Shown here piece after piece: positions 1 through 38,696 of a stretch of DNA of 38,696 nt. This DNA is from Deltaproteobacteria bacterium (GTDB lineage: Bacteria > Desulfobacterota > Syntrophia > Syntrophales > UBA2192), in contig JAAYEC010000032.1 of the NCBI GenBank assembly GCA_012728915.1, forward strand, positions 1-38,696, written 5' to 3'. Under the pieces are notes generated by a model. It ran no database searches. It worked only from the letters and a program-made list of their open reading frames with translations, and was not told the DNA's origin. The position numbers were made by a program, and so were the translations under genes. How positions within the stretch are numbered: the first letter of the stretch is position 1; the number at the start of each line of letters is the position of its first letter.

Positions 1-1944
1 GCCGTTGCGTTTCTGCAGGAGCTCGAGGAATTCGCGGGTCAACCCGTCGCGCACGGACGGGTCGATGGCATCGTAGAACACGGTGCCTGCCCCGGACTTG
101 AGCAGGTGATCCAGGACCTCGCCGGCCATCGCACAGCGGAACCGGACGCTGCCCTTCCATACCTTTACAACCGCAAGTCCTGCTTCGTCAACAAGACTCT
201 CCAGGTGGGCGCCGTCGCGGGGGAAATCGAAGGCGACCCGCCGGGTCAGGACGAGGGGATTGCGGGCGACAAGCGAGGAGAAGATCCCGAATTCCCTCTC
301 CGGGGAATTCTCCCGGTGGACGATCAGGGCCAGTTGCCCTCCCGGCGCAAGGGCCTGTGCCACGCCGGCAAAGAAGGGGCGCAGGGGGACGTACCCCAGC
401 ACCCACGAGGTAAAGACAACATCGAGGCCCCGCAGCCCACCCAGGGTCTCCACGGCGTCTCCGTGAACGAACTGCACGTTTTCGATCCTATGGCCTGCCA
501 GGCGCACGCGCGCCGCATCGAGCATGCCCTCGGAGATGTCGGCGGCGACGACCCTTCCTCCCCGGTTGAGTTTCCGCGCCAGCAGCGCCGTGCCGAACCC
601 CGAGCCGCACCCCGCCTCGAAGACCGTCTCCGAACCGCCGAGGTTCAATTTTCCGACAAGGTCCCGTACGGGCTTTCCCGCCCCGGTCAGCCAGAAATCG
701 TCATACTCGCCGTGGATGCGGTCGTAGGCCTCGGCCAGCTCGGGGTTGCCGGCCGAGGGGCCTCGGCTTTGCCGGATCCTGTAAAAGCGGGGCAGGGCGT
801 GTCGGGCGGGCAGACGGTCCCGGCAGATCGACTCGGAGGCCTCCGGGCCCAGGGGCAGGGACCCTCCGTCGATGCATCCGGCCAGGGTTCGGCCCACGCA
901 GGACGGCCGAGGACGGACAAAACAGCGTCCCATGCGATCGAGGATGTCTCCCAGCGGCTCGCGCGACACATTGCCGAAGGACAGGGGGACGAGATTGCAA
1001 GGGCACAGTTCGCCGCTTCCGTCGATGTAGATGTATGTGAGACCGGCGCCGCACCCGAAGGCGTCCCTGCCTTCGAGGTATGCGAAGGTGGACAGGACGG
1101 GCAGGTCGTCGCGACGGGCGACTTCGAGCTGGTATTCGACGATGCGCCTGCGCTCGGACGGGGTCAGGACGACGTCGCTGCGGCCCGCGATCCGGCCGGT
1201 CGGGCAGGGCTCGAGGAGGTGAACCTCCAGGGCGCCCGCGTCTCGGGCATGGAGCAGGAAATCGAAAAAGCGCCTCCGCTCGAGGAACTCGCGCCTCGCA
1301 ACGGAGACGACATAGGGGTACAGCCCCGCCGCGCCTGCCGAGGCCAGGGCATCCAGGGCGATCCGGAAGGCGTCCTTCCGCCCCCTCAGCCTGTTGTGCT
1401 CGGCCGCGTCGGCGCTGTCGAGGCTGATGCCCACGGCGAAGACGCCGCTCTCCCGGAGCCTGCGCGCCCGTTCAGGCGTCAGGCCCTCGCCCGTCGTCCC
1501 CAGCGTGATGAAGGACCGCGCGTCGAAGCAGCGGCAGATCTCCTCGAGATCCTCCCGAAGCAGCGGCTCGCCCCCCGTGAGCGTCACCGCAACGGCCCCC
1601 CGGGCCTGCAGTTGCGCAGCCAGGGAACGGAACACCTCCAGTGGGAGGTCCTTCCGGCTGCGGCCCGCGTTGTAGCAATGCCAGCAGCGGAAACGGCAGC
1701 GGTTGGTCACGGCAAGGGTGACGGAGTAGAGGCGCCCGGCATCGTCCCCGAGAAAGCGGTCCAGAAGGTTCTCGAAGGCGCGGCCGGGGTAAGGCGGAAA
1801 CTGCGTGTTGATGACCCGCAGGCTCCCGAAGGGAATGACCTTCTCGCCCGCCAGGTAGGTCTTGAGAAAGGAGGCCACGCGGGGGTGCAGCTTCGTCAGC
1901 GGCGGACGTGATGCAATCTCCTCGAAGAACTCATCTCCACGCAT
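1..1944 (-). CDS. radical SAM/SPASM protein fused to a class I SAM methyltransferase (3' end outside window)
   Basis: The frame is open from an ATG at 1944 to the left edge (648 codons, no stop), so the C-terminus is missing. Residues ~75-300 form a radical SAM domain with the cluster motif C83-x3-C87-x2-C90 (CRFRCWHC) and the SAM-contact motif GGEP at 124-127. Further Cys residues (FGCGAG, then ELCPCN) look like a SPASM/Twitch auxiliary cluster region. From about residue 390 a second domain begins with a Rossmann methyltransferase motif I (VFEAGCGSGFG), a following acidic loop (VVAADIS) and a post-motif region (LAPGGQLALIV). A GGAG lies 12 nt upstream of the ATG; an in-frame ATG at 1986 lacks a visible ribosome site. 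The substrate is unknown: a fusion of two SAM-using domains suggests peptide or small-molecule maturation, but this is inference. Identity of both domains is well supported. Confidence 0.85.
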   Translation of the reverse strand, partial: MRGDEFFEEIASRPPLTKLHPRVASFLKTYLAGEKVIPFGSLRVINTQFPPYPGRAFENLLDRFLGDDAGRLYSVTLAVTNRCRFRCWHCYNAGRSRKDLPLEVFRSLAAQLQARGAVAVTLTGGEPLLREDLEEICRCFDARSFITLGTTGEGLTPERARRLRESGVFAVGISLDSADAAEHNRLRGRKDAFRIALDALASAGAAGLYPYVVSVARREFLERRRFFDFLLHARDAGALEVHLLEPCPTGRIAGRSDVVLTPSERRRIVEYQLEVARRDDLPVLSTFAYLEGRDAFGCGAGLTYIYIDGSGELCPCNLVPLSFGNVSREPLGDILDRMGRCFVRPRPSCVGRTLAGCIDGGSLPLGPEASESICRDRLPARHALPRFYRIRQSRGPSAGNPELAEAYDRIHGEYDDFWLTGAGKPVRDLVGKLNLGGSETVFEAGCGSGFGTALLARKLNRGGRVVAADISEGMLDAARVRLAGHRIENVQFVHGDAVETLGGLRGLDVVFTSWVLGYVPLRPFFAGVAQALAPGGQLALIVHRENSPEREFGIFSSLVARNPLVLTRRVAFDFPRDGAHLESLVDEAGLAVVKVWKGSVRFRCAMAGEVLDHLLKSGAGTVFYDAIDPSVRDGLTREFLELLQKRNG

Positions 1945-2140
1945 CGTGAGGTTCCGCTCCCGCCTACGCCGGACCAGCCCGGGCATCGAAATTCGAGACG
2001 GCGCGAACTGCAACAATCGGCCCCGTCCTTTCCGCAAAACGCGGGGCGGGGCGCTGTTTCGTCGGCATCCGAAAGACCGTCCAAAGAGCAGCGGGCAGGC
2101 CTGCCCCCCATTCTTCATGCGGCCTTTCTGGATTGCCGTC

Positions 2141-2335
2141 TCAGTCTTTCTTCGTCACTTTCACCATGATGCTCTTGCAGCACTCCGCATTCTTGATCAG
2201 GAATGCATCAGGTTTTTCCATGATCTGGTACTGACCGTTGGACTCGATGACGAGATCGTCGCGGGTGAGCCCTTCTGTCTTGTTGACGATCATGAAGCGC
2301 CCGATGGGGATTCCGCCTTCTTTAAGAACGGCCAT
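2141..2335 (-). CDS. small hypothetical protein, 64 aa
   Basis: The 64-residue product was not recognised. It begins MAVLKEGG and is preceded by a strong ribosome site (GAAAGGAGAG, 5-6 nt before the ATG), which is the main argument that it is translated. The sequence is soluble, mildly basic at the C-terminus (KVTKKD), and has a Cys pair (AECCKS) near residue 52; there is no signal peptide or membrane segment. It is followed about 200 nt downstream by the radical SAM gene on the same strand. Small proteins beside radical SAM/SPASM enzymes are sometimes peptide substrates, and the CC pair makes this worth considering, but nothing in the sequence proves it. Confidence 0.6.
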   Translation of the reverse strand: MAVLKEGGIPIGRFMIVNKTEGLTRDDLVIESNGQYQIMEKPDAFLIKNAECCKSIMVKVTKKD

Positions 2336-2438
2336 GGTCTCTCTCCTTTCAATATCGTTTATTTCGTTCTCTTCGTTTGTTTCGATCGGAAGAGTGACTG
2401 ATGAAAAGATAACGAACGAAGATTGCCGCGGCGCTATG

Positions 2439-2578
2439 CCCCTCCTGATGAACAGCGCTGAGGATCATTGCGGTGAGCCGAAGCCCCGAGCGAAGCGTGG
2501 GGGGAAGCGAAGCAATCTCGATCATTTCACACGGAATTGCCGCGTCGGGCTCACGCCGTTCTCGCAATGACGGGCCTT
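2439..2578. repeat. REP-like imperfect palindromic intergenic repeat
   Basis: This stretch carries the halves GGATCATTGCGG... and ...TTCTCGCAATGACG, with GAAGCGAAGCAATCTC and GAATTGCCGCGTCGGGCT between them. They can fold back on each other as a long imperfect hairpin. Its left part (2439-2470) resembles the sequence at 19330-19362: both contain GTGAACAGC/ATGAACAGC followed by TTGAGG or CTGAGG and TCAT. This pattern of CATTGC/GCAATG palindromes is familiar from intergenic repeats of several anaerobe genomes. No open frame with a ribosome site is seen here. Confidence 0.55.
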
Positions 2579-2667
2579 TGTAAAAACCCCCTCAATCCCC
2601 CCTGGAGGAAGTGTCCTGAGGACGGATGCCGGAATCGGGAAACCTGCCTGATGTTTCTTCTCTGCCC

Positions 2668-2727
2668 TGACTTCCGATCTTCCCAGCTTCTTAATTTCAT
2701 GGTCTCAGGCATGGGACCCTGCCCGCT
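2668..2727 (-). repeat. direct repeat copy 1 (60 bp) with internal hairpin
   Basis: This unit recurs 91 bp downstream at 2759-2818 with only a few changes. It contains TTCCGATCTTCC and CAGCTTCTTAA, then an inverted repeat GGTCTCA-GGCA-TGGGACC, where the second arm has one mismatch relative to copy 2. The reverse complement contains GGAAGATCGGAAG, which recurs at 24067-24079 and 28049-28061. Confidence 0.75.
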
Positions 2728-2758
2728 GGTCACTGTTTGATGCTGCCCTTTCCTTTCC

Positions 2759-2818
2759 TGACTTCCGATCTTCCCAGCTTCTTAACTTCATGGTCTCAGG
2801 CATGAGACCCTGCTCGCT
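2759..2818 (-). repeat. direct repeat copy 2 (60 bp) with perfect hairpin, touching a stop codon
   Basis: Near-identical to 2668-2727. The hairpin arms GGTCTCA and TGAGACC (2792-2809) are perfect with a GGCA loop. The unit ends inside the stop codon of the DUF2284 gene (2817-2819), so it would form the first structure of that gene's 3' untranslated region on the minus strand. Possible roles are transcript end protection or attenuation; there is no U-run typical of an intrinsic terminator. Confidence 0.75.
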
Positions 2819-3422
2819 AGAGCAGTATAAGGCCCGTCCACGTCACCTTGTCCTGTACGGGGAAGCGCAGCAGGGGCAGCTTTGCCTTTTCGAGCGTGCC
2901 GATGACGTCGATGCCCATGGCCTCCATGGATGGCCTGGCCCGGAAGGGATGACGGCAGTGGCCCTCGGGTTCCAGAGCGATGCAGGTCTCGCAGAGCCTG
3001 CAGCAGCCCCCGATGAGACCCGTGGCGAAGCGGTAGCCGGCCTCGAAGCAGAGCCTCTCGCCAAGGTTGATGAGTTCATGAAGTACCCGCGCGGGGTCGA
3101 AGACAGCCCGCGTCCTCCCTTTTGCTTTCCTATGCAGGGGCACGCTCAGCTGTACGATAAGCGCCCTGTCGTAGCGGGCGAGGGCGTCCCGAAAATCCGC
3201 TACAGACGGAAGGTAAGGCGGGCACATGAGGTTCTTGCCGTAGGAGTCGCAGATGGGAACCTGGCACTTGAGGCGCACGCGCTCGTCGACGATCACATCG
3301 GCGGCCTTGATGACCCGGACCTCGGAGGCGCCCTTCTTCTTGAGGGTGTCGATGACCCTGCTGAGGCGCGGAGCCGGTTTCTGCGCGGGGTTTTTGGCCG
3401 GCGTCTTCGATGACTCTTTCAA
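2817..3422 (-). CDS. DUF2284 family metal-binding protein
   Basis: The 201-residue product has the DUF2284 hallmark CDSYGKNLMCPPYLP (about residues 58-72), followed by a second Cys cluster in GGCCRLCETC and GHCRHPF. The cysteines most probably bind an Fe-S cluster or another metal; the family's reaction is not known. The N-terminus (about 20 residues) is rich in Lys, Pro and Ala and looks unstructured. The first codon is TTG at 3422, chosen because AAGGA sits 7 nt upstream; no ATG alternative keeps the conserved region with a ribosome site. The gene lies 99 bp downstream of the M24 peptidase on the same strand and may be cotranscribed. Its stop codon overlaps a hairpin repeat. Confidence 0.85.
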   Translation of the reverse strand: MKESSKTPAKNPAQKPAPRLSRVIDTLKKKGASEVRVIKAADVIVDERVRLKCQVPICDSYGKNLMCPPYLPSVADFRDALARYDRALIVQLSVPLHRKAKGRTRAVFDPARVLHELINLGERLCFEAGYRFATGLIGGCCRLCETCIALEPEGHCRHPFRARPSMEAMGIDVIGTLEKAKLPLLRFPVQDKVTWTGLILL

Positions 3423-3521
3423 ATGGAGTTCCTTTCCTGCGGGGATATCGGAAGATCCCCCTGCGCCCCCTCTGCCGACGGAGAGGACCGCAGGGAATCC
3501 GGATGCTCATCCCGGCCCTGG

Positions 3522-4706
3522 TCAGATTTTCACGCCGTATCCGCTCTTCGTCAGCTTCTCGGCGCCGTTCTCCGTGACGAGGAACACGTCCTCCACCCCC
3601 ACGACCCCTTCACCCGGAAAGGTGAACTTGGGCTCCAGGGCAAGGACGTTGCCGGGAACGAGGATGGCCTTCCCGTTGCGCGAGATGACGGGCGGTTCGT
3701 CCAGCTCGAGGCCGAGGCCGTGGCCGCAGAAACCGGCCTTGTCGTTGCCGTAGCCCATGAAATGGGCAAGGAGGTTCTTCTTCTCGGCGAGCTTCTCCGC
3801 CTTGAGGTACAGCTCGCTGACGACGACCCCGGGATGAACGGCGCCGGCCAGGACCTGGAGGATCTCGAGGGACTCCCGGTAGGCAACCTCCATCTTCTCG
3901 GGAAGCCTTCCCAGCGAGAAGGTTCGCGTGATGTCCGCGTTGTAGCCGCCGACCGTGGCGGCCATGTCGACGACAACGGGCTCGTGGCGGGCGATGACCC
4001 GGTGGCCGGCGCCGGCAGGCAGGGCAAGACTTGTCCCGTAGCCGCCCTCGGTCGTGTCCACGAAGGCGGGCTCGGCGGCGGACGCCCCCGAGACGACGGG
4101 CCCCCAGTAGCACTCCGCGTTGAAGCCCCGCATGCGGACGTAGCCCTGGTGGCCCCTCATGCGGGCGGCCATCTCGATCCGTGCCGAGAGCTCGAGCTCC
4201 GTCATGCCCTCCCGGATCGACTCGCGAGCCACGCGCATCATGTGATCGCCGAGCTTTGCCGACTGCCGGATGATCGCGATCTCGAAAGGGGACTTGACGG
4301 AGCGGATGCCCTGGATCACAGGCGAGACATCAACGATCTCCGCCGGTTTCAGGGCCTCCATGTAGCGTGCATACTGGTTGACGGGCAGGATGTCGAGCTC
4401 CATGCCGAGTCGCCTGAATCTGCGGTAGCCCTTGTCGGCCAGCACGCCGGCAAGCTCTCGCGTATTGCGGGCGTTGAAGAGGTGTTCGAGGGAGGTCTCC
4501 GAACGGACGCGGTTGGGGTTCTTCCGGATGAAGAGGATGGGGTGGCCGTCGGAGGGTACGAAGAGCCAGCCCTGGGGGACCGTGCCGGTGAAGTAGTACA
4601 GGTCGGCGTTCTGGACAATGAGCGCCCCCTCGACCTTCGCCTCGGACAGGCGCGCCTGCAGGGCCTTGATCCGGCGGTCGAGCTCCTCCTTCGGCGTTTT
4701 CTGCAT
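3522..4706 (-). CDS. M24 family metallopeptidase (Xaa-Pro aminopeptidase-like)
   Basis: The protein (394 aa) has the two-part layout of prolidase/aminopeptidase P enzymes: an N-terminal creatinase-type domain (to about residue 150) and a C-terminal pita-bread domain. The five dimetal ligands of M24 peptidases are visible in order: Asp in VVVDMAAT, Asp in NADITRTF, His in GHGLGLELDEPP, Glu in LALEPKF and Glu in GVEDVF. It probably cleaves X-Pro bonds of peptides in the cytoplasm; some family members act on other amides, so the substrate is not fixed. An in-frame codon at 4754 would add 16 residues, but the ATG at 4706 has GGAGG just before it (4 nt spacing, rather short). A small palindromic repeat overlaps the longer form's start region. 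CobO lies upstream on the same strand. Confidence 0.9.
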   Translation of the reverse strand: MQKTPKEELDRRIKALQARLSEAKVEGALIVQNADLYYFTGTVPQGWLFVPSDGHPILFIRKNPNRVRSETSLEHLFNARNTRELAGVLADKGYRRFRRLGMELDILPVNQYARYMEALKPAEIVDVSPVIQGIRSVKSPFEIAIIRQSAKLGDHMMRVARESIREGMTELELSARIEMAARMRGHQGYVRMRGFNAECYWGPVVSGASAAEPAFVDTTEGGYGTSLALPAGAGHRVIARHEPVVVDMAATVGGYNADITRTFSLGRLPEKMEVAYRESLEILQVLAGAVHPGVVVSELYLKAEKLAEKKNLLAHFMGYGNDKAGFCGHGLGLELDEPPVISRNGKAILVPGNVLALEPKFTFPGEGVVGVEDVFLVTENGAEKLTKSGYGVKI

Positions 4707-4752
4707 GCAGCCTCCGGGATCGGGTTTCCGGTTCCGCGCGATGACGAACGTC

Positions 4753-4784
4753 ACCCTCGTTGCCCTTTTTCAAAGGGGACCCCT
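4753..4784. repeat. CCCTTTTTCAAAGGGG-type palindromic repeat
   Basis: A G/C-rich element with the palindromic core CCCTTTTTCAAAGGGG, between cobO and the M24 peptidase. Related elements occur at 5393-5426 and 19419-19455. Confidence 0.5.
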
Positions 4785-4790
4785 GCACCG

Positions 4791-5348
4791 CTAGAACTCT
4801 ATTCCGGCTCGCTCCTTGATGCCCTGCGCGTAATGGTGCTTGATCTCCCTCACCTCGCTCACCGTGTCGGCAATTTCGATGATCGCCTTCGGGGCGTAAC
4901 GGCCCGTGAGGATGACGTCGACGCCTGCGGGCTTGTGTCTGAGCATGGAGACCACGCTGTCGACGGGGACAAGGCCGAAGTCCATGGCCACGTTGACCTC
5001 GTCGAGGATCACCAGGTCGTACTCGCCGGAGAGAATGGCGTTGCGGGCCAAATCGAGCCCCTGCCCGGCGAGTTCCACGTCCACGGGCGCGGGGTTGCCG
5101 CGCATGACGAAGCTGTCCAGCCCGCAGAGGCGCACCGTGAGGTTGGGAAGGCACTGCTCGGCGCAGAGGACTTCGCCGTACTTGCGGCCCTTCATGAACT
5201 GGATGACGAGGACCTTCTTGCCGTGGCCCAGCGCGCGCAGGGCCTGCCCGAGGGCCGCCGTGGTCTTGCCCTTGCCGTCGCCCGTGAAGACCATGATGAG
5301 TCCGCGGCTGTACTTGGCGAGGGTTTCTTCGATGGGATCCTGGGTCAT
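4791..5348 (-). CDS. cobO: cob(I)yrinic acid a,c-diamide adenosyltransferase (CobO/BtuR type)
   Basis: The enzyme transfers the 5'-deoxyadenosyl group of ATP to Co(I) corrinoids to give adenosylcobalamin. The product (185 aa from the ATG at 5348) has the family P-loop GDGKGKT (residues 23-29), the following AALGQALRA helix, the FMKGRKYGE segment, and the Walker-B-like LVILDEVN, all typical of CobA/CobO/BtuR. The start was chosen because GGAGG lies 6 nt upstream; a start 66 nt further up would add an unrelated leader. It lies just downstream of the B12-dependent mutase/MeaB operon but is separated from it by a strong terminator, so it needs its own promoter (not clearly seen). The context fits supply of the mutase cofactor. 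No B12 riboswitch was found upstream. Confidence 0.93.
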   Translation of the reverse strand: MTQDPIEETLAKYSRGLIMVFTGDGKGKTTAALGQALRALGHGKKVLVIQFMKGRKYGEVLCAEQCLPNLTVRLCGLDSFVMRGNPAPVDVELAGQGLDLARNAILSGEYDLVILDEVNVAMDFGLVPVDSVVSMLRHKPAGVDVILTGRYAPKAIIEIADTVSEVREIKHHYAQGIKERAGIEF

Positions 5349-5392
5349 GGAATCCTCCGGGAGACGGGGTCCAGGAAAAATGGATGCTGCAC

Positions 5393-5426
5393 AATCCCCC
5401 CTGCCCCTTTTCAAGGGAGGGCATTT
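5393..5426. repeat. CCCCTTTTCAAGGG-type palindromic repeat
   Basis: Contains AATCCCCCCTGCCCC followed by TTTTCAAGGGAGGGCA, an imperfect palindrome of the same kind as 4753-4784. It lies in the leader between the terminator of the mutase operon and cobO. Confidence 0.5.
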
Positions 5427-5443
5427 ATGGGAAAAACAGGATG

Positions 5444-5487
5444 AAAAAGCCCGGGAGGCCGTTGTGGGCGGCCGTCCCGGGCTTTTC
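5444..5487 (-). terminator. strong intrinsic terminator after meaB
   Basis: The arms AAAAGCCCGGGA (5445-5456) and TCCCGGGCTTTT (5475-5486) are perfectly complementary, with a GGCC/GGCC inner stem. On the minus strand the stem is followed by CTTTTTCAT. It lies 20 bp beyond the meaB stop codon and ends the mutase operon; the plus-strand side has a short T-run as well. Confidence 0.85.
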
Positions 5488-5506
5488 GATCAGTTCACGG
5501 CCTCGA

Positions 5507-6478
5507 TCACAGGCACCCCTCCAGGTACCGCTTGGCGATGTCCTCGGCCACGGAATAGGGATCGACCTCCTTCTTCATCACCCTGTCGATCATCCCTTCC
5601 ATTTCGCCGCTGCCGATGAGCTTCTGGAGGACCGGCTCGAGGATACATGCCCGGATGGCCTCGTTGAGCTCGACCGCGGCCTTGCGGCGCATCCTGCTGC
5701 CGATCATGTCCTTCTGGACGAGGTGCTGGTGATGTTCCTCGATCTTGTTGGCGATGTCTTCCAGCGCCTTGTTGAACCCTGTGGGCTCGAAGGCGCTTTC
5801 TACTTTCATGATGGGCGGCCGCCAGCCCCCCTGGAAGGAGGACGGCGGGGCCATGTCGAGCATCGCCATCAGCTCTCGCGAGAGCTTGGAGGATCCCTCG
5901 CGGTCGGCCTTGTTGACGACGAATATGTCGGCGATCTCGAGGATGCCCGCCTTGATCGCCTGAATCTCGTCCCCCATGCCCGGAACGAGCACCACGAGGA
6001 CCGTGTGGGAGTGGTTGATGATGTCCACCTCCTGCTGGCCCGTACCGACGGTCTCGACGATGACGATGTCCTTGCCCAGGACATCCATCACGTGGATGGC
6101 GTCACCCACGGCCTTCGCGAGGCCGCCCAGGGCCCCGCGCGTGGCAAGGCTCCGGACGAACACACCCGGGTCCTCGGCGTGGCGCTGCATGCGGATGCGG
6201 TCACCGAGAATGGCGCCCCCCGTGAAGGGGCTGGTGGGATCGACGGCCAGCACACCGACGGTCTTGCCCTTTTTACGGAACATGTCGATGAGGCCGTCGG
6301 TCAGCGTGCTCTTTCCAGCGCCCGGCGAGCCGGTGAGGCCGATGACGTGCGCCTTCCCCGTGAGCGGGAAGAGGTGCTTGATGGTGGTCTTCGCCTCGGG
6401 GATGCGATCTTCCAGATTACGGATGAGGCGAGAGGCGGCGCGAACGTCGCCGTCCTTGATCTTCTTTGTGGTTTCCAT
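5507..6478 (-). CDS. meaB: methylmalonyl-CoA mutase-associated GTPase MeaB
   Basis: MeaB is a G3E-type P-loop GTPase that binds B12-dependent acyl-CoA mutases, gates transfer of adenosylcobalamin and protects the cofactor from inactivation. The 323-residue product has a Walker A GSPGAGKST (50-58), the DPTSPFTGGAILGDRIRM switch region, the family segment VETVGTGQQEVD, the base-recognition motif NKAD, and the C-terminal dimerisation helices. Length is usual for the family. Its ATG at 6478 follows the stop of the small mutase subunit by 15 nt, with AAGGA 9 nt upstream, so the three genes are one operon. Because the neighbouring mutase has isobutyryl-CoA-type residues, this MeaB may serve that enzyme rather than a methylmalonyl-CoA mutase. 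Confidence 0.95.
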   Translation of the reverse strand: METTKKIKDGDVRAASRLIRNLEDRIPEAKTTIKHLFPLTGKAHVIGLTGSPGAGKSTLTDGLIDMFRKKGKTVGVLAVDPTSPFTGGAILGDRIRMQRHAEDPGVFVRSLATRGALGGLAKAVGDAIHVMDVLGKDIVIVETVGTGQQEVDIINHSHTVLVVLVPGMGDEIQAIKAGILEIADIFVVNKADREGSSKLSRELMAMLDMAPPSSFQGGWRPPIMKVESAFEPTGFNKALEDIANKIEEHHQHLVQKDMIGSRMRRKAAVELNEAIRACILEPVLQKLIGSGEMEGMIDRVMKKEVDPYSVAEDIAKRYLEGCL

Positions 6479-6493
6479 TCCGGATGTCCTTCG

Positions 6494-6898
6494 CTAGTTT
6501 CTCGGCTTTACGTTTGTGTTGATCCAGTCGATGATCGACTCCAGGGTGGCGCCGGGCGTGAAGATCGCTTTCAGGCCGGCGTCGTACAGAAGCTGGAAGT
6601 CCTGGTCGGGGATGATGCCGCCGCCGATGACGGTGATGTCATCGACCCCTTTTTCCTTCATGAGCTTTGTGACGGCCGGGTAGAGGTAGCGGTGGGCCCC
6701 GGAGAGGCAGCTCAGCCCCAGCAGGTCCACGTCCTCCTGGATGACCGCCGATACGATCTGCTCGGGCGTCTGGTGACAGCCCGTGTAGATCACCTCGTAG
6801 CCGGCATCCCGGAAGCAGCGGGCCAGGACCCTGGCGCCGCGGTCGTGCCCGTCGAGACCCGGCTTCGCAACCATAACACGCAGTCTTTTCTCTGCCAT
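6494..6898 (-). CDS. B12-dependent acyl-CoA mutase small subunit (cobalamin-binding domain)
   Basis: This 134-residue protein is the free-standing B12-binding domain of a methylmalonyl/isobutyryl-CoA mutase. The base-off/His-on signature DxHxxG is present as D16-G-H18-D-R-G21; the family segments GLSCLSGAH and GGGIIPDQD contact the nucleotide tail of the cofactor. Length and organisation match McmA2 or IcmB proteins, where catalytic and cobalamin domains are separate chains. A strong AGGAGG precedes the ATG. The large subunit lies 18 bp upstream and meaB 15 bp downstream. The sequence of this domain does not by itself decide the substrate; that rests on the large subunit. Confidence 0.93.
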   Translation of the reverse strand: MAEKRLRVMVAKPGLDGHDRGARVLARCFRDAGYEVIYTGCHQTPEQIVSAVIQEDVDLLGLSCLSGAHRYLYPAVTKLMKEKGVDDITVIGGGIIPDQDFQLLYDAGLKAIFTPGATLESIIDWINTNVKPRN

Positions 6899-6916
6899 CG
6901 TCGTGTCCCCTCCTTC

Positions 6917-8605
6917 CTAGTAGAGTCCCGGGTCGCGGTATTCGCCGTAGACCTCGCGGTAGACGTCACAGATCTCCTGCACGGAGCAAAGGGCCTTGAC
7001 GGCCTCGATGCAGTAGGGCATGACGTTCTCACCCTTCTTGCAGGCCGCCTTGAGGTCGTCGAGGCACTTCTTGGCTGCCTTGCCGTCGCGCTTGCGGCGG
7101 ACGGCGTTGAGCCGCTCGATCTGCTCGGTCTCGATCCTGTCATCGATCTCGAGGAAGGGGATGGACTCTTTCTCGGTGGAGACGTACTTGTTGACACCGA
7201 CCATGATCTTCTCGCCGGCATCGATCTGGCGCTGGAACTTGTAGGCCGCATCGGAGATCTCGAGCTGGGGGAAGCCCTTCTCGATGGCGGCGACCATGCC
7301 GCCCATTTCATCTATCTTGTGGATGTACTCCCAGGCCTGCTTTTCCATCTCGTTGGTGAGCGCTTCGACAAAGTAGGAGCCGGCCAGCGGATCGATCGTG
7401 TTGGCCGCGCCCGTTTCCTCGGCGATGAGCTGCTGGGTGCGCAGGGCGATCTGGACGGCGAAGTCGGAGGGCAGGCACCACACCTCGTCGAGCGAGTTGG
7501 TGTGCAGCGACTGGGTCCCGCCGAGAACGGCCGCCAGGGCCTCCGTCGCCGTGCGGACGACGTTGTTGTAGGGCTGCTGAGCGGTAAGCGAGCAGCCTGC
7601 CGTCTGCGTGTGGAACCGCATCCACCAGGAGCGCTCGTCCTTGGATTTGTACCTCTCCGTCATGGCCTTGGCCCAGATCCGGCGGGCCGCCCTCATCTTG
7701 CAGATCTCCTCGAAGAAGTCGATGTGGGAGTTGAAGAAGAAGGAGAGCCTGGGGGCGAAGGAGTCGATGTCGAGTTTCTTGCGGCGAAGCACGTCTTCGA
7801 CGTACTCCATGCCGTCACGCAGCGTGAAGGCCAGTTCCTGGACCGCCGTGGAGCCCGCCTCGCGGATGTGGTACCCGGAGATCGAGATCGTGTTCCACTT
7901 GGGGACCTTCAGGGTGCCGAATTCGACGGTGTCGCTGATGAGCTTCACGGACGGATCGGGCGGGCACATGAGGGTCTTCTGGGCGATGAACTCCTTGAGC
8001 ATGTCGTTCTGGATCGTGCCGCCGATCTTCGTCAGGGGGATCCCCTGGATCTCGGCCGCGGCGCAGTACATGGCCCAGAGGGCCGTCGCCGGCGGATTGA
8101 TCGTCATCGAAGTCGTGATCTTGTCGAGAGGAACGCCCTTGGTGAGAACGAGGAAGTCTTCGAGGGTGTCGATGGCCACGCCGCACTTGCCGCACTCGCC
8201 CCGGGCCTTGGGGGAGTCGGTGTCATACCCCATGAGGGTGGGGAAGTCGAAGGCCGTGCTGAGGCCCGTCTGGCCTTCCTTCAGGAGCAAATGCCACCGC
8301 GCATTGGTGGTGGCGGCATCTCCCATTCCCGAGAACATGCGGAAGGTCCAGTACTTGCCGCGATAGCCGGTCACCTGGTTGCCGCGGGTGTACGGGTACT
8401 GCCCGGGATAGCTGATATCCCGCGCAAAATCCATATCCTTGATGTCATCGGGGGTGTAGAGACGTTTGATGGGAAGATCGGAAACCGTGGACCACTGGGC
8501 ATCCGGCTTCTGATCGGGCCATTTGGAGACGAGTTTCTTGACCTCGTCCTCCCACTTCTGGCGCATCTTGCTGGACGACTCGAGAACTTCTTTTGCGAAA
8601 TACAC
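6917..8605 (-). CDS. B12-dependent acyl-CoA mutase large subunit, isobutyryl-CoA mutase-like active site
   Basis: The protein (562 aa) is the catalytic TIM-barrel subunit of the methylmalonyl-CoA mutase family, as shown by PYTRG, TFRMFSGMGD, GLSTAFDFPT, GTIQND, SISGYHIREAG, APRLSFFF, FHTQTAG, LTAQQP and GGTQSLHTN. It lacks a C-terminal B12 domain, which is encoded by the next gene. The residues that bind the methylmalonyl carboxylate in the Propionibacterium enzyme, Tyr89 and Arg207, are F91 (in RMFSGM) and Q209 (in FIAQKT) here; Phe and Gln are the known isobutyryl-CoA mutase residues. The catalytic His (H246) and Gln199 are kept. The GTG at 8605 was chosen as start because AAGGAGGGAGG lies just upstream; a TTG at 8644 would add 13 residues. 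Automatic annotation would call this methylmalonyl-CoA mutase. Family identity is certain; substrate is inference. Confidence 0.92.
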   Translation of the reverse strand: MYFAKEVLESSSKMRQKWEDEVKKLVSKWPDQKPDAQWSTVSDLPIKRLYTPDDIKDMDFARDISYPGQYPYTRGNQVTGYRGKYWTFRMFSGMGDAATTNARWHLLLKEGQTGLSTAFDFPTLMGYDTDSPKARGECGKCGVAIDTLEDFLVLTKGVPLDKITTSMTINPPATALWAMYCAAAEIQGIPLTKIGGTIQNDMLKEFIAQKTLMCPPDPSVKLISDTVEFGTLKVPKWNTISISGYHIREAGSTAVQELAFTLRDGMEYVEDVLRRKKLDIDSFAPRLSFFFNSHIDFFEEICKMRAARRIWAKAMTERYKSKDERSWWMRFHTQTAGCSLTAQQPYNNVVRTATEALAAVLGGTQSLHTNSLDEVWCLPSDFAVQIALRTQQLIAEETGAANTIDPLAGSYFVEALTNEMEKQAWEYIHKIDEMGGMVAAIEKGFPQLEISDAAYKFQRQIDAGEKIMVGVNKYVSTEKESIPFLEIDDRIETEQIERLNAVRRKRDGKAAKKCLDDLKAACKKGENVMPYCIEAVKALCSVQEICDVYREVYGEYRDPGLY

Positions 8606-8708
8606 GTTTCCTCCCTCCTTGTCCGTGAATTCTGAAAGATTCAAGCCATATACACTCCTTGAAACGTATTCTTCCCTGAGACCCGTGAATGACAGACCCG
8701 ATCACTCC

Positions 8709-8735
8709 CGTATACAAAAACCTCCATTTTGTCAA
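8709..8735 (-). promoter_or_regulatory. candidate sigma-70 promoter of the mutase operon
   Basis: A perfect -35 TTGACA (8735-8730) is followed after 15 bp by TATACG (8714-8709), preceded by TG. The spacer is short. Transcription would begin near 8702, about 97 nt before the GTG start of the mutase. The rest of 8606-9026 shows no gene and no recognisable riboswitch. Confidence 0.5.
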
Positions 8736-9026
8736 GTGAAAAGACGTCGATTTCGCCCGTTTTATGGGCCTTTCGGGGCAGGGGCCCCGGAGCGGCGACA
8801 GGACGGGAACGGATCTTTACAGGGATGAAGTTTTCAGACCTTGCCGGACGGCTATACGGAGATGATGCATTGTAATCGCTGCCGGATACATCTTTTGGAA
8901 GTCGGCACGCACGCCTGACGTCAGCAGAGTGGGCGGATGGCGGCGGCGGAAACAGGGAGCAGCGTTGCCGCCATCTTCCATGGGTCCGGCCGTGGTCGCT
9001 TCGTTTCCCGGCAGGGCTCGAAGGGG

Positions 9027-9989
9027 TCAGTTCTCGCCGAGCACCATGACGAGATTCTCGAAAAGCTCTCTCTGCGTCCTGTCGTATAGCTTGCCCCTGA
9101 TGAGGTTCAGCGCCTGGAAGGGGAGCATCTTCCCCCGGTAAGGCCGGTCCGAGGTCAAGGCGTCGTACATGTCCACGAGCGCGCAGATCCTCGCGTACAC
9201 GTGGATCTCGCCCCCGTAGAGGCCGTAGGGATAACCCCGCCCGTCCTCCCGCTCGTGATGCTCGAGCACGATGAGCTTGCACTCGGTGGTCAGCTGGTTC
9301 GTCTCTTTCAGGATGTCGAACCCGTACAGGGGATGCCTGCGCATCTCCGTCATCTCCTCGTCGGTCAGGCGCCCTTCCTTCATGATCACTCCGGGGTTGA
9401 TCCGGGTCTTTCCCAGGTCGTGAAGGAAAAATCCGATGCCCAGCTCCCGGAGGTTGTGGCTGCTCGAACGGCCGAAGTATCTCCGGGCCACCAGCAGCGA
9501 CAGAACGCCCACATTGACGGAATGCGAGTAGGTGTAGGCGTCGTAATCCCGTATGGAAAGAAGATATCGGCTCAGGTGATCCACCTCCAAAATGCAGTCG
9601 ATCACCTCGTAGAACCCTTCCTTGGCCTCCTGGATGGTCTCCTGGTCTGGGGCACTTTCCATCAGCCGCTGCATGACCATTTTCGAACAGGCCTTCACGG
9701 CGGCGGCCCTGCAGTCCGGGGCTACTCCCTGGTCGTGAAGGATCTCCATCAGATCCGAAGGGATGGCTTCTTCCGCAGCGGGCGTGGCGCTGTCGTGGGC
9801 GGCAAGGGGAGCGCCGATTCGCGGGGAATCGACGCTGACCGTCTCGACCCCCCAGTGCTTCATCTTTTCGATGTCTCTGGCCGAGTTCAGGGTGAACCGG
9901 CTTCGCAGGAAGGGATGCCTGAACCACGATCCGGGGATAGTGACCTGCATACCGACTTTTAACTCATGGACAGGGACCGACTGCTGCAT
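9027..9989 (-). CDS. HD-GYP domain cyclic-di-GMP phosphodiesterase
   Basis: The 320-residue product starts with a DUF3391-type region (VHELKVGMQV, to about residue 50) and has an HD-GYP domain in its second half. Catalytic motifs are present: SHSVNVG, the HD pair in FFLHDLGKTRI, the following RHPLYG, and HHEREDGRGYPYG, which gives the GYP signature; VDMYDALTSDRPYR completes the family pattern. It is predicted to hydrolyse c-di-GMP in the cytoplasm; there is no membrane segment. The ATG at 9989 has GGAGG 4 nt upstream; a longer form from 10028 has no ribosome site. It lies 57 bp downstream of a pilin-like gene on the same strand. A PilZ protein and stator genes are present elsewhere in the window, so c-di-GMP control of motility is plausible. 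Confidence 0.92.
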   Translation of the reverse strand: MQQSVPVHELKVGMQVTIPGSWFRHPFLRSRFTLNSARDIEKMKHWGVETVSVDSPRIGAPLAAHDSATPAAEEAIPSDLMEILHDQGVAPDCRAAAVKACSKMVMQRLMESAPDQETIQEAKEGFYEVIDCILEVDHLSRYLLSIRDYDAYTYSHSVNVGVLSLLVARRYFGRSSSHNLRELGIGFFLHDLGKTRINPGVIMKEGRLTDEEMTEMRRHPLYGFDILKETNQLTTECKLIVLEHHEREDGRGYPYGLYGGEIHVYARICALVDMYDALTSDRPYRGKMLPFQALNLIRGKLYDRTQRELFENLVMVLGEN

Positions 9990-10046
9990 AAATCCTCCAG
10001 CCGAAAGAAACCCGTCCGGCCGCTCCACGGGGGGCAGCCCCCGGGC

Positions 10047-10454
10047 CTAACGGTTCCTCCACTTTCCCTTTGCCGTCCCGAAAACCCCCCGTTCCGGCAC
10101 GCCCGTCGCGGTGACCTCCACGTCGCTTCCCGCCACGGCGAAACTCAGGGTGTAATCGCCCGCATCGGGGTTGACGGCCGCAGCGATAGCGGCCAGGTCG
10201 TTTGCCTCCTCTTCGGACGTCATCAGCTTGATGGCGAACTGACTTGTCAGCCGGTTCTTCCCCTCCATCACGGCCTGCAGGGCGGCCCTGTTTTCGGCTT
10301 CCCTTTTCAGCTCCATGAACTGCGGCACCGCAACGACGCTGAGAACCCCGAGGAGGACGAGCACGGCAATGAGCTCGATCAGGGTGAATCCCCTCCGGCT
10401 GCTTGTTCGAAGTAAACCTGCCTTTCGCCAAACCCGTTTCACAACATCCTGCAC
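10047..10454 (-). CDS. type IV pilin/type II secretion pseudopilin-like protein
   Basis: The N-terminal signature is a class III prepilin sequence: basic leader ending SRRG, then FTLIELIAVLVLLGVLSVVAVPQF, with Glu at position +5 after the predicted cleavage by prepilin peptidase and N-methylation at Phe. The mature part is about 113 residues, short for a major pilin, with no Cys pair. The start is uncertain: GTG at 10454 has AGGAAAG upstream and gives a 22-residue leader; GTG at 10442 and ATG at 10490 are alternatives, and a longer frame to 10730 is probably not translated. No other pilus or secretion gene is next to it, so its machine is unknown. It may be cotranscribed with the HD-GYP gene. 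Confidence 0.8.
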   Translation of the reverse strand: MQDVVKRVWRKAGLLRTSSRRGFTLIELIAVLVLLGVLSVVAVPQFMELKREAENRAALQAVMEGKNRLTSQFAIKLMTSEEEANDLAAIAAAVNPDAGDYTLSFAVAGSDVEVTATGVPERGVFGTAKGKWRNR

Positions 10455-10862
10455 CGGCTTTCCTGTTGTGGCTGCCCCTCCTTTGAGCATGGATGATACC
10501 AGCGAGTCGTCGCGTCCCACTGTGACAGAAATTACAACAATATCGAATCGTTGCGATTTTACAGGCGCGGCGGTGCGAACCCGACCGGCCCGCAGGGAGG
10601 ATTCTGTCGTGACCCGGCAACGCAAAATATTGAATGATGTCGATGATGTATCGCGGCCGTGCCGATACGGACCGGGCCAGATCGGCATGGCACCCGGTCC
10701 CCGCCTCTCAGCCGCCCCCTCTGACGGCAAGACAAAAAAAAGAGAGGCAGGGCGCTCCGCCTCTCTTTTCCATCACGGGTCTTCCGGTTTATCCATCGAG
10801 GGCCCTCCCGGTCTTCCAGGCATCGCCGACCAGGTCCGGCCCCGCATCCCCTCGACGGGACG
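10455..10862. other. intergenic region without a supported gene
   Basis: Apart from the terminator at 10733-10770 nothing convincing is seen. The frame of the pilin-like gene stays open to 10730 but has no ribosome site or family match in that part. No clear promoter for the pilin-like gene was recognised. Confidence 0.5.
10733..10770 (-). terminator. intrinsic terminator, probably bidirectional
   Basis: The arms AAAAGAGAGGC and GCCTCTCTTTT pair around a 10-nt loop. The minus-strand product continues into an eight-base U-run (complement of ACAAAAAAA). It lies about 95 bp beyond the Hdr-like gene and would end the long minus-strand cluster that starts near 18706. Confidence 0.8.
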
Positions 10863-11888
10863 TTACTGCGGCCGGTCGGCCGGGAGTTCCTCGCCGAGGG
10901 CCAGCCTGCAGAGGTCGCTGATCATGAAATTCTTCAGGCCTGCTTCGCGGACCTTCTTGTTGAGGACCGTGAAGCACATGGGGCAGAGGTACACCATCGC
11001 CTCGGCGCCGCTTGCCTTCGCGTCCTCGACGTTCTTCACCCGGAAAGGCTCGTAGTTCTTCCCGCGGGGGAAGAGCTTGAGTCCCGGGCCCGCCACCTCC
11101 ACGCCGCAGCACAGGGCATCTTCGCCCTCGTAGCGCCGCTTCATGCGCGTCACCCCGATCAGATCGAAGATCTCGTTGACGACGGGGTCCTTCTCGGGCG
11201 TGTAGCGCGAGGCGCAGGGCCGCTGGTAGGCGACTTTCATGTTGAGCTTCTTCAGGCTCCCCTTCTTTTCCTTCAGGACGTCCCGGAGGTGCTCGAAAAG
11301 GTGGATCGGCTTGAAGGGGATCTTGATCCCCAGCTCGGGGGCGATGCCCATGATGGCTGCATAGCAGTCGTCATGCAGAAAGACAATCTCCTTCGCCCCG
11401 GACTTTGCCAGGTTGTCCACCATCCCCTGCATGCGCTCCCGCAGGATCGACTCGTCGCCCATGTGGGAGAAGAGCACGTTGCAGAAGTAATGTTTCCCCT
11501 TGAGCACGGGGATCGTCTCGAAGAGCTGACCCTGGATGGCCCAGGGCATGTTGCCCTGCATGACGCAGATCGACATGACCCGCTCGGCGGGTTTCACAGG
11601 CCTGGGCTCGCCTTCGAATTGGAACCGGGCGGCCATGTCGGCGCGCAGCTTCGGGTCGGTGAAATCCCCAGCCTCCTCCATCCGCTTCATGATGAGGTCG
11701 AAGGGCCTGGCGTTCGTGGGGCAGTATTCGTTGCAGGCCATGCAGGTCACGCAGTCGTAAATCCAGGGCGACTTCTCGCCCGCCGCGAGCTTGCGCATCG
11801 CCGCCGACCCGCTCTCCCTGTCGAACTCCAGGTACTTGCACCGCGCCAGGCAGTCTCCGCAAAAATCGCATCTTTCCTCGTGGAACAT
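10863..11888 (-). CDS. heterodisulfide reductase HdrD/GlpC-like Fe-S protein
   Basis: The product (341 aa) has two ferredoxin-type clusters at the N-terminus: C-x2-C-x2-C-x3-C in RCDFCGDCLARCKY and again in CVTCMACNEYCP, the latter followed by a Pro-rich turn typical of 4Fe-4S proteins. The second half is a CCG-type domain: PCASR, then DALCCGVE, then YLCPMC; a first half-site is only hinted at by HDDC. This is the arrangement of HdrD, GlpC and related electron-transfer subunits of anaerobes. The partner oxidoreductase is not encoded nearby, so the electron donor and acceptor are unknown. The ATG at 11888 fits GGAG 9 nt upstream better than the GTG at 11894. It lies 183 bp after the MBL-fold gene and may be the last gene of the long cluster, since a terminator follows. 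Confidence 0.87.
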   Translation of the reverse strand: MFHEERCDFCGDCLARCKYLEFDRESGSAAMRKLAAGEKSPWIYDCVTCMACNEYCPTNARPFDLIMKRMEEAGDFTDPKLRADMAARFQFEGEPRPVKPAERVMSICVMQGNMPWAIQGQLFETIPVLKGKHYFCNVLFSHMGDESILRERMQGMVDNLAKSGAKEIVFLHDDCYAAIMGIAPELGIKIPFKPIHLFEHLRDVLKEKKGSLKKLNMKVAYQRPCASRYTPEKDPVVNEIFDLIGVTRMKRRYEGEDALCCGVEVAGPGLKLFPRGKNYEPFRVKNVEDAKASGAEAMVYLCPMCFTVLNKKVREAGLKNFMISDLCRLALGEELPADRPQ

Positions 11889-12071
11889 AGGCACCCTCTC
11901 CCTTCCTCAGCAGTATTCCTTTTCGTGACATCACTTGAATTTCACGGTTCCGGCCTTCCTTCGCAAGCGGCCGCCGCAACGGCCCCTTGCGCTTTCCGAT
12001 ATCCCCCGCCGGCCTGCCCTCCCTTCCCGGCGACAAACGGAATCCGCCCGGGAAAGCCCTGCGCCTTTCCG

Positions 12072-13037
12072 TCAGGTCCCGGATTCGGAGGAAAACCTGT
12101 AGGCAGACCCCACACTGTTAAGCACGAAAGCGGCGGGAAAGGCCAGCGAAAAGCGCTGAATGGCGTTCCACCCCGTGCAGTGCATCGGCACGACAACGTC
12201 CGGCGCCTCCGCCTTCAGGGCCTCCAGGGTATCCTCCAGGATCGGCTCGAAGAGAGGCCCGGCCAGATGGAAGCCCCCGAGGACCGCGTGGACTCGTTGC
12301 GCGCCGGTAATCTTTTTCCCGTACCGGACGGTGTTGACGATTCCCGCATGGCTGCAGCCCCCGATCACGACAAGGCCCTTGCCCTCCAGAAGCATAAACA
12401 GGGCCTGGTCATCCCGGATCGGGTCTTTTTCCAGTCTGCCATCCTTTTCCATGACGGCGTGGGGCATCCCCTTTTCAAAGGGCGTTGTCCGCTCCACCTC
12501 GCCGCTCACCAGGATCATGTCCTCGCAGAGCAGGGTCGGCGCGGCCGTTTCCCGGATCTGGCCGCCCCGATTCTCGATCTCCCTACGGTTCAGCATGACG
12601 GGAAAGCGATCCCTGCCGCCGTCTTTCCGGGTCAGATAACGCGATGAGACAAACGCATCGGGGTGCACCAGGACCGGCATCGGCCTGCGGACCTTCTCCA
12701 GGATAACATGCAGGGAGCCCAGGTGATCCATATGGCCGTGGCTCAGCACGATCGCCTCGATGTCCTCCGGGTTCAATCCCAGGCACTCCATGTTGTGCGG
12801 CACGCCGATGGCGCTGTACCCGGTGTCGAACAGGATGGTATGCGCACGGTGCCCGCCCCGAACGGTGACCAGCAGGGACAGGCCGTGCTCGCTGACGAGG
12901 GTGTCCCTGGCAATCTCCCCGTTTTTCAGGCGGTTCGCCCTTCGGACGACCTTCGTGTTCCCGAGGAGCACATCCGCGTAGTTGTCCATGAGGGTCAGCA
13001 CTTCGATGTGGTTCGCTTCCCGCAATCGATCATTCAT
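12072..13037 (-). CDS. metallo-beta-lactamase-fold hydrolase (COG1237-like)
   Basis: The 321-residue protein has the MBL zinc motif SHGHMDHLG, an early LFDTGYS, a GGCSHAGI segment and a late HCTGW. These features and the EHGLSLLV start resemble the COG1237 subgroup, which includes archaeal enzymes of the methanopterin pathway (dihydropterin-ribofuranosyl-aminobenzene phosphate synthase type). The true substrate in bacteria is not known. Its ATG at 13037 overlaps the end of trmO by 8 nt, so translation is coupled and it belongs to the cluster upstream. Confidence 0.88.
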   Translation of the reverse strand: MNDRLREANHIEVLTLMDNYADVLLGNTKVVRRANRLKNGEIARDTLVSEHGLSLLVTVRGGHRAHTILFDTGYSAIGVPHNMECLGLNPEDIEAIVLSHGHMDHLGSLHVILEKVRRPMPVLVHPDAFVSSRYLTRKDGGRDRFPVMLNRREIENRGGQIRETAAPTLLCEDMILVSGEVERTTPFEKGMPHAVMEKDGRLEKDPIRDDQALFMLLEGKGLVVIGGCSHAGIVNTVRYGKKITGAQRVHAVLGGFHLAGPLFEPILEDTLEALKAEAPDVVVPMHCTGWNAIQRFSLAFPAAFVLNSVGSAYRFSSESGT

Positions 13038-13566
13038 GGTTCACACCCGTTCCCTGTCGGCCTTTCTGCGCCGCTGCCCTTTCACTGAAACGCCCGTCGT
13101 CCCGGGTCTGCGCGAGCTTTTCGACGGCGCCCTCGACCCACCCGATCCGCACGTCGTCCGCCCCGTCGAACCGGGGGACGTAGGGCTTGATGTCCAGCAG
13201 CGGTGTTCCGTCGACGATGTCCACGTTCTCGATGTAAAGGACGCTGCCCTCGACCCCGAGCAGGCGGACGACCGAGATCCCGATCGCGTTGGGCCGTGCG
13301 GGACTCCTGGTCGCAAAAACCCCCCGCTCCCGGCTGTCGAGAAAGGGCTTCACCCTCAGCGCCGACGGCCTGGCCCGGTCGAAATGATAGATCAGGATCA
13401 CGTGGGAGAATCCATCCAGGTCGCTCAACCCGTCCGCCAGCCCGGGATCGAGTTCGGCCCGCCCCACGACCCCCTTCGCCGCCGCGGGCTGGATCGGCAC
13501 GCCTTCAGGGGCCGCAAAGGGGGTGCGGATGACCCCGATGGGTTTGTACCGGATCTCTTCCCTCAT
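13030..13566 (-). CDS. trmO: TrmO/TsaA (YaeB) family tRNA m6t6A37 methyltransferase-like protein
   Basis: TrmO uses SAM to methylate N6 of threonylcarbamoyladenosine-37 in some tRNAs. The 178-residue product has the family pattern YKPIGVIRTPF, the core GFSHVILIYHFDR, the GVFATRSPARPNAIGISVV segment and DGTPLLDIKPYVPRFD. The C-terminal 30 residues are extra, basic and likely disordered. It lies 7 bp after the NifU-like gene and overlaps the MBL gene, inside a metal-cluster operon. In many anaerobes this family sits beside Fe-S or Mo-cluster genes, so a role other than tRNA methylation is possible. Family membership is clear; the reaction here is less so. Confidence 0.85.
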   Translation of the reverse strand: MREEIRYKPIGVIRTPFAAPEGVPIQPAAAKGVVGRAELDPGLADGLSDLDGFSHVILIYHFDRARPSALRVKPFLDSRERGVFATRSPARPNAIGISVVRLLGVEGSVLYIENVDIVDGTPLLDIKPYVPRFDGADDVRIGWVEGAVEKLAQTRDDGRFSERAAAQKGRQGTGVNHE

Positions 13567-13573
13567 GGTCTAC

Positions 13574-14011
13574 TCATCCTTTGCGGGTCTTCCCGACGGC
13601 ATAGTCCCTCAGGGCCTTCTGGAGGGCCCGGGCCGCCAGCAGGGCACAGTGGCGGTCCTCTTCGGGCATCCCGCCGAGATACTCCTCGATGGCGCTCTGG
13701 TTGACGCCCAGGCAGCCCCGCAGGGTACGGCCTCTGGCCATCTCGGCCGCGGCGGCCAGGGACGCGTAGGCCGAGAGGCAGCCATCGATCGTGAAGGCGG
13801 CGTCCTCGATCTTCCCGCCGGCCACGCGGAGGAAAAACTCCACCGTATCGCCGCACTCGCCCTTGAGGGCCGCATGGCCGTCGGGCCTGTCGATGCGGCG
13901 GTTGTTCGATGCGTCCGTCCCCAGCCGGATCAGTCTCTCCGAATAGCGCCTGCCCGTCCGCTGAAAGAGCATCTCGAGCAGCGCCCGTATCGTTTCCGCG
14001 TCACGCTCCAT
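13574..14011 (-). CDS. NifU/IscU-type Fe-S cluster scaffold protein
   Basis: The 145-residue protein keeps the three cluster ligands of the IscU fold: C53 in GECGDT (with the adjacent Asp that controls cluster release), C78 in IDGCLSAYAS and C122 in DRHCALLA. The spacing and the segment KIEDAAFTIDGC match NifU N-terminal domains. There is no cysteine desulfurase gene in the window, so it would need sulfur from elsewhere or act as a carrier. Located between the Mrp ATPase and trmO, it supports a role of the cluster in metal-cluster assembly or transfer. Confidence 0.88.
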   Translation of the reverse strand: MERDAETIRALLEMLFQRTGRRYSERLIRLGTDASNNRRIDRPDGHAALKGECGDTVEFFLRVAGGKIEDAAFTIDGCLSAYASLAAAAEMARGRTLRGCLGVNQSAIEEYLGGMPEEDRHCALLAARALQKALRDYAVGKTRKG

Positions 14012-14098
14012 CGCAAGAGAGACCCCTCGAACCGATCCGTCTTTTCTCCGTGCCCAAGCCTATCGGGTCCTCAAGAACAACCGGCCCGTCCGCCCCAT

Positions 14099-14935
14099 TC
14101 ATGAACGCAGGGAGGTCAGGATGTTCCGCACGATCGCCTCGAAGGCCTTCGCCGAGGGCGAGCCCGCCTTCGACTTGACGAAGGGAAGCCCCCGGTCGGC
14201 CATCTCGACCAGATCGGGCTCGAAGGGGATCCGACCCAGGAAGGGCACGCCCAGGTCCTTCGCGGCCTTCTCGCCGCCGCCTTTCTTGAAGATCGGGGTC
14301 TCCTTGCCGCAGTGCGGGCAGACGAAACCGCTCATGTTCTCAATGATTCCGAGGACGGGAATGTTCAGCTGGCGCGCGAAGAAGACGCTCTTGCGCGCGT
14401 CGAGGATCGAGACGTCCTGGGGGGTGGTCACGATCACGGCGCCGCTCACGTCCGGGATGAGCTGGCAGGCGCTCAACGGCTCGTCTCCGGTGCCGGGGGG
14501 GGAGTCGACGATCAGGAAGTCCAGCTCGCCCCAGTTGATCTCCTCGAGGAACTGCCGGATGGCGGACATTTTCAGGGGGCCGCGCCAGACGATCGGCGTA
14601 TCCGGGTTCGGGGCCGCGAAGGAGATGCTTGCCGCCTTGAGGTTGGGCAGCACCCGGACCGGTTCGATGCCGTTCTCCGAGCCGATGAACCCCTCGCCCT
14701 CGACGCCCAGCATCTTCGCGATGTTGGGGCCGTGCAGGTCGATGTCCACGAGGCCCACGTCCCGGCCCGTCAGGGCCAGCGTGTAGGACAGGTTGACGGA
14801 AACGGAGGTCTTTCCCACCCCTCCCTTGCCGCTCATGACGATGATCTTGTGCTTGATCCGGGACATCCGTTTCTTGAGTTCTTTGTCCCGGTCCTCTTCG
14901 TTCTTCTTCGGGTCCGTGATCTGTATCGGCTTCAT
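14099..14935 (-). CDS. mrp: Mrp/NBP35 family Fe-S carrier ATPase
   Basis: Mrp proteins are dimeric P-loop ATPases that carry 4Fe-4S clusters. The product (278 aa) has a deviant Walker [11 protein letters not shown] (35-44), the signature [26 protein letters not shown], and a CxxC pair in FVCPHCGKE that bridges a cluster between two subunits. The Lys-rich N-terminus ([14 protein letters not shown]) is variable in the family. The ATG at 14935 starts the homologous part; GGAG lies 17 nt upstream, an unusually long distance, so the start is a little uncertain. It is the third ATPase of the MinD/Mrp group in a row; in the Desulfovibrio ORP cluster a Mrp protein also accompanies two MinD-type ATPases. 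Confidence 0.92.
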
Positions 14936-14967
14936 GGGTTGACGGGTTGAAACTCCTTTCTGATGGT

Positions 14968-15858
14968 TTATGACGGCCGGCGGTCCTCGACCGCCGGTTC
15001 GGAATCGATCCGGGACCAGGCGGAGCGGATCGCCGCGGCGACCTCGTCGTCCGCCGTCTCGACGTAGGGAACGGCGCGTATGAGGGATTCGGCCACCCGC
15101 TTCGAGAAGGGGATCCGCCCCAGGAAGCTCACCCCCTCCCGGGCGCAGAGCTCTTCGATATCGCGGCTGCGCTCCGGGTTGATGTCCCACTTGTTGATCA
15201 CGATGCCCGCGGGGATCCGGAAGTGCCGGGTCAGCTCGACCACGCGCCGCGCGTCGTGGATCCCCGACAGGGTCGGCTCCGTGACGATGACGGCGAGGTT
15301 CGTGTCGGTCAGCGAGGCCAGCACGGGGCATCCGATCCCCGGGGGACCGTCGATGATCACATAATCCAAGCCGCGCGTTTCGGCAAGTTCTTTCGCCTTC
15401 TGCCGGATGCAGGCGACGAGCTTTCCCGAATTCTCCTGGGCGATCCCGAGCCTTGCGTGGACGAAAGGCCCGTAGGCCGTCTCCGAGAGGTACCACTCGC
15501 CGCAGAGGTTTTCCAGCATCTCGACGGCCTCGACGGGGCAGATGCGGGCGCACAGCCCGCAGCCCTCGCAGGCCAGGGGGTTGACGGCGAAGCGGTCGTC
15601 GGCCCCGTGGATGGCGTCGAACCGGCACAGCTCGGCGCACTCGCCGCAGGCGATGCAGGCCTCCGGGTCGATCCGCGCGACATGGCCGCTCCGGAACTCG
15701 TGCGTCTCCACGACGCGCGGGTTGAGCAGGAGGTGCAGGTCCGCCGCGTCGACGTCGCAGTCCACCATGACCTTGTTCTTTGCCAGCGCCGCAAGCGACG
15801 CCGTGAAGATCGTCTTACCCGTGCCGCCTTTGCCGCTGATGACCACGATCTGCTTCAT
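14968..15858 (-). CDS. MinD-superfamily P-loop ATPase with inserted ferredoxin domain (second copy)
   Basis: The 296-residue protein starts with [16 protein letters not shown], the deviant Walker A of MinD/ParA ATPases. A two-cluster ferredoxin is inserted at about residues 65-115: [11 protein letters not shown] and [12 protein letters not shown]. The ATPase fold resumes with [23 protein letters not shown] and INKWDIN. It is a paralogue of the gene just upstream, which overlaps it by 44 nt; AGGA lies 6 nt before the ATG. The pair resembles DVU2103/DVU2104 of the Desulfovibrio ORP cluster, which is named from family knowledge, not from a search. A heterodimer of the two is likely. Function is unknown: cluster insertion or ATP-driven electron transfer are both possible. 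Confidence 0.9.
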
Positions 15859-16702
15859 AGTGATTCCTGATCGCCTCGTAGAGGCCCCTGAATTTCTCCG
15901 CGTACGCCCCGCTGCCGTCGACCGCGATGAGCCCCCGGGAGTACCCCTCCGCGATCTCGCGGTCGAAGGGAATGCTCATCAGCACCGGGATGCCGTTGGC
16001 CTTTGCATAGGACTCCACGCCGTCGTCTCCGATGTCGCAGCGGTTGATGACCAGGCCGTGCGGGATTCCCATGACCCGCAGGACCTCGACGGCGAGGACA
16101 AGGTCGTTGAGCCCGAAGGGGGTCGGCTCCGTGACCAGAAGGCAGTAGTCGCTGCCTTCCAGGGAGGTGATCACCGGACACGAGGTGCCCGGGGGCGCAT
16201 CGATGAGGGTCGTCCGGGTCCGATCGACGTGCTTCTTGACCTGTCGGATCAGCGGAGGAGACATGGCCTCTCCGACATTCAGACGACCGTGGACGAAGCG
16301 AACCGCACCCGCCCGTCCCGTCTCGACGACGCCGATCTCGCGGGGAACCTCACGGATTGCGCCCTCGGGACAAAGGAGGAAACAACCCCCGCAGCTGTGA
16401 CACAGATTCGGGAAAACCAGTACGCTGCCCTTGAGGGCATCCTTCGGGGCAATGACGGCGATCGCGTTGAAGGCGCAGACCTCCGCGCATTTCCCGCAGT
16501 AGGTGCACTTTTCTTCGATGATCTCGGGCACCATGACCCGTGCGGGGATTCTCTCCGCCAGGTCCGGTTTGAGGAAAAGGTGGGCATTGGGTTCCTCCAC
16601 GTCGCAATCGAGGAACTGGACGTCCCCCAGCACGCGGGCCAGGTTGACTGCCACCGTGGTCTTGCCGGTGCCGCCTTTTCCGCTCGCAATGGCGATGACC
16701 AT
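15815..16702 (-). CDS. MinD-superfamily P-loop ATPase with inserted ferredoxin domain (first copy)
   Basis: The product is 295 aa from the ATG at 16702. It begins [16 protein letters not shown] and carries the inserted ferredoxin CTYCGKCAEVC ... CHSCGGCFLLCP (about residues 66-115). Later MinD motifs are LIDAPPGTSCPV, TEPTPFGLND and INRCDIGDD. The start follows the stop of the zinc-ribbon gene by 5 bp. Its 3' end runs 44 nt into the next gene, an unusually long overlap, and the last 15 residues are basic and variable. Paralogous to the following gene; see that entry for the ORP comparison. Confidence 0.9.
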   Translation of the reverse strand: MVIAIASGKGGTGKTTVAVNLARVLGDVQFLDCDVEEPNAHLFLKPDLAERIPARVMVPEIIEEKCTYCGKCAEVCAFNAIAVIAPKDALKGSVLVFPNLCHSCGGCFLLCPEGAIREVPREIGVVETGRAGAVRFVHGRLNVGEAMSPPLIRQVKKHVDRTRTTLIDAPPGTSCPVITSLEGSDYCLLVTEPTPFGLNDLVLAVEVLRVMGIPHGLVINRCDIGDDGVESYAKANGIPVLMSIPFDREIAEGYSRGLIAVDGSGAYAEKFRGLYEAIRNHYEADRGHQRQRRHG

Positions 16703-16707
16703 GGCGG

Positions 16708-16938
16708 CTACTCCCGCACCATGGCCGACCCGCATTCGGGGCACTTCGCCGTGTAGCAGGGAACGCCGGGGGTGTGGGGTGTCTTCGTCCCGCAGTTCGG
16801 GCACAGACAGTTCCCGCCGGGGCCGGCCCCCGCGCGGGTGCCGCCCATGCGTCCGCCGCCTCCCGCACCACGGCCGCCGCCTCGACCGCCGCCGGCGCCG
16901 CGGCCGCCTCCCTGTCCTGATCTTCGTCCGATAGGCAT
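16708..16938 (-). CDS. small RGG-rich protein with C-terminal zinc ribbon
   Basis: The 76-residue product has an N-terminal half made almost only of Gly and Arg (several RGG and GGRG units, residues 4-40) and a C-terminal zinc ribbon, CPNCG ... PCYTAKCPECG. The ribosome site AAGGAGG is excellent. RGG tracts are uncommon in bacterial proteins and in eukaryotes often bind RNA; here they may simply be a flexible basic arm. Located between the DIMC and MinD genes. The ribbon, with PH-x2-G-x-PC between the two CPxCG pairs, is of a kind I associate with this neighbourhood in other anaerobes, without a known function. Confidence 0.8.
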   Translation of the reverse strand: MPIGRRSGQGGGRGAGGGRGGGRGAGGGGRMGGTRAGAGPGGNCLCPNCGTKTPHTPGVPCYTAKCPECGSAMVRE

Positions 16939-17029
16939 GGCTGACCTCCTTGTCGTTTCGTTTTGACAACGCGGCCCGTCCCGCCGCCTGTTCAGGAGCG
17001 GGCAAGCGGCGGCAACGCTCCTCCGGGAC

Positions 17030-17395
17030 CTATTTCAATCCCGCTTTCGAGGCGGCCGTGGGCCCGCCGGTTGCCTGGTAAAGGCCCTTCTTGAATCCCT
17101 CCACGGCCTCTCGCACCGTCCCGCCAACGCCCGTGTAGATGGCAATGCCCGCCGCCTGGAGGGTCTGAAAGGCATTGGGACCGACGTTTCCCGTCAGGAC
17201 GGCCTTCGCGCCGCGGGACGCCACAAGCTGGCCGGCCTGTATACCGGCCCCGCCCGAGGCGCCGGTCCCGGCATTGTCGACGGCTTCAAAGGCCATCGTG
17301 TCCGAATCGACGAAGATGAATGTCCGGCATCTGCCGAACCGCGGGTCCACCCGGGAATCGAGGGACGCTCCTTCCGAAGAGATGCAGAGTTTCAT
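17030..17395 (-). CDS. dinitrogenase iron-molybdenum cofactor (DIMC/NifX-NifB C-terminal) family protein
   Basis: The 121-residue protein shows the DIMC fold: MKLCISSEG, the [17 protein letters not shown] segment, [31 protein letters not shown], and [16 protein letters not shown]. In nitrogen fixation this fold (NifX, NafY, C-terminal NifB) binds Fe-S or Fe-Mo cluster precursors; in Desulfovibrio the orange protein of this family binds a Mo-Cu-S cluster. There are no nitrogenase genes in the window. It is the second of two tandem DIMC genes and probably works with the MinD ATPases downstream. Confidence 0.9.
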
Positions 17396-17451
17396 ACTTC
17401 CTTCTTCCTTTCTCCCGTTCGGCCCGGGGTCCTCCGGGCTTTCTTTGTGTT

Positions 17452-17853
17452 TTATCTGTTATGGGGGTGGTCGCCGTGGGGGTGGTCACAGACGGTTTTC
17501 TCGATGCCGTGACCCTTCCCCGAGCCGTGGTTGCACAGGCTGGCGCCGCCGGCGAGCGTCCCGGCCAGGAACCGCTCGATGACCGCATCGACCGGACCGC
17601 TGATCCCCAGGATGGTTTCCATCCCCAGCTCGCGGAAGATGTCCTGCGCCCGTCCGCCCATCCCACCCGTGACGACCAGCTGGACCCCCTGTTCGCTCAG
17701 AAACCTGGGGATGAAGCCCGGCTGATGACCGGGGTTGGGGATGACCCTCCGGCCGACGACGCTGCCGCCGTCGACATCGACGATCGTAAAGACCGGACAG
17801 CGCCCGAAATGGGGGAACACGTCATTTCCTTCCGTTGAAATCGCGATTCTCAT
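17452..17853 (-). CDS. DIMC-family protein with His/Cys-rich C-terminal tail
   Basis: The 133-residue protein has the DIMC pattern ([47 protein letters not shown]). After residue 105 it carries a metal-binding-like tail with two Cys and many His ([10 protein letters not shown], then [10 protein letters not shown]). The tail is absent from the downstream paralogue at 17030-17395, so the two probably have distinct jobs, for example metal delivery and cluster carriage. It lies 83 bp after the DUF5320 gene on the same strand. Confidence 0.9.
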
Positions 17854-17936
17854 TCTTCCTTGTCTCTCCCTTCATGGATGAGGTGGGGAGGCCCCCGTGA
17901 AGGGGCGCTCCCCGGGGAGGCAGGTACCGCTCTGCC

Positions 17937-18254
17937 CTATTTCCCCTCTGCGTTCATCGCGGCCAGGCGCGCCTCCAGGTCCTGGAGTCGCGACCTGAGA
18001 AAATCGGCCTCGCTTTGCAGGGCCTGCTTCCCGCCCGCCGCCATGGGCGGAGCGTCCCAGTAAGCCCAGCGCTGCCACCAGGGAAGTCCCGTGGCGTAGA
18101 ACTGGTTTCGCCATCCCCGTCCTCCGCCCCTGCCGTAAAATCCGAATCCGCCGAAAAACGGCCTCCCGGCGCCTCGGGGATAGGCGCAGAATCCCCTGCC
18201 GCCGCCTGTCATGGGGCCCATACCCCTCGGTCCTGTTCTGTCAAATCCCGGCAT
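17937..18254 (-). CDS. DUF5320 family protein
   Basis: The product (105 aa) begins MPGFDRTGPRGMGPMTGGGRGFC, the typical DUF5320 start, followed by a Gly/Phe/Arg-rich stretch (FFGGFGFYGRGGGRGW) and a C-terminal coiled-coil-like helix (SEADFLRSRLQDLEARLAAM). The ATG at 18254 has AGGAGG 8 nt upstream, which decides the start. The family has no established function but often sits beside DIMC proteins. Confidence 0.85.
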   Translation of the reverse strand: MPGFDRTGPRGMGPMTGGGRGFCAYPRGAGRPFFGGFGFYGRGGGRGWRNQFYATGLPWWQRWAYWDAPPMAAGGKQALQSEADFLRSRLQDLEARLAAMNAEGK

Positions 18255-18349
18255 CGTATTTACCTCCTGAGTGTTTTTTTCTTTTCGTTGTGCTGGATAA
18301 ACCATCGCGTCCCCTTCACCCCGGGGACGGAAATCCTCGAACGGCCATC

Positions 18350-18706
18350 TCAGCGGCCGGCGGGCCGACGATACTCGATGAGGCGGAGCGGGTCTTGCGT
18401 CTCCAGCGCCGTCGGCCCGTTCTCAGGACCGGCCGCCTTCTGCGGCCCTTGTTTCCCTTCCCGCCCAAGCATCATCCCACGTTCCCGGGAGGAAAGTCTC
18501 GGGCCGGCCTTGATGCCGCGAAGCGCCTTGATGGCCCCCCAGATGGTGACCGCCTCCCGGAGCAGCCATAAAATGTCCGACAGCCTGTCGCCTGTCCTTC
18601 CCGGTCTCCCGGCGCCTCGGGTGTCGCCGTCCCAGCGGCACAACCCCCTGCCTCTCCCCGTGCGGCGCCCCATACCCCTCGGTCCTGTCCCATCAAAGTT
18701 CGGCAT
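18350..18706 (-). CDS. DUF5320-like protein, first gene of the Fur-linked cluster
   Basis: The 118-residue product starts MPNFDGTGPRGMGRRTGRGRGLC, closely like the next gene, but then diverges: a hydrophobic helix (LSDILWLLREAVTIWGAIKALRGI) and an Arg/Gly-rich tail. A GTG nine nt upstream (18715) is an alternative start; the ATG at 18706 is preferred because the family starts there. It is the first gene of the minus-strand series and has a Fur-box-like site 28 bp upstream. Confidence 0.75.
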   Translation of the reverse strand: MPNFDGTGPRGMGRRTGRGRGLCRWDGDTRGAGRPGRTGDRLSDILWLLREAVTIWGAIKALRGIKAGPRLSSRERGMMLGREGKQGPQKAAGPENGPTALETQDPLRLIEYRRPAGR

Positions 18707-18733
18707 GACCCTCACCGCTGCATTGAATATTAA

Positions 18734-18748
18734 TGATACCCATTTTCA
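18734..18748 (-). promoter_or_regulatory. candidate Fur box upstream of the DUF5320/DIMC/MinD cluster
   Basis: The sequence TGATACCCATTTTCA differs at only 2 of 15 positions from the palindromic site in front of fur (19260-19274). It lies between the end of fur and the first cluster gene, so binding there would place the cluster under iron control. No clean -10/-35 pair was identified. Confidence 0.6.
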
Positions 18749-18770
18749 GTTATAGACAAAATAAAAAAGC

Positions 18771-19238
18771 TCACGGCTTCCGGCAGCCCTCGCAAAGACC
18801 GTAGAACTGGATCAGGTGATTGGTGATCGCGAAGTTGTATTTTTTCGACAGCCCCTCCTCCGTTTTCTTCAGAAGGGCGACCTCCTCGTCGATGAAGTCC
18901 CGGTAGTTGACAATGCGGCCGCAGCCCGTGCAGACAAGGTGGTGATGGTGATCTTTCCCCTTGGGTCCCTCGGCGAGCTCGAAACGCGCCCGCCCGTCGC
19001 CGAAATCGAACTTGTATACCAGCCCGATGTTGACAAGCATATCCAGGGTCCGATAGACTGACGTCAGACCGATGGCAGGGTACGTCTCGTGGACCCGCAT
19101 GTAAATGTCCTCGGCGCTCAGATGCTGGTCCGTGTGGGAGAGAACGTCAAGCACCGCCTCACGGCCCATGGTCATCCTGAAGCCACAGTTCCTTACTCTT
19201 CCATGACACCAGTGCCGCCCTCTGTCCATGTCCTCCAT
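18771..19238 (-). CDS. fur: ferric uptake regulator (Fur family)
   Basis: The 155-residue protein has the Fur winged helix (RMTMGREAVLDVLSHTDQHLSAEDIYMRV ... IGLTSVYRTLDMLVNIGLV), the metal site DHHHHLVCTGCG, and the C-terminal pair CEGC for structural zinc. It represses genes when loaded with Fe2+ (or another metal for subfamily members such as Zur or PerR; the HHHH segment fits Fur best). A palindromic Fur box overlaps its own transcription start, so autoregulation is likely. The ATG at 19238 has only a weak ribosome site; an in-frame ATG at 19229 is possible. The divergent crotonase-family gene starts at 19554. Confidence 0.92.
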   Translation of the reverse strand: MEDMDRGRHWCHGRVRNCGFRMTMGREAVLDVLSHTDQHLSAEDIYMRVHETYPAIGLTSVYRTLDMLVNIGLVYKFDFGDGRARFELAEGPKGKDHHHHLVCTGCGRIVNYRDFIDEEVALLKKTEEGLSKKYNFAITNHLIQFYGLCEGCRKP

Positions 19239-19259
19239 CGTCGCTGCCCATTTTGTTAT

Positions 19260-19274
19260 TGAAAACCATTTTCA
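19260..19274 (-). promoter_or_regulatory. Fur box at the fur promoter
   Basis: TGAAAACCATTTTCA is a perfect inverted repeat (TGAAAA/TTTTCA with 3 nt between). It overlaps the predicted transcription start of fur, a typical repression site. Confidence 0.75.
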
Positions 19275-19279
19275 TTTGC

Positions 19280-19308
19280 AATATAGTTTCCCTGCGCAAA
19301 CGTGTCAA
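19280..19308 (-). promoter_or_regulatory. sigma-70 promoter of fur
   Basis: TTGACA (19308-19303), 17 bp spacer, TATATT (19285-19280): near-perfect consensus on the minus strand, about 42 nt upstream of the fur ATG. Confidence 0.85.
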
Positions 19309-19329
19309 GTCTTTTTTCTCGTGAGCTGC

Positions 19330-19455
19330 ACCCTCCCTTGTGAACAGCCTTGAGGGTCATGGCAATAAGCCCCGACTCCGCTCGGGGTTATCGATGGAAG
19401 AAACGGGCCCTGTCAAATCGTCCCCAACCCTCCTTTATCAAGGGGGGGGAGGCGG
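19330..19455. repeat. compound repeat region upstream of the crotonase-family gene
   Basis: 19330-19362 resembles 2439-2470, and 19419-19455 holds a CCCTCCTTTATCAAGGGGGG palindrome of the 4753 and 5393 type. A short hairpin AGCCCCGA-CTCCGC-TCGGGGTT lies between them. No gene is seen here; the 315-bp gap between fur and the crotonase gene is made up of the fur promoter and this block. Confidence 0.55.
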
Positions 19456-19553
19456 AAAGGGGGTGATCGCCAATCACAAGGAGCCCGGGATGGGCGGTTC
19501 GAGGCTGTCGGACGGCAACGTAACAGACAACCAGTGCGCAGGGAGGAGAATCA

Positions 19554-20321
19554 ATGGAATACAAAACCGTCATGCTGGACAGAAAGGACGGGATTGCCGT
19601 CTTGACGCTGAACCGTCCCGATGTCCTCAATTCCGTCAATATGGAGATGAGGTCGGAGATTCTCGGGATCCTGGAGAGTCTCGAAAAAGACCCCGGCGTC
19701 CGGGTCCTCATCGTGACGGGCGCCGGACGCGCATTCTGCGCGGGAGCCGACATCAACGAGTTCAAGGAGTCAGGCAAGGACCCGGCAATGCAGAAGTTCC
19801 TGAACAAGAAGCTCATCGCCATGGCCAGGGCTTACTATGAATTCGAAAAACCGGTCATCGGGGCAATCAACGGCGTGTCGGCAGGAGACGGGTCCCAGTG
19901 GGTCCTTGCCTTCGACCTCAATGTCGCCTCGGAAAAGGCCCGCTTCGGGTGGCCGGCGACGTATCTCGGCATCCTTTGACCCTACGGAATCATCCGGCTT
20001 CCGGCGGAAGTCGGCCGTTACCGTGCCAAGGAGGTGCTCATGACGAGAAAATTCGTCAGCGCCGAGGAAGCGGTCCGCTGGGGTTTTATCAGCAGGGTTG
20101 TTCCCCATGACAAGTTGATGGAAGAAGCCTTCGCGCTGGCCGAGGAGATCAAGAAAATGCCGCCCCTGTCGCTCCGGGCGGTCAAGAAGGCAGTGAACCA
20201 GGGCATGCAGGGCTACGACTTCGCCGAATACATCATGGACAGCCTGCAGAAGAGCGAGGACGCAGCGGAGGGCACGAGCGCCTTCCTCGAGAAGAGGGAG
20301 CCTGCGTTCAAGGGCAGGTAG
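19554..20321 (+). CDS. crotonase/enoyl-CoA hydratase-family protein with one in-frame UGA (codon 142)
   Basis: The 255-codon frame has the exact length of a crotonase but contains TGA at 19977-19979 (codon 142). Both halves are otherwise intact and in one frame: GRAFCAGADI (oxyanion hole, residues 59-67), NGVSAGDGSQW, FGWPATYLGIL, then after the TGA PYGIIRLPAEVGRYRAKEVLMT and a complete C-terminus ending at TAG. The two catalytic Glu of hydratases are replaced: Q115 and A135, so simple hydration is unlikely. A hairpin follows the TGA (next entry). Explanations: a recent nonsense mutation of TGG or TGC, a selenocysteine codon, or reading as two chains, since AAGGAGGTGCTC precedes an in-frame ATG at 20034. 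A good ribosome site (GGGAGGAG) precedes the start. Confidence 0.75.
19994..20014 (+). promoter_or_regulatory. hairpin downstream of the in-frame UGA (possible SECIS-like element)
   Basis: CCGGCTTCC and GGAAGTCGG form a 9-bp stem (one G-U pair) with a GGC loop. The stem begins 14 nt after the UGA and the loop 23 nt after it, within the range of bacterial selenocysteine insertion elements, which lie in the coding region just after the UGA with G in the loop. Coding constraint could also produce it by chance in GC-rich DNA. Confidence 0.4.
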
Positions 20322-20391
20322 ACGCCTCGGCCCCTAGCCTGCCTGGACGGATCGGAGGGAACGGCGCGCCGTCCCGACAGGAAAGACCAGC

Positions 20392-20426
20392 AAAAAGCCC
20401 CGGGTCAAGTGAGCCGGGGCTTTCTT
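20392..20426. terminator. bidirectional intrinsic terminator
   Basis: AAAGCCCCGG and CCGGGGCTTT pair perfectly around a 10-nt loop, with T-rich flank on the plus side and A-rich flank on the other. It lies between the convergent crotonase-family gene and the C_GCAxxG_C_C gene and can serve both. Confidence 0.85.
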
Positions 20427-20471
20427 CCTCATCGAATTCCGCGAGCAACCTGCTCACGAGACGGCCGAGCC

Positions 20472-21050
20472 TCAGGTGCCCTTTTCGGAAAGATCGCAGG
20501 TCAGGCCGATCGCTTCGAGCTTTTCCACATTCACCCCGAACGGTTTCGAGGATGCTTCGTCGCGGTCGGTCATGATGAGTTCAGCCGCGATGCCTGCAGC
20601 ATCGGTGATGATCTCCCGGCAGTACAGGGCGTGATCACGGCAAAGCCAGCTGTCGTGCCACTTGGATGTGAGATCGCGGCAGCACGTACAGCCGTACTTG
20701 GCCAGGAACTGGTTCGGGATCTGGTTGAAGAGGCGATACAGGCCGGGTTTTCCGTAGAGCTGCTGGGCCGACTTCTTTGCCGCCTGCTTTGGATCGGGGT
20801 CCTCGGGAAGCGTCGAACGGCCGTGGACACAGCCCACGGCAATGACAGCCCCCGTGATGGCCCCGCAGGTGTCGCCGTAGAGGCCCACGCCGCCGCCGAA
20901 CCCGGTGGCCACCTTCTTCACCTCGGGGGGAAGGCCCGTGTCCACCAGGGCCAGGACAGCCTCGGTGACGCACTCCGTGCAGTTGTACCCGAGGGAGAAG
21001 TTCTTTCGCGCCCGTTGACGGATTGCCTCGATCTTTTCTTCTCTCGTCAT
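20472..21050 (-). CDS. C_GCAxxG_C_C family redox-type protein
   Basis: The product (192 aa from the ATG at 21050) belongs to the C_GCAxxG_C_C family of putative redox-active proteins of anaerobes. Visible Cys: C in GYNCTECV, C in GDTCGAITGAVIAVGC, CTCC near residue 120, further Cys in SWLCRDHALYC. The spacing C ... GxxCGAxxGA is the family signature. The C-terminal 50 residues lack Cys until LTCDL. The start was chosen for GGGAGGGA upstream; a longer form has none. The reaction is unknown; the Cys pattern suggests a metal or disulfide role. The DUF6125 gene is divergent, 280 bp away. Confidence 0.85.
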   Translation of the reverse strand: MTREEKIEAIRQRARKNFSLGYNCTECVTEAVLALVDTGLPPEVKKVATGFGGGVGLYGDTCGAITGAVIAVGCVHGRSTLPEDPDPKQAAKKSAQQLYGKPGLYRLFNQIPNQFLAKYGCTCCRDLTSKWHDSWLCRDHALYCREIITDAAGIAAELIMTDRDEASSKPFGVNVEKLEAIGLTCDLSEKGT

Positions 21051-21330
21051 GGTCCCGTCCCTCCCGGCATTTTGGCCAATCCTTAGATCAATTGCCATTC
21101 AAGATCAAGCAGAATATTTCCGCGGCCCCGGGCCCGGAGCCGGGAGGCCGCCGGACAGGGATCCCTCCGGGAGCGGAACCCTTCGCGTGGTTGATTTTTC
21201 CCCGGCGTTCATGTATGGACAGGAGGGGTCAATACAGGGTGCCGCCCGCCTCATGTGCGCTCCGCCGCGGAAAGGGTCTCCGCCGGCGGACGGGTCATCA
21301 TCACATCAACCGCCACAAGGAGGGAGAACC

Positions 21331-22089
21331 ATGTCGGATCTGAAGAACGTGAAGAAGCCCGAGGATCTCAGCCAGGAGGACCTGGCCCGATTTGTCGTCG
21401 ATGCCCTGCATCGGGTCATCGTCCACTACACCATGTGGTTCATGGAAACGGAACACCAGGTGGGCATGACCAAGGCCCTCGACATCCTCAGGGAGGTCCG
21501 CAAGAACAGCTACAACATCCAGATGGACCGCCTGGCCAAGACGATGGGATTCGAGATGAAGGGCGGTGTGCCGAAGGTGCTGGCCGATACCCCGAAGGAC
21601 AAGCTGATCCACATCCTGAACAACGTGGGGATCAACTGGCTCGCCAACGACGGCGTCTGGTTTACCTGCGTCGAAGCGGCCCGCGACATGTTCGACGCCA
21701 AGCGCTGCAACGACTCCACCTGGACGCGCTTCTCGCCCTTCGAGGCCTGGTCCATCAAGGAGTTCCTGGGGCTTCCCGAGCAGGCGGGTCTCGAGGGGCT
21801 GAAGGTGGCCCTGCAGTTCCGGATGTACGCCCGGATCAACGTACAGACCATCCTGGACGACGGCCCCAACGCCATCATCTTCCAGATGAACGACTGCCGC
21901 GTCCAATCGGCCCGGAAGCGAAAGGGTCTCGACGACTACCCCTGCAAGTCGGCAGGCCTCGTGGAGTACCGCCATTTCGCGGAGACGATTGACTCGCGCA
22001 TCAAGACGGAGTGCCTGGGCTGCCCGCCCGACAAGCACCCGGACGAGTGGTTCTGCGCCTGGAGGTTCAGCATCCCCGAGAAGAAGTAA
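21331..22089 (+). CDS. DUF6125 family cytosolic protein
   Basis: The 252-residue product matches my recollection of the DUF6125 family by HYTMWFMETEHQVGMTKALDI, INWLANDGVWFTCVEAARDMFDAKRCND, RFSPFEAW and a Cys-rich C-terminus (NDCRVQSARKRKGLDDYPCKSAGLVEY, then ECLGCPPD, then EWFCAW). There is no signal peptide or membrane segment. AGGAGGGAG precedes the ATG. The MtnA-like gene follows after 27 bp and is probably cotranscribed, which suggests a shared pathway, but no reaction is known for this family. The conserved Cys/His/Asp set could bind a metal. Confidence 0.75.
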   Translation: MSDLKNVKKPEDLSQEDLARFVVDALHRVIVHYTMWFMETEHQVGMTKALDILREVRKNSYNIQMDRLAKTMGFEMKGGVPKVLADTPKDKLIHILNNVGINWLANDGVWFTCVEAARDMFDAKRCNDSTWTRFSPFEAWSIKEFLGLPEQAGLEGLKVALQFRMYARINVQTILDDGPNAIIFQMNDCRVQSARKRKGLDDYPCKSAGLVEYRHFAETIDSRIKTECLGCPPDKHPDEWFCAWRFSIPEKK

Positions 22090-22116
22090 GGCGCAGGGCC
22101 CGCATCGGGACCCTTC

Positions 22117-23118
22117 ATGAAAAAGCCGCTGCTCATGGACCTGGAGGACAACGTCTTCCTCGAGGACGATGCGCTCGTCGTCATCGACCGGCGAAGACTC
22201 CCGCGCGAGATCGTCCGCCTGCGATGCCCCGACCACGAGGCCGTGGCACGGGCCATCGAGGAGATGGCCGTGCAGGGGGCGGGCGACATCGCCATCACGG
22301 CGGGGTTCGGCCTGTACCTCGCGGCGCGCCAGGCCGAACAGGGCGCCGCCGCGAAACGGGACGACGCGCTCCGCGCGGCGGCGGCGAGGCTCATCGCAAC
22401 CCGGCCCACGGGCTATCACCTGGCGGCCCTTGTCAACAAGCTCATGCGCCGCGTCGGCGAAGCCGGGGATGCCGTTCCCGCCTCCGGGGTCATCCTCTCG
22501 TCCCTGCGCCGGTCCCTGGAGGCCCAGCGCCGGATCTCCGAGGACACGGGCCGGCACGCCGAGACGCTGCTTGCCTCCGGCGACCGTGTCCTGACGCACT
22601 GCTTTGCCGGGCCGGCCCTGCTGTACATGCTGGCGTTCGCGCGGGAAAAGGGAAAGGAGCTCCGCGTGGTCTGCACGGAGACGCGGCCCTACCTCCAGGG
22701 GGCGCGGCTGACAGCCTGGTCCGTGAGCGAGCTGGGCATCGACACGACGCTCATCACCGACAACATGGCCGCCCACTGCATGGCGAAGGGGATGGTGAAC
22801 AAGCTCTTCGCCGCGGCCGACCGCGTGGCCATGGACGGGGTCGTGGCCAACAAGGTGGGCACGCTCCAGCTGGCCATCTGCGCGGACTACTTCAAGATCC
22901 CCTTCTATGTCCTCGCTTACGGGGGGCCGGACCCCGGGACCCTGCGGGGAGCCGATATCCCGATCGAGGAGAGGGACCCGCGGGAGGTCCTCGAGTTCCT
23001 GGGCGCGCCGATCAGCGGCCCCTGCGTGAAGGGCTACTACCCGGCCTTCGATCTGACGCCGGCAGGGCTGGTGACGGGGATCGTGACGGCAGCGGGGGTC
23101 AACCCGAGACAAGCATGA
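22117..23118 (+). CDS. divergent MtnA/eIF2B-alpha-like aldose-phosphate isomerase
   Basis: The family includes methylthioribose-1-phosphate isomerase (MtnA) and ribose-1,5-bisphosphate isomerase. The 333-residue product has the conserved RPTGYHL, THCFAGPALLYM (active-site Cys), CTETRPYLQGARLTAW, ITDNMAAH, ADRVAMDGVVANKVGT (active-site Asp) and KIPFYVLA. Differences from standard MtnA are clear: GAGDIAITAGFGLYLA replaces the usual GAPAIG segment, and FAGP replaces the usual NTGALA. A start other than 22117 is unlikely since MKKPLLMDLEDN leads directly into the fold. No other methionine-salvage gene is nearby, so the substrate may differ. It is downstream of a DUF6125 gene. Confidence 0.8.
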   Translation: MKKPLLMDLEDNVFLEDDALVVIDRRRLPREIVRLRCPDHEAVARAIEEMAVQGAGDIAITAGFGLYLAARQAEQGAAAKRDDALRAAAARLIATRPTGYHLAALVNKLMRRVGEAGDAVPASGVILSSLRRSLEAQRRISEDTGRHAETLLASGDRVLTHCFAGPALLYMLAFAREKGKELRVVCTETRPYLQGARLTAWSVSELGIDTTLITDNMAAHCMAKGMVNKLFAAADRVAMDGVVANKVGTLQLAICADYFKIPFYVLAYGGPDPGTLRGADIPIEERDPREVLEFLGAPISGPCVKGYYPAFDLTPAGLVTGIVTAAGVNPRQA

Positions 23119-23166
23119 AGGGGAGGGGGCGATTCGGGAGGCACGGCCTTTCCGTGCACCGCCCGA

Positions 23167-23382
23167 TCACTGGTACAGGATATCCCGTTGCGCCGAGGGG
23201 TCGGCCTTCTCCACCGCCAGGGCCGAGCCGGGGATCAGGTAGCTCCGCATCCGGCCGGGCAGGTAGACCAGGAACCAGGGGTCGTCGGGTCGATACTCCC
23301 CGCGCCGGCCGACGATCTTCCCCCGGGAACCCTTCATCGGGTGGCCGGGATGGGTGACGACGACGAAATCGCCGAGTTCCAT
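23167..23382 (-). CDS. small hypothetical protein, 71 aa
   Basis: The product begins MELGDFVVVTHPGHPMKGSRGKIV, a pattern of short beta-strands like a KOW/SH3 barrel (VxVxxGxxxGxxGxIV). No family was recognised with confidence. The ribosome site AAAAGGAG lies 8 nt before the ATG, and a good promoter is found upstream. Convergent with the MtnA-like gene. Confidence 0.65.
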   Translation of the reverse strand: MELGDFVVVTHPGHPMKGSRGKIVGRRGEYRPDDPWFLVYLPGRMRSYLIPGSALAVEKADPSAQRDILYQ

Positions 23383-23422
23383 GGCGCTGCTCCTTTTGAG
23401 AAAGAAACCTATCGGCGAACAG

Positions 23423-23451
23423 ATGATAGCACAGCGACGGGGGGATCACAA
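23423..23451 (-). promoter_or_regulatory. sigma-70-like promoter of the 71-aa gene
   Basis: TTGTGA (23451-23446), 17 bp, TATCAT (23428-23423), about 41 nt upstream of the ATG. The rest of 23383-23688 shows no gene. Confidence 0.6.
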
Positions 23452-23688
23452 CAGGGAAGACGAGGGGCCGGAACGAAGAAAAGGAACAGATCACGGACCC
23501 GCGGCCCGGTTCGGAGCTCCGGGTGAAAGGGTGCAAGGCGGGCTTCGGGCTTCCGGAATCCGGATTCAGGATCAGGAAAGAACCTCTTCCTTCAGAAACC
23601 TGGAATCCCGGGACCCGAATCCGTTCTTTGTTGGACGAAACAGGGAAGAGGAGACGAACCGGACACGCGGCAAGCCAAGGGGGGACCG

Positions 23689-24003
23689 ATGACTGAGATC
23701 AAGATGCCCATTCATTTCCACGCCAACTACAAGGTCATCATCCGCACGGCAGACTGGGAGACGAGGGAGAGGGCCCAGAAGCTCACCGTCCGGGAGCTGA
23801 CCCCGGAAGAGCGGAAGGCCTCGTTCAAAAGCCTCGCCGAGAAGGACATGCCGACGCACCAGATCACATTCTACGATTTCGGCTGCAAGCGGGTGATCGA
23901 AGGAAAACTGCTGGAGAACGTCGAGGAGAAGATCGTCTTCAAGGTCCAGGAGAAGGAGTACGAGTTCTCGCACTTGAAGCCGCCGGCCCCTGCCGCCCGC
24001 TGA
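23689..24003 (+). CDS. hypothetical protein, 104 aa
   Basis: Not recognised. It starts MTEIKMPIHFHANYKVIIRTADW and is rich in Lys and Glu, with beta-strand character near the C-terminus (KIVFKVQEKEYEF). There is no signal peptide. CAAGGGGGGA precedes the ATG, supporting translation. It lies alone between repeats. Confidence 0.6.
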   Translation: MTEIKMPIHFHANYKVIIRTADWETRERAQKLTVRELTPEERKASFKSLAEKDMPTHQITFYDFGCKRVIEGKLLENVEEKIVFKVQEKEYEFSHLKPPAPAAR

Positions 24004-24063
24004 CGGCAGCCCTATGCGGATTATACGGTACTCGTATACTCGCTGGCTCACCGTTTGCGAAGC

Positions 24064-24156
24064 CAGGAAGATCGGAAGTTAAGAAGAGCGGCCCGGATGA
24101 AACAGTCCGTTTCTTTACCGCTCTCCTGCTCTTCCTCACTTCCGCTCTTCCCGAAC
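24064..24156 (+). repeat. dispersed GGAAGATCGGAAG repeat with long hairpin
   Basis: Contains GGAAGATCGGAAG and TTAAGAAG as in the minus strand of 2668-2818, followed by complementary parts (AAGAGCGG and CCGCTCTT) that can form a hairpin. It lies between the 104-aa gene and the histidine kinase and might help end transcription of both, although the U-run is poor. Confidence 0.6.
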
Positions 24157-24219
24157 GATCGTCGCAGTTTGCCTTCAGGGCGACTGCTGCATCAACGTCG
24201 AAACCCGGGGTTGTAGGAA

Positions 24220-26964
24220 TCACGCCACGGCGCGCTTCTCGGCCGGCTGTCCCAGGATTTCGCGGATTTTCTTCGACAGGTCGATGATGCTGAAGGGCTT
24301 CTGGATGAAGCCTCCACAGCCGCGCGAGAGGATGTTCGAGGCCTGACCGTTGAGGCTGTAGCCGCTCGCCAGGAGGACCTTCACCGAGGGGTTGATGTCC
24401 TTCATGGCGTCGAACACCCGTCCGCCGCCCATCTCGGGCATGATCATGTCGAGGATCACCATGTCGATCTCGCCGGCCTTCTGCCGGTAGATCTCGATCG
24501 CCTCAGGCCCGCCGCGGGCCGCAAGCACCTGATATCCGAGCGTCTTCAGAACCTCCACGCCCACGTTGAGCACAATGTCCTCGTCGTCGACAATGAGGAT
24601 CGTCTCCGTGCCCTTGATGACCTGGCGTTCCAGCGCGGCGTCCACGACGGCCCCGCTCGCGGAAACAGGCAGGTAGAGGTTGAAAGCCGTGCCGTGACCG
24701 CGCTCGCTGTACAGGGTGATGAAGCCGCCGTGGTTGCGGATGATCCCGTAGGCCGAGGCCAGGCCGAGGCCTGTCCCGCGGCCCCGCCCCTTCGTCGTGA
24801 AGAAGGGCTCGAAGACTCGCTGCCGCGTCGGCTCGTCCATACCGATCCCGGTGTCGGTGATGGAGATCTTGACATAGCGGCCGGGCTTGGCCTTGTGGGG
24901 CTTCACGAACAGCTCGTCGAGGATCATGTTTTGCGTCGAGAGGGTCATCTCGCCGCCGCCGGGCATGGCCTGCCAGGCGTTGACGTACATGTTGAGAAGC
25001 ACCTGTTCGATCTGCCCGCGGTCGGCGTCGACGACCCACAGGCCATCCTGCTCGCGGCGGGTGATCTTGATTTCTTTCTTCGTGCGCCCGAACATGTCCG
25101 AGGATTTTCGGATGAGGTCGTTGAGGTCCGTGGGCTTCACCTCGTACTTGCCCCCGCGGGCGAACCCCAACAGCTGACGCGTCAGCGTGGCGCCGCTGCG
25201 GATCATGTCCTCGACACCCGTGAGGTGGGCCCCGTGGGGGTGATCGCTCGAGGTGTCCATGAGCATGAGCGAGATGTGGCCCTGGATGCCCATGAGAAGG
25301 TTGTTGAAGTCGTGCGCGATCCCCCCGGCGAGCGTGCCGATGGCCTCCATCTTCTGGGCCTGCAGGAGCTGCGCCTCGAGCTGGCGGGTCTGGGTGATGT
25401 CGCGGGCGATGCCGCAGATGCCGGTGATCTGCCCCGCATCGTCGAACATGGGGGCCTTCACGACGTGAAGCGTGACCGCCGCCCCGTTGATGATCTCGCT
25501 GAACTCGACCTCCACCATCTCGCCGTCGAGGACGCGGTAGTCCATCTCGCGGGTCCTCCGCTCGGCGGCCTCCCCGAAGAGCTCTCCGTCGGAGAGCCCG
25601 ACGATCTCCGCGGACGTCCTGCCGAACAGCGACTCCACGCTGGGGTTCACCAGCACGTACTTCAGGGCCCGGTCCTTGATGAAGATGCAGTCGGGGGCCG
25701 TCTCGAAGATGGCCCGGAAGTTTTCCTCGCTCTTGCGCAGGGCCTCCTCGGCGAGCTTGCGTTCGGTGATGTCGTGGACCATGGCGATGACGCCGACGAC
25801 TTCCCCGCGCGAGTTTCGGTACGGGGCATAGGTGCCCGAAATCCACCCCGTCTTGCCGCTCTGGGGAACGTAGTAGGTCAAATCCGGCGACGCAATCGTG
25901 GCCCCGTCGAGAGCCCGCTCCAGCAGGACCTCCACCCCCTGGTCCCGGCTGTGAGGAAACACGTCGAAGGCGCTCATGCCCAAGACGTCCCCGGCGGGAA
26001 GCCCCGTGAGTTCCTCCATGAACCGGTTCCACACGATAAAGCGAAAATCCCGGTCATAGACGACAATCCCCTCGTTGGCGCTGGAGATGAGCTCCTTGTT
26101 GAACCGCTCGGATTCGCGCAGCGCCTTCTCGCTGCGCCTGCGCTGGGTGATGTCCTCGTAGACGGCTATGATCCGGCCTTCCCGGAGGGTCTCGCCGATG
26201 CGCGAGGCATGCAGCCGCACGACGATCTCGCGGCCGTCCATGCGGCGGCAGGGAATCTCGGCGCTGCAGGTGCGCTGCCGCCTCAGCGTGGAATAGAGGA
26301 ACCTGCCGATGTCGGCGTATTCCTCGTCGCTGCGGTAGAGGATGCCCGTCGTCTTTCCGATGAGGTCGCCGGGGCGCCACCCGAAGACGGCGTCGACGGC
26401 GTCGTTGGCGAAGATGATACGCCGTTTGGCGAGGCCCAGCACGGCGTGGGGAATGGCGTCGAGGATCGAGGCCTCCAGGGCCTCGAGGTCCTGAAGCCTT
26501 CGGCCCCGTTCCTTCTGGGCCGTGATGTCCATGGAGTTGCCCAGGACGGCCCGTTTCCCCTTGTACCGGATGGGCGTCACCGTTTCCATGACCCAGCGGA
26601 CCAGCCCGTCCCTGGTGACGATGCGGTACTCGTAGGGGGCCGAGCTCCGGCCTTTCAGCATCGCACGCGCCTCCTCGCGGATCGATTCGCGGTCGTCGGG
26701 GTGCACGATGTCGATGCTCTTCATGCCGATCATCTCGTCGATGGCGTACCCGGCGAGCATGGCGGCCTTGTCGTTGAGAAAGTCGAAGCGCCCGTCGAGG
26801 ATGACGTAGACGCCGGAATGCGAACTCCGGGCCAGGGTTTCGTAAAGCTGGAGGGATTCGGCCGGCTCCTCACGCCGTGGCTTTTCGCGGGAATCGAGCT
26901 GTCTCCGGAGGGCTTCGATTTCTTCGATGAGCTGCTGCTTCGTTTTTCTGCTCGGGACGGCCAT
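24220..26964 (-). CDS. multi-PAS hybrid sensor histidine kinase with receiver domain
   Basis: The 914-residue protein starts with a short coiled coil (1-35), then four PAS domains (about 40-155, 163-280, 285-405, 410-530), a HisKA domain with H551 in GGIAHDFNNLL, a HATPase_c domain (N-box VLLNMYVNAWQAM, G-boxes DTGIGMD and GRGTGLGLASAYG) and a C-terminal receiver with its phospho-Asp in MVILDMIMPEMGG and the conserved Lys in FIQKPF. There is no transmembrane segment, so sensing is cytoplasmic. The kinase is an orphan: no response regulator gene is adjacent, and the output target is unknown. GAGAGGG precedes the ATG at 26964. Confidence 0.95.
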   Translation of the reverse strand: MAVPSRKTKQQLIEEIEALRRQLDSREKPRREEPAESLQLYETLARSSHSGVYVILDGRFDFLNDKAAMLAGYAIDEMIGMKSIDIVHPDDRESIREEARAMLKGRSSAPYEYRIVTRDGLVRWVMETVTPIRYKGKRAVLGNSMDITAQKERGRRLQDLEALEASILDAIPHAVLGLAKRRIIFANDAVDAVFGWRPGDLIGKTTGILYRSDEEYADIGRFLYSTLRRQRTCSAEIPCRRMDGREIVVRLHASRIGETLREGRIIAVYEDITQRRRSEKALRESERFNKELISSANEGIVVYDRDFRFIVWNRFMEELTGLPAGDVLGMSAFDVFPHSRDQGVEVLLERALDGATIASPDLTYYVPQSGKTGWISGTYAPYRNSRGEVVGVIAMVHDITERKLAEEALRKSEENFRAIFETAPDCIFIKDRALKYVLVNPSVESLFGRTSAEIVGLSDGELFGEAAERRTREMDYRVLDGEMVEVEFSEIINGAAVTLHVVKAPMFDDAGQITGICGIARDITQTRQLEAQLLQAQKMEAIGTLAGGIAHDFNNLLMGIQGHISLMLMDTSSDHPHGAHLTGVEDMIRSGATLTRQLLGFARGGKYEVKPTDLNDLIRKSSDMFGRTKKEIKITRREQDGLWVVDADRGQIEQVLLNMYVNAWQAMPGGGEMTLSTQNMILDELFVKPHKAKPGRYVKISITDTGIGMDEPTRQRVFEPFFTTKGRGRGTGLGLASAYGIIRNHGGFITLYSERGHGTAFNLYLPVSASGAVVDAALERQVIKGTETILIVDDEDIVLNVGVEVLKTLGYQVLAARGGPEAIEIYRQKAGEIDMVILDMIMPEMGGGRVFDAMKDINPSVKVLLASGYSLNGQASNILSRGCGGFIQKPFSIIDLSKKIREILGQPAEKRAVA

Positions 26965-27120
26965 CTACCCTCTCGGAAAGAAAGGTTTTGTTTGAGGCTT
27001 TTTTGCGTCGGGAAACGGTGCGGTCGGGGTACCCGCATTCGTGCAAATACTCTGCCAAGAACCCCCGGGAGGGACCGCCGAGAGGACGCCTGCTATCCCT
27101 TCGGAATTGCGCGGAAAAGT

Positions 27121-27149
27121 TTGACTTCGGCCCGCGCCGTGCGTAGGAT
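27121..27149 (+). promoter_or_regulatory. sigma-70-like promoter of the TPM gene
   Basis: TTGACT, 17 bp spacer, TAGGAT. Transcription would start near 27156, about 106 nt before the TPM start codon. The remainder of 26965-27261 shows no gene. Confidence 0.65.
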
Positions 27150-27261
27150 ATGTTCTCGTCGGGCGTCATCGGCCCGACCCGACCGGACGATCCTCTGACA
27201 CAGGGGCGGCTGCCCGGTCAAAAACATGAAGTTGTGAAGTTATGAAGGGGGATCCGCCTGC

Positions 27262-28041
27262 ATGACAGGTCGCCTGGCCCCGGTGCTTCTTCTGCTGCTT
27301 GCATTCGTGTTCCTCGCAGGGCCGGTTCCGGCGGCGGACCCTGTCTTGCCGAGGCCTTTGGGGGCCGTCAACGACTTTGCCGGCGTGATCTCCGTGGCCG
27401 AGCGTGAATCCATGGAGGGCCTCGCCCGGGAGGTCCTGCAGAAGACGGGAACGGCCGTCGTCGTCGCCACGGTGCCCACCGTGGGGGACTGGACGGCCGA
27501 TGATTACGCAACCCGCCTCTACGAGGCCTGGGGTATCGGAAAGAGAGGGGAGGACAAGGGGGTGCTCATCCTGCTCGCCCTGAAAGAGCGGAGGGTGAGG
27601 ATCGAGACGGGCTACGGCGTCGAGGGCATCCTTCCCGACGGGGTCGCCGGCGAGATTCTCCGGCTCCACGTCATCCCGCTGCTCAAACAGGGCGATTACG
27701 GCAAGGGGCTCGCCAACGCCGTGTCGGCCGTCTCGGACGTGATCGCCCGCCATGCCGGCGTGACGCTCACGGGCAGGCCGCAGATGAGGCCGGCGAGGCC
27801 GGCGGGGGAAACGCCGGTGAGCCCCTTCACCCTGGTGCTGCTCACCGTCGTCGCCCTGTTGCTCCTCTTCACGGAGACGGGGCGACATATCCTGGCCATG
27901 ATCCTCTTCGACGGGTCGGGCCGCGGCGGGGGGATCCGCTACGGCGGTCGGTCCTCCGGAGGCTTCGGGGGCTTCGGCGGAGGCTTCGGGGGCTTCGGCG
28001 GAGGGATGAGCGGCGGCGGCGGGGCGGGGGGGAACTTCTGA
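27262..28041 (+). CDS. TPM-domain (YgcG family) secreted or membrane protein
   Basis: The 259-residue product has a Sec signal peptide (hydrophobic core LLLLLAFVFLAG, cleavage near VPAADP), a TPM domain (residues ~40-165; VNDFAGVIS, GTAVVVATV, GIGKRGEDKGVLILLALKERRVRIETGYGVEGILPDG), one membrane helix (about 195-213) and a long Gly-rich tail (GGFGGFGGG repeats). This is the usual YgcG layout; TPM proteins often occur with LemA, as here two genes downstream. The role in the envelope is not established. GAAGGGGGA precedes the ATG. Confidence 0.92.
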   Translation: MTGRLAPVLLLLLAFVFLAGPVPAADPVLPRPLGAVNDFAGVISVAERESMEGLAREVLQKTGTAVVVATVPTVGDWTADDYATRLYEAWGIGKRGEDKGVLILLALKERRVRIETGYGVEGILPDGVAGEILRLHVIPLLKQGDYGKGLANAVSAVSDVIARHAGVTLTGRPQMRPARPAGETPVSPFTLVLLTVVALLLLFTETGRHILAMILFDGSGRGGGIRYGGRSSGGFGGFGGGFGGFGGGMSGGGGAGGNF

Positions 28042-28044
28042 GAA

Positions 28045-28160
28045 GGCGGAAGATCGGAAGCCAGGAAGAGAGGAAGAGCAGAAAATGTGTCTGTCTGTCC
28101 TGTTCCTCCTCAGCTCTGCTCTTCCTGACTTCGCCGGCAGCGGCTTCAGGTCTCAGGCAT
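28045..28160 (+). repeat. dispersed GGAAGATCGGAAG repeat with long hairpin
   Basis: Starts with CGGAAGATCGGAAGCCAGG, then AGGAAGAGCAGA (28070-28081) whose complement TCTGCTCTTCCT follows about 30 nt later, then GGTCTCAGGCAT as in the copies at 2668 and 2759. It may act as a terminator or processing site between the TPM and nucleotidyltransferase genes. Confidence 0.6.
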
Positions 28161-28205
28161 CGGGGCCGGTTTATGCCGGAAAAATGGACTGAGGAAGCAA
28201 AACGT

Positions 28206-28940
28206 ATGGCAAAGGCACCGAAGACACCGCAGGAGGTTTTTCCGGAGATCGTGGCGGATCTCAAGGGCGCCTACGGCGACGCCCTGCAATCCGTCGTTCT
28301 GTACGGCAGCGGGGCGCGAGGGGACTACGTCGCGGGAAAATCGGACATCAATTTCCTCGTCGTCCTGGCCGAGGACGCGGCAGAGGAACTCGAGAAAATC
28401 CTGCCCGCGATCCCGAGATGGAGAAAGCGGGCGGTGGCAACCCCCGTGATCATGACGAAGGCCCTGATCGCCTCCTCGCTGGATGTCTACCCCGTCGAGT
28501 TCCTGAACATGAAGCGGCACTACCGGGTCGTCTGCGGCGAGGATGTGCTCATGGATCTTGCCTTCGACCGCGAGAACCTGCGCCGCCAATGCGAGAGGGA
28601 GTTGAAGGGGAAGTGGGTGCTGCTCCGCACAGGTTTTCTGGAAACGGAGGGCAAGACAGAGGCGGTGCGGCGCCTGCTGGCGGCATCGATCACGGCCTTT
28701 CTGTCCGTCTTCGCGGCGCTGCTCGAGATCAAGGGCAGGGCGATCCCCGGCTCCCGGCGGGAGATCGTGTCCGCCGTGGCCGAGGCCTACGGCATCAGTC
28801 CCGATCCGTTTCTGCAGTGCATCGGCCTTCGTGAAGGGAGAAAAGACGCGCCGCTCGCGGAGATGAAGAGCATCTTCCGGTCCTGCTCGGCGGAGATCGG
28901 AAAGCTGACCCGGGCGGTCGACGAGCTGAGGGTTTCATGA
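28206..28940 (+). CDS. nucleotidyltransferase-domain protein
   Basis: The product (244 aa from the ATG at 28206; an ATG at 28173 is possible) has the pol-beta nucleotidyltransferase motif GSGARGDYVAGKSDINFLVVL, with the Gly-Ser and the two-Asp (D-x-N) arrangement in which the second metal-binding Asp is replaced by Asn. A helical C-terminal region follows. Related proteins include aminoglycoside adenylyltransferases and MNT-type antitoxins. The D-to-N change may lower activity. It sits between the TPM and LemA genes, an unusual place; its target is unknown. Confidence 0.8.
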   Translation: MAKAPKTPQEVFPEIVADLKGAYGDALQSVVLYGSGARGDYVAGKSDINFLVVLAEDAAEELEKILPAIPRWRKRAVATPVIMTKALIASSLDVYPVEFLNMKRHYRVVCGEDVLMDLAFDRENLRRQCERELKGKWVLLRTGFLETEGKTEAVRRLLAASITAFLSVFAALLEIKGRAIPGSRREIVSAVAEAYGISPDPFLQCIGLREGRKDAPLAEMKSIFRSCSAEIGKLTRAVDELRVS

Positions 28941-28987
28941 AACAAAAAATCCAGGGACCGGGCAAACGGGCTTGATGAGGAGGTTCT

Positions 28988-29557
28988 ATGGCTAAGAAAG
29001 GATTGCTGATTGCGCTTGTCGTGGCGGCCGTGATCGCCGTCTCGCTGTACGGCTTCGTCAAGGGAACGTACAACGACTTCGTCACCCTCGACGAGAAGGT
29101 CAAGTCGTCGTGGGCCCAGGTGGAAAACCAGCTCCAGCGGCGCTTCGACCTGATCCCGAATCTCGTGGAGACCGTGAAGGGCTACGCCAAACACGAGCGG
29201 GAGGTCCTGACGGAAGTGACGAACGCGCGGGCCCGGGTGGGAGGCGCAGGAACCATCCCGGACAAGATCCAGGCCAACAACGAACTGACCTCCGCATTGA
29301 GCCGCCTGCTCGTCGTGGTGGAGAACTATCCCGACCTCAAGGCAAACCAGAACTTCCTGAAGCTGCAGGATGAGCTGGCCGGGACGGAAAACCGGATCGC
29401 CACGGAACGCAGGCGCTACAACGAGGCCGTCCAGGCCTACAACGTGCGGGTCCGCAGCTTCCCCGCGAACCTGCTGGCGGGGATGTTCGGCTTCGGCCAG
29501 GCGACCTTCTTCGAGGCGCCCGCGGCGGCCAGGACGGCGCCGCAGGTGAAGTTCTAG
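28988..29557 (+). CDS. lemA: LemA family protein
   Basis: The 189-residue protein has one N-terminal membrane helix (residues 5-23), then the LemA core (YNDFVTLDEKVKSSWAQVENQLQRRFDLIPNLVETVKGYAKHE, PDLKANQNFLKLQDELAGTENRIATERRRYNEAVQAYN, FPANLLAGMFGF), almost fully conserved in pattern. LemA proteins are helical-bundle membrane proteins of unclear function that often accompany TPM proteins. GAGGAGG precedes the ATG. Confidence 0.95.
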   Translation: MAKKGLLIALVVAAVIAVSLYGFVKGTYNDFVTLDEKVKSSWAQVENQLQRRFDLIPNLVETVKGYAKHEREVLTEVTNARARVGGAGTIPDKIQANNELTSALSRLLVVVENYPDLKANQNFLKLQDELAGTENRIATERRRYNEAVQAYNVRVRSFPANLLAGMFGFGQATFFEAPAAARTAPQVKF

Positions 29558-29579
29558 CGGCCGGGCGAAAGGCAAAGGC

Positions 29580-30137
29580 ATGCGCCCATTTCTGTTGAAA
29601 TGCCGATTTCCGGCCATCTCCGGGATGGCCCTGCTGATGGCGTTCGCGGCGGCGCTCGCCGGGTGTGAATCGACCCCGTGGAAGGACTTCCACTCGAAGG
29701 AGGGCGGGTTCTCCGTGTCGATGCCGGGAACGCCCGTCGAGAAACGCCAGGCCTTCCACACCCGGACCGGGCCCGTGGAGGCGCGTTTCTTCACGGTGGA
29801 GGCGGACCGCGGCAGCATGGTCTACATGGTCGTCTACGGGGACTACCCCGAGGCCCTCATGGTCACGGGCGACCGGGAGATGCTGCTCGATGCGGCCCGC
29901 GACGGCGCCGTGGGGAATATCCAGGGAAGACTGGTGAGCGAGCGCGCCCTGTCGCTGGGCGGCCACCCCGGGCGGGAGCTGCAGGTGCTCTCCTCCGACG
30001 GGAGGCTTGCCCTGCGGATGCGCATCTACCTCGTCAACAGCCGGCAATACCAGGTCGTGGCGGTGGCCCCGAAGGAGCTGCGCTCGACGGAGGACCGGGA
30101 CCGTTTTCTCGACTCGTTCAGGCTGACGGGAAACTGA
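29580..30137 (+). CDS. predicted lipoprotein
   Basis: The 185-residue product has a lipobox (ALAGC) after a hydrophobic signal segment, then a soluble domain (KEGGFSVSMPGTPVEKRQ, FFTVEADRGSMVYMVVYGDYP, DRFLDSFRL) of the kind seen in small envelope proteins of unknown function. It lies 22 bp after lemA, so it probably belongs to the same transcript. The Nudix gene is convergent, with only 7 bp between stop codons. Confidence 0.8.
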   Translation: MRPFLLKCRFPAISGMALLMAFAAALAGCESTPWKDFHSKEGGFSVSMPGTPVEKRQAFHTRTGPVEARFFTVEADRGSMVYMVVYGDYPEALMVTGDREMLLDAARDGAVGNIQGRLVSERALSLGGHPGRELQVLSSDGRLALRMRIYLVNSRQYQVVAVAPKELRSTEDRDRFLDSFRLTGN

Positions 30138-30144
30138 GGGGGGG

Positions 30145-30984
30145 TCAGCCCTTTTTGGGCCACGAATAGACCGGCGGCCGGCGTTCATAGGCGGTCCCGT
30201 CGGGCATGACCTCCACGTCCGCGTCGCCGATCCTCCGGATCTTCGTCAGGATGGCGGGCACGTGCCGGCGCTCCGCCGCGGTGACGGCCTCCTCGACCGT
30301 TCTGAACCGCGAGATATCGACAAGAGTCATGATCTGGGGCAGGACCATGCCGATCCTGCCCTTTTCGTATTCCTCGAGGGCCGCCGAGGGCCGCAGCCAG
30401 AGATGCTCCGTCAGCTCCACCCCGTCGTGAATGACGGCCTGGTCCGCCGGGGCCGCGGCCACAAAGAACCGCACGTCGTAGCGAAGGGGAAGGGGTTCGG
30501 GGGTGATCCAGTGCGAGAAGTAGTGGAGGCGGTCGACGGGAAGGACCAGATCTTCCTTCTCGAGCATCTCGCTGAACTTCATCTCCCCCCGGTTGAGCGC
30601 CCGGCGGTAGCCGCAGAATCGCCTGCGCTCCTCCTCCGTCCGGATGGTCACCGGAGAGCCGTCGCGCATCCGGGCGATGAGCATCCCCACCTCCTCGAAG
30701 CTCTCCCGGATGCCGGCGACCCAGGCGCCCAGGGCCTTCTCGGGACGGGACATGTCGGGCAGGATCGCGGAGGCCCGGTCGCGGTCGATCCCGCGGCAGA
30801 ATCGCTCGACGCCCGGCTCGTAGTCCTCGGGGTCCAGGATGCCACCCGGGTAGACGTGGTAGCCCGGCACGAACCGGCTTTTCCGGTTTCGCAGGACCAT
30901 GAGGACCTCAATGTCCTTCACCCCTTCCGCCCGGCAGGGCCTCAGGAGCATGACCGTCGAGGCATCGGTCGGCGTTGCGTACAT
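30145..30984 (-). CDS. Nudix hydrolase (NUDT7/NUDT19-like)
   Basis: The product (279 aa from the ATG at 30984) has a Nudix box split by an insertion: GG in YHVYPGGILDPED, and later AWVAGIRESFEEVGMLIA with the metal-binding RE-SFEE-G core. This arrangement is like the CoA-type Nudix enzymes of the NUDT7/19 group, but the substrate cannot be read from the sequence. The upstream frame (to 31128) has no ribosome site, so the ATG at 30984 is favoured though its site (GGGGATT) is weak. Confidence 0.85.
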   Translation of the reverse strand: MYATPTDASTVMLLRPCRAEGVKDIEVLMVLRNRKSRFVPGYHVYPGGILDPEDYEPGVERFCRGIDRDRASAILPDMSRPEKALGAWVAGIRESFEEVGMLIARMRDGSPVTIRTEEERRRFCGYRRALNRGEMKFSEMLEKEDLVLPVDRLHYFSHWITPEPLPLRYDVRFFVAAAPADQAVIHDGVELTEHLWLRPSAALEEYEKGRIGMVLPQIMTLVDISRFRTVEEAVTAAERRHVPAILTKIRRIGDADVEVMPDGTAYERRPPVYSWPKKG

Positions 30985-31111
30985 AATCCCCTGCTTCCTC
31001 GCAGCAAAATCGGGCCTTTCCAGCCCTCCGTTATCATAGGTGCTGCGCCCCGGTTTGTAAAGGCCGCGATGCCCCGCGGGAAATACCCCTGCCGGGGCAG
31101 GAGAATAACGA

Positions 31112-31141
31112 TTGACAAGGAGCGGCAACCTTTTCTACTAT
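31112..31141 (+). promoter_or_regulatory. sigma-70-like promoter of the outer-membrane protein gene
   Basis: Perfect TTGACA, 18 bp spacer, TACTAT. The predicted leader is about 120 nt, within which no structured element was recognised. Confidence 0.65.
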
Positions 31142-31270
31142 ACGGCCGTGACGTCGAAGGCGCAGTTCCCGTCATACGGCAGGGCATCAACCCCTTCAAA
31201 ACCCTTTTCTCGTTTCCGTCCTGTCACCGTGCTGTCCCGTTTGTGAACCTTTATGAAAGGAGGAGGCTTT

Positions 31271-31885
31271 ATGAACCGGACTTTTTCATGCGTCCTGGTA
31301 TTGGTGTTGTCGGGCATACTCTTTTTCTCATCGGCCCCTGCGACAATGGCGGCGGAGGCGGGGCCGTTCTATGTGGGTGTCTTCGGCGGCTGGGTCATGC
31401 CGAAGGACCTGGAGCCGGAGGATGGAGATGATATTGCGCTCAAAGACAGCTGGGCTTTGGGGGCAAAGGTCGGCTACATTATCCCTCAGGTGAGATGGCT
31501 GGCCGTTGAGTTGGACTATGCATACCTGGCCAAGCAGGATGTCGACGAACCCGGCGCCGACGGAGATTTCAAGGCAAGCAATCTGATGGTCAACCTGATC
31601 TTCCGTTACCCCGAGGGGAAGATCCGCCCCTATATCGGGGGTGGCCTCGGCTGGTCCTGGGGCTCGTTCAAGGCATCTTCTGCGGCAGGCTCCATCGATG
31701 AATCGGACAACGCCCTCGCCTGGCAGCTCCTGGCGGGCGTGAATTTCGAGATCACGCCGCAGTGGTCCGCCGACCTCGGGTACCGGTATTTCTACTGCAA
31801 GTATTCGCTCAATGACGGAACGGAGGATTTCGATGTCAAGGCCAAGGACCACATGATCCTCATCGGCGTAAATTTCCACTTCTAG
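31271..31885 (+). CDS. outer-membrane beta-barrel protein (OmpA/OmpW-like porin fold)
   Basis: The product (204 aa) has a Sec signal peptide (MNRTFSCVLVLVLSG..., cleavage near TMAA-EAG) and eight or so amphipathic strands (FYVGVFGGW, WALGAKVGYII, LAVELDYAYL, SNLMVNLIFRY, IRPYIGGGLGWSW, WQLLAGVNFEI, WSADLGYRYFYC, HMILIGVNFHF), ending in Phe, the outer-membrane insertion signal. The ATG at 31271 has AGGAGGAGG upstream; an earlier ATG at 31253 is less likely. The function (porin, adhesin or structural) is not determined. Confidence 0.88.
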   Translation: MNRTFSCVLVLVLSGILFFSSAPATMAAEAGPFYVGVFGGWVMPKDLEPEDGDDIALKDSWALGAKVGYIIPQVRWLAVELDYAYLAKQDVDEPGADGDFKASNLMVNLIFRYPEGKIRPYIGGGLGWSWGSFKASSAAGSIDESDNALAWQLLAGVNFEITPQWSADLGYRYFYCKYSLNDGTEDFDVKAKDHMILIGVNFHF

Positions 31886-31907
31886 GAACCTTATCATCCC
31901 GGACGGT

Positions 31908-31938
31908 GAAAAAAGGGGGCCGATCGGGCCCCTTTTTC
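31908..31938. terminator. bidirectional intrinsic terminator
   Basis: GAAAAAAGGGGGCC and GGGCCCCTTTTTC pair around GATC, with T-run on the plus side and A-run on the other. It ends the barrel gene and rlmD, which converge on it. Confidence 0.85.
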
Positions 31939-31978
31939 ACATCCCTTCAACGCCTTTCATTCCCGCTCGACCCTGGAT

Positions 31979-33148
31979 TCACCGCCTCAGGAACAGGGCG
32001 ACGCACTCGATGTGCTTCGTCTGCGGGAACATGTCCAGCGGCCTCACGACGGAAAGCCCGAAGCCCCCGTCGACGAGCAGGCGGGCGTCGCGGGCCAGCG
32101 TTGCCGGGTCGCAGGAGACGTAGACGATCCTCGCGGGGCCGAGCCCGACGAGCCGCTCGAGCGCCTCCCTCTCGCACCCCGCCCTCGGGGGGTCGAGGAC
32201 GACGGCATCGACGGTTCCGTTGGCCCCCCCGAGCTCCGCTTCGAGGACCCTGCCGACATCCCCGTGATGGAACACGGCACTGCGAATCCCCTGCCGCTCC
32301 ATATTGAGGCGGGCGCACTCGACGGCCTCGCCGTCGATCTCGATGCCGATGAGCCTTGCGCAGGACGGCGCCAGGAACAGGGCGAAGAGGCCCGAGCCGC
32401 AGTAGAGGTCGAGGACCGTCTCCGCAGGGCCGACGCCGGCGAGGTCCAGAACGGTGTCGACGAGACCGTCCGTGAGGGCCGTGTTGGCCTGGAAGAACCC
32501 TTCGAGAGGGACCAGGATCTCCTTCCCTTTCACGATCCGGACGATATGCTTTTCTTCGCTCCTGCCCATGTGCGACCAGACCACGTACCGGTCCACGCGC
32601 GGGGGGGCATGGGCGGGTTTTCGAAGGAAGACGAGCTGTTCGTTGATGCTCTCCTCCATGATGGCGCAGCGCTCGATGTCGACGAGGCGCGTGCCGCCCG
32701 CATCCATGAACCCGATGCGGGCCGTCCCGTCGCGGGAGCGTTCCACGTGGAATTCTGCCTTGCCGCGATACCCGTAGGGGGCGGGCGAAGGAAGGACGGG
32801 CTCGACGGGCGGGGAGGGGAATTTCCCGATGCGCTCGAAGGCCTCGGCCACCTGGCGCGTCTTCATTTCGACCTGCTTCGCGTATCCGATGTGCTGGTAG
32901 TGACAGCCCCCGCAGCGCCGGAAATAAGGGCAGGGGGGATCCACCCGGTCGGCGGACGGGGTGATCAGCCTCCGGAGCCGGCCGCGCAGAAAGCGCTTTT
33001 TCGCCTCCCGGATCTCGATTTCGGCCACATCGCCCTGCGCGGTGAAGGGCACGAAGACGACGATATTCTCCGGCCGCCCGATGCCGTCACCCCCGAAAGC
33101 GACGGTTTCGATCGTGACGGTCATGCTGTCCCCTTTGCGGATGGTCAT
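31979..33148 (-). CDS. rlmD: 23S rRNA (uracil-1939-C5) methyltransferase RlmD-type
   Basis: The product (389 aa) has a TRAM domain at the N-terminus, the 4Fe-4S ligand set C-x5-C-x2-C in PPCPYFRRCGGC plus a later Cys (IERCAIME), the SAM-binding motif DLYCGSGLF, the catalytic-Cys region VSCDPATLARD and the motif FPQTKHIE. This is the TrmA/RlmC/RlmD class of m5U methyltransferases; the number of cluster Cys and length fit RlmD. The ATG at 33148 has AAGGA 8 nt upstream; a frame to 33304 is unsupported. Divergent from the rhomboid gene. Confidence 0.92.
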   Translation of the reverse strand: MTIRKGDSMTVTIETVAFGGDGIGRPENIVVFVPFTAQGDVAEIEIREAKKRFLRGRLRRLITPSADRVDPPCPYFRRCGGCHYQHIGYAKQVEMKTRQVAEAFERIGKFPSPPVEPVLPSPAPYGYRGKAEFHVERSRDGTARIGFMDAGGTRLVDIERCAIMEESINEQLVFLRKPAHAPPRVDRYVVWSHMGRSEEKHIVRIVKGKEILVPLEGFFQANTALTDGLVDTVLDLAGVGPAETVLDLYCGSGLFALFLAPSCARLIGIEIDGEAVECARLNMERQGIRSAVFHHGDVGRVLEAELGGANGTVDAVVLDPPRAGCEREALERLVGLGPARIVYVSCDPATLARDARLLVDGGFGLSVVRPLDMFPQTKHIECVALFLRR

Positions 33149-33302
33149 CGGGTTGTCCTTTCGTCGCGTCACTATAGCAGGGATTGCCGCCGCAAGGAAA
33201 TCGCTCCCGGAGGAGACAGGAAGGCGAGCGGCCCGACGCGCCCGTAAATCTTTTGACAGCCTTTCTTTATATGTGTTACCGTTCCCCGAACGCGAGACGC
33301 CC

Positions 33303-34145
33303 ATGGGTCAACTGGACAAGAAATCGATGCTCTGCCCCGGGTGCCGGAGGCTCATCAGCTCCGACGAGCCCTCGTGCCCGTTCTGCGGACTCGTGAATCC
33401 CGGATCCCCGATCCGGCAGGGGCTCGCCCGCCTGTCGCTTCGCGATAGTGACAGTATCATCCAGTTCATCATCTACGCAAACGCGGCGATCTTCATCCTG
33501 GCCCTCGTGCTGAACCCTTCGGAGATGGGCATGTCGCTCAACCCCTTCACGCTGCTTTCGCCGTCGAGCACGAGCCTGCTGCTGCTGGGCGCCACGGGGA
33601 CGATCCCCATCGACCGGTTCCACTCCTGGTGGACGATCCTCACCGCCTCCTGGCTTCACGGGGGCATCCTGCACATCGCCTTCAACATGATGGCCCTTCA
33701 CCAGCTCGGCCCCTTCGTTGCCCGGGAATACGGCACGGCGCGGTTTCTCGTCATCTACCTCGTCAGCGGGATCGCCGGATTCGTTCTCTCCTACTTCGTG
33801 GGCATCCCGTTCACGCTGGGCGCCTCAGCCGCCGTCTGCGGGCTCATCGGCGCGATCCTGTACTACGGGAAATCCCGGGGCGGCTACTTTGGCATGGCCA
33901 TCTACCGGCAGGCCATGGGGTGGATCGTCGGCCTGATCCTCTTCGGTCTCATGCTGCCCGGGATCAACAACTGGGCGCACGGGGGGGGCATCGCCGCGGG
34001 GATCGCCGCGGGGTTCGCCCTCGGCTACGGGGAGAGGCGCGGGGAAACGCTGCCCCACCGCGTCACGGCCGCGGCCTTATCGCTTGCCACGGCGGGCGCC
34101 CTCCTGTTCACAATCGTGAGGGCCGTCTTGCTCCGCTTCTCCTGA
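33303..34145 (+). CDS. rhomboid-family intramembrane protease with N-terminal zinc ribbon
   Basis: The 280-residue protein starts with a zinc ribbon (C11, C14, C25, C28 in CPGC ... CPFCG) and has six or seven membrane helices. The catalytic dyad is visible: Ser in LGASAAVCGLIG and His in NNWAHGGGIAAG; HIAFNMMAL supplies the oxyanion Asn. It would cleave transmembrane segments of partner proteins in the inner membrane. The ribosome site is weak. The zinc ribbon faces the cytoplasm if the usual topology holds. Confidence 0.92.
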   Translation: MGQLDKKSMLCPGCRRLISSDEPSCPFCGLVNPGSPIRQGLARLSLRDSDSIIQFIIYANAAIFILALVLNPSEMGMSLNPFTLLSPSSTSLLLLGATGTIPIDRFHSWWTILTASWLHGGILHIAFNMMALHQLGPFVAREYGTARFLVIYLVSGIAGFVLSYFVGIPFTLGASAAVCGLIGAILYYGKSRGGYFGMAIYRQAMGWIVGLILFGLMLPGINNWAHGGGIAAGIAAGFALGYGERRGETLPHRVTAAALSLATAGALLFTIVRAVLLRFS

Positions 34146-34256
34146 AGTCCGGAACGGCCCTGTTCGACATCACGGCTTCACGACGGCACCGGGTCGCATC
34201 CGGCGGTGGTTTCCGGCAGCGCCCGGTCCCGAATATGCAATGCCAGGAGGTACCGC

Positions 34257-34649
34257 ATGCTGAAAAAAATCGCCCTGCTGGTCGGCCTGCTTTCGCTGAC
34301 CGCTCTCGGCGGCTGCGCCATCGTCGCCGGGGACACGGTCATGGGGTACGAGTCGGGGAAGTTTGTCTACCACGACGGGAGCCTCGAGTCCGTCTACAAG
34401 TACCCGCTGGAGCAAGTCTGGGATGCCGCGCGCAAAGCCGTGACGGATCTGAAGGCGTCGGACGTCGTCTGGGACCGCAAGATCGAGAAGGGCACCATCG
34501 ACGCCGTCCTCTACGAGGAGAAGGTGAAGATCACCGTGGTGTACCTCACGCGCTCGGACACCAGCGTCTCCGTGCGGGTCGGTACGGCCGGCAGCAACGT
34601 GGGCGCGAAATACGTCCACGACAGGATCGAGGCCAACCTGAAGAAGTAG
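34257..34649 (+). CDS. DUF3568 family lipoprotein
   Basis: The 130-residue product has a lipoprotein signal (LLVGLLSLTALGGC) and a small alpha/beta domain of the DUF3568 type (YKYPLEQVWDAARKAVTDL, IDAVLYEEKVKITVVYL, VSVRVGTAGSN). AGGAGG precedes the ATG at 34257. The function is unknown. Confidence 0.85.
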   Translation: MLKKIALLVGLLSLTALGGCAIVAGDTVMGYESGKFVYHDGSLESVYKYPLEQVWDAARKAVTDLKASDVVWDRKIEKGTIDAVLYEEKVKITVVYLTRSDTSVSVRVGTAGSNVGAKYVHDRIEANLKK

Positions 34650-34749
34650 CGCGGCAGACCCCGTGCCATCCGGCGGGAAACCGGGCGGGCGGTAGGCGGG
34701 CCGCCCTGCAGCCGGAGCCTTTTCAACAGCCGTCGGGACGGGTGATCCC

Positions 34750-35916
34750 GTGGACCCCCTCACGACGCTCTACAGCGTTCCTCTCGCATCGCCCCTCCTG
34801 AGGGCCGGGTTCATCGGTCGGCCCAACCGCTTTGTCGTCCTCTGCGGCCTGGGCGGAAAGACCGTCGAGGCCTACCTGCCCAACCCCGGCAGGCTCTGGG
34901 AGCTGCTGCTTCCGGGGCGGCTCCTCTATCTCGTGAAAAATCCGCCCGGGTCGGGCAAGAGCATCCCGTACACGGCGCTTGCCGTCGAGCGGGAAGGGCG
35001 TCCCATCCTGTTGCACACGCACCTCGCCAACGACGTGGCGGCCAGCCTGCTCGCAGCGGGAAGGCTCCCCGGGTTCGAGCAGGACAGGGTCATCCGCCGC
35101 GAGGCTGCCGCCGGGTCGAGCCGTTATGACTTCCTCCTTGCGCGGGGCGGGCGGGATTTTTTCCTCGAGGTCAAGTCCTGCACGCTTTTCGACGGACGCA
35201 TCGCCATGTTCCCCGACGCCGTCACGCAGCGCGGCCGAAAACACCTCGAGCAGCTTGCCGTCCATGCAAGGCAGGGGACGCCGGGCGGGGTGGTCTTCCT
35301 CGTCCACTCGCCGCAGGCCGACACCTTCATGCCGGACTTCCACACGGATTTTACCTTTTCGAGGACACTTCTGGACGTGAAGGACGACCTTCTCGTGAAA
35401 GCGGTCGGCGTCGAGTGGGGGGAAGACCTGAGCCTGGGGCCGCGTATCCGCAACCTGGACATTCCCTGGGGCCTCATCGAGAGAGAGGCGAGGGACGAGG
35501 GCGCGTACCTGCTGGTCCTGGAAATGGCGAGAAGCCGCCGCGTCGACGTGGGCGGCCTCGGAGGGATCGCCTTCCGGAAGGGATATTACGTCTACGCGGG
35601 CTCGGCCCGGACAGCCCTTGAGAAAAGGCTGGAGCGCCACCTGAGGCGACGCAAGCGCTTCCACTGGCACATCGATTTCCTGCGCGACGCCGCCGACACC
35701 TGCACGGCGCTTCCCGTGCGCGCAAGCGAGGATCTGGAGCACGATCTCGCGGAGTCTCTCGGAAAGCTGGCCGAATGGAGCATCCCGCGGTTCGGCGCCT
35801 CCGACTGCCGATGCGCGACGCACCTATTCGGTTTCAACACAAACCCGACCCGGGACCCGAAGTTCATCGAGATGCTGCTCCGGTTCAGGATCAGGCGTCT
35901 GGAGTCCTCCCTGTAG
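34750..35916 (+). CDS. sfsA: SfsA family nuclease-like protein fused to a DUF123/GIY-YIG-like domain
   Basis: The first 230 residues are SfsA (sugar fermentation stimulation protein A): PNRFVVLC, EAYLPNPGRLWELLLPG, SRYDFLL, FFLEVKSCTLFDGRIAMFPDAVTQRGRKHLEQL, which includes the conserved EVKS acidic site of the PD-(D/E)XK-like fold. Residues ~245-385 are a DUF123 domain: GAYLLVLEMARS, GYYVYAGSA, RLERHLRRRKRFHWHIDFL, and a Cys-containing end (ASDCRCATHLF). The two are usually separate proteins. The start is a GTG at 34750 with a weak ribosome site. Role: DNA or nucleic-acid related, not established. Confidence 0.88.
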   Translation: MDPLTTLYSVPLASPLLRAGFIGRPNRFVVLCGLGGKTVEAYLPNPGRLWELLLPGRLLYLVKNPPGSGKSIPYTALAVEREGRPILLHTHLANDVAASLLAAGRLPGFEQDRVIRREAAAGSSRYDFLLARGGRDFFLEVKSCTLFDGRIAMFPDAVTQRGRKHLEQLAVHARQGTPGGVVFLVHSPQADTFMPDFHTDFTFSRTLLDVKDDLLVKAVGVEWGEDLSLGPRIRNLDIPWGLIEREARDEGAYLLVLEMARSRRVDVGGLGGIAFRKGYYVYAGSARTALEKRLERHLRRRKRFHWHIDFLRDAADTCTALPVRASEDLEHDLAESLGKLAEWSIPRFGASDCRCATHLFGFNTNPTRDPKFIEMLLRFRIRRLESSL

Positions 35917-36045
35917 ATGGCTATCGGGCATGGGCGGTCACGAAGCGGCGCCTGTCGCCCTCCGTGGCGCTCGCCGCACCGGCGGGGCGTCGCAGCCCCG
36001 GATTCATCTCTTCTCTTGCCTGTCACCCGCACCCTGCCGCCTCTT

Positions 36046-36065
36046 GCCACGCGCGTATGCGTGGC
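36046..36065. promoter_or_regulatory. 20-bp inverted repeat next to the sigma-54-like promoter
   Basis: GCCACGC and GCGTGGC are perfect arms separated by GCGTAT. The right arm overlaps the -24 element. It may be an operator. Confidence 0.5.
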
Positions 36066-36078
36066 ACCGCCCTTGCAT
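36062..36078 (+). promoter_or_regulatory. sigma-54-type promoter of the PilZ-motAB operon
   Basis: TGGCAC-N5-TTGCAT matches the -24/-12 consensus (GG and GC separated by 10 nt). The rest of 35917-36215 holds no gene. Confidence 0.65.
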
Positions 36079-36156
36079 GAGCCCGGTTGCCGAACCACGC
36101 ACCTTGACTCAAAATAAATCATTGAATAACAGGCACTTACGCTACAGAAATCTCCT

Positions 36157-36183
36157 TCAAGTTATAACGAAAGCAACCGATAA
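36157..36183 (+). promoter_or_regulatory. sigma-28 (FliA)-type promoter of the PilZ-motAB operon
   Basis: TCAAGTTA-N11-ACCGATAA against the flagellar consensus TAAAGTTT-N11-GCCGATAA: 6 of 8 and 7 of 8 matches with exact spacing. Start near 36190, 26 nt before the PilZ ATG. Confidence 0.65.
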
Positions 36184-36215
36184 GAGAATATGAAACCGTT
36201 GCAACGTTTGCCGGG

Positions 36216-36764
36216 ATGCTCGAGATGAATTTCAAGACCGAATTCCCCTGTCAGTCGAACCGCCGGGAGTATTCCCGGGTGTCGGCCGTCGTGCCCTTCG
36301 GCGTGCGGATCGTCCCCGGGGAGGAGCGCAGAAACCTCCTGAGCCGGATATCCAACCAGGCGACCGTCGAATTCGGGGGCCTGCCCGAGCTTCAGGACAA
36401 GGCCCTTGCCGAGTGGCTCTCGACGATCAACCGCAAGCTCGACCTCCTCCTCAACACGCTGGGCGCGCAGAGGCAGGGATTCGACTCGCTGCCGGTTCGG
36501 CAGCTCAACATCAGCGGCGGCGGCCTCTCGTTCCCCTCGAGCGAGGCGTTCAACCGCGGCGACGTGCTCGAAGTCATGATGGTGCTCGCCTCGGGCGCCT
36601 CGGTGGCCCTCTACGTGTACGGGGAAGTGGTGGCAGTCGAGCGACGCGGTGACGGATACGAGATCGGGCTGAAGTTCGTCGCCATGGACGACGAGATACG
36701 GGATGAAATCTGCCGGTTCGTCTTCGAGCGGGAACGGCAAATCCTTCGCGAGAAAAGGGGGTAA
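36216..36764 (+). CDS. PilZ domain protein
   Basis: The 182-residue product shows the c-di-GMP-binding PilZ motifs: RREYSR (RxxxR, residues 16-21) and, about 80 residues later, NISGGGLSF (the D/NxSxxG motif), followed by beta-strands VALYVYGEVVAVER and YEIGLKF. The long gap between the two motifs is helical (LQDKALAEWLSTINRKLDLLLNTL) and unlike minimal PilZ proteins. As the first gene before motA and motB it probably modulates the stator or flagellar motor in response to c-di-GMP (inference). The start may be 36216 or the ATG at 36225; both have weak ribosome sites. Confidence 0.85.
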   Translation: MLEMNFKTEFPCQSNRREYSRVSAVVPFGVRIVPGEERRNLLSRISNQATVEFGGLPELQDKALAEWLSTINRKLDLLLNTLGAQRQGFDSLPVRQLNISGGGLSFPSSEAFNRGDVLEVMMVLASGASVALYVYGEVVAVERRGDGYEIGLKFVAMDDEIRDEICRFVFERERQILREKRG

Positions 36765-36776
36765 TGCCGGCTTCCC

Positions 36777-37634
36777 ATGTTCACGATCATCGGAGCGTCC
36801 ATCGTCATTGCCTGTGTCATCGGCGGCTTCCTCCTCGAGAAGGGAAACCTCGCCGTGCTGTTCCAGCCCGTCGAGTTGCTCATCATCGGCGGGGCCGCCG
36901 TGGGCGGCTTCATCATCGCCTCGCCCATGAAGGTCATCAGGGCCGTCATGGGGGGCATGGTCAAGATGCTCAGCGGCAAGGGGTACACGAAGGCCGACTA
37001 CCTCGAGGCCCTGACGATGCTGGGCGAGGTCTTCTACAAGATCCGCAAGGAGGGCCTGGTCTCCGTCGAGGGCGACGTGGACAATCCGAAGGACAGCGCG
37101 ATCTTCACCAAGTACCCGAGGTTCTTCAAGAACCACCACGCTCTCGACCTCGTCGTCGACACCCTGCGGACCGTCATGACGACCAAGATCGAACCCAACG
37201 AACTCGAGGCGCTCATCGACGCCGAGTTGGAGAGCCGCCAAGAGGAGCTGACGGCGCCGAGCAAGAGCGTGGCCACCGTGGCCGACTCGCTGCCGGGCCT
37301 CGGGATCGTCGCCGCCGTTCTCGGCATCGTCCTCACCATGGGAAAGATCAGCGAGCCGCCCGAAGTGCTCGGCAAGTCGATCGGGGCGGCCCTCGTGGGG
37401 ACCTTCCTCGGCGTGCTCCTCTGCTATGGCTTCGTGGGGCCCATGTCGAAGAACATGGAGCATTCGGCCTCGGAAGAACTCCAGTACCTTTCGGTGCTCA
37501 AGATGGCGATCGTGGCCTTCGTGAGCGGCGCCGCCCCGCAGGTGGCCGTTGAATTCGGCCGGCGGGTCGTCCCGGCCGTCGACAAGCCCGCCTTCACGGA
37601 GGTCGAGGAAGCCCTGAGGAGAATCAAGAAGTAA
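36777..37634 (+). CDS. motA: flagellar motor stator protein MotA
   Basis: The 285-residue protein has four membrane helices (about 3-20, 32-50, 165-190, 200-220), the first stretch MFTIIGASIVIACVIGGFLLEKG being typical of MotA, and the conserved Pro-Gly in SLPGLGIVAAVLGIV next to the ion path. The long cytoplasmic loop between helices 2 and 3 carries charged residues for FliG contact. It starts 12 bp after the PilZ stop, without its own obvious ribosome site, suggesting coupled translation; motB overlaps its stop by 1 nt (TAATG). Confidence 0.95.
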   Translation: MFTIIGASIVIACVIGGFLLEKGNLAVLFQPVELLIIGGAAVGGFIIASPMKVIRAVMGGMVKMLSGKGYTKADYLEALTMLGEVFYKIRKEGLVSVEGDVDNPKDSAIFTKYPRFFKNHHALDLVVDTLRTVMTTKIEPNELEALIDAELESRQEELTAPSKSVATVADSLPGLGIVAAVLGIVLTMGKISEPPEVLGKSIGAALVGTFLGVLLCYGFVGPMSKNMEHSASEELQYLSVLKMAIVAFVSGAAPQVAVEFGRRVVPAVDKPAFTEVEEALRRIKK

Positions 37635-38599
37635 TGTCGGAAGCCGTCCGAAAGGTCATCATCAAGAAGGTCAGGAAGAAGCACGGCGAGAGGCACCACA
37701 GCGGCTCGTGGAAGGTTGCCTATGCCGACTTCGTCACGGCTATGATGGCCTTTTTTCTCCTGCTGTGGCTGCTCTCCATGGTCTCCACGGAGAAGCGGGC
37801 CGTCATGGCGGAGTACTTCAAGAACTTCAGCCTCTTCAAGGAAAGCGGCAAGACCTTCCAGCCCGGCTCCGCCTTTGTCATCACCGACCACATCAAGAAG
37901 GCCGAGCTGAAACCCGAGAATGTGGCCATGTCCCTGAAAAAGGCCCTGGGGCGCAAGGGAGCCGGGCAGCAGGGGAAGGCCCCGGGAACGGGCCAGGAGG
38001 AGGCCCTCATGGAGCATCTCCGCGTCGATGCCGTCGACGGTGGGGTGCGCATCCAGATCATCGACAGGGAGGGCAGCCCCATGTTTCAGCTCGGCAGCGC
38101 CGAACCCACGGAGAAATGCCGGGAAATCATTGCCGCGGTGGCCGAGGTCATCCGGGACCAGGACGCCAGGGTTGCCGTGGAGGGGCACACGGATGCCGCC
38201 CCGTTCCGCGGCGACCAGATCACGAACTGGGAGCTCTCGACCAGCCGGGCCTCCGCGGCAAGGCGCATGCTCGAGTCGAGCGGGCTGGACCCGGCGCGGG
38301 TGGCCCGTGTCGTCGGGTACGCCGACACGGACCTGCTCGTCAAGCTCAACCCCAAGGATCCCCAGAACCGCCGGATCAGCATCATCCTCCTCCAGCCCGG
38401 GACCGGGGGTGCGGCCCTGGCGGAACTGAAAAAGGAGATCCCGGGCTCCATGCAGCCGCAGATGCCCGCGGCCGTTGCAGCGAAGCGGGCCCCGGCGGAC
38501 GAGGCCCCGGACAGGGAGCAGTCGGCAAGGCAGGCCCTCCAGGAAAAGAAAGCCGCCATGAAAAAGAAAAAACGCGACGTCATGGGACTCTGGGACTAG
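37634..38599 (+). CDS. motB: flagellar motor stator protein MotB
   Basis: The 321-residue protein has a basic cytoplasmic N-terminus, one membrane helix with the ion-binding D32 in YADFVTAMMAFFLLLWLL, and a periplasmic OmpA-like peptidoglycan-binding domain (VEGHTDAAPFRGDQITNWELSTSRA, GYADTDLLVKLNPKDPQNRRISI). A Lys-rich C-terminus follows. Complete with motA it forms a stator unit. The last 97 bp of the window hold only GC-rich inverted repeats without a U-run. Confidence 0.95.
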   Translation: MSEAVRKVIIKKVRKKHGERHHSGSWKVAYADFVTAMMAFFLLLWLLSMVSTEKRAVMAEYFKNFSLFKESGKTFQPGSAFVITDHIKKAELKPENVAMSLKKALGRKGAGQQGKAPGTGQEEALMEHLRVDAVDGGVRIQIIDREGSPMFQLGSAEPTEKCREIIAAVAEVIRDQDARVAVEGHTDAAPFRGDQITNWELSTSRASAARRMLESSGLDPARVARVVGYADTDLLVKLNPKDPQNRRISIILLQPGTGGAALAELKKEIPGSMQPQMPAAVAAKRAPADEAPDREQSARQALQEKKAAMKKKKRDVMGLWD

Positions 38600-38696
38600 C
38601 AGCCGGGGCCTCCCCGGGGCGAGGAAGCGGGGCAGGGACCGCCCCAACGGGACCAGGTACGCCAGCCCCTGCCCGCCCGTCGAGCGCTCCCGGGAA

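Follow-up and report, generated by a model that had tools for sequence, protein, structure and literature searches.

Does the in-frame UGA at codon 142 of a crotonase-family gene encode selenocysteine (Sec), mark a nonsense mutation, or divide the gene into two? The initial annotation of the 38,696-nucleotide stretch of DNA analysed here (the window) had left these three readings side by side. Reading of the sequence confirmed that the frame at 19554-20321 is open except for this single UGA, and that a 9-bp hairpin starts 14 nt 3′ of the TGA. The annotated AAGGAGG in front of an in-frame ATG is also present (20028-20034), but this ATG lies at 20040 and not at 20034, where the codon is GTG. The elements of the locus are:

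19540-19547, forward strand: Shine-Dalgarno-like AGGGAGGA of the Sec-crotonase gene, read directly from the sequence
19554-20321, forward strand: Sec-crotonase gene of 255 codons with putative Sec at 142 and a TAG stop (PF00378, E = 1.8e-56)
19977-19979, forward strand: UGA codon, putatively read as Sec142; TGA in seven distinct orthologous genes including that of the window, TGT (Cys) in L045 and L090
19994-20014, forward strand: putative bacterial SECIS (bSECIS) hairpin, stem 19994-20002 with 20006-20014 and apical loop GGC at 20003-20005 (criteria of PMC13188914)
20394-20423, no strand assigned: 10-bp inverted repeat AAAGCCCCGG/CCGGGGCTTT, a probable terminator 3′ of the gene, read directly from the sequence

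The inverted repeat at 20394-20423 was absent from the consensus hairpin scan; its loop exceeds the limit of that scan.

Codon 142 among orthologues and selection on both sides

Orthologues were sought by a pattern-based scan that took a single genome from each GTDB species, and by further searches of all 155 available genomes of the order and of 395 of the phylum (the class-level search comprised the same 155 genomes as the order-level one). Eight distinct orthologues including that of the window were obtained, the relatives being 68-91% identical, and seven of them possess TGA at codon 142. That six further distinct orthologues, all from other species and separate assemblies, have TGA at this very codon is more than chance. 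The eighth orthologue, L045 (the same as L076; 72% identical), carries TGT (Cys) exactly at codon 142, and TGT is also found in L090, an outgroup homologue from another family of the phylum (51% identical, motif LGIACPYALIRL). Exchange of TGA and TGT at one codon among homologues is the standard Sec/Cys signature. Farther crotonases hold Pro, Ala, Gly or Thr at this position and never Trp, and the comparison thus favours Sec on the very point, Cys against Trp in homologues, that had been proposed as a check.

In the tree, the Cys form L090 lies outside, the Sec form L046 branches next, and the Cys form L045 is nested among Sec forms, the inner supports being only 77-83. From this order Cys seems to be ancestral at position 142 and Sec to have been gained later, and one lineage (L045) probably returned from Sec to Cys, with the reservation that the inner supports are moderate. 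No further close relative was found in the order to which the Cys carrier L090 belongs, and the matches listed from the plasmid searches included only relatives below 45% identity. One otherwise conserved Sec-crotonase gene, that of L042, has TAA at codon 3 (ME*KT, 3001-3012), which reflects either use of a rare start codon farther downstream or an error in the sequence.

Conversion of a Cys or Trp codon to TGA in a dying gene, or an error of assembly, requires only a one-base change from TGC or TGG, and a related genome (G002) does hold a decayed copy of the gene. That remnant (L034, 1501-1830) starts just after the UGA and has frameshifts, a TAG and a truncation; it shows what a dead copy of the Sec-crotonase gene looks like. 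The genes with TGA are different: the same TGA recurs in seven distinct genes from separate assemblies, with pN/pS of 0.20 before the UGA and 0.19 after the restart ATG (flanks 0.17-0.20). The claim that a single base change explains the TGA equally well therefore fails against the homologues, and we regard a nonsense mutation or assembly error as barely credible. The other reading without Sec, a stop at 142 and a restart at ATG 20040 giving two subunits, draws its support from the AAGGAGG, which in the window ends 5 nt before that ATG. Yet no other part of the gene is as constrained at the protein level as the stretch from UGA to restart (pN 0.020, pN/pS 0.039), where synonymous changes still occur, which indicates that this stretch is translated in frame. 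Moreover, AAGGAGG encodes a conserved Ala-Lys-Glu and has decayed to AAAGAAG in relatives, so that on sequence grounds the restart Shine-Dalgarno is a by-product of these codons and is itself not conserved. As the Cys orthologues are also single unbroken genes, a split gene is very improbable.

The downstream hairpin and the decoding machinery

Homologues with an unrelated residue and without a conserved hairpin had been named as a refuting outcome, but the hairpin is kept in 7/7 UGA orthologues, with stems of 8-9 bp, loops of GGC, GGG, GGT or CGGGA, a spacing of 22-23 nt and MFE values from -8.5 to -14.1 kcal/mol. Scored against the published bSECIS rules (loop of 3-9 nt, stem of 4-16 bp, G in the first two loop positions, spacing of 16-37 nt and MFE <= -7.5; PMC13188914), all seven met the loop, stem, G-position, spacing and MFE requirements. 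Standard pairs occupy 95% of the pair cells in the stem alignment. When compensatory changes were looked for in the hairpin, no double ones were seen; all pair changes are one-sided and keep the pairing. The lowest synonymous divergence of the gene among the seven UGA genes falls exactly at codons 146-153, coinciding with the hairpin (gene-wide permutation P = 0.003; synonymous-site test of the hairpin codons alone, P = 6e-5). This joint test is stronger than synonymous shuffles of single genes, of which 3-10% produced a helix as long as the observed one (P 0.03-0.10) because the Arg-Leu-Pro-x-Glu-Val codons favour a hairpin. The outgroup Cys gene L090 is without such a hairpin. The Cys orthologue L045 still has one of 7 bp, which we count against Sec decoding; it may reflect a recent reversion to Cys or merely the conserved encoded residues.

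A search of the window's genome for selA, selB, selC and selD, the check recommended at the outset, found all four: selA (609 bits), selB (370 bits), selD (385 bits) and tRNA-Sec (selC) with anticodon UCA. All Sec-crotonase carriers have selB, and all except G003 (88% complete) have selA; G002, the genome with the decayed remnant, retains selA and selB as well. The selD gene of the window's genome has its own in-frame TGA in HGAGUACK. This Sec form of SelD shares with the Sec-crotonase the in-frame UGA, the short downstream hairpin, the apex CC-GGN-GG and the Sec machinery, but it is an unrelated protein and its distance from UGA to loop is ~17 nt instead of 22-23.

tRNA-Trp is known to read through UGA at a background level, and insertion of Trp, or leaky near-cognate readthrough without selenium, could in principle also complete the frame. 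TGA is, however, the stop of 7/11 recognised window genes and hence an ordinary stop that has not been reassigned, Trp never occupies the position in homologues, where Cys or, farther out, Pro/Ala/Gly/Thr is found, and the SECIS-type hairpin is conserved; we therefore give this explanation very little weight. Sec decoding is supported by the Cys homologues, selA-D, the conserved hairpin and the recurrence of TGA in independent assemblies. The sequence comparison itself bears out a conserved UGA, its exchange with Cys, a conserved SECIS-type hairpin, a complete machinery and purifying selection on both sides, whereas decoding of UGA-142 as Sec, giving a full-length crotonase-fold selenoprotein, remains an inference, held with high confidence in the absence of protein or read data. 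SelB with Sec-tRNA (anticodon UCA) would recognise the hairpin just downstream of UGA-142, and the codon would then be decoded as Sec to yield the 255-residue product.

Fold and active site of the product

The product matched the ECH_1 profile (PF00378, E = 1.8e-56), and its predicted model (pLDDT 91.4) matched crotonases over the whole length, the best match being 3pea (Z 35.6). By profile and model, it is a genuine crotonase. It shares the fold and the oxyanion-hole segments with enoyl-CoA hydratases (rat ECH, E. coli PaaF) but differs in the catalytic Glu pair (E109/E129 of PaaF; Glu144/Glu164 of rat), which is replaced by Gln115/Ala135. Replacement of both glutamates indicates that the product is probably not an ordinary enoyl-CoA hydratase (EC 4.2.1.17). 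Its profile score is below every NCBIfam cut-off among the matches listed.

Opposite Sec142 in the alignment stands Pro171 or Gly172 of rat ECH, the register being uncertain by one residue owing to a loop gap, and Gly172 is among the listed catalytic residues of that enzyme (PMC4922564). By inference, the active-site loop that precedes helix 143-153 carries Sec142 at the place of Pro171-Gly172. PaaG (1,2-epoxyphenylacetyl-CoA isomerase), a member of another subfamily, has its catalytic Asp136 (title of entry 6sla) in the adjoining alignment column, with a carboxylate in place of the putative selenol. With the two hydratase glutamates gone, Sec142 may take over as the reactive group, a selenolate nucleophile or base, on the acyl-CoA thioester. 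Asp145 of 4-chlorobenzoyl-CoA dehalogenase sits in the same loop as Sec142.

A different role, which would leave the decoding untouched, is that of a redox switch or selenenylsulfide partner, e.g. with Cys62, instead of an acyl-CoA catalyst. Many selenoproteins are redox proteins (PMC13188914), and every member of the Sec clade, like both Cys homologues, retains Cys62 (FCAGAD). FCAGAD is, however, common in ordinary crotonases, e.g. E. coli PaaG and L049, and the position of Sec at the active-site loop, where the usual glutamates are gone, points to catalysis, which makes a redox role unlikely without dismissing it.

Genomic context and proposed reaction

The Sec-crotonase gene stands alone in the window, and its immediate neighbours indicate no substrate. 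Synteny around the gene is conserved only with G003 (DUF6125 and C_GCAxxG_C_C neighbours); elsewhere the gene moves about. Separate from the gene, a cluster that may be functionally linked to it lies 11 kb away on the opposite strand:

5507-8644, reverse strand: MeaB (5507-6478), B12-binding subunit region (6497-6916) and methylmalonyl-CoA mutase (6917-8644)

The methylmalonyl-CoA mutase of this cluster shares 85% identity with its counterpart in L044, where the orthologous cluster of mutase, B12 subunit and MeaB immediately precedes the Sec-crotonase gene on the same strand. In L094 (1787-11000, reverse strand), mutase, B12 subunit, MeaB, a CoA ligase, MmgE/PrpD, the Cys-crotonase (the outgroup Cys member) and a TRAP transporter are clustered. 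The order mutase-MeaB-crotonase is thus found in L044 and, with the ligase and PrpD genes in between, in L094, but not in the window. The Sec-crotonase gene has an mmdA-like carboxyltransferase gene upstream in L042, and the Cys orthologue of L045 is flanked by genes for acyl-CoA dehydrogenases, for a thiolase and for a CoA ligase. The L094 cluster resembles an operon for the uptake and catabolism of some branched dicarboxylate of unknown identity.

The gene order in L044 is that of E. coli scpA-argK-scpB, in which ScpB (YgfG) is a methylmalonyl-CoA decarboxylase. Because one Sec member and the outgroup Cys member occur in mutase/MeaB clusters like this operon, we propose that the product decarboxylates (substituted) malonyl-CoA or is a related acyl-CoA enzyme, Sec being its reactive group. 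The assignment, decarboxylase activity included, is inferred and tentative as to substrate class, and we hold it to be somewhat less probable than its converse. By analogy with ScpB, the likeliest reaction would follow that of a B12 mutase: a branched or substituted malonyl-CoA would be decarboxylated or undergo a related step. ScpB is also of the crotonase family and has Pro-Tyr in the same loop, but it is only 27% identical to the product, lacks Cys or Sec at this place and differs in loop length. BLAST pairs its Pro-Tyr with P143-Y144, whereas MAFFT pairs Tyr140, which we take to be an active-site residue, with Sec142. The fold comparison listed 50 structures, and the absence of ScpB from them excludes nothing.

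The annotation's remark that no selenocysteine crotonase is known was nearly right. A 2022 review does list a 'Crotonase/enoyl-CoA hydratase family protein' selenoprotein (PMC9312934; KAA1296466.1, PRK06023), but a review of May 2026 files this entry as 'DsbA-like protein form 2' with PF01323 and motif DxxUP (PMC13188914), as opposed to PF00378 and GILUPYG in the window product; the two have the name in common, and a distant relation is not excluded. No PF00378 entry appears among the 119 prokaryotic selenoprotein families of the May 2026 catalogue (PMC13188914), and no Sec-crotonase among the nine new families of the deep-Sep paper (PMC12013277), both statements leaving aside subscription literature, preprints and supplementary tables. 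It is possible, though by no means assured, that the product is the first selenoprotein to have a genuine crotonase fold and that its Sec is the catalytic group of a non-redox acyl-CoA reaction, e.g. that of a Sec-dependent alkylmalonyl-CoA decarboxylase acting after a B12 mutase in syntrophic bacteria. The majority of known selenoproteins act as thiol-redox or metal enzymes, and Sec at a crotonase active-site loop would extend Sec chemistry to acyl-CoA esters. By inference, the Sec-crotonase may also be relevant to the identity of the enzyme that, in syntrophic bacteria of this kind, processes malonyl-CoA products of B12 mutases. Standard gene calling ends at codon 141, so that in genomes of syntrophic Desulfobacterota the Sec-crotonases have probably been recorded as gene fragments.

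Two further genes of the window were observed. A C_GCAxxG_C_C family protein (PF09719/TIGR01909; 20472-21098, reverse strand) adjoins the Sec-crotonase gene, as it does in G003, and this family has known selenoprotein members. The gene at 14099-15640 (reverse strand) encodes a NUBPL/MrpORP-like ATPase domain at residues 258-508, scoring below the MrpORP cut-off.
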